This document shows positions 1-46,019 of a DNA stretch of 46,019 bases, piece by piece. Source of the DNA: Actinomycetes bacterium. Lineage in GTDB: Bacteria > Actinomycetota > Actinomycetes > Nanopelagicales > Nanopelagicaceae. Where the stretch lies: the NCBI GenBank assembly GCA_025355665.1, contig JANXZF010000129.1, positions 1 to 46,019 of the forward strand, written 5' to 3'. The notes below the pieces were generated by a model. The model worked only from the letters and a program-made list of their open reading frames with translations. It had not been told where the DNA came from and searched no databases. The stretch's first letter is position 1, and the number at the start of each line of letters is the position of its first letter. The translations under genes were made by a program, and so were the position numbers.

Positions 1-1844
1 AGCTCATCTACGGACCTACAGCTGAAGCCGAGACCGTGCGCAAGATGGTTGTGGCCATGTCTCGAGATATCCGAGTCCTTGTCATCAAGTTGGCCGATCG
101 CCTTCATAACGCCCGTACATGGAAATACGTTTCTGCCGAAAACGCCGAACGCAAAGCTCGAGAAACCCTCGATATCTACGCACCCTTGGCACATCGATTA
201 GGTATGAACGCGATCAAGTGGGAGCTGGAAGATTTGGCCTTTGAGGTCTTGGAGCCGAAAAAATTCGAGGAAATCACGCGCTTAGTGGCAGAACGTTCAC
301 CTTCACGTGAAGCTCTAAGCGATGATGTTGTGGCTTTAGTGGAAGAGGATCTCAAGAGAGATGGGATCGAAGCCACAGTTACTGGGCGGCAGAAGCATTT
401 CTATAGTGTGTATCAGAAGATGGTGGTTCGCGGTCGGGAGTTCAACGATATTTATGACTTAGTCGGAATTCGTGTCCTCGTGAACGACGTACGCGATTGC
501 TATGCGGTGTTGGGTTCCATACATGCAAGGTGGAGTCCGGTTCCTGGGCGTTTCAAGGATTACATCGCGATGCCGAAGTTCAATCTCTATCAGTCGCTAC
601 ACACGACGGTTATTGGTCCATCTGGCAAGGCCATTGAGATTCAAATTAGAACTTTCGACATGCACGCACGAGCTGAGTATGGCATCGCTGCGCATTGGAA
701 ATACAAGCAAGGCGGCGAGAATCAGAAGTCCCCCGAGATGCTCTGGTTGCAACAATTGCATGATTGGCAGAAAGAAACTGAAGACCCAAGTGAATTTCTC
801 GAAGCGCTTCGCTTTGATCTAGGAAGTCCAGAGGTATTTGTCTTCACACCAAAGGGAAATGTGATTCCCCTTCCGGGTGGCTCCACTCCAGTGGACTTTG
901 CTTACGCCGTTCATACTGAAGTTGGCAATCGATGTGTTGGTGCGAAGGTCAACGGAAGACTCGTCCCACTCGAATCCAAACTGGCCAATGGCGATGTTGT
1001 TGATGTGCTGACCAACAAGAGCGACCACGCTGGTCCGAGTCGCGATTGGCTTAATTTCGTTAAGAGTCCTCGGGCTCGCTCAAAGATCAAAGCATGGTTT
1101 AGCAAGGAGCGCCGCGAAGAGGCAATCGACGCCGGTCGAGAATCAATTGCCAGGCAGATGCGCAAGGCAGGTTTGCCACTCCAAAAGATCTTTGCAGGGC
1201 ACTCACTGCTAGAGCTTGCTCACGAGCTAAAGTATCCCGACATTTCGGCCCTTTATGCGGCAGTAGGGGATGGGCACGTATCGGCGGCTTCGGTGGTCGA
1301 AAAATTGGTCTCCACATTAGGCGTTGAAGACTCGCATCCCGAGTCATCGATTGATACATCCGTCGTCGGGCTTTCGAATTCACGCAGGTCTAGCAACGCT
1401 ATAGAAGTCTCAGGCATTGATGACGTTTTAGTTAAGTTGGCTAGATGTTGTACGCCAGTACCTGGCGACTCGATCATTGGTTTCATTACTCGCGGTAGTG
1501 GCGTCTCGGTGCATCGCAGTGATTGCGTCAATGCGGCGGATCTGCAGACGCACCAAGGTGATCGGATAGTTGGTGTGTCTTGGTTGTCCGGCGCCGCAAG
1601 TGTCTTCCTTGTGAACATTCAGGTCGAGGCTCTGGACAGATCGCGACTTCTCTCTGATGTCACACGAACTCTTTCAGATCAGCACGTCAACATTCTCAGC
1701 GCCGCAGTCAGTACGAGTAAGGACCGCACCGCAATCTCGCGCTTCACCTTCGAGATGGCTGATGCAACGCATCTAGATTCAGTGCTCTCTGCCGTTAGGC
1801 AGATTGAAGGCGTCTACGATGTTTATCGAACGACCAACAACTAG
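1..1844 (+). CDS. relA: RelA/SpoT-family (p)ppGpp synthetase/hydrolase, 5' truncated by window edge
   Basis: The reading frame is open from base 3, so the true start lies upstream; about 614 C-terminal residues are visible. In order they show the end of the HD hydrolase domain ([11 protein letters not shown]), the synthetase domain ([19 protein letters not shown], then EIQIRT and [12 protein letters not shown]), the TGS domain ([28 protein letters not shown]), the conserved-cysteine region ([12 protein letters not shown]) and a C-terminal ACT domain. Family members make and degrade the stringent-response alarmone (p)ppGpp on ribosomes. Presence of the end of the HD domain fits the single bifunctional Rel of actinobacteria, but the catalytic His-Asp pair is outside the window, so hydrolase activity cannot be confirmed. 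The stop overlaps that of the convergent DUF349 gene by 4 bp. Confidence 0.97.
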
Positions 1845-3130
1845 TTAAATTCTGCGAGGCTCATCTCAGCTTCTTCAAGCCAGAGGCGACGTGCCGCCGC
1901 TGCGTCCTTGGCCTCAGTTGCCTTCTTCGCATTGCCAAGTGCCAACGCCTTTTGGGCTAACCGCTCGTAGTTGTCAACGGCTTCACTAAGTTGTCGAACA
2001 ACTTCAGCAGCACGAGACTTCGCAATAGGATCAATCTTGCGCCAACGCGCCTCTTCGGCCTTCTTGACTTCGGCTTCTACCTTTGCGAAACGATTCTCAA
2101 AGGCCGCTTTCTTATCGCGCTGGGTCATTCCGATTCGGTCCCATTGCTTTGCAAGTTCGCGGAAAGTTTTCTGAACTGTTTCAATGTCTGAAATTGGAAG
2201 CAGTCCCTCAATTTCGACGATCAGGGCTTCACGCTTAGATAGGTTGGCGCCCATTTGCTCTTCGCGTTTTGCAAGGTCCGCGTTCTTTGCCGCGAAGAAT
2301 TGATCTTGGGCTGCCTTGAACCGATTCCAGAGTTTGGCGTCTTCGCCCTTCTTGCCTCGTCCGGTGGCCTTCCATTGATCCATAAGGACCTTGAAGCGCT
2401 TGGCAGTTGGAACCCATTGGGTTGAGCTGGCTAGTTGCTCTGCTTCGGTAACGAGTTCAATCTTGGCGTTTGCCACCTTTTCTTGGATGGTGTCCAAGGC
2501 GGCAAAGTGTGTACGGCGACGCTTATCAAATTTATTTCGTGAAGCCGAAAAGCGCTTCCACAATTCGGCATCGGACTTCTTATCCAACCTTGCAGCGGCC
2601 TTCCACTCTTCAAGAAGAACCTTGAGGCGATCACCTGTTGCTTTCCAACTCTCTGAATGAGCTAACGATTCCGCTTCTTCCACGATCTTGGTCTTCGCTT
2701 CTAGCACTTCCAGACGGTGGGCGGCTTTGGCTGCGTTTTCAGCGGCTTTCTTAGCTTCGTAGGCTTCGCGATTTCCCTCGATCAAAGAAGGAATGTGTTC
2801 CAGCGAGGCAGCTAGTGCCGCGAGATCCCCGACACCGTTTAATTCTTTTATCTGCTGGCGCATGCGATTGACGGCTAAGTTTGCGTCAGATGGAACCATG
2901 GCGCCACTCGTTACGCGAGCGGCCAATAGCGCAACTTCAGATGCAACGGCTTCAAATTTGCGAACGAAGTAGGCAAGAGCCTCTTCTGCACTCTTGCCGG
3001 GATAAGAACCGACCGCCTTTTCGCCTTCGGGTGTTATGACATAAACCGTGCCGTCTTCTCCGACTCTTCCGAACTGAGCGGGATCTCCAATGAGGGCTGA
3101 AGCTGCGGTTGTAGTTGTAATCTCGGACAT
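1841..3130 (-). CDS. DUF349 domain-containing protein
   Basis: A 429-residue, charged, helix-rich protein without signal peptide or membrane segment. About three DUF349 repeats are visible near residues 142-210, 222-284 and 298-360, each with periodic tryptophans ([30 protein letters not shown]) followed by LWxRF-like segments. The N-terminal 50 residues ([17 protein letters not shown]) form a small separate module. Such proteins sit beside relA in many actinobacteria; their biochemical role is unknown to me. The start ATG has an AAAGGAA ribosome-binding site 6 nt upstream (minus strand, 3138-3144), so this mRNA has a leader. It converges on relA with a 4 bp overlap and diverges from the metallo-hydrolase gene. 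Confidence 0.9.
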
Positions 3131-3182
3131 GTCATATTCCTTTCAGCGCGGTTGGCCATTCGTGGACCGTCGCTATCGGCGT

Positions 3183-3200
3183 GCATTGGCTAGGCATTGG
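3183..3200. repeat. 11-bp-spaced GCATTGG direct repeat in a divergent promoter region
   Basis: The heptamer GCATTGG occurs at 3183-3189 and again at 3194-3200, a spacing of one helical turn, in the 153 bp between the divergent DUF349 and metallo-hydrolase genes. Repeats on one face of the helix can be operators, but no regulator is identified. The rest of this gap shows no gene. Confidence 0.3.
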
Positions 3201-3283
3201 GCTTAGCCGTGAGGTTGAACCAGTCATCTGGTACGGGGTAAAAGGTACCCTGTATCCCTGAAGTGCGGAAATGGAGGAGTTCG

Positions 3284-3940
3284 TTGCTGATCGCCTCTTT
3301 CGCCGCCCCTGCTTTTGCGACCAACTGTTGGATTATCGCACCAGGTGAGGGCCAGGAGTGCGTGGTGATTGACCCCGGAATGCCTGATGTTTCCTTTGAA
3401 ATCCTGAAAATTTGCCAAGAACACCACCTCAAGCCGATCGCAACTCTGGTCACCCATGGCCATCTTGACCACACGTTTTCCGTATTTCCCGTGTGTGACG
3501 GCTACGGGATTCCCGCATACATCCATACCGAGGACCGAGTCCTACTTAAGCATCCAGAGAAGGCCTTGAGCCAGGTTTTCGCGCAATCTCTTGAAGGAAT
3601 GGTCTTCTCAGAACCTGCCGATGTTAGAGAATTACGAAATGGCGACATACTCGATCTTGCCGGCATGAGCATTTCTGCCGTTCATGCCCCCGGACATACT
3701 CGCGGATCGATCATGTATTCAATCAGTGATGAAGTCCTAATTAGCGGTGACGTACTTTTCGCCGGATCCATCGGTCGGACTGATCAGCCAACCGGGTCGC
3801 CCAAGGATATGGAGAACACATTGAAGAAGAAGATTTTGCCTCTTCCAGATGAGATGCGAGTTCTGCCTGGACACGGCGAAGAGACCACGATCGGACGCGA
3901 ACGTCGAGTAAATCCTTATCTAAAGAATCTGGGTCGATAA
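3284..3940 (+). CDS. Metallo-beta-lactamase-fold hydrolase (glyoxalase II-like)
   Basis: A 218-residue cytosolic MBL-fold enzyme. The metal-binding motif THGHLDH is followed by [20 protein letters not shown] and a C-terminal [11 protein letters not shown], as in small glyoxalase II-like thioesterases; the true substrate is unknown. A longer reading from GTG 3263 is open, but TTG 3284 is preferred because a strong GGAGGAG lies at 3273-3279 and because family members begin with an LIxxFxAxxxATN segment, seen here as [13 protein letters not shown]. The stop overlaps the hisS start codon by one base (TAATG), so the two are translationally coupled. The hydrolase-hisS order is common in actinobacteria. 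Confidence 0.88.
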
Positions 3941-5202
3941 TGAAATACCAAGCCCCCAAAGGTGTCATCGAATATTTTCCACCCCGTTCACGCTCTTTCG
4001 AATGGGTCCGTGGGACTCTACTTTCTCAGATCAAGCGCTCTGGGTACCAGTTGTTGGAGCTGCCCGTTTTCGAAGACACTGAATTGTTTACTCGTGGGGT
4101 TGGTGCGTCGACCGACGTCGTTTCTAAAGAGATGTACACCTTCCTAGATCGGGGAGGGCGCTCGATAACACTACGTCCTGAGGGCACCGTCGGTGCCCTT
4201 CGCGCGATAATCGAACACGGCCTTGATAGAGGTGCTCTGCCCACCAAGGTTTTCTACAGTGGAGCTTTCTTCCGTGCAGAACGTCCTCAAGCCGGCCGGG
4301 GTCGCCAATTTTATTCCGTCGGAGTTGAAGCAGTCGGTTCTGATGATCCAGCCTTGGATGCCGAAGTAATTGCAATCGCGGATGCTGGTTTTAAGGCCTT
4401 AGGGCTCAAGCAATTCAGGTTGGAAATTACCTCCCTTGGAGATGCGCAGACGCGCGCTCTTCACCGTGTGGACCTTCTCGCATTCATCGAAGGCTTGGAT
4501 TTGGATGAGGCGACGATTGCACGTGCAGAAATCAATCCGCTTCGACTCTTTGATGACAAGCGAAAAGAAATTCGCGATCTCATGGATAAGGCGCCACTGC
4601 TCCTGGATTACTTGTCCGAAGAATCACGTCAACATTTTGAAGCGGTTCAGTCCTATCTCAAGGATCTCAAAATTGAATTCACAATCAATCCCAGAATGGT
4701 TCGGGGTTTGGATTACTACACCGGCACGACCTTTGAATTCGTTCATAATCTGCTGGGGGCGCAATCTGGAATTGGAGGCGGTGGACGCTACGACGGTTTG
4801 ATGGAGCAGATTGGCGGGCAACCCCTTTCTGGTATTGGCTTTGGTTTAGGCGTGGATCGTGCCCTTCTGGCTGCTGAGGCCGAAGGCGTAGTTGATTCTG
4901 CCGCTTTCCTTACCGATCTCTACTTGATTCCGTTGGGTGCCCAGGCAAAGACAGTGGCTCTATCGATCTCCCAGGAATTACGTGCCCATGACCTCACAGT
5001 GGATATCGTCTTTGGCGACAGATCCTTGAAGAGTGCGATGAAGAGTGCTGACAAAAGTGGGGCACGATATGTGGTCATTATTGGAGACACCGAACTTTCA
5101 ACTGGAAGTGTTGATTTGAAGCAGATGAGCACGGGTGAGACGACCTCGGTTACTCTTGCCTCCTTAGTCACGACCCTGACTACTAAATTGCTAACTTGGT
5201 AA
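3940..5202 (+). CDS. hisS: Histidyl-tRNA synthetase
   Basis: A 420-residue class II aminoacyl-tRNA synthetase that charges tRNA-His. Visible signatures are the N-terminal KGVIEYFPP segment, motif 2 ([20 protein letters not shown]), the histidine-binding motif [12 protein letters not shown], and [15 protein letters not shown] with the following [13 protein letters not shown] motif 3. The C-terminal 90 or so residues form the anticodon-binding domain. Length is normal for the family. The start codon overlaps the upstream hydrolase stop by one base. Nothing looks degenerate. Confidence 0.98.
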
Positions 5203-5239
5203 GGCGAATGAAAATTGGCCGGAATATGTGGTGCATAGA

Positions 5240-6985
5240 ATGTTAAGAACTCACGGTGCCGGAACGCTCCGAAAGTCGGACGCTGGAGCGACCGTTGAAT
5301 TGGCGGGATGGGTTTCGCGCCGAAGAGATCACGGGGGAGTCGCGTTCATTGACTTACGTGATGCTTCAGGTTCGGTTCAAGTAGTAATCCGCGATGAGAA
5401 GATTGCCGGGGCACTTCGTGCTGAGTGGTGTGTCAAGATAGTAGGCGAGGTTCTGGAGCGCCCTTCCGGAAATGAAAATTCATCCTTGGCCACAGGCGAT
5501 GTCGAAGTAATGGGCGATGAGATTACGATCTTGAGCGAGTCTGCTCCGCTTCCCTTTCCTATTGACAGTGGTAATGATACCGACATCAATGAAGAAGTTC
5601 GGCTTCATTACCGATACCTTGATTTGCGAAGAGAGAAGCCTGCTAAGAATCTTCGACTTCGTTCCAAGGTCACATCTGTGATCCGCAATGTCATGGACGA
5701 GCAAGAGTTCCTCGATATTGAAACGCCGTACCTGACACGCTCAACGCCTGAAGGTGCACGCGACTTCCTCGTTCCTGTACGTCTGCAACCCGGAAGTTGG
5801 TATGCACTTCCGCAGTCGCCACAACTTTTCAAACAGTTATTGATGGTTGCGGGTATGGAGAAGTATTACCAAATCGCAAGGTGCTTCAGGGATGAAGATT
5901 TCAGGGCCGATCGCCAACCAGAATTTACACAACTCGATATTGAAATGTCCTTCATCGACCAGGAAGACATTCTTGCTGTCGCTGAAAAGTTGTTGGTCCG
6001 GGTTTGGAAGGAAGTTGTGGACCACAACATCACCTTGCCGATTCGAAGGATGACTTACGCAGATGCGATGCGCGACTATGGATCTGATAAGCCTGACCTG
6101 CGCTTTGGGCTACAGATACACGAACTCACTTCGTTCTTCGCACAGACTCCCTTCCGAGTTTTCCAGACCCCTTACGTTGGAGCCGTGGTCATGCCAGGTG
6201 GTGCCAGTTCTCCGCGGCGCGAACTAGATGCGTGGCAAGAATGGGCCAAGACTCGCGGAGCCAAAGGCCTGGCCTACATATTGGTTAATGCCGACGGAAC
6301 TCTCGGCGGTCCCGTTGCAAAAAATCTTTCAGAAGTTGAGTTAGCCGGAATTTCCGCAGCGGCCGGAGCCAATGCCGGGGATGCAATCTTCTTTGCTGCA
6401 GGACAAAAAGTTGCATCTCAATCCCTTCTCGGCGCCGTGCGCCTGGAAATTGGTAAGCGTTGTGATTTGATTCAAGATGGTAAATGGGAGTTCCTCTGGG
6501 TCGTCGATGCTCCGATGTTTGAGCCCACCGATAACGGCGGTTGGACCGCGGTACATCACCCCTTTACCGGCCCAAAGCCAGAGTTTGCTTCCACTTTCGC
6601 GGATAATCCCAGCGAAGCACTTGCTTATGCCTACGACATCGTCCTTAACGGCACCGAACTCGGTGGAGGTTCGATTCGTATCCATGATCGGGAGATGCAA
6701 AAACGTGTCTTCGAAGTTATTGGACTCGGCGAAGAAGAAGCGGCAAGCAAGTTTGGTTTCCTACTTGAGGCTTTCAATTACGGACCACCTCCACACGGCG
6801 GAATCGCCCTCGGCCTTGATCGTGTTTGCGCACTGCTGACAGGTTCGGATTCGATCCGCGAGGTAATCGCCTTTCCAAAGACAGCAAGTGGTGGAGATCC
6901 GTTAACTGGTGCGCCAACGCCTATAACGGCGGCCCAACGCAAGGAGAGCGGGATTGACGCCGTCTCGGACAAGTTAGGCAAGTAG
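5240..6985 (+). CDS. aspS: Aspartyl-tRNA synthetase
   Basis: A 581-residue bacterial-type AspRS: N-terminal OB-fold anticodon domain ([21 protein letters not shown]), class II core with [34 protein letters not shown] and [23 protein letters not shown] split across two motifs, the bacterial GAD insertion in the middle, and motif 3 near the end ([13 protein letters not shown]). ATG 5240 gives the MLRTH start usual in actinobacteria; in-frame GTG codons at 5228 and 5231 are alternatives, and none has a clear ribosome-binding site. Whether it is discriminating, or also charges tRNA-Asn, cannot be told here. The lipoprotein gene starts 4 nt after its stop. Confidence 0.97.
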
Positions 6986-6989
6986 CACC

Positions 6990-7634
6990 ATGCGTCTGCG
7001 CCTGGTAGCTCTACTTGGTGTACTTGCACTCTTGGTTTCTGCGTGTGGTGCGCCTTCGCACAAGTACGGCGAATCAAAATCAGAAGGGGTTTACTTCAGC
7101 GTCCCGTACACCTGGCACGAGATATCGACGGCTCAACTAAAGGCCGAGGAAGCGAAGTCCACTTCGGCTCTGGTCTTAGACAGACTCACTCTTGTTAAAT
7201 GGCAGGAGGCGTATTCGCAGAGCGCCGGTCTCATGGCGAAAGATGCCTACAGTCTCAAAGCCCCAGATGTTCCATTGGTCTTTGCTCGAGTTCGTGCACT
7301 TTACCCGGAGGAAGCAAATGCAATGTCATACGACCTCCTGCGCGATGTTGTTTGGCCGGTTACGGATTGGGTGAACAATCCGACAGCAACGACCCCCGTC
7401 TATAACATCGTTGATGATCATGAAGTCGTACAGAGGGGCGCTCGTGGTGTGCGAACAATCTTTAGTGTTGTGCAGTCTGGAATTTCGCAGACGATCGATC
7501 AAACATCATTGATGTCGCCAGACCATCAGAAAATCTATGTTCTCTTTGTTCGCTGCACGACAGTTTGCTACAACAAGAATATTAAAGCGATGTCACGCAT
7601 TGCTGAATCATTCACGGTAAGGGGAGCCAAGTGA
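6990..7634 (+). CDS. Predicted secreted lipoprotein of unknown function
   Basis: A 214-residue protein with a short basic N-terminus, a hydrophobic stretch and a lipobox (LVSAC, Cys at residue 19), so it should be lipid-anchored on the outer face of the cytoplasmic membrane. The mature part has two close cysteines (VRCTTVC) near the C-terminus and no domain I recognise. It starts 4 nt after aspS and its stop overlaps the start of the FtsH-like protease gene by 4 bp. That tight coupling suggests the pair works together, for instance as an extracytoplasmic partner or substrate of the protease; this is inference. Confidence 0.85.
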   Translation: MRLRLVALLGVLALLVSACGAPSHKYGESKSEGVYFSVPYTWHEISTAQLKAEEAKSTSALVLDRLTLVKWQEAYSQSAGLMAKDAYSLKAPDVPLVFARVRALYPEEANAMSYDLLRDVVWPVTDWVNNPTATTPVYNIVDDHEVVQRGARGVRTIFSVVQSGISQTIDQTSLMSPDHQKIYVLFVRCTTVCYNKNIKAMSRIAESFTVRGAK

Positions 7635-9892
7635 GTTCACTCGAAACGCAGGGCAGTCGTCAGCGCGACAGCGATCGCAAGACGCGAGTTCACCTTTCAC
7701 TTTACGATCGAATCAAATTCTTGCTTCTCTTCACGATTGTCTATCTTGTCCTTGTTTGGGCAGCCCTGGCGGACAACCCGCTACTTTCCATAGGCGATGC
7801 GTTCAATGAAATTACAAGGACACGAACCTGGCTTCTCTACCTAGTGATCATCGAAATTCTTCGACAGATGCATTTCTTGGTATCAGAACTCGCGGCGCCG
7901 TATCACGGCATCTGGCAGAAATACTTCCAGGCTGTGGACTTTGCCCTTCATCGTTTCAGTGATTGGACCAGATACAGACTTTCGCGAGTGATCAAGATGG
8001 TTTTGTTTGTTTGCATGCTGGCCGTTGTGCTCGGGGCCATTTATAAGGAAACACCGGTTCGGGCCCTCTTTTTGGCACCGAGTGCTCTCTGGCGAACTTT
8101 GCCGATGCTTGGACAACTTCTATTCGGTGTTTTCTTCGTGATTATCCAATTTGGAGCGATGTTCTGGTTTCTAAGTCGCGGGGGCGTTGATACATATTTT
8201 CCTGATGATATTCGCACGCGCTTCACCGATGTGTGGGGACAAGACCATGTTCTCAATCGCATCCGAGAGAACCTGCTCTTTTTGGAAAAGCCCGAAGAGA
8301 TTGAGAAGCATGGTGGTTACGTACCGGGAGGAATTCTCCTTTGGGGCCCACCCGGAACTGGCAAGACTCTTATGGCCGAAGCGATGGCCGGCGAAACCGG
8401 AAAGCCTTTCGTATTCGTTGACCCAGGCGCGTTCACAAATATGTTCTTTGGCGTTGGAGTTCTAAAAGTTAAGTCGCTTTTCAGGAAATTGCGCAAGCTT
8501 GCTCTTCGTTATGGTGGAGTCGTCGTCTTCTTCGATGAGGCCGATTCTCTTGGAAATAGAGGAATGGCGTCCACTGGCGGCCAGCAGAGAGCCGAACAGA
8601 ACAGGACTCCCGCGATTTTCGGAACGTCTTGTCATGGTGGTTCCTACCTATCGCCAACTACAGCGTCCCTTTTGTTGCGAGAAAGTTTCGTAGTTGGTGG
8701 CGCCGCAGGTGGTGGCATGGGCGGTGGTGGCATGGGCACGCTCCAGGCATTGCTCACCGAACTTTCCGGGCTTAAGAAGCCACGCGGTTTCTTCAATCGA
8801 ATATTGCGTCGAACATTGGGAATGCGTCCCAAGAACCCACCGAAATATCGAATCCTCGTCGTGATGGCAACCAATATGCCAGAAGCCTTGGATGAAGCAC
8901 TCCTACGCCCGGGGCGCATCGATCGGATGTACAGAGTTGGATATCCAAGCAAGGCAGGTCGGGTTCGCACATACGAGGGCTACCTTGCCAAAGTCTCACA
9001 CTCGCTTACCACAGAAGAAATCGACAAGTTGGCGACGATTACACCTTACTCAACAGGCGCGACGATCAAGGACACGATCAACGAGGCACTGATCACTGCC
9101 ATTCGAAGCGGTCGCACTTCAATCACTTGGCCAGATGTTGTGAAAGCAAAACAACTTAAGGAATTGGGTCCTCCCGAGGATGTGGAATACATCGAACGCG
9201 AACGACATGCGGTCGCCGTTCATGAGGCGTGCCATGCCGTGATGGCTCACCGAGTTCGCCAACATATGGCGATTGATTTGGCAACCATCGAAAAGGGCTC
9301 AGACTATTTGGGAATGGTTGCCAGCATTCCGCCCGACGATCAGTTCACTCGGTGGAAGACTGAATATGAGTCCGACATCTTGGTTTCACTGGCATCCCTT
9401 GCGGGAGAACGGATGTTCTTTGATGGCGATAACTCATCTGGTGTATCTGGAGATCTTGAGAGCGCGACAACCATTGCGTCATTAATGGAAGGACATTGGG
9501 GGATGGGGTCAACAATCTCATCTCACGCCACCAATCGCCGCTTTGAAATTGGCGCCCCAGGTGGGGCGAAGGGTGACTCGCCAAAGGAATTGCGAGGCGC
9601 CTTAGGCAATCGAATTGAGGATCATCTAGCCGAAATGCTCCGAAAAGCCGAGAAGATCTTGAAAGAAAATCGCAATCACGTCCTGGCCCTTGCTCATGCT
9701 TTGGAGACTCACAAGACGCTTTCAGGCGAAGACGTATCTGCCGTGATCGAAGGAGTTCAAGGTTCCATCATTGACGGTCGGCCTTATCGGAGCAGAGCTT
9801 TCTTGGCGAAAATCGAGAGGTACCACAAAGCTGCGTTGGTGGCGCATCGCGACCATCGCAACCCTGAGATCGCAATTCCGAGACTGGATTAA
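7631..9892 (+). CDS. FtsH-like AAA+ membrane zinc metalloprotease, divergent
   Basis: A 753-residue protein with about four hydrophobic segments (near residues 29-46, 66-82, 120-138 and 159-181) where classical FtsH has two. The AAA+ module shows Walker A GPPGTGKT at 239-246, pore loop MFFGVG at 271-276, Walker B VVVFFDEA at 297-304, and the second region of homology ATNMPEALDEALLRPGRIDR with arginines 426 and 429. The M41 peptidase domain has HEACH at 531-535 and a candidate third zinc ligand, Asp608 (SGVSGDLESAT). The stretch from Walker B to the second region of homology is about 107 residues, some 55-60 longer than in E. coli FtsH, and contains a Gly/Met-rich run plus a basic segment. All catalytic residues are present, so it should be an active ATP-dependent protease. 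It overlaps the lipoprotein gene by 4 bp and starts with GTG. Confidence 0.92.
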   Translation: MSSLETQGSRQRDSDRKTRVHLSLYDRIKFLLLFTIVYLVLVWAALADNPLLSIGDAFNEITRTRTWLLYLVIIEILRQMHFLVSELAAPYHGIWQKYFQAVDFALHRFSDWTRYRLSRVIKMVLFVCMLAVVLGAIYKETPVRALFLAPSALWRTLPMLGQLLFGVFFVIIQFGAMFWFLSRGGVDTYFPDDIRTRFTDVWGQDHVLNRIRENLLFLEKPEEIEKHGGYVPGGILLWGPPGTGKTLMAEAMAGETGKPFVFVDPGAFTNMFFGVGVLKVKSLFRKLRKLALRYGGVVVFFDEADSLGNRGMASTGGQQRAEQNRTPAIFGTSCHGGSYLSPTTASLLLRESFVVGGAAGGGMGGGGMGTLQALLTELSGLKKPRGFFNRILRRTLGMRPKNPPKYRILVVMATNMPEALDEALLRPGRIDRMYRVGYPSKAGRVRTYEGYLAKVSHSLTTEEIDKLATITPYSTGATIKDTINEALITAIRSGRTSITWPDVVKAKQLKELGPPEDVEYIERERHAVAVHEACHAVMAHRVRQHMAIDLATIEKGSDYLGMVASIPPDDQFTRWKTEYESDILVSLASLAGERMFFDGDNSSGVSGDLESATTIASLMEGHWGMGSTISSHATNRRFEIGAPGGAKGDSPKELRGALGNRIEDHLAEMLRKAEKILKENRNHVLALAHALETHKTLSGEDVSAVIEGVQGSIIDGRPYRSRAFLAKIERYHKAALVAHRDHRNPEIAIPRLD

Positions 9893-9920
9893 TTCTGAGT
9901 TATAGGCGCGATTGGTCGGG

Positions 9921-9926
9921 TAGGCT
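9921..9926 (+). promoter_or_regulatory. Candidate -10 box for the DUF948 gene
   Basis: TAGGCT, the same hexamer found before bldD and def, lies 37 nt before the DUF948 start in the 71 bp gap after the protease gene. It would give a leader of about 30 nt carrying the GAAGGGATGG ribosome-binding region (9951-9960). No convincing -35 is seen. Confidence 0.35.
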
Positions 9927-9963
9927 GATCTCGTAGTCATTTGAATGTGAGAAGGGATGGATC

Positions 9964-10320
9964 ATGGGCCCCGGAGGAATAGCAACGATCATTGCCTCTT
10001 GCTCGCTTCTTGTCATCGCTATCGCGATAAGTTACGCCGTCGTACGGATTGGCAGATTGATTGACGAGGCAAAACTCTCCCTCAAGACAGTCACAGATGA
10101 GACCAAGCCTCTTATTGATGAAGTTACGACCACCGTTAAGTTGGTCAACGGTCCCTTGGAGAGCCTAAACAAGATCACCAAAAGCGCTGAAAATGTCAGC
10201 AGCAAGCTTTCCGAAGTGACTAGTTCGATCGCGGGCAAGGGTGGTCCAGCGGTCAAAGTCCTTGGACTCCTCATGAGCGCTGCAAAGTACAAGCAATCTC
10301 ACGACAAAAAGAAAAGCTAA
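9964..10320 (+). CDS. DUF948-type single-pass membrane protein
   Basis: A 118-residue protein with one N-terminal transmembrane helix (residues about 5-28), then a long amphipathic, probably coiled-coil region rich in T, V and K (LKTVTDETKPLIDEVTTTVKLVNGPLESL), and a lysine-rich C-terminus (KYKQSHDKKKS). This matches the DUF948 layout found just upstream of alaS in many actinobacteria. Function is unknown. It has a purine-rich ribosome-binding site (GAAGGGATGG) 3 to 13 nt upstream. alaS follows 13 nt later. Confidence 0.85.
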   Translation: MGPGGIATIIASCSLLVIAIAISYAVVRIGRLIDEAKLSLKTVTDETKPLIDEVTTTVKLVNGPLESLNKITKSAENVSSKLSEVTSSIAGKGGPAVKVLGLLMSAAKYKQSHDKKKS

Positions 10321-10333
10321 GTGGTAGTAGATA

Positions 10334-13009
10334 GTGGAATCCGCTGAAATACGTTCTCGATGGTTGCGCTTTTTTGAATCTGATAACCGCCAAGGCTTAG
10401 CTCACACGGTTGTGCCGTCGGCTTCTCTGATAGCGGATGACCCGAATCTCTTGCTGGTGAATGCCGGAATGGTGCCCTTTAAGCCATTCTTCCTTGGCGA
10501 AGTGAAGCCCCCTTACAAGCGGGCAACGTCCGTTCAAAAATGTGTTCGCACATTGGACATAGATGAAGTTGGAAAGACGACTCGTCATGCATCCTTCTTC
10601 CAGATGTGCGGCAACTTCTCGTTCGGGGATTATTTCAAAGAGGGTGCCATTTCCTTGGCTTGGGAGTTGCTAACGAGGGCGACCAACGACGGTGGTTACG
10701 GTTTTCCTGAAGATCGTCTCTGGGTAACTGTCTTCCAGAATGATGACGAAGCTGCCGACATTTGGCATAAAAAAATTGGAATCCCGAAGGAGCGTATTCA
10801 ACGTCGTGGGATGGCCGATAATTTCTGGTCAATGGGCGTACCTGGACCCTGCGGACCGTGTTCCGAGATTTATTACGATCGCGGACCTGCCTACGGTAAA
10901 GAGGGCGGTCCAATCGCCGACGAAAATCGTTACATGGAAGTTTGGAACCTCGTCTTCATGCAAAATGAAAGAGGCGCCGGTTCGGGCAAAGATGATTTCC
11001 CAATCCTTGGCGAACTTCCTGCAAAGAGCATCGACACCGGGCTGGGATTAGAGCGCACTGCCGCACTTCTGCAAGGCGTTGAGAATATTTACGAGATTGA
11101 TACCACACGACAGATTTTGGATAGGGCTACGGCGCTCACCGATGTCGTGTATGGGAAAGACCATCACAATGATGTGCTCTTGAGAGTAGTTGCCGACCAT
11201 GCACGGACGTCGGCAATGCTGATCGGTGACGGAGTGACCCCCGGAAATGAAGGTCGCGGATACGTCCTGCGTCGGATGATGCGTCGAACGATTCGCAACA
11301 TGCGACTTCTTGGTTCGCATGAGTCTGTAATGGCCGAACTTATCGCTTCATCAATCGGCGCAATGAGCCCGCAATATCCAGAACTGAATCAGGAGAGCGG
11401 CCGAATCCTCAGTGTCTCAATAGCCGAGGAGGAGACCTTCTTGCAGACGCTCAAGAGCGGAACACAGATATTCGACGTTGCAAGTTCTGCTTTAAAGAAA
11501 AGCCATGGGACAACCCTTTCGGGTGAGGCCGCATTCAAACTTCACGATACTTACGGATTTCCATTTGACCTTACTTTGGAAATGGCACAGGAGCAGGGCC
11601 TTCACGTTGATGAGAGCGGATTCCGTCGTTTGATGAAGGAACAACGTGATCGCGCCAAGGCCGATGCTCGCGCTAAAAAGAGTGGGCACACGGATCTCAC
11701 CGAGTATCGAAGCATCGCCGATGCCGTTGGCCGCACCGAATTCCTCGGATACACGCACGAAGAATCCGACTCGGTTATATCCGCGATATTGGTTGACGGA
11801 GTAGGGGTGAAATCGGCTCCCGAAGGCGAAGAAGTCGAAATCGTTTTGAGCAGGACTCCGTTCTATGCAGAAGGTGGCGGCCAACTATCAGATGGTGGCT
11901 TCATCACTTTGGCAAATGGAACGAAGATCGAGATCGACGATGTGCAAGCGCCGGTTCCAGGCGTCTCGGTTCACCGTGGGCGAATCGTTAATGGTTCGGC
12001 TGAAGTTGGAGCACAAGCCTACGCGCAAATAGATATCGAACGTCGACATGCGATATCTCGTGCGCACACCGCCACGCACATGGTTCATAAGGCATTTCGC
12101 GAAATCCTGGGGGAGACTGCGACGCAAGCAGGTTCAGAGAACTCACCTGGACGATTCCGTTTTGATTTCCCGGCCACGGGCGCGGTGCCACACTCGGTTC
12201 TCAATGATGTTGAATCGCGAGTAAACACTTTATTGCTTGAAAACTGGGAAGTTACGGCTTTGTCCATGTCCCAAGTAGAGGCCAAGAAACTTGGTGCGAT
12301 GGCGCTGTTCGGCGAGAAGTACGGCGATGTCGTCAGAGTCGTGAGCGTTGGAGATTGGGCACGCGAACTGTGCGGAGGTACGCATGTCCATCGCGCTGGC
12401 GAACTAGGCGTAGTGAAATTGTTAAGCGAGTCATCCATTGGCGCGGGCGTTAGAAGAGTTGAAGCGCTTGTAGGCGCCGATGCTTACCGCTTCTTGGCGC
12501 GCGAACACCTGCTTTTGGACTCGCTCACTGAAATCATTAAAGGATCTCGTGCCGAAGAATTGCCTGAGCGCATCTCAGATCTTGTCGCTAGATTGCGAGA
12601 AGTAGAAAAGGAATTGGCAAACCTCAGGTCGGCGCAGGCGTTGGGTCAGGTGTCTGCCCTTGCAACTCAATCAGTGAAGGTAGGCAGTACTTCCGTTGTT
12701 GCTGCCATCCTTGGTGATGGAATCACAGGCGAGGACCTTAGAAAGATCGCCCTTGACCTTCGTAATCGCGTTGCGAATTCGGTAGTGGCTCTCATAAGCG
12801 TCAATGAGGGCAAACCGGTATTAGTGGTTGCGGTAAGCGATGAGTGCAGATCCGCCGGGATAAAGGCAGGCGCCTTGGTAAAGATCGGGTCTGCAGTACT
12901 TGGCGGTGGCGGTGGCGGCAAAGATGATTTTGCGCAGGGCGGGGGCGTGGACGCAGCGAATACTCAAGCAGCCCTTGATGCCATCGTTAAAGCCATTGCA
13001 GGTGAATGA
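10334..13009 (+). CDS. alaS: Alanyl-tRNA synthetase
   Basis: An 891-residue full-length AlaRS. The class II catalytic core opens with [15 protein letters not shown] and contains [17 protein letters not shown] and [20 protein letters not shown]. The editing domain keeps its zinc ligands: the HxxxH pair at residues 578/582 (HTATH) and the CxxxH pair at 680/684 (CGGTH). The C-Ala domain ends with the Gly-rich [15 protein letters not shown]. It clears mischarged Ser/Gly-tRNA-Ala and charges tRNA-Ala. The GTG start is chosen because the sequence from it matches actinobacterial AlaRS N-termini. The stop overlaps the ruvX start (ATGA). Confidence 0.98.
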
Positions 13010-13455
13010 TTGTGCAAAAAGGACGTCGACTGGCTTTCGATTACGGTGACGTGCGAATCGGGGTGGCCGTCAGCGATCGAGACTGTATCTTGGCTACTCC
13101 GGTTGTAACTCTTGAAACAAAAAAGGCGGATTTGTGGGATCGAGTTTTTGATCTTCTTGCAGAATACGAACCGGTTCGCATCTATGTTGGAAAGCCGGTT
13201 CATTTGGCTGGTCAGGCAAGTGATTCAACCTCAAAGGCCGAACTCTTTGCTGGAGAACTTCGAGAAAGATTTGACATTGAAGTGACACTCATCGATGAAC
13301 GTCTTTCAACCATTTCGGCGCAGCGAAATCTTCATCAAGCCGGACTTTCATCACGCGCATCTAAAGGGGTGATCGATCAAGCTGCGGCGGTTGCCATCTT
13401 AGAATTGGCTTTGGATCTTGAAAAGGGTCAAGCGAAGCGAGACCGCGGTGAGTAA
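13006..13455 (+). CDS. ruvX: Holliday junction resolvase-like RuvX (YqgF)
   Basis: A 149-residue RNase H-fold protein. The N-terminal [16 protein letters not shown] carries the first acidic catalytic residue, VGKPVHLAG the middle strand, [12 protein letters not shown] the second acidic site, and [14 protein letters not shown] the last. Family members act on 16S rRNA 5' processing and/or branched DNA. It overlaps alaS by 4 bp (ATGA) and mltG by 8 bp, the conserved actinobacterial order alaS-ruvX-mltG-aroE. Confidence 0.93.
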
Positions 13456-14503
13456 GAAAACGTTTTGGCGTTTGATCGCTGGGGTCGTAGTGCTCGGTTT
13501 GATTTCGGGAGGTATCTACCTTGTTTTAAATCGAGGAGGTTCCAATCCTGATTTCGTGACTGGAAGTCCCGGTGCAGAAGTTATCGTCGATGTTCCAGAT
13601 GGTGCGACAGGTTCAGAAATAGCCAAGACACTATTTGATAAAGGGGTTGTCAGGTCATCTGGAGCTTTTTTCGCCGCCGCTGTTGCAGACCCTCGATCTA
13701 CGAGCATCGCTCCTGGCGCCCATCGCATTAATCAACACATTCCAGCGAAGGAAGCGTTAGCTCAACTATTGGATACCACCCGCATTTCGAATCTCTTGCG
13801 AATTGTTGAGGGTTCCTGGACCGATGAAATATTCGCCCAACTCAGGGCGCAGGGCTATACCAAGTTACAGTTAGATGAAGCGGTTCGAAGACTCAACTTT
13901 CCCGTCGGCTTTGGAAGCGATGGCATTTACCCGCAAGGCTATTCGGGATGGGAAGGGGTTTTCTTTCCGGCTCAATACAGTTTCGCGCGGGGGACTAGTG
14001 CCATAACCATTCTGCAAAATATGATGGATCGATTTGCTGTGGAGGCAAAAGCTTCAGGAATTTCTGCAGGCACTGCGGATTTCAAGCCAAAACAATTATT
14101 GACGATCGCGTCCTTGGTGCAAGCGGAAGGAGGTCCATCGGACTTCGGCAAAATTTCTCAAGTTATTCGCAATCGCCTTAAATTGGGAATGCAACTTCAG
14201 CTTGATACGACGATCCATTACATCACGAGAACCCGAGGTTCAGTATTTTTGAGCACCGATGCAACTCACACCGCCTCTCCATACAACACTTATCTTCATT
14301 ACGGATTGCCGCCTGGACCAATTGATAATCCTGGGCGTGCGGCGATGAATGCGGCAGTCAATCCCGTACCCGGCAACTGGACCTACTTCATTACTGTCAA
14401 ACCGGGGGATACCAGATTCACCGATTCGAATTCTCAATTCCTTATTTGGAAAGGCGAATACGAAAAGAATCTCGCCTCTGGCGCCTTCGGAAAGAAATCA
14501 TGA
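13448..14503 (+). CDS. mltG: Endolytic murein transglycosylase MltG
   Basis: A 351-residue inner-membrane enzyme that cuts nascent glycan strands and so limits their length. It has a short cytosolic N-terminus, one transmembrane helix (about residues 8-27), a LysM-like region, then the YceG/MltG domain. The catalytic glutamate lies in LTIASLVQAEGG, followed by ISQVIRNRLKLGMQLQLDTTIHY and the signature YNTYLHYGLPPGPIDNPG. GTG 13448 (8 bp overlap with ruvX) is preferred over TTG 13418 because it puts the membrane helix at the usual distance from the N-terminus. The stop overlaps the aroE start (ATGA). Confidence 0.93.
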   Translation: MSKKTFWRLIAGVVVLGLISGGIYLVLNRGGSNPDFVTGSPGAEVIVDVPDGATGSEIAKTLFDKGVVRSSGAFFAAAVADPRSTSIAPGAHRINQHIPAKEALAQLLDTTRISNLLRIVEGSWTDEIFAQLRAQGYTKLQLDEAVRRLNFPVGFGSDGIYPQGYSGWEGVFFPAQYSFARGTSAITILQNMMDRFAVEAKASGISAGTADFKPKQLLTIASLVQAEGGPSDFGKISQVIRNRLKLGMQLQLDTTIHYITRTRGSVFLSTDATHTASPYNTYLHYGLPPGPIDNPGRAAMNAAVNPVPGNWTYFITVKPGDTRFTDSNSQFLIWKGEYEKNLASGAFGKKS

Positions 14504-15300
14504 TTCGCGCCGCGGTACTGGGCTCACCCATTTCGCACTCTTTGTCGCCCACATTGCACCGCACGGCCTATAGATTCCTTGGTGTCGATGGACGGTATGA
14601 GGCAATTGACGTTAACGCGGCAGGTTTGCGCGAGTTCATCACCTCACTTGATGAATCCTGGACGGGACTTTCCCTAACGATGCCCTTGAAAGAGGAGATC
14701 CTCTCTATTGCAACTGAAATCGACGCGCTTGCCCACAGAATCAATTCGGCGAACACTCTCATTCGAACGGCGAGCGGTTGGAGAGCCGTCTCAACTGACG
14801 TAAATGGATTTACTCAGACTCTGCTTGCCCACGACGTTCAAGATTTCGAGAGTGTCACGATCATTGGCTCGGGTGCCACGGCTCGCTCCGCTGCCGCTGC
14901 TTGCGATCGGGCTGGGCGCAAATTAACAGTTATCCATCGAAGTGCAGAGCGTGAAATTTCGATGAAGAAGGCCGCACCTCTATCGGAGTCGATATTCCTT
15001 CCTTGGGGCACGGAATTGCCTCCCGCTGATCTCCTCATCAATGCCACTCCCGCGGGAGTCGCGGATTCGTACTCCGAACATCTCAACGAAGATGTGGCCG
15101 GTGTCTATTTCGAGGCCTTGTACAACCCGTGGCCTACTAAGTTCTTGGCGAAGTGGCGTTCGTTAAAGGGTTATGGAATTGATGGACTCGATCTATTGAT
15201 CCACCAAGGGATCGACCAAGTTTCTTTAATGACGGGATTAGGGGTTAATCGTCTTGAACTTGCCCCAGTTCTTCGAACCGCGTGCCTTGCCGCCATGTAG
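14500..15300 (+). CDS. aroE: Shikimate dehydrogenase
   Basis: A 266-residue NADP-dependent enzyme reducing 3-dehydroshikimate to shikimate. The N-terminal substrate domain shows GSPISHSLSPTLHRTAY and LSLTMPLKEE with the catalytic lysine; STDVNGF replaces the usual NTD-x-x-G loop. The nucleotide-binding loop is GSGATARSAAAA, and the C-terminus has GIDGLDLLIHQG. ATG 14500 overlaps the mltG stop (ATGA); a longer open frame upstream inside mltG is not used. First gene of a five-gene aro run. Confidence 0.95.
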   Translation: MIRAAVLGSPISHSLSPTLHRTAYRFLGVDGRYEAIDVNAAGLREFITSLDESWTGLSLTMPLKEEILSIATEIDALAHRINSANTLIRTASGWRAVSTDVNGFTQTLLAHDVQDFESVTIIGSGATARSAAAACDRAGRKLTVIHRSAEREISMKKAAPLSESIFLPWGTELPPADLLINATPAGVADSYSEHLNEDVAGVYFEALYNPWPTKFLAKWRSLKGYGIDGLDLLIHQGIDQVSLMTGLGVNRLELAPVLRTACLAAM

Positions 15301-15318
15301 TTAGGTAGTTAGGTAGTT
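15298..15318 (+). repeat. Short tandem repeat at the aroE stop codon
   Basis: TAGTTAGG occurs twice head to tail (15298-15305 and 15306-15313), followed by a partial third copy (TAGTT). The first TAG is the aroE stop. Because the period is 8, the TAGs at 15298, 15306 and 15314 fall in all three forward frames. It lies in the 56 bp aroE-aroC gap and may be slippage-derived. Confidence 0.6.
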
Positions 15319-15356
15319 TGCAACGGGGGTAGAGCAATCTCTGCCACAATATGCCC

Positions 15357-16538
15357 ATGCGTTGGCTGACAGCAGGAGAATCCCACGGGCAGGCACTGAC
15401 TGCGATTTTGGAAGGCATGCCCGCCTCAGTCGAGATCACTACGGCCGATATCGATGCCGAACTGCGCCGTCGACGATTGGGTTTTGGACGAGGAGCAAGG
15501 CAGAATTTTGAGGCCGACAAGGTCACAATCCTTGGTGGTATAAGGCTAGGTCTGACTCAGGGCGGACCGATTGCAATCCACGTTGGAAATTCTGAATGGC
15601 CAAAATGGGACAAGGTAATGTCTGCCGATCCACTTCCTGAAGGCGAACTTGAGGGCTTAGCTCGTAACGCCCCGCTCACCCGACCCAGACCAGGGCATGC
15701 AGATCTGGCGGGAATGCAAAAATACGATCTTGCCGATGCCAGACCAGTTCTAGAACGCGCGAGTGCGCGAGAAACAGCCGCGCGTGTAGCACTCGGCGCA
15801 GTCGCCCGTCACTTTCTACAGCAAACCATTGGCGCGACCATTGTCAGCCACGTACTTTCTATTGGCTCAGTACGCGTGCCCGAGTCGTCCACTCTTCCAA
15901 CTTCTCAAGATCAGGCTCGCATAGATGAAGATCCAGTTCGCTGTGCAGACCCGACCGCAAGTTTGGCGATGGTTGCCGAAATCGAATCCGCCCGAACTGA
16001 CGGCGACACCCTTGGTGGTGTAGTCGAAGTACTGGTCTTTGATCTTCCGCCGGGATTGGGATCATATGTTCATTGGGATCGACGTCTCGATGCGCGATTA
16101 GCCGCGGCGATGATGGGAATTCAAGCAATTAAAGGGGTCGAAATCGGAGACGGGTTTACATCCGCTACGAGGCGCGGCTCTGTTGCACACGACGAAATTG
16201 AAGTTGGCTCCAACGGACTAATCCATCGCCGAACAGATCGTGCCGGCGGTACCGAAGGCGGAATGACAAATGGTGAAGTATTGCGAGTTCGAGCGGCAAT
16301 GAAACCCATCTCAACGGTTCCAAAAGCCCTTGATACTGTAGATCTGGCATCTGGTGAAAGTGCGAAAGCCATCAACCAGCGTTCCGATGTCTGTGCCGTA
16401 CCTGCTGCAGGAATTGTTGCCGAAGCAATGGTCGCCCTCGTTTTAGCTGAAGCCGTTCTCGAAAAGTTTGGGGGCGACAGTGTCGAAGAAACGCGACGCA
16501 ACTATCACTCCTATCTTCAAAACCTTCGATTCAAATAA
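15357..16538 (+). CDS. aroC: Chorismate synthase
   Basis: A 393-residue enzyme converting EPSP to chorismate with reduced FMN. Signatures are [62 protein letters not shown] and [24 protein letters not shown] 15357 gives the family N-terminus; ATG 15351 two codons upstream is less likely. No ribosome-binding site precedes it; a weak CACAAT at 15345-15350 ends 6 nt before the start, as in the leaderless genes elsewhere in the window, and a TTGCAA lies at 15318-15323. It depends on flavin, of interest given the riboflavin-uptake locus downstream. Confidence 0.96.
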
Positions 16539-16542
16539 TTTA

Positions 16543-17052
16543 ATGACGCCGCGTGTAGTGCTCATAGGCCCGCCGGGGGCCGGAAAAACGAGTATCGGTC
16601 GGGCTTTGGCGAAATCATTGGAGGTCGACTTCGCTGACACCGATACGTTGGTTGAAGCCGATCAGAATAGGAGCGTTTCACAAATTTTCATCGACGAAGG
16701 CGAAGCGCATTTTCGCAAGGCGGAAGAACGCATCTGCATCGAAGCATTGAAAAATGAAAAGGGAGTGCTTTCCTTAGGTGGTGGCGCGGTTCTGACTCCT
16801 GGTGTAGCCGAAGCATTACAAATGGCCGACACTAAAGTCATCTTCCTTGACGTCTCGTTAGCCGTTGCTGCGCCAAGGATTGGCTTTAACCGCGATCGGC
16901 CACTTTTACTAAGTAATCCCAGACAGAAGTGGCAAAGTCTGATGGATGCGCGCAGGCCAGTCTATGAATCTCTCGCGACGACGAAAATTAAAGTTGAGGA
17001 TCGAAGTGTCAATGAGATCGTCAGTGACATTTTGGCAAAGGCTGGCATCTGA
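16543..17052 (+). CDS. aroK: Shikimate kinase
   Basis: A 169-residue P-loop kinase that phosphorylates shikimate. Walker A is GPPGAGKT at residues 9-16, DTDTLVE is the shikimate-binding DxD region, SLGGGAVL the GGG motif and RPLL the lid arginine region. ATG 16543, 4 nt after the aroC stop, gives normal length; the open frame extending back into aroC is not used. The stop overlaps the aroB start by one base (TGATG). Confidence 0.95.
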   Translation: MTPRVVLIGPPGAGKTSIGRALAKSLEVDFADTDTLVEADQNRSVSQIFIDEGEAHFRKAEERICIEALKNEKGVLSLGGGAVLTPGVAEALQMADTKVIFLDVSLAVAAPRIGFNRDRPLLLSNPRQKWQSLMDARRPVYESLATTKIKVEDRSVNEIVSDILAKAGI

Positions 17053-18107
17053 TGCATAAAGTTGAAGTCAACGCAGAACGGCACTATGAAGTAACGATTG
17101 GCTGCAATTGGCAAGACGAGCTCATCCGCGTGATGGAGAGTCGATCCCGAGTTGCCGTCGTCGTATCTACCGCGATACGAACGCGGATTGAGTCGATTCA
17201 AAATGGTGATTCGAGAATTGTCATTCTTGAAATCCCTGACGGAGAACAAGGAAAAGATTTCGCGACTTTAGAATCGCTGTGGACCCGACTTGCGGCTGCA
17301 GGATTCACGCGTAGCGATCTTGTCGTTGCCATCGGCGGCGGCGCCACAACTGATATTGCGGGATTCGCGGCCGCAACCTGGTTACGTGGTATCGATTGGG
17401 TGGCGGTCCCAACGACATTGGCTGGAATGGTTGATGCCGCCGTCGGCGGCAAGACTGGCCTCAATACCTCCTTCGGGAAAAACCTTGTTGGTGCCTTTCA
17501 TTCGCCAATTGAAGTCTTGATTGATACTCACTGGCTTGAAACTCTCAGCGATCGAGATTTCTCCGCGGGCCTGGCCGAAGTTATTAAATGCGGCTTCATT
17601 GCCGATCGCGAAATCTTGAGTTTGCTTTCCGGCAAGGATTTGCCGGAGATCCGTATTGCAAAACGCCTCACGGAAGAATTGATTACTCGATCTATCGAGA
17701 TCAAGGCGAGAGTTGTGGGAGAGGATTTCAAAGAGGGTTTTGCTCGAGAGGCTCTCAATTACGGTCACACGATGGGTCATGCCATTGAGCTTCACAGCAA
17801 GTTCGCCTTACGTCACGGAGAAGCGGTCGCTATTGGCCTGGTCTACGTTGCCGAACTCGCCCATCTGAAAGGTCTGATCACTGAGGAGATAGTGTCACTG
17901 CACCGTTCGCTTCTAGTCCGACTAGGTCTGCCCGTTACCTATCGGGCATCGGCTTGGCCGGATCTTTTGCCTCTCCTATCTCTGGATAAGAAGGCTCGCG
18001 GAAATTCAGTTCGATTTGTTGCGATATCCAAAATCGGCACGCCCATTCGACTTGAAGACGTTTCTGAGAGCGACTTGGCGGGGGCCTATGAGAGGGTTAG
18101 TTCATGA
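17052..18107 (+). CDS. aroB: 3-Dehydroquinate synthase
   Basis: A 351-residue NAD- and metal-dependent enzyme forming 3-dehydroquinate from DAHP. Typical motifs are IPDGEQGKDFATLESLW, VAIGGGATTDIAGFAAATWLRG, PTTLAGMVDAAVGGKTGLN, KNLVGAFHSP and the metal-binding LNYGHTMGHAIE with a later RHGEAVAIG. Separate from shikimate kinase here (no aroKB fusion). It overlaps aroK by one base and aroQ by 4 bp. Confidence 0.96.
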   Translation: MHKVEVNAERHYEVTIGCNWQDELIRVMESRSRVAVVVSTAIRTRIESIQNGDSRIVILEIPDGEQGKDFATLESLWTRLAAAGFTRSDLVVAIGGGATTDIAGFAAATWLRGIDWVAVPTTLAGMVDAAVGGKTGLNTSFGKNLVGAFHSPIEVLIDTHWLETLSDRDFSAGLAEVIKCGFIADREILSLLSGKDLPEIRIAKRLTEELITRSIEIKARVVGEDFKEGFAREALNYGHTMGHAIELHSKFALRHGEAVAIGLVYVAELAHLKGLITEEIVSLHRSLLVRLGLPVTYRASAWPDLLPLLSLDKKARGNSVRFVAISKIGTPIRLEDVSESDLAGAYERVSS

Positions 18108-18538
18108 AGGTAATGATTATTAATGGACCAAATCTTTCGCGCCTAGATATCCGAGACTCGTCCCTTTATGGTGATTTGTCATATCCGCAATTGGTCGAAT
18201 TGATTACATCGCATGCAACCAAGTTGGGGATCACGGCAGATATTCGTCAGAGCGATGATGAGTCACAAATCATTGCATGGTTGCACGAAGCCGCCGATGA
18301 AAAATTGTCCGTGATAATCAACCCTGCGGCCTTTACTCATTACTCGTATGCAATTCGCGACGCTGCCGAATTAGTTAAGGCCCCGCTAATTGAAGTCCAC
18401 CTTTCCAATCCGCTTTCTCGCGAGGAATTCCGCCACACCTCCGTCATTTCCGGGGTGGCTAACGGGACTATTGCCGGATTTGGCCCCGATTCCTACCTCC
18501 TTGCCTTGGAGGCCATGCGCAATCTGCTGGAAAAGTAG
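18104..18538 (+). CDS. aroQ: 3-Dehydroquinate dehydratase, type II
   Basis: A 144-residue type II dehydroquinase, a small dodecameric enzyme unrelated to the type I form. GPNLSRLDIRDSSLYG is a variant of the GPNLNxLG-R-x-x-x-YG opening with the catalytic tyrosine retained. IINPAAFTHYSYAIRDA, EVHLSNPLSREEFRHTS and IAGFGPDSYLLAL are standard. Start overlaps the aroB stop (ATGA). With aroE, aroC, aroK and aroB it covers the pathway from DAHP to chorismate except aroA (EPSP synthase), which is not in the window. Confidence 0.93.
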   Translation: MKVMIINGPNLSRLDIRDSSLYGDLSYPQLVELITSHATKLGITADIRQSDDESQIIAWLHEAADEKLSVIINPAAFTHYSYAIRDAAELVKAPLIEVHLSNPLSREEFRHTSVISGVANGTIAGFGPDSYLLALEAMRNLLEK

Positions 18539-18602
18539 GTCATATTTAGCAGGTATCCTTCTCCTCTTGACGTGAAATACGCGATCAGGGATTGGATTGA
18601 TT

Positions 18603-19163
18603 GTGGCATCGACAAACGACCTTAAGAATGGCATGACGCTGGATATCGATGGACAACTCTGGAATGTCGTCGAGTTTCAGCACGTAAAGCCAGGCAAGGG
18701 TCCTGCCTTCGTGCGTACCAAGCTTAAGTCAGTCATGACGGGCAAAGTAGTAGACCGGACATACAACGCGGGGGTAAAGATCGACATCGCAATCCTTGAA
18801 AAACGGGATATGCAGTATCTCTACCACGACGGTTCTGACTACGTTTTCATGGACGCTAAGACCTACGATCAAGTTTCAATTCCGGCCGATATCGTTGGCG
18901 ATGCTGCCAAATACATGCTCGAAAATACCGATGCAGTAGTAGCCGTCCATGAAGGAACCCCGCTCTACATCGAATTGGCTGCCTCCGTCCCTTTGACGAT
19001 CACTTACACCGAGCCAGGCCTTCAGGGTGACCGCTCCTCGGGTGGCACCAAACCTGCAACTTTGGAAACAGGTCTTGAAATTCAAGTACCGCTGTTCATA
19101 AAGCAGGACGAAAAAGTATTGGTCGATACACGAGATGGTTCGTACTTGGGTCGCGCGAACTAG
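18603..19163 (+). CDS. efp: Elongation factor P
   Basis: A 186-residue EF-P that relieves ribosomes stalled at polyproline. GTG 18603 is chosen because [12 protein letters not shown] is the family N-terminus; the TTG two codons upstream (18597) is less likely. The loop [15 protein letters not shown] carries the conserved tip lysine. The three-domain layout is complete ([37 protein letters not shown]). The 64 bp after aroQ contains a TTGACG (18567-18572) but no clear -10. The stop overlaps the nusB GTG start. Confidence 0.97.
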
Positions 19164-19585
19164 TGTCGGCACGGAGCAAAGCCCGCAAGCAAGCCCTGGA
19201 TATTCTTTTTGAATCCGATATCCGGCAGTCCTCGCCGACGGAGCTTTTGCAATCTCGCTTGGAAGTTATTGAAGGACCAGAGGCTCGCCCGATTCGCGAA
19301 TACGCGAAGGAGCTGGTCACTGGAGTAGTAGACCACCGCCGAAAGATCGACGAGCTTATTTCGACTTACGCCCAAGGCTGGGATATGGATCGCCTTCCGA
19401 TAGTCGATCGAAATATTCTTAGAATCGCTATTTTCGAGATTCTTTGGGCAAATGAGCTGCCTGACGCCGTTGCGATCGACGAAGCCTTAACAATGGCGGC
19501 GATGCTCTCGACAGAGGAATCTGCTGGCTACGTGCATGGGGTACTGGGGCGTATCTCCTCGATTAAGGGTGATTTAGCCCTGTAA
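19163..19585 (+). CDS. nusB: Transcription antitermination factor NusB
   Basis: A 140-residue all-helical protein that binds the boxA element of rRNA leaders with NusE (S10). Signatures are SKARKQALDILFESDIR at the start, LVTGVVDHRRKIDELIS in the middle and LPIVDRNILRIAIFEIL with VAIDEALTMAAMLSTEESAGYVHGVLGRI at the end. It starts at GTG 19163, overlapping the efp stop by one base. Its 3' end overlaps the convergent bldD gene by 23 bp. Confidence 0.95.
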   Translation: MSARSKARKQALDILFESDIRQSSPTELLQSRLEVIEGPEARPIREYAKELVTGVVDHRRKIDELISTYAQGWDMDRLPIVDRNILRIAIFEILWANELPDAVAIDEALTMAAMLSTEESAGYVHGVLGRISSIKGDLAL

Positions 19586-20069
19586 GCAAAAGTTTCATCG
19601 TGATTAGGGATTGTTTTACGTCCTCTTCGGGCTTCATGGTCATCAGCGAAAGCGTGGAGAGGTCGCTCTGGCGAAGACTCATGACTTCGCAGTTCCAATC
19701 TCCTCGCCTATGTGCGATGGAAGCAATGAGCGTTGTCACAGCGATCAATGCGGCATCGCCCCGAGCGTTCAGATTCTTAGATAGCGCCTTCATCCTTCGC
19801 AGATCAATTACAAGGGGTGTTGCCTGCTCAGGACCGTCACTCCTTTTGGCCTGACCCAACAGGTGGGTGATTGGGACCTCAAAGAATGTTGCGATCTCGA
19901 CGAGTTTGCGCAGGCTTATCGCGCGATCGCATCGCTCGTAGGAACCCAGAGCCACGGCCGATATCGATCCCTTCGATAAGGATTCCACTTCTGCAAGTGA
20001 CCAGCCTCGAGCCTTGCGCAGGGCTCGAATCTGGCGCGAGATGATTTCTTGGGTCGGGTCGGTTTTCAT
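19563..20069 (-). CDS. bldD: BldD-like transcriptional regulator with intact c-di-GMP-binding signature
   Basis: A 168-residue protein. The N-terminal XRE-type helix-turn-helix (about residues 9-70) contains LGSYERCDRAISLRKLVEIA, closely matching the GSYERGDRA segment of Streptomyces BldD. The C-terminal domain keeps the c-di-GMP signature RxD-X8-RxxD: Arg122-Gly-Asp124, eight residues, then Arg133-Gln-Ser-Asp136. In Streptomyces, BldD dimerises on tetrameric c-di-GMP to repress development genes. The position between nusB and pyrR is the same as in Streptomyces. A TAGGCT -10 lies 6 nt before the ATG, so the mRNA is probably leaderless. Target genes here are unknown. Confidence 0.92.
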   Translation of the reverse strand: MKTDPTQEIISRQIRALRKARGWSLAEVESLSKGSISAVALGSYERCDRAISLRKLVEIATFFEVPITHLLGQAKRSDGPEQATPLVIDLRRMKALSKNLNARGDAALIAVTTLIASIAHRRGDWNCEVMSLRQSDLSTLSLMTMKPEEDVKQSLITMKLLLTGLNHP

Positions 20070-20075
20070 GTCGCC

Positions 20076-20081
20076 AGCCTA
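20076..20081 (-). promoter_or_regulatory. -10 box of bldD (probable leaderless start)
   Basis: On the minus strand TAGGCT is followed by six bases (GGCGAC) and then the bldD ATG at 20069. Transcription starting about 7 nt after the hexamer would begin at the start codon. No ribosome-binding site or clear -35 is present. Confidence 0.55.
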
Positions 20082-20128
20082 GGAAAAACGGCCGTACCCA
20101 CCTTCGAGTTATCCACGAGTTGACTACG

Positions 20129-20741
<613 letters not shown>

Positions 20742-20746
20742 GCCAA

Positions 20747-21700
20747 ATGCGACACCTTCTATCAACTTCTGATCTCACATACACGCAAGCAATCCGGATT
20801 CTCGATACTGCTCAGGAAATGGCGCGAATTTCTGAAGGTCCGGTCAAGAAATTGCCGACACTTCGAGGCCGCACCATAGTGAATCTATTTTTCGAAGATT
20901 CAACTCGAACTCGAATCTCTTTTGAAGCCGCGGCCAAAAGGTTGTCGGCTGACGTTATCAATTTCTCTGCCAAGGGTTCTAGTGCAAGCAAAGGCGAATC
21001 CTTAAAGGACACGGCGCAAACTCTTCAAGCGATGGGCGCAGATGCCGTCATCCTCCGTCACTCGGCTTCCGGTGCTGCACAGCGCCTTGCCAATTCCCAC
21101 TGGACTTCGGGGAGTGTCATCAACGCCGGTGACGGGACGCACGAACATCCGACCCAAGCGCTTCTTGATGCGTTTACGATTCGTCAGCATCTTCGAGTCG
21201 GTACGGGAGACCTTCGAGGTCTGACTATCGCCATCGTCGGAGACATTCTTCACTCACGTGTTGCGAGATCAGATGTTCACCTACTTTCACTTCTTGGTGC
21301 GCAAGTAATTTTGGTTGCGCCACCAACTCTTCTTCCTATCGGTACATCCACGTGGCCAGTTCAAATGTCCTACGATTTCGATTCTGTGCTACCGCTCGTT
21401 GATGCAGTCATGATGCTTCGAGTTCAGCAAGAACGAATGAGTGATTTCTTCTTTCCAACTGCTCGTGAATACTCACATTACTACGGCCTAAACGCTGATC
21501 GCCTAAAGAAGATGAAACCAACCGCAATCATTATGCATCCAGGCCCAATGAATCGCGGACTGGAAATCACTGCTGAATGTGCAGATAGCGCGCGCTCTGT
21601 CATTCTCGAACAAGTGACCAATGGCGTGAGCGTTAGAATGGCCGTTCTTTACTTACTTTTAGCGGGTGCACCGAACGAAGATGGAGAGATCACCAAATGA
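20747..21700 (+). CDS. pyrB: Aspartate carbamoyltransferase catalytic subunit
   Basis: A 317-residue enzyme condensing carbamoyl phosphate with aspartate. The carbamoyl-phosphate motif is [13 protein letters not shown]; further signatures are [35 protein letters not shown] and [11 protein letters not shown]. No pyrI regulatory subunit is present, as usual outside enterics. The last codons overlap the pyrC start (ATGA). Confidence 0.97.
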
Positions 21701-23010
21701 CCGACTATCTACTCGACGGTGGCGTTCTCCCTGATGGCAAGGCGGTTCAAGTCCTAATTAAGGACGGGTTGATTAGCCAGATTGAATCGGTAGTTTCCAC
21801 TTTGGCCACGACCAACCTTCAAAAGATTTCCATAAACGGCTGCATCGTCCTTCCGGGATTTGTGGATTTGCACACCCATCTTCGTGAACCTGGACGTGAG
21901 GATTCAGAGACCGTTGAATCTGGTTCGCGCGCCGCCGCAAAAGGAGGCTTCACGGCAGTGTCGGCAATGGCTAACACATTCCCCGTTGCCGATACGGCCG
22001 GAGTTGTTGAACAGGTTTACGCATTGGGACAGGCGACGGGGTTGTGCGATGTATTTCCGATCGGTGCAGTTACACAAGGTATTGGTGGAACCGCACTAGC
22101 CGAACTTGGCGCGATGGCCGACTCCAAAGCACGTGTAAGGATTTTCAGCGACGATGGAAACTGTGTCTTCGATCCGATGGTCATGCGCCGAGCCCTTGAA
22201 TATGTCAAGAAGTTCAATGGAGTGATTGCCCAGCATGCACAGGATCCTCATCTAACAAAAGATGCCCAAATGAATGAGGGTCTCATTTCTTCAAAACTGG
22301 GACTTAAAGGTTGGCCCTCTGTTGCAGAGGAGTCGATCATTGCTCGCGATGTCCTCTTGGCAGATCATGTGCAATCGCGATTGCATGTTTGTCATGTGAC
22401 CTCATCTGGTGGCGTAGACATTATTAGGTGGGCAAAGGCCCGTGGAATTCAAGTGAGCGCAGAAGTCACTCCGCATCACTTACTGCTTACGGATGATTTA
22501 GCCGAGTCATACGACCCGATCTATAAGGTGAATCCACCACTTCGCACCCAAAGGGACGTTATGGCACTACGTGAAGGTTTGGCGGACGGCACGATCGATA
22601 TTGTCGCCACCGATCACGCGCCACACCCGGCTGAAAACAAGGAATGCGAATGGCAGGCAGCATCCTTTGGAATGTTGGGACTTGAGACGGCACTGTCGAT
22701 AGTGCAAGCAACAATGATCGACACCTCGATGATGTCATGGAGCGATTTGGCAGTGCGCATGTCGACTGCGCCAGCGCGTATCGGCGGGTACGCCGACCAC
22801 GGACAAGGTTTGAAGATCGGATCCACGGCCCATCTGACTATCGTTAACCCCACGCGTGCATGGAAAGTCGATCGAGATCTCGTGTCTTCTCGAAGTAGAA
22901 ATACGCCGTATCACGGCATGGAATTCCCTGGCTCTGTCGTCGCCACGTTCTATCGAGGAATCCCAACCGTTCTTGATGCGAAGTTGGTGAGTGCAGCACA
23001 TGGCAACTAA
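21697..23010 (+). CDS. pyrC: Dihydroorotase, class I
   Basis: A 437-residue zinc amidohydrolase cyclising carbamoyl aspartate. Metal and substrate motifs are [16 protein letters not shown] with the HxH pair, the [16 protein letters not shown] block, [33 protein letters not shown] and [15 protein letters not shown]. Length and motifs fit the long class I form. It overlaps pyrB by 4 bp and carA by 11 bp. Confidence 0.96.
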
Positions 23011-24121
23011 GGCATACCTCGTGCTTGATGATGGGCGCGTTTTCGAGGGTAAAAGTTGGGGGACTACTGGCAAGACTTTCGGTGAGGCAGTGTTTGCGAC
23101 CGGGATGACCGGTTATCAAGAGACTCTGACAGATCCTTCGTATCACAAACAAGTTGTTGCCATGACCGCGCCTCACATCGGTAATACCGGTGTTAATTTT
23201 GAAGATAACGAATCCCACAAGATCTGGGTCGCTGGTTTCGCGGTCAGGAACCCCTCGACCCTGACGAGTAATTGGAGAAGTTCTGGGAGCCTTGAAGATG
23301 AATTGGTTTCCCAAGGGATTGTCTGCATTCAAGGGATTGATACTCGCGCCCTCACACGCCACCTGCGTGATCGAGGCGCGATGCGAGTCGGAATCTTTTC
23401 AGATATGAATATGACTCGCGAGGAAATGGTCATTGAAGTCAGGAAGAGCCCTTCGATGGCTGGAGCGCACTTGGTCGGGGATGTGTCTACTGCGAAGACC
23501 TATATCGTTCCAGCGATTGGCGAGAAGCATTTTAGAGTGGCGGCAATTGACTTGGGTATTAAGCACTCAACTCCTCGACTGCTCTCAGAGCGTGGTGTTG
23601 AAGTTCACGTCATGCCATTTGACACCACTTTCGCGCAGATACAAGAACTCGCACCGGACGGCGTTTTTCTCTCCAATGGCCCCGGAGATCCTGCAACTAT
23701 GAACGAAGTGGTGGACCTTGTTCGATCCTTGCTCACCGCTGAAATTCCAATCTTTGGAATCTGCTTTGGACACCAGATTCTTGGTCGTGCTCTTGGCTTT
23801 AGTACCTACAAACTGCAGTTTGGCCATCGCGGAATTAATCAACCTGTCTTAGATAAGACGACTGGAAAGGTTGAAATTACTGCACACAATCATGGCTTCG
23901 CATTGCAGGCTCCAACTGATGACACGTTCACGACGGTTTATGGACCAGGAGAGGTCAGCCATATCAGTTTGAATGACGGAGTAGTTGAGGGAATTCGAAT
24001 GTTGGAGATTCCGGCATTTAGCGTTCAGTACCACCCAGAAGCTGCGGCCGGTCCCCACGATGCGGCCTACCTTTTCGATCGCTTTACAGAAATGATGTCT
24101 ACGAAACGAGTCGACGCCTAA
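23000..24121 (+). CDS. carA: Carbamoyl-phosphate synthase small (glutaminase) subunit
   Basis: A 373-residue subunit that hydrolyses glutamine and passes ammonia to CarB. The N-terminal CPSase domain has [32 protein letters not shown] and [14 protein letters not shown]. The class I glutaminase domain has [11 protein letters not shown], the nucleophile cysteine in [15 protein letters not shown], the NHGF motif and the catalytic HPE in [17 protein letters not shown] 23000 is preferred; GTG 22991 is in frame. Overlaps carB by one base. Confidence 0.97.
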
Positions 24122-27100
24122 TGCCGCTAGATACCTCTATTAAAAGTGTATTGGTTATCGGCAGCGGTCCGATTGTCATCGGTCAAGCATGCGAATTCGA
24201 TTATTCGGGCACGCAAGCTTGTCGCGTGCTTCGTGCTGAAGGAATTCGTGTCGTCCTCGTAAACTCTAACCCAGCAACGATTATGACTGATCCTGAGTTC
24301 GCAGATGCAACATATATCGAGCCGATAACACCTGAGTATTTGGAGAAGATTATTGAAACGGAAAGACCTGATGCAGTCCTTGCAACCCTCGGAGGGCAAA
24401 CGGCGCTGAACGCTGCAATGGCCTTGTACGAGCGAGGCACTTTGCAGAAGTTTGGTGTCCGTTTAATCGGTGCCGACGTAGATGCGATTCAACGTGGAGA
24501 AAATCGCGAACTCTTCCGCGACATCGTTGAAAAGGTTGGGGGAGAGTCGGCTCAGTCAATAATTTGTCGCACGCTAGAGGACTGTATGACGGCAGCCGAA
24601 CTACTCAACTATCCGGTTGTCGTACGTCCATCTTTCACGATGGGCGGCCTGGGTTCGGGCATTGCATTTGACTCACTGCAGTTGGAGCAGATTGCTGGAG
24701 CGGGATTGCGCCACAGTCCGACTTCGGAAGTATTGCTAGAAGAATCCATCTTGGGTTGGAAAGAATTTGAACTTGAAGTAATGCGCGACCAGAGCGACAA
24801 CGTTGTGATCGTATGCGGCATCGAAAACGTCGACCCGATGGGCGTGCATACTGGAGATTCGATAACCGTAGCGCCCGCCATGACATTGACAGATGTGGAA
24901 TACCAGAGGCTTCGAGATCTTTCGCTAAAGATTATCCGAGAGGTAGGCGTCGATACGGGTGGGTGCAATATCCAGTTCGCCGTGAATCCCGAAACTGGGC
25001 GAATTATTGTGATCGAGATGAACCCTCGAGTCTCACGTTCAAGTGCCCTTGCATCCAAAGCCACAGGCTTTCCAATTGCGAAGATCGCCACGAAGTTGGC
25101 GATTGGTTACACGCTCAATGAGATTCAAAATGACATCACAAAGGTGACCCCGGCATCCTTTGAGCCGACATTGGATTACGTAGTCGTGAAGGTGCCGCGC
25201 TTTGCGTTCGAGAAGTTTGCCGATGCCGATCCTCGGTTGACCACGACGATGAAAAGTGTCGGCGAGGCAATGGCAATCGGGCGTTCCTTTTCTGAAGCCC
25301 TTCAAAAGGCCCTTCGTTCCCTCGAACGAAAAGAAGCCCCTTTCACGTGGCCGATTGATCAACCTGAAAGCGTGAAGCTTGCTCTGCTTGCGTCAATGCA
25401 GATTCCCACCGAGTATCGACTCAAAGAAGTACAGCAGGCCCTTTGGCTCGGTGCGACGATCGAAGAGGTTTACTCGGCAACAAGGATTGATCGCTGGTAT
25501 CTCAACCAAATTTGTGAAATCAATGCTCATGCGGTGGAAATTGCCGCTCCCGGTGAATTAACGGAAGATCTACTCAAGTCGGCAAAACAGATGGGTTTTT
25601 CCGATATTCAGATTGCAAGTTTACGTGGGGTATCTGAAGAAGATATTAGAAGGCAACGTCACCATCTCAACATTCGACCCGTTTACAAGACGGTCGACAC
25701 CTGCGCCGCCGAATTTGAAGCCTTCACGCCATATCACTACTCAAGCTACGAAGAGGAGACTGAAGTTCGCCAACGTAGCAAACCAGCGGTCATCATCTTG
25801 GGAAGCGGGCCGAATCGAATCGGACAGGGAATTGAGTTCGATTATTCCTGTGTCCACGCGTCATTTGAATTGCACGATCGCAATTATGAAACAATCATGG
25901 TTAATTGCAATCCGGAGACTGTTTCGACCGACTACGACACAAGCGATCGCCTCTACTTCGAACCGTTGACACTTGAAGATGTCCTTGAAGTTGTTTATGC
26001 AGAGATGCAAGCCGGTCCAGTTATGGGCGTAATAACCCAATTGGGTGGTCAGACTCCGCTTGGCCTGGCAGCGGCGTTGAAGGCAGCAGGCGTGACGATA
26101 TTGGGTACAAGCCCCGAAGCGATCAACCTCGCCGAGGAACGTGGTGCATTCGGTTTGGTGCTGAAAGAGCAGGGATTGGTTGCGCCGTCCTTTGGAATGG
26201 CGTCTTCGCATCAGGAAGCGTTGGAAATCGCCCAACGCATCGGTTATCCCGTACTTGTTCGTCCATCTTTTGTTCTTGGCGGGCGGGGAATGGAAATTGT
26301 TTATGATGACGCTTCTTTAGGTGGCTTTATTACTCGGGCCACAGACATTACCCCCGACCATCCCGTCCTCGTAGATCGCTTCCTAGATTCGGCGATCGAA
26401 ATCGATGTCGATGCACTTTTCGACGGGCATGAGCTTTTCCTCGGCGGGGTCATGGAGCACATCGAGGAAGCAGGAATTCATTCAGGCGATAGTGCTTGCG
26501 TTATCCCTTCAATGACATTAACTCCTGAACAGCATGTCGATATTCGCGAGGCAACGGAAAAGATTGCCAGAGGCGTCGGAGTAAGTGGACTCATCAATAT
26601 ACAATTCGCAATGGCAGATCGCGTTCTTTATGTTCTCGAGGCAAATCCGCGTGCATCTCGTACTGTTCCCTTCGTCAGCAAGGCCACAGGTGTTCCTCTT
26701 GCAAAAGCGGCAGCGCGAATTGCAATTGGTTCGACGATTGCCGAACTCAGGGAAGAGGGACTTCTACCTGCGCAGGGAGACGGCAAAGCAAAAGGCGTTT
26801 CCGTGAAAGAGGCCGTCCTTCCCTGGAATCGATTCCGGCGAACCGATGGTCGCGGCGTCGACGCTGTTCTCGGGCCGGAGATGCGTTCTACCGGCGAAGT
26901 TATGGGGATCGCCCAAACATTTGGGGAGAGTTATTCGAAGAGCCAGATCGCCGCGTTTGGTCCATTGCCCAAATCTGGTCAAGTATTTATTTCCCTCGCG
27001 GGCAAGGACAAGGCATCGGGAGTCGATCCTGCTCGTGCGTTGTCAGAAATGGGCTTTGGTTTGATAGCAACGGCGGGCACGGCCGCTTATTTGGCCGAGC

Positions 27101-27390
27101 ATGGAATCAAGGCGACCACCGTTCGCAAGAATTCTGAAGGCCCGGGTCTATTTGGTGAAAGAACCGCAGTTGATCTCATTGCGTCAGGAAGTATCGACCT
27201 CGTTATCAATACGCCCGTCGGTCGCGGAACCCGTCAAGATGGTTGGCTAATTCGCACCGCCGCCGTTCAGCGGTCGATTCCGTGTATAACTACTACGGCC
27301 GGCTTCAATGCGGCGGTGGCAGGAATTGCCTCACTTCAACGGGGCGAATTTAGCGTTAGGCCATTGCAAGATTGGCTGGCCGACGCATGA
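24121..27390 (+). CDS. carB: Carbamoyl-phosphate synthase large subunit
   Basis: A 1089-residue protein of normal length with two homologous ATP-grasp halves. The first opens with [22 protein letters not shown], the second near residue 557 with [21 protein letters not shown]. Each has the RPSF segment of the ATP site ([29 protein letters not shown]) and a C-terminal ENP/ANPR block. The last 150 residues form the MGS-like allosteric domain ([18 protein letters not shown]), the usual site of UMP/ornithine control. It supplies carbamoyl phosphate for both pyrimidines and arginine. Confidence 0.98.
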
Positions 27391-28229
27391 GTTCGATAAA
27401 TCGCCATGCAAAACACATCACCGCCACTGTTGTGGGCAATAAACGCATCGGCCAGTACCACCAGATTCTTCTAAGTGTCGGCGACATCATTCAGAGTACT
27501 CATCCTGGAAATTTCGTAGCGATCAGCGTTGGCGGAGAAAATTCGGCGATGATATTGCGCAGGGCCTTCGCTATTTCTCGCATCTCTCATCGCAGCGATA
27601 GAGGTGACGGGACGATGGAGTTAATTGTTGCTCCGCACGGATCAGGTAGTCGCTGGTTATGCACTCAGCCAGAAGGTGCGAGCCTGGATGTAATCGCACC
27701 ACTTGGTACCGCTTTCGGTATCCCAACTGCGCCGGCACAAGCGCTTCTCGTGGGCGGGGGATACGGATCGGCGCCTTTATTTGGATTAGCCGAAGTACTT
27801 AAATCGCGCGGATGCCGTGTCGACATGATTCTTGGCGCGAGTACAGCATCCAAAATTTACGCACCGATTGAAGGCACGCGTTCCGTAAATTCGCTAAAGA
27901 TCTATACGGAAGATGCAAGCGCAGGAATTTCAGGGAAAGTGATCGATCCGATTCCTGGACTCATCCAAGAAGGTCTTGTGGATGTTATTTACTCTTGCGG
28001 CCCTATGGCGATGCTTGCGGCGATTTCTAGGATTGCTCTTTCATTGGACGTGGTCCACCAATGTGCGGTTGAAGAATCAATGGCCTGCGGTATCGGGATT
28101 TGTATGACTTGCGTACTGCCTGTTGAGAACTCCGAGGGCGAAACCAAAATGCTTCGGTCCTGCATTGACGGCCCTGTGATGGATGGCGCCGACGTCAAGT
28201 GGGATTTGGTCGGGAAGGTGGTGAAGTAG
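27387..28229 (+). CDS. pyrK: Dihydroorotate dehydrogenase B electron-transfer subunit
   Basis: A 280-residue ferredoxin-reductase-like protein. The N-terminal FAD domain contains [11 protein letters not shown], the NAD-binding part [19 protein letters not shown], and the C-terminal [2Fe-2S] ligands lie in [16 protein letters not shown] plus the later LRSCIDGP. It passes electrons from PyrD to NAD+. ATG 27387 overlaps the carB stop (ATGA); the TTG five codons upstream is not used. pyrD follows at once. Confidence 0.94.
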
Positions 28230-28231
28230 CG

Positions 28232-29164
28232 ATGAGCGAACTTGATTTTTCGACCACCCTAGGACCGGCGTGGTTTCCCACTCCCGTGTTCACGGCCAGT
28301 GGGTGTGCGAGTTCAGGCAAAGAGCTCTCTCAATTTTTTCCATTAAATGCGATCGGGGCCGTAGTCACCAAATCCATCATGCTAAAAGCTCGGCCAGGTC
28401 GACCGACCCCGCGAATGGCCGAAACGCCAAGCGGGATGCTCAATTCAATTGGACTTCAAGGCCCTGGTATTGATGCTTTCCTAGCCGACGACATTCCGTG
28501 GCTGCTAGAGCAGAACGCCAGGTTGATTGTGTCGATCGCGGGTGAGAATGTAGAAGAGTATTCAGTTCTTGCCAGACGTCTGCGTTCTATCGGCGGTATT
28601 TCCGCGATCGAAGTCAACATTTCCTGCCCCAACGTTGAGAATCGTGGACTTGTTTTCGCATGCGATCCGAACGCCTCTCGAGCAGTCGTTGAAGGTGTGC
28701 GTCGGACTCTAGGTGGGGATATTCCGATTATTGTAAAACTTTCTCCCGATGTAACCGACATTACAGAAATTGCTCGCGGAGTTGTTGATGCCGGTGCGGA
28801 TGCACTTTCGTTAATCAATACGGTTCTTGGCATGGTTATCAACGTGGACACAATGCGCCCACATCTCGCGGGCAAAACAGGGGGATTATCTGGTCCTGCC
28901 ATCCGCCCGATCGCTGTTCGCAATATCTATCAGGTTCATCAAGCACTTCCCAAGACTCCAATTCTTGGAATGGGCGGCGTTCGTTCGGCTCGAGACGCTT
29001 TCGAATTAATTCTCGCAGGTGCAAGCGGAATCAGTGTCGGAACTGCAACGTTCTCCAATCCCGTCACAATTATAAACGTGCAGAAGGAACTTAGAGAGAT
29101 ACTCGCGGCAAAGGGTTTCGCATCAGTGCGCGACGCCGTGGGATTTGCTCACAGAAACGAATAA
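28232..29164 (+). CDS. pyrD: Dihydroorotate dehydrogenase, class 1B catalytic subunit
   Basis: A 310-residue FMN enzyme oxidising dihydroorotate to orotate. Class 1B is supported by the adjacent pyrK and by IEVNISCPNVENRG, LSLINTVLGMVINVDTMRP, KTGGLSGPAIRPIAVRNIY and ILGMGGVRSARDAFELILAGAS. It lacks the N-terminal membrane helix of class 2 enzymes, so the complex should be cytosolic and NAD-linked. ATG 28232 is preferred; the frame is open upstream into pyrK. Confidence 0.95.
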   Translation: MSELDFSTTLGPAWFPTPVFTASGCASSGKELSQFFPLNAIGAVVTKSIMLKARPGRPTPRMAETPSGMLNSIGLQGPGIDAFLADDIPWLLEQNARLIVSIAGENVEEYSVLARRLRSIGGISAIEVNISCPNVENRGLVFACDPNASRAVVEGVRRTLGGDIPIIVKLSPDVTDITEIARGVVDAGADALSLINTVLGMVINVDTMRPHLAGKTGGLSGPAIRPIAVRNIYQVHQALPKTPILGMGGVRSARDAFELILAGASGISVGTATFSNPVTIINVQKELREILAAKGFASVRDAVGFAHRNE

Positions 29165-29191
29165 CCACCCCGACAAAGAGAGAAGGCAAGA

Positions 29192-29893
29192 ATGACGAAG
29201 AGAGCCCCGATATTTCTTGCCATTGATTGTGATGATCTTGAGGTTGCATTGTCGTGGGTTAAAGCCACTCAGAATTCCGTCTATGGTTTCAAAATGGGGC
29301 TCGAATTCTTCGCAACTTTTGGCAGTGAAGGAGTCAGGCGAATTACCGATCTCACTGACGCTGAGTTATTTCTAGATTTGAAACTTCACGATATTCCCAA
29401 CACTGTATCTGCTGCGACTCGCGCTGTTTCTGATCTCAAGCCTCGTTTTCTAACGGTCCATGCCGCGGGTGGGGCGGCAATGGTTCGGGCCGCCGCAAGC
29501 GCCGGACCCAATATAGATATTGCTGCCGTGACGATTCTGACTTCGCTTAGCTCGACGGATTTGAGTGATATTGGCTTCAAATCCAACCCTCTTGAATCAG
29601 CGGTTCGGTTGGCCCAATTAGCCGTATCAGCAGGGGCGAGGGCAATCATTTGTTCACCGCTTGAGATTTCTGCCATAAGAACCGCGGTTGGTGCAGATGT
29701 TTCAATCATTACCCCAGGTGTTAGGCCCTCATCATCGGGCAGTGATGATCAGCAACGAACGATGGACCCAAAAAGCGCAATATCTGAGGGTGCAAACTAC
29801 TTAGTGATGGGGCGCCCCATTACGAGCGCATGGACCGAAGGCTTTAGTGCCTTACAAGACCGAGCAGCCACAATTGCGGCTGAACTTATCTAA
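29192..29893 (+). CDS. pyrF: Orotidine-5'-phosphate decarboxylase, type 1 (short form)
   Basis: A 233-residue enzyme making UMP. The catalytic array DLKLHDIPNTV (Asp-x-Lys-x-x-x-Asp) and the C-terminal ITPGVRPSSSGSDDQQRTMDP and YLVMGRPITSA are typical of the short form. Streptomyces and mycobacteria carry the longer type 2 enzyme, so this is the alternative version. A purine-rich GAGAGAAGG ribosome-binding site precedes the ATG. Last gene of the pyr operon; pyrE is not in the window. Confidence 0.95.
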   Translation: MTKRAPIFLAIDCDDLEVALSWVKATQNSVYGFKMGLEFFATFGSEGVRRITDLTDAELFLDLKLHDIPNTVSAATRAVSDLKPRFLTVHAAGGAAMVRAAASAGPNIDIAAVTILTSLSSTDLSDIGFKSNPLESAVRLAQLAVSAGARAIICSPLEISAIRTAVGADVSIITPGVRPSSSGSDDQQRTMDPKSAISEGANYLVMGRPITSAWTEGFSALQDRAATIAAELI

Positions 29894-29908
29894 TTTCCTA
29901 GATACAGG

Positions 29909-29914
29909 TAGATT
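29909..29914 (+). promoter_or_regulatory. -10 box of the mIHF-gmk fusion (probable leaderless start)
   Basis: TAGATT followed by six bases (ATCGCC) and the ATG at 29921. No ribosome-binding site is present in the 27 bp after pyrF. Transcription would start at the start codon. Confidence 0.55.
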
Positions 29915-29920
29915 ATCGCC

Positions 29921-30787
29921 ATGCCCGTTCCCCCCTCTTTAACTCCCGAACAACGCGCAGAGGCCCTGATAAAGGCGGCGCATTCTCGTAGGGCTCGGGC
30001 AGATGTAAAAGCAAGGGTGAAGTCCGGAGAGATGGGGATTTCGGATGTCTTAATCCTCGCGAAAACAGATGAACCTATCGCAAAAATGCGTGTCAGCGAG
30101 CTTCTTGAATCCCTTCCTGGCGTAGGCAAGATTCGAGCCGCGGCAATTATGGAACGGCTAGCTATTTCATCTCCGCGAAGAATCCAAGGGCTCGGAATTC
30201 ATCAACGTGCAGAGTTGATTTCTGAGTTCAAGCCGATCAATCATCGCGGAAGATTATTGGTCCTTTCAGGTCCTGGGGGAGTTGGCAAAAGCACGGTCGC
30301 TTCAAGTTTGCGTGCAGCAAGTAACAATTTTTGGGTAAGTGTCTCAGCGACAACGCGCCAACCCCGCAGTAACGAAAGAAACGGCGAAGATTACTTCTTC
30401 CTTACTGAAGAGGAATTCGATCACAGGATTTCAGAGGATGATTTCCTGGAATGGGCGCAGTTTGCCGGCGCGCGTTACGGAACCCCGCGAGAGGGAGTGG
30501 AACAAGCCCTGTCCCAAGGTAAGAATGTTCTGCTCGAGATTGACATAGATGGTGCACGACAGGTTCGCACGCATAGTAAAGAAGCGGTCCTTGTCTTCCT
30601 CGAGCCCCCTAGTTGGGAAGATTTGGTTTCCAGATTGGAAGGGCGAGGCTCTGATACTCCCGAACGTCGTGCCCAAAGGCTCGAATTGGCCGCGGATGAA
30701 CTAGCCGCAGCCAAGGAATTCGACGTAATCCTCGTAAATGACCGCGTCGAGAAGGTAGTCGAGGCACTGGTATCCTTAGCCACCTGA
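29921..30787 (+). CDS. gmk: Fusion of actinobacterial integration host factor (mIHF) and guanylate kinase
   Basis: One uninterrupted 288-residue frame. Residues 1-104 match mIHF/sIHF: LTPEQRAEALIKAA, the basic RRARADVKARVKSGE, and the helix-hairpin-helix SELLESLPGVGKIRAAAIM at about 59-77. Residues 109-288 are a full guanylate kinase: P-loop GPGGVGKS at 117-124, the GMP-binding region VSATTRQPRSNERNGEDYFF, ARYGTPREGV and LEIDIDGARQV. In Streptomyces and mycobacteria these are two neighbouring genes. The first part should bind DNA, the second should convert GMP to GDP. No good internal start for Gmk alone is seen; TTG 30215 is the only nearby candidate. rpoZ follows after 33 bp. Confidence 0.93.
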   Translation: MPVPPSLTPEQRAEALIKAAHSRRARADVKARVKSGEMGISDVLILAKTDEPIAKMRVSELLESLPGVGKIRAAAIMERLAISSPRRIQGLGIHQRAELISEFKPINHRGRLLVLSGPGGVGKSTVASSLRAASNNFWVSVSATTRQPRSNERNGEDYFFLTEEEFDHRISEDDFLEWAQFAGARYGTPREGVEQALSQGKNVLLEIDIDGARQVRTHSKEAVLVFLEPPSWEDLVSRLEGRGSDTPERRAQRLELAADELAAAKEFDVILVNDRVEKVVEALVSLAT

Positions 30788-30820
30788 TCTGGGCATTTAA
30801 CAATGATGTAAGGGGCTTTA

Positions 30821-31069
30821 ATGGACGGCATTACCAATCCACCGATTGACGAACTTTTGGATAAGAGCGGCTCCAAGTACAGCCTCGTCCTTTATGCGGC
30901 CAAGCGTGCCCGACAGATCAATGCGTATTACTCCCAATTAGGCGAGGGTCTCCTCGAATATGTAGGACCACTTGTAGAAACACACGTCCACGAGAAGCCA
31001 TTGTCGATTGCCCTGCGCGAAATCAACGAGGGCCTTTTGACGATCGAGAATCTCGAACCAACCGCTTAA
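30821..31069 (+). CDS. rpoZ: RNA polymerase omega subunit
   Basis: An 82-residue protein that supports assembly of the beta' subunit. [19 protein letters not shown] corresponds to the conserved omega core, and [20 protein letters not shown] to the C-terminal part. AAGGGG (30811-30816) 4-5 nt before the ATG is a good ribosome-binding site. The order gmk-rpoZ-coaBC-metK-priA is conserved in actinobacteria. Confidence 0.92.
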
Positions 31070-31086
31070 ATTAAAGATCGCTAGAA

Positions 31087-32286
31087 ATGTCTGCCTCGGG
31101 CCGAGAAGTTATTCTCGGTATTGGCGGAGGAATCGCGGCATATAAATCGTGTGACTTACTTAGGCGACTCCAGGAACATGGTTATCTCGTAACAGTTGTG
31201 CCGACCCCTGCCTCACTTAATTTTGTTGGATCCACTACGTGGGAAGCCTTATCGGGAAGAGCGGTGCTCACCGAAGTTTGGCAGGACGTGGCATCGGTCG
31301 CCCATATTAATTTGGCATCGAAAGCCGACTACATCATCGCTGCACCCGCGACCGCTGACCTCATCGCAAGAATGGCTCAAGGTCGCGCAGATGATCTGCT
31401 CACGAATGTTGTTTTGGCCAGCGGCGCACCGAAGTTAGTAGTGCCTGCAATGCACCCGCAAATGTGGCTTAACGAATCGACAGTTGCCAACGTAGAGATT
31501 CTAAGGACGCGTGGTTTCATTGTCATGGAGCCTGAGGTCGGACGCCTTACGGGAGGCGACGTTGGTCAAGGAAGATTTCCAGAAACGTCAAAGATCCTTG
31601 AACAATTTCAAGAGATCGCCGGGTGGAACGCCGATCTCCTGGGTCGCAGGATCCTTGTCACCGCCGGTGGAACTCGAGAGCCGATCGATCCTGTTCGATT
31701 CATTGGCAATCGTTCTTCGGGCAAGCAGGGTTATGCAGTCGCCCGTGCGGCGGTTGTAAGAGGTGCGCAAGTTCAACTAATCGCTGCGAATTGCGAACTG
31801 CCTGATATTGAGGGAGTGGAGATCACTCGTGTCGAAACGACATCGGAGATGGCCGAAGTGCTTGCTGAGAAATTCCCAGAGTGTGATGCATTGATCATGT
31901 GCGCGGCGGTTGCAGATGCGAAGCCTGTTCAAATAAGTCCGGAAAAGATTAAGAAGGATCAGTTAGAAAGCATTGCACTCGAACCCAATCCAGACCTATT
32001 GGCGGGCCTTTCAGCTTCGAAGAAGGTATCGCAAGTCCTGGTCGGCTTTGCCGCAGAAACGCAGGCCCATGCTGAAAATGCTGTAAAGAAATTGAAGGCA
32101 AAGAACTTGGATGTCCTCTATGTCAATGATGTCTCGGGGGGAGCGATATTCGGTAGTGATCAGACCCGCGGAACTATCATCTCAAAGGGTGGAGCAGACA
32201 TTGTGGTTTCCGAGGCCAGCAAAGACACGCTCGCAAACGTATTACTCGACCAGGTCAGTTTTAGGCTAAGTTTGCCCAATGTCTAA
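31087..32286 (+). CDS. coaBC: Bifunctional phosphopantothenoylcysteine decarboxylase / phosphopantothenate-cysteine ligase
   Basis: A 399-residue coenzyme A pathway enzyme. The N-terminal CoaC flavodomain shows [39 protein letters not shown] and PAMHPQMW, and needs FMN. The CoaB half starts near residue 185 with [25 protein letters not shown] and carries AAVADAKP and the LEPNPDLL region. It starts 17 nt after rpoZ and its last 8 bp overlap metK. Confidence 0.96.
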
Positions 32287-33469
32287 GCGCTTATTTACTT
32301 CAGAGTCAGTGACCGAGGGCCACCCCGACAAGATTGCAGATCAGATTTCAGATGCGATTTTGGATTCCCTTCTCAAACAAGACCCAAAAAGCAGGGTTGC
32401 GGTAGAGACACTAATCACGACTGGACAAGTCCACGTCGCGGGTGAGGTTACAACCGACGGATACGCCGATGTGATGGGCATAGTACGAGACACCGTCTTA
32501 GGAATCGGTTATGACTCCTCGGAAAAAGGTTTCGACGGAAATACTTGCGGAGTCTCAATTTCAATTGGACAGCAATCCCAAGACATTGCCCAAGGTGTAG
32601 ACGATGCAATCGAAAACCGAGTCTCATCGTCAGTTGATCCTTTGGACCTTCAAGGCGCTGGAGACCAAGGACTCATGTTCGGTTACGCATGTGATGACAC
32701 TAAAGAGCTCATGCCATTGCCAATCTCACTGGCGCACAAATTGGCGCAACGGCTTTCACTGGTCCGAAAGAGCGGGGAATTGTCTTTCTTGCGCCCTGAC
32801 GGAAAAACACAAGTCACTATTGAGTACCAAGGTGATCGAGCAGTTGCGCTTAACACAGTCGTTATTTCAAGTCAGCATTCGCCTGATGTTGACGTGGCGG
32901 GGAAGTTAACCAAGGACATCATTTCCCAAGTGATCGATCCAATCCTTGAAGAGGTAGAGCTGAGTCGGAAGGACCTTCGCGTCCTAATCAATCCAACAGG
33001 GCGATTCGTGATCGGCGGCCCGATGGGAGACGCTGGTCTAACTGGCCGCAAGATTATTGTCGATACATATGGCGGAATGGCCCGACACGGTGGCGGAGCA
33101 TTTAGCGGAAAAGATCCCTCAAAGGTTGACCGCTCGGGTGCATACGCTATGAGATGGGTTGCCAAAAACGTTGTTGCTGCGGGTTTGGCCAGACGGTGCG
33201 AAGTTCAGGTTGCTTACGCAATTGGAACCGCGCAACCCGTGGGGCTATTCGTCGAGACTTTTGGCACCGAGACTGTCCCGGTTGAAAGAATTCAAAATGC
33301 AGTACATGCCACTTTCGACCTACGACCGGCTGCGATTATTCGCGACCTAGATCTTCTTCGCCCGATCTACGCACTTACGAGTGCCTACGGACATTTTGGG
33401 CGCGAGTTGCCAGAGTTCACGTGGGAAAAAACTAATCGCGTGGATGCACTACGCGCCGCTGCTCAGTAA
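32279..33469 (+). CDS. metK: S-adenosylmethionine synthetase
   Basis: A 396-residue enzyme making SAM from methionine and ATP. Signatures are [35 protein letters not shown] (the conserved hexapeptide region), [21 protein letters not shown] and [19 protein letters not shown]. Complete and of usual length. ATG 32279 lies inside the last codons of coaBC. Confidence 0.98.
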
Positions 33470-33478
33470 TCAGGCTCG

Positions 33479-35404
33479 GTGGTCACAACACGACCATTAA
33501 AACTTAAGGCGCAAATCGGGGCGCCAGAGAAGAAGAATGTAGCCAGCGAACTTCCGATAGCGCGAGTGTGGGTTGATACGGGTGTCTTTCATTTGGATAC
33601 CCCGTTTGATTATTGGGTGCCAGAAGAATTCTCTCGAGTCACACAAGTTGGAGTTCGCGTCGAAGTTGAATTTGGTAGTTCACGCCAAGAGGGAATCGTC
33701 ATCGAACGAATTGAGAGCTCGCCAAAAAGCGGCAAACTCAAACAGATTCTTCAAGTCCTTTCACCGCATTGCGTAGCCACAAGCGAAACGATTGAGCTCT
33801 TCCGCCTCGTTTCCAGGCGCTGGGCGGGTGCGCCCTACGATGTCATTCGAAGCGCTATACCGCCTCGACTGGTTTCAGTGGACAAGGAGGATTTCTCCGC
33901 AAGAAGAAATTGGCATTTATTAAGCGAAGCGCCCCCATTGGTTGCAAAGGCGCTCACGCAAGAATATGTGCGCCTGTATTGGGCGCTGCCTTCATCCATC
34001 CCTCGACAGAAATTGCTCGCAGCCCTTGTTGCGCAGCGATCCAAAATGGGTCAAGTTCTACTGATTGCGCCAGATGATAGAGAGCTCACCACGATTGAAG
34101 AAGAATTGCGCGCCTTCCTTCCTGAATCCAATATGGTCCGCCTTGACGGTCACCTGACTCGAACCCAGCGGTATAGAAATTTCCTCAAGGTCGCAACGGG
34201 CCAAGTCGGCGTCGCCCTGGGTTTGCGAGGGGCGATTTTTACTCCCTTACATGCAAACTCCACGATCATCGTTTGCGGAGAGTCCTCAGAGTTGCTTCAC
34301 GAAGCTAGAACTCCTGGCTGGAATGCGCGTGATGTCGCTTTGATCAGGGCAAGTGAATTCAAGACCAATATCATCTTGACTGGATACTCGCCGTCCCTAG
34401 AAGTGGCCCGACTCATTGAGACAAAGTGGCTTACTTCGATATCTTCGAAGGCAATTAGGGAAGTAGTCGCTATACCCCAAGCGATGGGCGAACTCATTCC
34501 AACTGGAGCGTTTTCCACTATTCGTAAGGCTTTAAAGAACGGGCCAGTGCTATTTTTGGTTCCACGGAAGGGTTATGGGAATTGCGTCCTGTGCAATAAG
34601 TGCAGGAACGTCGCACTGTGTGAATGCGGCGGAAGGTTGGAACTAACTGGCTCTGGGGAGAATCCGCGATGTGTTCTGTGTCGCCGAGAATACAAAGATT
34701 GGAAATGCACGTGGTGCAAGTCCAGTGAAAAGTATCTTGTCGCCCGAGGGATTGATCGTTTCGCCGAAGAGATTGGCAGGGCATTTCCAAATCTTCCTGT
34801 TATAAATTCTTCAGGGGAACACATAGTTGACGAGGTTGCCTCCGTTCCGTCACTTGTCATATCAACTCCGGGAGCCCAACCTAGGAACCAACAGGGATAC
34901 GCGGGTGTTGCATTGCTAGAAGGACTTCGTTTCTTTGGTCACAGTGAATTACGATCTACTGAAAGCTCTCGCGAAATATTTTTCCAAAGTGCCGCAATGG
35001 CCAGGCAGACCGCTCCTATATTTGTGGCTTTCACTCCTACGCATCCGATAATCCATGCATTAACTCGTTGGGATTCAACTCCTTTGGCGCGTAAGGAATT
35101 GGCTGAACGGCAGGAGATGAATTTCCCTCCCTATTATCGGTTCGTTTGCATCGACGCAGATTCCAGCGAGGCAACGAGGATTCACGCCGGTCTTTTGCAA
35201 GCCAAAGACGAGGGAAGGATCGGACAGGACGTTCGAATCTCTACTCCGCTTGAAAGAAAGCAAGGGATATCTAGAATCACATTGTCTGCTCCCGTGGCGA
35301 CTGCTGCTTCCCTAGTGGATTTTGTCCATGAGTTGCAACGCCGCCGATCCATCTCACGCAAGCCACTGTTTGCTATAAGGGTTGATCCGTACTCTCTGAC
35401 CTAG
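33479..35404 (+). CDS. priA: PriA-like primosomal protein lacking helicase motifs
   Basis: A 641-residue protein with the PriA layout: N-terminal 3'-DNA-binding domain (VWVDTGVFHLDTPFDYWVPEE), a helicase-like middle, and the zinc-binding cysteine cluster CVLCNKC...CEC...CVLC...CTWC around residues 363-425. In place of Walker A is an unrelated segment (SSIPRQKLLAALVAQRSKMG), and the DEAH box position reads IVCGESSELLHE. ATP hydrolysis is therefore unlikely. Motif-deficient PriA proteins are usual in actinobacteria and are thought to keep a structural role in replication restart. GTG start, 9 nt after metK. Confidence 0.88.
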   Translation: MVTTRPLKLKAQIGAPEKKNVASELPIARVWVDTGVFHLDTPFDYWVPEEFSRVTQVGVRVEVEFGSSRQEGIVIERIESSPKSGKLKQILQVLSPHCVATSETIELFRLVSRRWAGAPYDVIRSAIPPRLVSVDKEDFSARRNWHLLSEAPPLVAKALTQEYVRLYWALPSSIPRQKLLAALVAQRSKMGQVLLIAPDDRELTTIEEELRAFLPESNMVRLDGHLTRTQRYRNFLKVATGQVGVALGLRGAIFTPLHANSTIIVCGESSELLHEARTPGWNARDVALIRASEFKTNIILTGYSPSLEVARLIETKWLTSISSKAIREVVAIPQAMGELIPTGAFSTIRKALKNGPVLFLVPRKGYGNCVLCNKCRNVALCECGGRLELTGSGENPRCVLCRREYKDWKCTWCKSSEKYLVARGIDRFAEEIGRAFPNLPVINSSGEHIVDEVASVPSLVISTPGAQPRNQQGYAGVALLEGLRFFGHSELRSTESSREIFFQSAAMARQTAPIFVAFTPTHPIIHALTRWDSTPLARKELAERQEMNFPPYYRFVCIDADSSEATRIHAGLLQAKDEGRIGQDVRISTPLERKQGISRITLSAPVATAASLVDFVHELQRRRSISRKPLFAIRVDPYSLT

Positions 35405-35408
35405 TTGA

Positions 35409-35414
35409 TAGGCT
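35409..35414 (+). promoter_or_regulatory. -10 box of def (probable leaderless start)
   Basis: TAGGCT, then six bases (TGGCGC), then the def ATG at 35421. There is no ribosome-binding site in the 16 bp after priA and no -35 at a standard distance. Confidence 0.55.
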
Positions 35415-35420
35415 TGGCGC

Positions 35421-35981
35421 ATGCCTATCCAGCCCATCCGATTATTCGGAGACCCAGTGCTAGTAACTCCGTCTGTGGAGGTCGTGGACTTCGATAAAGA
35501 ACTTCGGACACTGGTCGCCGACCTTACAGAGACAATGTTGGATGCTCCCGGAGCGGGCTTGGCAGCGCCTCAAATCGGAGTCCCACTGAGGGTATTCGTC
35601 TGGGATATTGATGAAGCCCTCGGTCATTTGATCAATCCCTCCCTTGATTTGAGCGAGGAACTTCAGGAGGGCGAGGAGGGCTGTCTTTCTTTCCCAGAAC
35701 TTCGATATGAGACTCCGCGAGCAATGCGAGTAGTGGCTAAGGGTTGGAATATGTATGGCGAACCGATCATGGTCGAAGGAAGTGATATGTTGGCAAGGGC
35801 GCTCCAACATGAGACCGATCATTTGAATGGAGTACTTTTTATTGATCGACTTTCCAAGGCAGATCGTAAAGAAGCAATGAAGGAGATTCGAGAATCAGAG
35901 TGGTTCGGTCTGGCAACGGAGGCTGGGATCAATCCCGAAATTAGAGTTTCTCCTCATTACACATTCGGTAAAGGGCTTTAG
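35421..35981 (+). CDS. def: Peptide deformylase
   Basis: A 186-residue metalloenzyme removing the formyl group from nascent proteins. The three family motifs are intact: GAGLAAPQIG, EGCLSFPE with the cysteine metal ligand, and QHETDHLNG with the HExxH-type zinc site. Paired with fmt, whose GTG start overlaps its stop by one base, so formylation and deformylation are expressed together. Confidence 0.96.
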   Translation: MPIQPIRLFGDPVLVTPSVEVVDFDKELRTLVADLTETMLDAPGAGLAAPQIGVPLRVFVWDIDEALGHLINPSLDLSEELQEGEEGCLSFPELRYETPRAMRVVAKGWNMYGEPIMVEGSDMLARALQHETDHLNGVLFIDRLSKADRKEAMKEIRESEWFGLATEAGINPEIRVSPHYTFGKGL

Positions 35982-36895
35982 TGCGAATTGCGGTGGCAGC
36001 AACGCCGATCGTGGCTATTCCAACATTGGAATGGCTTCGCGAATCCAAGAACGAACTTGCTCTAGTAATTACCAGGCCGGATAGGCCCTCTGGTCGAGGT
36101 CGCACGATGACCGATTCGATCGTTTCGCGTTGGGCGACAACCCACGGAGTACCTTGCGTTAAGCCTGTTGCAACCTTTGACCTTATCGACTCCTTGAATG
36201 ACATCGATTTGGTGGTAACGATCGGATACGGGGTCATATTGCCAGTAGAAGTTCTTTCTGTGCCTCGTTTCGGATTCGTAAATCTACATTTTTCACACCT
36301 TCCTGCTTGGCGTGGTGCCGCACCAGTACAGCGGGCGATATTGAATGGCGACCGTGTTCTGGGTGTATCCGTTTTCGCACTTGATCAAGGCATGGATACG
36401 GGCCCAATGTATGTACAAGAAGATGTTCTGCCTCAACCGTATGAAAGTGCGGGGGAGATGCTCGAGCGGATGTCTGTGATCGGCCCTGAGGTCATATCCA
36501 AAGCATTGGAAATGATCGAAGCTGGATCAGTCCCAACTCCCCAGAGTCTCGAAGGTGTTTCATATGCACCTAAGATTTCTAAGGAAGAGGCGCGTATCTC
36601 GTGGGCACAAGATTCGATGCACATCGATAGGCACATTCGGGCTTTTACTCCCGAGCCCGGTGCATGGACTACGTGGAGAAGCTCCTCTCTTCGAATAGAC
36701 CGCGCCCGACCGATTTTTGTCGAAGGAGACTTTGCACCAGCGAGTGTCATCAACCATGGTGGGCACATTGTCATTGCGTGCGGAGATGGAACTGGTCTTG
36801 CTCTTGAAGAAGTCACTCCCGCGGGAAAGAAGTCGATGTCTGCCGAGAGTTGGGCCAATGGCGCACGGATCGCCCTGGGTGAAAGTTTTGTCTAA
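35981..36895 (+). CDS. fmt: Methionyl-tRNA formyltransferase
   Basis: A 304-residue enzyme using 10-formyl-THF. The N-terminal Rossmann domain has VITRPDRPSGRGR, VNLHFSHLPAWRGAAPVQRAI with the catalytic Asn/His, and QGMDTGPMYVQED with the catalytic Asp. The C-terminal OB-like domain follows (IDRHIRAFTPEPGAWT). GTG start. The rsmB start lies inside its last codons. Confidence 0.96.
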   Translation: MRIAVAATPIVAIPTLEWLRESKNELALVITRPDRPSGRGRTMTDSIVSRWATTHGVPCVKPVATFDLIDSLNDIDLVVTIGYGVILPVEVLSVPRFGFVNLHFSHLPAWRGAAPVQRAILNGDRVLGVSVFALDQGMDTGPMYVQEDVLPQPYESAGEMLERMSVIGPEVISKALEMIEAGSVPTPQSLEGVSYAPKISKEEARISWAQDSMHIDRHIRAFTPEPGAWTTWRSSSLRIDRARPIFVEGDFAPASVINHGGHIVIACGDGTGLALEEVTPAGKKSMSAESWANGARIALGESFV

Positions 36896-38243
36896 TTCGC
36901 CGAAGCCGGCGTTTCGCAAACCTCGGCCAGAGGCTTCTCGCGTACTTGCCCTTGAGGTCTTAACTCAAGTCAACCGTCATGATGCATACGCCAACTTACT
37001 TTTGCCGAAAGCCCTTGGGCAAAGCGATTTGGACCAGCGGGACAAGGCTTTTATTACCGAACTTGTCTACGGAGCAATTCGCATGCAAGGTCGCCACGAT
37101 TGGATTCTCAGCCAGGTTAGCGAGCGAGCCTGGGAGAGCGTAGATGCCGGAATCGTAGATGTAGCTCGTCTCGGCGCCCACCAAATTTTCGAAATGCGCG
37201 TGCCAGTACATGCGGCGGTCTCGGCAACTGTCGAACTTGCGCGAAAGGTGATCGGCGAATCCAAAGCCACTTATGTAAATGCACTATTACGCAAGGTTAG
37301 CGCTAGGTCTTCGGAGGAGTGGGACTCTTTGATTGAGGAGATCACTGATCCAATCGAGAAACTTGGGATCAAGTACTCGCATCCTGAATGGATCGTGTCC
37401 GCATATTTCGACTTGCTGCGCGAGGAAGAGGAAGTCCAACGAGCTCTTCGCGCAAATAATGTTCCGGCTGCTCCTACTCTAGTTTCTTGGCCCGGTCGTT
37501 CGACACAAGAAGAACTCCTCGCCCTTGGCGGAGTTGCTACTAAGTATTCTCCTTACGGCGCCACGTCGGTACAAATTCCCACAGAAATCGATGCGATACG
37601 ACAGAGACGCGCGGGAGTTCAAGATGAGGGTTCGCAATTGGTCGCGCATGTCTTTGCCCAAGCCGCTATGGGTAGATCAAGTTGGCTCGATCTCTGCGCG
37701 GGGCCCGGCGGCAAGGCCGCGCTGATTTCAAGTATCGCACAATCAAATGGTAAGGAGTTCATCGCAAATGAGATATCCCCAGTTCGGGCGAAATTAGTCG
37801 AGCAAGTAATAGCCGACGGCGAAGTGTGGACCGAGGACGGAAGAAATCTTTCCGAACGGAATCGAAGCTTCGGGGCGATCATCGCTGATGTTCCATGTAC
37901 TGGTATCGGTGCCTTAAGGCGAAGGCCAGAAGTTCGCTGGAGACGCAAGCCGTCGGATCTACCTGGCCTGACGAAATTGCAGAGTGAATTGCTAGATAGC
38001 GCGTTGGGGGCGGTCGAGGTTGGTGGAATCGTAGGTTATGCGACGTGCTCGCCTCATTTGGCTGAGACCAAGGTTCAAGTCAGTGGTGCGTTGAAACGCC
38101 ATCCGAATTTTCAACAGATATCTGTCGAGCCGTACTTGCCGAAAAACCTTGAAGGTGCGGTGGTAAACGGGGCGATGCAATTGTGGACTCATCGCCACGG
38201 CACAGACGCCATGTTTCTCGCCCTTTTCGAGCGTGTCTCTTAA
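36879..38243 (+). CDS. rsmB: 16S rRNA (cytosine-967-C5) methyltransferase RsmB
   Basis: A 454-residue enzyme. The N-terminal 150 residues form a NusB-like RNA-binding domain (ASRVLALEVLTQVNRHDAYANLLL, AFITELVYGAIRMQGRHDWIL). The methyltransferase part has the SAM motif WLDLCAGPGGKAALIS, the DVPCTGIGALRRRPEVRWR motif IV and the catalytic cysteine motif GYATCSPHLAET. GTG 36879 (17 bp overlap with fmt) or TTG 36888 are the plausible starts; the frame remains open further back in fmt but that part does not look like RsmB. Confidence 0.93.
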   Translation: MKVLSNSPKPAFRKPRPEASRVLALEVLTQVNRHDAYANLLLPKALGQSDLDQRDKAFITELVYGAIRMQGRHDWILSQVSERAWESVDAGIVDVARLGAHQIFEMRVPVHAAVSATVELARKVIGESKATYVNALLRKVSARSSEEWDSLIEEITDPIEKLGIKYSHPEWIVSAYFDLLREEEEVQRALRANNVPAAPTLVSWPGRSTQEELLALGGVATKYSPYGATSVQIPTEIDAIRQRRAGVQDEGSQLVAHVFAQAAMGRSSWLDLCAGPGGKAALISSIAQSNGKEFIANEISPVRAKLVEQVIADGEVWTEDGRNLSERNRSFGAIIADVPCTGIGALRRRPEVRWRRKPSDLPGLTKLQSELLDSALGAVEVGGIVGYATCSPHLAETKVQVSGALKRHPNFQQISVEPYLPKNLEGAVVNGAMQLWTHRHGTDAMFLALFERVS

Positions 38244-38250
38244 GGTCAGG

Positions 38251-38256
38251 TAGCAT
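38251..38256 (+). promoter_or_regulatory. -10 box of rpe (probable leaderless start)
   Basis: TAGCAT, then seven bases (TCCCAAC), then the rpe ATG at 38264. No ribosome-binding site in the 20 bp after rsmB. Confidence 0.5.
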
Positions 38257-38263
38257 TCCCAAC

Positions 38264-38929
38264 ATGTCACGTGAGGTGAGAATTACCCCAAGTATTCTCA
38301 ATGCTAATTTTGATGATCTTGCAGGGGAGATTCGACGCATAGCTGACGTTTCCGATTTCGTTCACCTCGACATAATGGACAATGTATTTGTCCCAAACTT
38401 CACTTTCGACTTTGAGGCTGCAAGCAAAATTGTCCGCGAAAGCGTTCTTCCAGTTGATGCACATTTGATGGTTATGGATGCCGATCGAATCGCGCCTCAG
38501 TATGCAGAAATAGGATGTGCCAGTGTCACCCTCCATGTTGAAGCAACACTAGACATCGCGCAAACTCTTCGCGCGGTACGGGGCCAAGGTGCCAGATCGG
38601 GCCTTGCAGTCAAACCGAAGACGTCGATAGATGAATACTCCGAATTTTGTGATCTAGTAGATATGTTTTTGATTATGACGGTGGAGCCAGGATTTGGCGG
38701 GCAAAGATTTATGTTTGACATGGTCGAGAAAATTCAGAGGGCTCGGAAGATTATTGGTTCAAGGCCAATCTGGCTTCAAGTAGATGGCGGTGTATCCGAG
38801 GAGACGATAGAGATAGCAACCGCCGCAGGAGCCGATACTTTCGTGGCGGGCAGCGCCGTCTTTACGTCGCCAGATCCGGCTCAAATGGTCGCCAAATTGC
38901 GCGAAATAGCGCAGTCTGTGCCAGAATAA
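38264..38929 (+). CDS. rpe: Ribulose-phosphate 3-epimerase
   Basis: A 221-residue TIM-barrel metalloenzyme of the pentose phosphate pathway. ITPSILNANFDDLAGEI, VHLDIMDNVFVPNFTF, VDAHLMVMDADR, MTVEPGFGGQRFM and QVDGGVSEETIEIATAAGADTFVAGSAVF are the standard blocks; the usual GxFVPNxTxG reads NVFVPNFTFD. ATG 38264 fits the family N-terminus. Its stop lies only 7 nt before the FMN riboswitch. Confidence 0.95.
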   Translation: MSREVRITPSILNANFDDLAGEIRRIADVSDFVHLDIMDNVFVPNFTFDFEAASKIVRESVLPVDAHLMVMDADRIAPQYAEIGCASVTLHVEATLDIAQTLRAVRGQGARSGLAVKPKTSIDEYSEFCDLVDMFLIMTVEPGFGGQRFMFDMVEKIQRARKIIGSRPIWLQVDGGVSEETIEIATAAGADTFVAGSAVFTSPDPAQMVAKLREIAQSVPE

Positions 38930-38936
38930 GCTCACG

Positions 38937-39058
38937 TTGTTCCGGGGGTCGGTGTAAATCCGAACCGGCGGTGAGAGTCCGCGACCCGATCACATCCGGT
39001 GGTCGGTTGACTTGGCGAAATTCCAAGACCGACAGTTAAAGTCTGGATAAAGGGACAA
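38937..39058 (+). promoter_or_regulatory. FMN riboswitch (RFN element)
   Basis: The closing stem P1 pairs TTGTTCC (38937-38943) with GGGACAA (39052-39058). Inside are the conserved RFN blocks AACCGGCGGTGAGAGTCCGC and GACAGTTAAAGTCTGGAT. FMN binding normally turns off riboflavin synthesis or uptake genes. It lies between rpe and ribM. No clear promoter is seen between the rpe stop and the aptamer, so transcription may come from rpe or from a site inside rpe. Confidence 0.95.
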
Positions 39059-39099
39059 AAGTTGGGGCGTTTTTTGCAACCCCTGCTTTGTGTTTGCCC

Positions 39100-39120
39100 C
39101 CTCCTATTTTCTACAGGAGG
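39100..39120 (+). promoter_or_regulatory. Hairpin sequestering the ribM ribosome-binding site
   Basis: CCTCCT (39100-39105) is perfectly complementary to AGGAGG (39115-39120), the strong ribosome-binding site of ribM, with a 9-nt loop. GGGGC at 39064-39068 can pair with GCCCC at 39096-39100 and so compete with this hairpin. This looks like a translational expression platform for the FMN riboswitch; a T-rich run at 39070-39075 follows no strong stem, so termination is less likely. Confidence 0.65.
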
Positions 39121-39128
39121 ATTTTTTT

Positions 39129-39806
39129 ATGTCAGTTTTGAATTGGCTCTTTCAGGCACAGATTCACTTCGGTTCCAAAGCAATACTTTGGCGCGAGGTG
39201 ATTGGCAATTTGTTCGGCCTGGCTAGTGCAGTCCTAGGAATGCGCCGAAAGGTGTGGACCTGGCCAGTTGGAATCGTGGGCAATGTCTTGCTCTTCACAG
39301 TATTCCTAGGTGCGGTATTCCACGCACCGCAGAACAAGGATCTCTACGGGCAGGCCGGACGACAAGTTCTCTTTATGACCTTGGCTATTTACGGCTGGTA
39401 CCGATGGATGAAAAAGGACGCATCGGGTTCTTCGAAGGTGATCGTGCCACGATGGACCACGGTCCAAGAAAAGGCGCAGATCGTTCCTGTCACAGTTGTT
39501 TTCTTCATCGCCTCTTATTTCATCCTGAAATCCCTTGGCTCTTGGGGACCTATGGCTGATGCATGGATCTTCACGGGTTCAGCCCTTGCCACCTATGGCC
39601 TGGCGCGAGGTTACGTCGAATTCTGGTTGGTCTGGGTTGCAGTAGATGCGGTCGGTGTTCCACTTCTTGTAAAAGCCGGCTACTACCCCTCGGCAGTTCT
39701 TTATCTCATTTATGGAGCTTTCGTTATGTGGGGCTTCTTTTCGTGGATCAAGATCGCTCGTAAGGAGCGTATCGAAAAGGTGGAGCTTGTAACGTCTGCA
39801 CACTAG
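39129..39806 (+). CDS. ribM: PnuC-family riboflavin transporter RibM (PnuX)
   Basis: A 225-residue membrane protein with about seven hydrophobic segments. The RRKVWTWPVGIVGNVLLF segment, the YGWYRWMKK motif and the late FWLVWVAVDAVGVPLLV with YPSAVLYLIYGAF are PnuC-family features. PnuC proteins carry nicotinamide riboside, but those behind an FMN riboswitch in Streptomyces and Corynebacterium carry riboflavin, so RibM is the better name. ATG 39129 is set by the AGGAGG at 39115-39120. In Streptomyces the equivalent operon also holds riboflavin biosynthesis genes between rpe and hisE; here none are present. Confidence 0.88.
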   Translation: MSVLNWLFQAQIHFGSKAILWREVIGNLFGLASAVLGMRRKVWTWPVGIVGNVLLFTVFLGAVFHAPQNKDLYGQAGRQVLFMTLAIYGWYRWMKKDASGSSKVIVPRWTTVQEKAQIVPVTVVFFIASYFILKSLGSWGPMADAWIFTGSALATYGLARGYVEFWLVWVAVDAVGVPLLVKAGYYPSAVLYLIYGAFVMWGFFSWIKIARKERIEKVELVTSAH

Positions 39807-39812
39807 TAATCT
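39807..39812 (+). promoter_or_regulatory. -10 box of hisE (probable leaderless start)
   Basis: TAATCT, then six bases (ACGGGC), then the hisE ATG at 39819. It lies just after the ribM stop, in a 12 bp gap with no ribosome-binding site. Confidence 0.6.
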
Positions 39813-39818
39813 ACGGGC

Positions 39819-40082
39819 ATGAAATCTTTCGATGAGCTCTGGGCCGAACTCCAGTTAATCCAAATCGAGCGTCCCGAAGGTTCCGGGACACTGGCGGCGA
39901 TCGATGCAGGGGTTCATTCCATTGGAAAGAAGGTTCTTGAGGAAGCAGGCGAAGTGTGGCTTGCTGCCGAGCATGAGGGCGACGAGCAGTTGGCAGAGGA
40001 AATAAGCCAACTGCTCTACCACCTGCAGACAATGATGTTGGCTCGCGGGATCTCCCTCGAAGATGTCTACCGATACTTGTGA
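39819..40082 (+). CDS. hisE: Phosphoribosyl-ATP pyrophosphatase
   Basis: An 87-residue all-helical MazG-like enzyme for the second step of histidine synthesis. [37 protein letters not shown] carries the acidic metal-binding residues. It is a stand-alone HisE, not fused to HisI. hisG follows after 10 nt, as in other actinobacteria. Confidence 0.94.
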
Positions 40083-40092
40083 GAGGACGCCC

Positions 40093-40938
40093 GTGCTAAG
40101 AATCGCCGTTCCTAATAAAGGCTCACTCTCGGAGGCTGCAGCCGAGGTACTGAGAGAAGCGGGCTACCGGCAACGAACTGATAGTCGCGATCTCGTCCTT
40201 GCCGATCCAGATAACGGAGTTGAGTTCTACTACCTACGTCCACGCGACATTGCGGTCTACGTTGGTTCTGGTGAACTCGAAGCTGGTATTACGGGACGCG
40301 ACTTGCTCATTGATTCTGGTGCAGCAGCGCAGGAAATTCTTGAACTCGGCTTTGGCGGTTCGACATTTCGGTTTGCAGGAAACTCAGGACGCGAGTGGTC
40401 GTTGGCTGATGTGAATGGAAAACGCGTTGCTACTGCCTATCCAGGACTTGTTGAAGATTACCTCTCTAAGGCCGGCGTGAAGGCAACTGTTGTCCGCCTA
40501 GATGGAGCAGTCGAAAGCAGCGTCCGACTTGGGGTTGCCGACGTCATCGCCGACGTTGTGAGCACCGGAAATACTCTCAGGCAAGCAGGTCTTGCCACGT
40601 TTGGTGAACCGATTTTAACCAGCGAAGCAGTTCTTATTCAGCGCAAGGATGCGGCAATCGCGCCAGAAGTTGAGATTCTTGTTCGTCGTTTGCAAGGCGT
40701 CATAATCGCAAGACGATACGTCCTACTTGATTACGACGTACCGACAGCATTAGTCGACAAGGCTTGCGCAATTACGCCGGGCTTGGAATCCCCGACAATT
40801 TCTCCACTGCAAAACAAGGAGTGGATGGCAGTTCGTGCAATGGTTCCTAAAAAGGAAACAAATCAGGTTATGGACGCTCTCTGGGCACTAGGTGCTAGAG
40901 GAATCCTGGTGACAGATATTCACGCCTGCCGACTCTGA
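40093..40938 (+). CDS. hisG: ATP phosphoribosyltransferase, long form
   Basis: A 281-residue enzyme for the first, feedback-regulated step of histidine synthesis. [45 protein letters not shown] and the PRPP loop [20 protein letters not shown] are typical. The C-terminal 70 or so residues form the histidine-binding ACT-like domain of the long form, so HisZ is not needed. GTG 40093 is chosen because GAGAGG (40081-40086) lies 6 nt upstream and the family begins LRIAVPNKG. It overlaps convergent serB by 19 bp. Confidence 0.96.
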
Positions 40939-42140
40939 TCATCGGCTTCTTCAACATCTTCCCTTGCAATTCCCATTAAGTACAGCACGCTGTCAAGATA
41001 GGGCTGGTTTACCGCGCTGTCGGCGGCCGCGCGGACGGCTGGCTTTGCGTTAAATGCAATTCCTAAACCTGCCGCGGTAATCATGTCCAAGTCGTTGGCG
41101 CCATCACCAATTGCGATGGTCTGCTCAATCCCCACACCGGCCTGCAAAGCAAAATCGCGTAAGGCCACGGCCTTCGCCTTCCGGTCAATCACTGGTCCAG
41201 TCGTCTTTCCCGTTAGCAAGCCCTTCGAAATCTCCAAACTATTAGCGCGGTAAAGTTCGATCCCCAAATCCTTTAACAAAGGCTCGATCACCTCTATGAA
41301 TCCACCCGTGACAACTGCAACTGTGTGTCCAAGTCGTTGAAGAGTTCGGACCAGTGTTCGGGCTCCAGGTGTGAGGTTGATTTGATTTCGCACCTCTTCT
41401 ATTACGGATTCTGGAAGTCCTTCAAGAAGGGCGACTCTTGCCTGTAGAGACTGAGCGAAATCCAATTCTCCGCGCATCGCGGCTTGAGTGATTTCCCGAA
41501 CCTGCGGTTCAACGCCGGCTTTAGCTGCAAGAAGTTCGATTACTTCTTGTTGAATAAGGGTGGAATCCACATCCATCAATACTAATTTCTTCGCCCACCT
41601 CATGAGCCCGCCCGTTTGTACCGCAATATCTACTCCCTGATCAACAGAGACTTTTGCCAATGCCTCCTGGATCTCCTGTTGAGTAGAACCCGAGACCACG
41701 AATTCAAATGCAGAAACCGGATATGAGGCTGTGCGGTAGATTCGTTCAATATTGGCTCCGCGCTCTGCGAGCTCACCTGCGATGGCTGCGATGGCTGCTG
41801 GTTTGAGCGGATTGCCCAGGGCGCTCACGTGAAGCAGGCCCGATTTGGCGGCGATTGATTCTGGGTTGGAATGCGAGAAGGAGACAGCGATATCTACATC
41901 GAGGCTCTCGGCACATTCAGCCAAATCCGCTTCGACCGCTTGTGCGTGGGCGGGGTTTAAATAGATTAGTACGGTGAGTATGAGCCGCTCTCGGATGACG
42001 ACCTGTTCTATATCCAAGATCGATACGGCAAAAGGGGAGAGGGCGCTAAATAGTGCCTCGGTTATTCCGGGGGAATCTTGCCCTGAAAGCAAGATCAAAC
42101 CCGTGTAGGGATGTGTTGTGGGTTCGTGTGTGACGGACAT
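40920..42140 (-). CDS. serB: Phosphoserine phosphatase with N-terminal ACT domains
   Basis: A 406-residue protein. Residues 1-175 form two ACT-type domains ([43 protein letters not shown]), which in mycobacterial SerB2 bind serine. The HAD phosphatase follows with the nucleophile motif [12 protein letters not shown] (Asp190, Asp192), VAVVTGGF and [13 protein letters not shown]. It completes serine synthesis. A TAACCT box 6 nt before the ATG suggests a leaderless mRNA. It runs convergently into hisG. Confidence 0.95.
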
Positions 42141-42146
42141 GGGGTG

Positions 42147-42152
42147 AGGTTA
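42147..42152 (-). promoter_or_regulatory. -10 box of serB (probable leaderless start)
   Basis: On the minus strand TAACCT is followed by six bases (CACCCC) and the serB ATG at 42140. No ribosome-binding site. It lies in the 62 bp divergent gap to the ABC ATPase gene. Confidence 0.55.
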
Positions 42153-42202
42153 TCGCGTCTGCGGCCTGCCTTATGCCAGGAAGGCGCTATCTTTCTATCT
42201 CT

Positions 42203-42991
42203 ATGAATCCTCGAACAATTCTCGCCCTTTCTGATGTAAGCGTCCGAAAAGGGGAGCGCATCATCTTAGGGCCGGTCAACTTTTCCGTCACTGAAGGGGA
42301 GCGCTGGGTAATTCTTGGTCCCAACGGAGCAGGCAAGTCCACTCTTATTAAATTGTTGGCGGCCATGAACCATCCAACGGCGGGACAGGTTGAAATTTTA
42401 GGCTTGTCGCTGGGTCGAGTTGATGTTTTCGAGTTACGCCCACGTATCGGTTTTTGCAGTTCGGTCCTTGCGGAAAACATTCCCGAAGATGAACTGGTTC
42501 GAGATGTCATTCTCACTGCCGCGTACGCGATCTTAGGACGATGGAACGAGGCGTATGACCTCTGGGATGAATCTCGCGCCATCGCTTTATTGACGACATT
42601 TGGTGTGCGCAATCTTGGCGAACGAGAATTCGGAACGCTTAGCGAAGGTGAACGCAAGCGAGTTCAAATATGCCGCGCCTTAATGGCAGATCCCGAAATA
42701 TTGTTGCTTGACGAGCCAGCGGCTGGTCTCGATCTCGGAGGACGTGAAGATTTACTGACTCGCTTCTCAAATTTCGCACGAGATCCCGCAGCTCCCGCGA
42801 CGATATTGGTGACCCACCACATCGAAGAGATTCCTGAAGGCACAACGCACGCGTTGCTGATGAAGGACGGGCTTATTGCCGTGTCAGGGCCGATCGACTC
42901 GGTCATCACTTCAGAACACATCAGCGCGGTATTCGGACTTCCCATTTCCGTGCAGAAGGAAGGCTCTCGATTTTTCGCTAAGGCACTATGA
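42203..42991 (+). CDS. Stand-alone ABC transporter ATP-binding protein
   Basis: A 262-residue ABC ATPase. Walker A is GPNGAGKS at residues 39-46, the signature motif is LSEGERKRVQICRALM, Walker B plus D-loop is ILLLDEPAAGLD, and the switch histidine is in ILVTHHIEEIP. It resembles the iron/molybdate-type ATPases of the YlmA/ModF kind, but no permease or binding protein lies beside it, so substrate is unknown. ATG 42203 gives a normal N-terminus; ATG 42173 is also in frame. A TATCTT at 42188-42193 may be its -10. The stop overlaps the ung start (ATGA). Confidence 0.88.
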   Translation: MNPRTILALSDVSVRKGERIILGPVNFSVTEGERWVILGPNGAGKSTLIKLLAAMNHPTAGQVEILGLSLGRVDVFELRPRIGFCSSVLAENIPEDELVRDVILTAAYAILGRWNEAYDLWDESRAIALLTTFGVRNLGEREFGTLSEGERKRVQICRALMADPEILLLDEPAAGLDLGGREDLLTRFSNFARDPAAPATILVTHHIEEIPEGTTHALLMKDGLIAVSGPIDSVITSEHISAVFGLPISVQKEGSRFFAKAL

Positions 42992-43629
42992 CATTCCTTG
43001 ACCGTGTACATCCTGAGTGGGTCGAAGCTTTGGCCAACGTAACCAGTGACATTGAAAAAATCGAGCAGGGGCTCGACAAAGTGGAGTTCCTTCCTCCCGC
43101 CAACCAAGTTTTACGGGCACTGGAATATCCATTGTCGAAAGTTCGAGTGGTGATTTTCGGTCAAGATCCCTATCCAACTGCGGGACACGCAATGGGTCTG
43201 GCATTTTCTGTTTCATCAAATGTAAAAGTACTTCCGCAAACATTACGAAATATTTTCCACGAACTATCCGATGACGTTGGTTGTGATATTCCGACAAGTG
43301 GAGACCTTTCGCGTTGGGCAGACCAAGGCGTTGCATTGATCAATCGCTCTCTTACTGTCCCACCTGGGATGAGCAATGGGCACCTGAAACTCGGCTGGGA
43401 AAGTGTTACAAATGAAATTGCACGAGTTTTAGGTGAACGTGATGTTGTAGCAATTCTTTGGGGAAACAATGCTCGTCAACTTGCTCATTTATTTCGTGAT
43501 GGCTGGCTCATCTCGAGCGTGCATCCAAGTCCGTTGTCGGCACATCGTGGATTTTTTGGTTCAAAACCTTTTTCGCGTGCGAACGAAATTTTGCGATTCC
43601 ATGATTTAGGAGAGGTTGATTGGCAATAA
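42988..43629 (+). CDS. ung: Uracil-DNA glycosylase
   Basis: A 213-residue family 1 UDG that removes uracil from DNA. The water-activating motif VVIFGQDPYPTAGHAMGLAFS and the leucine-loop motif HPSPLSAHRGFFGSKPFSRAN are intact, with LLINRSLTVP-like ALINRSLTVPPG between. It overlaps the ABC ATPase gene by 4 bp. Local composition is slightly more A+T-rich than in upstream genes. Confidence 0.96.
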   Translation: MTFLDRVHPEWVEALANVTSDIEKIEQGLDKVEFLPPANQVLRALEYPLSKVRVVIFGQDPYPTAGHAMGLAFSVSSNVKVLPQTLRNIFHELSDDVGCDIPTSGDLSRWADQGVALINRSLTVPPGMSNGHLKLGWESVTNEIARVLGERDVVAILWGNNARQLAHLFRDGWLISSVHPSPLSAHRGFFGSKPFSRANEILRFHDLGEVDWQ

Positions 43630-43679
43630 TCTGTGGCGGATACCACCGAGTGCCAGCCCTTTGGATAGTCAGAAATCAA

Positions 43680-43707
43680 TTGCTTTACTCATTAGTAGGC
43701 GTAACTT
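43680..43707 (+). promoter_or_regulatory. Candidate promoter of the surface-protein gene
   Basis: TTGCTT (43680-43685), a 16-nt spacer and TAACTT (43702-43707) in the 152 bp gap after ung. Transcription would begin near 43714 and give a leader of about 68 nt. Confidence 0.45.
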
Positions 43708-43741
43708 ATAGGTGAGTGGTAACTCCCTAGATCCTCGCAGA

Positions 43742-43755
43742 TCCCTACGGAGGGA
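43742..43755 (+). other. Small hairpin in the surface-protein leader
   Basis: TCCCT (43742-43746) and AGGGA (43751-43755) form a perfect 5-bp stem with loop ACGG, about 26 nt before the GTG start. No T-run follows, so it is not a terminator. It may affect leader stability. Confidence 0.35.
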
Positions 43756-43781
43756 CAACTCTCGAATTTAAGGGGCTCGTT

Positions 43782-45338
43782 GTGGCGCGGAAAGCGAATC
43801 TCCGTCACGCTCTCTTTCTTCCTGCATTCGCGCTTCTAGGTGTCTTTGCATCATTGCTAACTCCGATGCAGAGTGCTTTTGCAGCAGGGGCGCCCACAGT
43901 GACGGGAGTTAGTCCAAATAGAGGATCCACAGCAGGTGGCACTTCCATAACCATTACCGGAACTGGATTCACCGGGACTATCACCGTGAGCGTTGGTGGC
44001 GCCTTAGCAACAAGTCCTATAGTCGTTAATGCCACAACCGCCACGGCCACGACGCCGGTCGGTACAGCCGGCGCCACAAACGTAGTTCTCACTCGAACGA
44101 GTGACAGCAAATCTGGAACGGGCACAGGGCTGTTCACGTATGGATACACCGTCACATACAACGCAAACAGTGCAACAAGCGGGACTGTTCCAAGCGATAC
44201 AACAGTTTACAACGCTTCGCAGAACGTGACGGTATTGGGAAATACCGGCTCACTTGCACGAGTTAATTATGCATTTGCAAATTGGAATACTGCGGCGAAT
44301 GGATCGGGTACGAGTTACTCAGGCGGTAATACGTTTGCAATTGCCGCCAATACAACGTTGTACGCCCAGTGGACTCCGACGTATACGGTTGTCTATAACG
44401 GAAATACGAATACTGGGGGTACCGTCCCTACGGACACGTCAAGTCCGTATGTCAGCGGTGGGACGGTCACTGTTCTGAGCAATACTGGATCATTGGTCAA
44501 AACGGGAAGCACATTCAATAATTGGAATACTGCGGCAAATGGCTCCGGAACTTCATATGCACCTTCAAACACTTTCAGTATTGGGTCCAACACTGTCTTA
44601 TACGCGCAATGGAGAGCAACACTCACGTACGGTGCAAACGGCGCCGACGGTGGAACGGTACCGGTTGATGCATCCAGTCCCTATCGAACCGGAACCACTG
44701 TCACCGTTTTAGGCAACACTGGATCACTCGTGAAGACCGGAAGTATTTTCGATGGGTGGAACACGGTAGATGATGGTTCTGGAATTACCTACCACCCGTC
44801 CAATACTTTCACCATCAACGCCACAACAGTTCTCTACGCGCTTTGGGCAAGCAACGCCTATGCAGTCACATATAATTCAAATGGCGCCACCAGTGGATCC
44901 TCTCCCGTTGATGCCGAGAGTCCCTTTGTCGGTGGAAGTTCCGTCACGATTGTGGCAAATTCTGGCAATTTGGTTAAATCGGATTATGCCTTTTCAGGTT
45001 GGAATACTGCAATTGACGGGTCTGGGACAACCTTTGATGCATCAGGATCGGACACTTTCACTATCGCCTCAGATACGACTTTCTACTCACTATGGCTGCG
45101 GAATCATTCGGTTACCTTTAACTCGAATGGTGGCTTAGGCTCGATGAGTATCCAGATTTCGGCGGCTCCGACAGGTCTGTCATTAAGTGCATTTACAAGG
45201 GTTGGATATTTGTTTAGCGGATGGAACACCGCATCAAATAGAACTGGAAACGCATATGCAGACGGTGCGACTTTCAGTTTTGCAGGCGACATAACCTTGT
45301 ATGCCCAATGGACCCTTCAGGTTCAACCATCTTCGTAA
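43782..45338 (+). CDS. Secreted IPT/TIG and InlB-repeat surface protein, cut short by an in-frame TAA
   Basis: A 518-residue product. It has a long Sec signal peptide with likely cleavage after AFA near residue 34 (MQSAFA-AGAP), an IPT/TIG Ig-like domain at about 36-120 (PTVTGVSPNRGSTAGGTSITITG), then five InlB B-repeats of about 68-79 residues (122-197, 201-277, 280-355, 360-438, 443-510), each ending in a LYAQW-like motif. Such proteins are extracellular and probably adhesive. GTG start with AAGGGG (43770-43775) 6 nt upstream. The frame after the TAA at 45336-45338 stays open for 227 codons to the window edge, with sequence that continues this kind of protein, so the stop is probably a nonsense mutation, a readthrough site or a sequence error. 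No membrane anchor is present before it. Confidence 0.85.
   Translation: MARKANLRHALFLPAFALLGVFASLLTPMQSAFAAGAPTVTGVSPNRGSTAGGTSITITGTGFTGTITVSVGGALATSPIVVNATTATATTPVGTAGATNVVLTRTSDSKSGTGTGLFTYGYTVTYNANSATSGTVPSDTTVYNASQNVTVLGNTGSLARVNYAFANWNTAANGSGTSYSGGNTFAIAANTTLYAQWTPTYTVVYNGNTNTGGTVPTDTSSPYVSGGTVTVLSNTGSLVKTGSTFNNWNTAANGSGTSYAPSNTFSIGSNTVLYAQWRATLTYGANGADGGTVPVDASSPYRTGTTVTVLGNTGSLVKTGSIFDGWNTVDDGSGITYHPSNTFTINATTVLYALWASNAYAVTYNSNGATSGSSPVDAESPFVGGSSVTIVANSGNLVKSDYAFSGWNTAIDGSGTTFDASGSDTFTIASDTTFYSLWLRNHSVTFNSNGGLGSMSIQISAAPTGLSLSAFTRVGYLFSGWNTASNRTGNAYADGATFSFAGDITLYAQWTLQVQPSS
44145..45311 (+). repeat. Five tandem InlB B-repeats (coding)
   Basis: Five degenerate units of about 205-240 bp. 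Each encodes a TVTYN-like strand, a GNTGSLVK-like strand, a GWNTAANGSGTSY-like strand and LYAQW. At DNA level AATTGGAATACTGCGGC is shared exactly by units 1 and 2, while unit 5 is the most diverged. Recombination between units could change repeat number. Confidence 0.85.
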
Positions 45339-46019
45339 ACGCAGACATCTGCACCCGTTGCTACGTTCGAGTCGCCTGTATCTCAAACCATCGATTCTGA
45401 CGAGACCACCGAAACTGTGATCGAAGCGGCCATTGAAATGACAGGGGGAGAGAAGGGGGAAGTCTCTGTAACGGTCCCACCGGGCGCAACCTCGTCGGCG
45501 CTGACCCTTTCCATCTCCCCGGCCACTAGCGGCAGTGCCGTCACTGGCGGCCTGATCTCCTTGAAGATCACCGCGATCGACTCGTCTGGTGTGTCAGTCA
45601 CACACTTCGACAAGCCACTTACGATAAACATTGGAAACATTTCGGCAACTTCAATCCCGATGTTTTCAGAAGACGGCATAACCTGGATCCCAGTCCCATT
45701 GATCTCGGGGACGATTCTTCCCGACAATATGCAAGAGGGGTATTACGTTGCCGCCGACGGTAAAGCCGTAATCCTGACTCGCCTCCTCACATACTTTGGA
45801 ATCAGAAAGCTCCAGAGGACTATTGTCGCGACTCCACAAACAACCATGATCGTAGCGGGAAGGAAGACGAGAGTCAGCGCAATAGGTGGATCGGGAACAG
45901 GTGAACGTGGTTTTATCACTTCAACTCCGTTGATATGCAAGATTTCCAAGGGAGGATTACTCGCAGGACTCACTAGTGGAGTCTGCATTTTCCAAGCTAC
46001 AAAGGCTGGGGATTCGACG
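45339..46019 (+). pseudogene. In-frame continuation of the surface protein beyond the stop codon, open to window edge
   Basis: All 227 codons after the TAA are sense codons in the same frame. The product starts in a Thr/Ser/Pro linker (TQTSAPVATFESPVSQ), then shows a beta-rich domain (GEVSVTVPPGATSSALTLSI, FDKPLTINIG, FSEDGITWIPVPLISGTILP, GYYVAADGKAVILTRL). It ends in a bacterial Ig-like module (SAIGGSGTGERGFITSTPL, then GGLLAGLTSGVCIFQATKAGD). These modules usually follow InlB or IPT repeats in actinobacterial surface proteins. There is no signal peptide or convincing start with a ribosome-binding site (ATG 45438 is the first ATG), so it is best seen as the C-terminal part of the upstream gene. 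The gene continues past the window. Confidence 0.75.

Follow-up and report, generated by a model that had tools for sequence, protein, structure and literature searches.

A single open reading frame joins the nucleoid-associated protein mIHF to guanylate kinase in actinobacteria

The window analysed here (the whole stretch of DNA, 46,019 nucleotides in length) comes from a freshwater actinobacterium of the family Nanopelagicaceae and carries a gene in which a DNA-binding domain of the mIHF/sIHF type is continued in frame by guanylate kinase (Gmk). The features needed to follow the argument are listed below, together with a (p)ppGpp synthetase gene located in the same window.

29192-29893 (+), pyrF, the upstream neighbour, a conserved context found around most fused and separate loci
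29909-29914 (+), TAGATT, a -10-like element six bases before the ATG, of which the form TANNNT is conserved in the two closest genera
29921-30787 (+), the mIHF-Gmk fusion gene, a single open reading frame of 288 aa from ATG to TGA, uninterrupted in relatives
29933-30232 (+), mIHF/sIHF domain with an S13-like H2TH fold, residues 5-104 (NF041260, 128 bits; 131 bits at these bases; matches to 4itq and 6tob)
30215-30217 (+), in-frame TTG at Leu99, lacking a Shine-Dalgarno-like sequence; rejected as an internal Gmk start
30233-30247 (+), linker PINHR, residues 105-109, differing among species in length and sequence according to the alignment; the pLDDT drops to as low as 77 over residues 101-110
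30248-30778 (+), guanylate kinase domain, residues 110-286 (TIGR03263, 223 bits; PDB 1znw by both sequence and fold)
30257-30259 (+), in-frame TTG at Leu113, within the first Gmk strand, unconserved; rejected as a start
30269-30295 (+), P-loop GPGGVGKST, residues 117-125 (G117, P118, V121, G122 and K123 invariant and T125 nearly so in 36 fused proteins)
30821-31069 (+), rpoZ (RNA polymerase omega), downstream neighbour in conserved context
31087-32286 (+), coaBC, downstream neighbour in conserved context
36-1844, RelA/SpoT-type (p)ppGpp synthetase, apparently truncated at its start by the edge of the contig; no other was found in the genome

Two other genes of the window are worth recording. 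A 518-aa protein encoded at 43782-45338 has an IPT/TIG domain and four Listeria-Bacteroides repeats; it is likely a surface or adhesion protein and is unusual beside housekeeping genes. At 19563-20069 (-) there is a small regulator that combines a helix-turn-helix with a BldD-like C-terminal domain and whose neighbours lie on the opposite strand.

A sequence-only reading of this DNA had described a fusion at 29921-30787, in one frame without a stop and consisting of two complete domains. The coordinates, the strand, the frame and the description were all exact, and the number of internal stops in this frame is 0. The completeness of the domains is borne out by the domain models, both of which score far above their curated cut-offs. 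The NCBIfam model actino_IHF (NF041260) matches over its full length at residues 5-104, i.e. over profile positions 3-102 of 102, with 128 bits against a cut-off of 60, and Pfam H2TH_5 is found at residues 33-103; the solved relatives matched are SCO1480/sIHF (4itq) and mIHF (6tob). The model guanyl_kin (TIGR03263) matches residues 110-286 with 223 bits against a cut-off of 160, over profile positions 1-177 of 180, and Pfam Guanylate_kin covers residues 110-284. The top fold match of this domain is the Gmk of M. tuberculosis (1znw). Actinobacterial IHF is described as a free-standing protein of ~105 aa, whereas the domain in question shares one frame with Gmk. We note that NF041260 is a model of the type 'equivalog_domain', so that the fusion is compatible with membership of the domain.

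The conservation of individual residues points in the same direction for the kinase. An alignment of 36 fused proteins shows no variation in the P-loop core or at S142, R146, R149, Y158, E177, Y186, E206, R242 and R253. The last two are the lid arginines, which correspond by alignment to Arg155 and Arg166 of M. tuberculosis Gmk, residues that stabilise phosphoryl transfer (PMC5686395). Conversion of GMP to GDP is expected of the Gmk domain, since this step is essential and the source genome has one Gmk-like place.

The source genome contains one NF041260 match above the cut-off (131 bits), the next one reaching 14 bits, which is below the cut-off. There is a single place that matches the fused protein, and it is also the sole Gmk-like place; no second free mIHF or Gmk was found elsewhere in this genome by a genome-wide profile and protein search. 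One HU-type protein is present. The sole mIHF and the sole Gmk of the cell would be physically tied, both being encoded as one chain.

The source assembly is split into 138 contigs, and a stop codon could in principle have been removed by a sequencing or assembly error. A search across the order argues strongly against this; it covered 296 genomes, all of one family, and named records in the same group are Candidatus Planktophila and other Nanopelagicaceae. In the closest genus the frame is uninterrupted in matches of 92% down to 65% identity, and the check for a missed stop or frameshift came out in favour of the fusion, with relatives at 92%, 83%, 74% and lower identity having the same uninterrupted frame. 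Since close relatives share this frame, a base-calling error or chance is excluded. The number of independent genomes with a stop-free frame is well above 100, and several of these are single contigs; one fused genome of the Microbacteriaceae sample consists of one contig, 927,303 bases long. The conservation of the stop-free frame refutes an artefact for the clade, and its probability at the present locus is negligible.

The gene order pyrF-[mihF-gmk]-rpoZ-coaBC is shared by fused and separate genomes, with pyrF upstream in most of them. In relatives with separate genes the gmk start abuts or overlaps the mihF stop (TAATGA, ATGA overlaps), and in genus g7 and a part of g8 the two open reading frames lie in one frame with a lone TAG or TAA between them, as in AAG GGA AGG TAG ATG CAA GGT CGA. 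Tsukamurella has two annotated genes, mihF and gmk. As the separate genes overlap or share a frame with a single stop between them, the fusion can be understood as the loss of a stop codon within a conserved gene pair.

Loci were sorted into fused and separate by whether both domains lie inside one stop-free frame. Within Nanopelagicaceae the fusion was found in 11 of 17 genera (g1-g4, g9-g13, g16 and g17), and mihF and gmk are separate in g5-g8, g14 and g15. Across the class, 395 genomes from 137 genera were sampled; apart from Nanopelagicaceae, the only ones with stop-free fusions were in Microbacteriaceae (f36; the best named match is Microbacterium sp. NIBRBAC000506063) and in one genus (g103) of family f34. 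Microbacteriaceae were represented by 90 genomes of 78 genera, of which about 85 have the fusion and five have Gmk alone. No further fusions appeared in a phylum-wide sample (129 genomes, 103 genera), whose non-fused members have mihF and gmk as separate neighbours. The earlier statement that these are separate genes elsewhere in actinobacteria therefore holds for most families but fails for Microbacteriaceae, where nearly all sampled genomes are fused. The loci L192 and L195 are fused. Genome G756 had been a candidate for an extra fusion, with one 461-aa 'open frame' for both domains, but its DNA shows a stop between them and the genes are thus separate. Interior 'stops' were flagged in some Microbacteriaceae; the one that was individually resolved (G515) arose because the match overran the gene's own end, as the gene is stop-free in another reading.

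A tree built from Gmk, CoaBC, PyrF and RpoZ requires 4 changes between the fused and the separate state. A single origin within Nanopelagicaceae is not rejected by the AU test (p-AU 0.40), and so at least three independent fusions is the safe count. Judged from these sequences, the fusion is real and old, and arose at least three times.

Some genomes appear to have lost the partner domain. In one Microbacteriaceae genome (L229, G712) the Gmk without an mIHF domain is preceded by an Ala-, Pro- and Thr-rich stretch, and other Gmk-only members of the family, e.g. L227, have a bare Gmk; the mIHF domain seems to have been lost after fusion in these cases. At L210 and in genomes of two genera of f34 (g67 and g114) gmk is present (at L210 after pyrF) and no mIHF was detectable anywhere by protein search, an apparent loss of mIHF in some actinobacteria.

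The upstream region of the fused gene is conserved as well. Of 49 loci in the two closest genera, 46 have a TANNNT motif ending 4-9 nt before the start, as compared to 5.6 expected from shuffles, and in the same genera there is little or no Shine-Dalgarno signal before the fused start. A standard scan for two-box sigma-70 promoters did not detect the TAGATT element. This layout suggests a leaderless transcript of the fused gene. The same layout precedes mihF in the separate genera g6 and g14, which is why a promoter of the mihF type would now drive Gmk.

The single open reading frame might nevertheless yield separate proteins, through an internal start or through proteolysis of the linker. The ancestral start of gmk once sat at the linker, and in genus g11 the linker holds an in-frame ATG behind a strong Shine-Dalgarno-like sequence (AAGGGGAGCTTGCTATG, L111); g9 also has start-like codons with a Shine-Dalgarno-like sequence, a weaker case than g11. 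The window copy is different in this respect: there are just two TTG codons, neither of them conserved or preceded by a Shine-Dalgarno-like sequence, and the claim that a good internal start is absent stands. In g1, the genus of the window, the frequency of ATG or GTG with a Shine-Dalgarno-like sequence is 0.11, no higher than the 0.13 of control stretches. We therefore rejected an internal start in the window copy, such a start being possible only in g9 and g11. Separate products are altogether unlikely, and accumulation of the full-length chain is predicted from the sequence. We note that at L111 and L117 (both g11) a second, Gmk-only product could arise from the internal ATG.

The conserved core of the mIHF domain is kept in the fusion. 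R23, R26, K30, G69, R86, R87, G90, G92 and Q95, which make up the basic helix and the H2TH core, are all present in the window protein, and the same residues are at 92-100% in fused Nanopelagicaceae. R23, R26, G69, I82, R86, G90 and G92 are retained by every fused Nanopelagicaceae examined. The domain is also strongly basic, with a mean pI of 10.2-11.4 across the fused Nanopelagicaceae genera. With the core and the basic charge kept, it is plausible that the domain still binds DNA. Relative to Gmk, mIHF evolves faster in the fused clades (ratio 1.5-1.8) than in the separate ones (1.05-1.4). At position 89 most separate mIHFs outside Nanopelagicaceae have Arg, whereas nearly all fused ones carry Gln, Ala or Gly; the window protein has Gln. 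The faster evolution means that the function of mIHF may be relaxed or altered, although the shifts in rate and at position 89 are only suggestive, because the groups are few and related.

Taken to the extreme, the faster evolution would make the mIHF part a decaying remnant that has lost its role, so that the protein is effectively just a Gmk; the Microbacteriaceae genes that encode Gmk without the mIHF domain could be read in the same way. However, a decaying domain would hardly keep its basic charge and its almost invariant core residues, the domain model is matched over its full length, the predicted fold is confident, and the genome has no second mIHF as a substitute. We consider this explanation very improbable.

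The linker varies from ~5 to >20 residues among the aligned fused proteins, and its sequence is also variable. An AlphaFold model of the fusion has a mean pLDDT of 93.9 and a pTM of 0.66 with a dip at the linker; two confident domains without a fixed mutual placement are predicted. These data bear on the possibility that the fusion is a regulatory device, i.e. that GMP, GDP/GTP or (p)ppGpp bound to Gmk alters the DNA binding of mIHF, or that DNA alters the kinase; the first of these was also proposed in the sequence-only reading. At least three independent origins followed by long retention would suit such a device, as would the one Rel (p)ppGpp synthetase gene of the genome, which lies inside the same window. 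(p)ppGpp inhibits Gmk in several phyla, dimer contacts being decisive, and the inhibition varies between phyla (PMC6783271). Yet the linker is conserved neither in length nor in sequence, the predicted structure gives no fixed placement of the domains, and there is no conservation of an interface that would point there. Moreover, M. tuberculosis Gmk is reported to be insensitive to (p)ppGpp, in work mentioned in a passage of PMC5686395, and sensitivity is therefore not to be taken for granted within the phylum. A regulatory role of this kind is improbable, and a nucleotide-sensing switch is not needed to explain the data. A related idea starts from the fact that some bacterial Gmk enzymes are dimers (PMC6783271). 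Through Gmk dimerisation a DNA bender that is otherwise monomeric might become a two-headed DNA-bridging protein, with guanine nucleotides setting the assembly or the lid state, so that compaction senses GMP/GTP or (p)ppGpp. This is quite improbable.

We consider it likely that the gene encodes a functional two-domain protein that originated by stop loss between adjacent, often overlapping mihF and gmk genes. As a nucleoid protein, the N-terminal domain would keep binding and bending DNA, the C-terminal domain would be an ordinary essential Gmk, and the flexible linker would let either domain work alone. The dosage of mIHF and Gmk would be fixed at 1:1, under the promoter and start of mIHF. 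If the mIHF domain still binds DNA it follows that the kinase is on the nucleoid, where the Gmk pool would spend its time. A bulky C-terminal partner on mIHF is tolerated in M. smegmatis, because mIHF carrying EGFP or a HaloTag can stand in for the native protein, which is essential there, with near-normal growth (PMC10028186). Given this tolerance, a fusion would be easily accepted, with the dosage fixed one to one. Mycobacterial mIHF is essential, deleting it has polar effects on gmk and rpoZ, and in M. tuberculosis it ranks with the ten most abundant proteins (PMC6155035). An equal abundance of Gmk would be a possible cost, which we counted against a functional fusion.

The two halves can be compared with known proteins. 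Like mIHF (Rv1388) of M. tuberculosis and sIHF (SCO1480) of S. coelicolor, the mIHF domain of the window is a full-length domain match, is basic, is present in single copy and is located before gmk-rpoZ; unlike these free proteins of ~105 aa it is covalently continued by Gmk. The kinase resembles bacterial Gmk of the Rv1389 type in its full-length domain, its P-loop, its GMP-site and lid residues and its top fold match, and differs in being preceded by a DNA-binding domain at the N-terminus and in lacking its own start. The fused 'gmk' of Microbacteriaceae, exemplified by WP_223172673.1 of Microbacterium sp. NIBRBAC000506063, has the same domains in the same order within one CDS. This CDS has 897 bases, lies beside pyrF and rpoZ and is annotated in RefSeq just as 'gmk, guanylate kinase'. 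In contrast to the window gene it has a different linker and the P-loop GPTAVGKGT instead of GPGGVGKST, and the tree assigns the two an independent origin. A Microbacterium record labelled as a 'plasmid', NZ_CP072877.1 (L211), carries pyrF (two CDS), gmk, rpoZ, metK and priA, and two Fic-family genes separate gmk from rpoZ; given these housekeeping genes it is likely a mislabelled piece of chromosome.

No description of an mIHF/sIHF-guanylate kinase fusion was found in the open literature, subscription papers lying outside the search. Both halves and their adjacency are known; what is new, as far as we can tell, is a widespread, repeatedly evolved and undescribed fusion. Surveys of mIHF by gene name or by length would miss it, because the plain annotation 'guanylate kinase' hides a nucleoid protein. 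The repeated origin also provides a natural experiment, with fused and unfused versions of the pair available for comparison inside one family. Most members of two bacterial families apparently have no free mIHF, their sole mIHF being joined to an essential enzyme in the synthesis of GTP. Provided that both halves work, the levels of the nucleoid protein and of Gmk would not be separately adjustable in these bacteria, and Gmk would ride on the chromosome.
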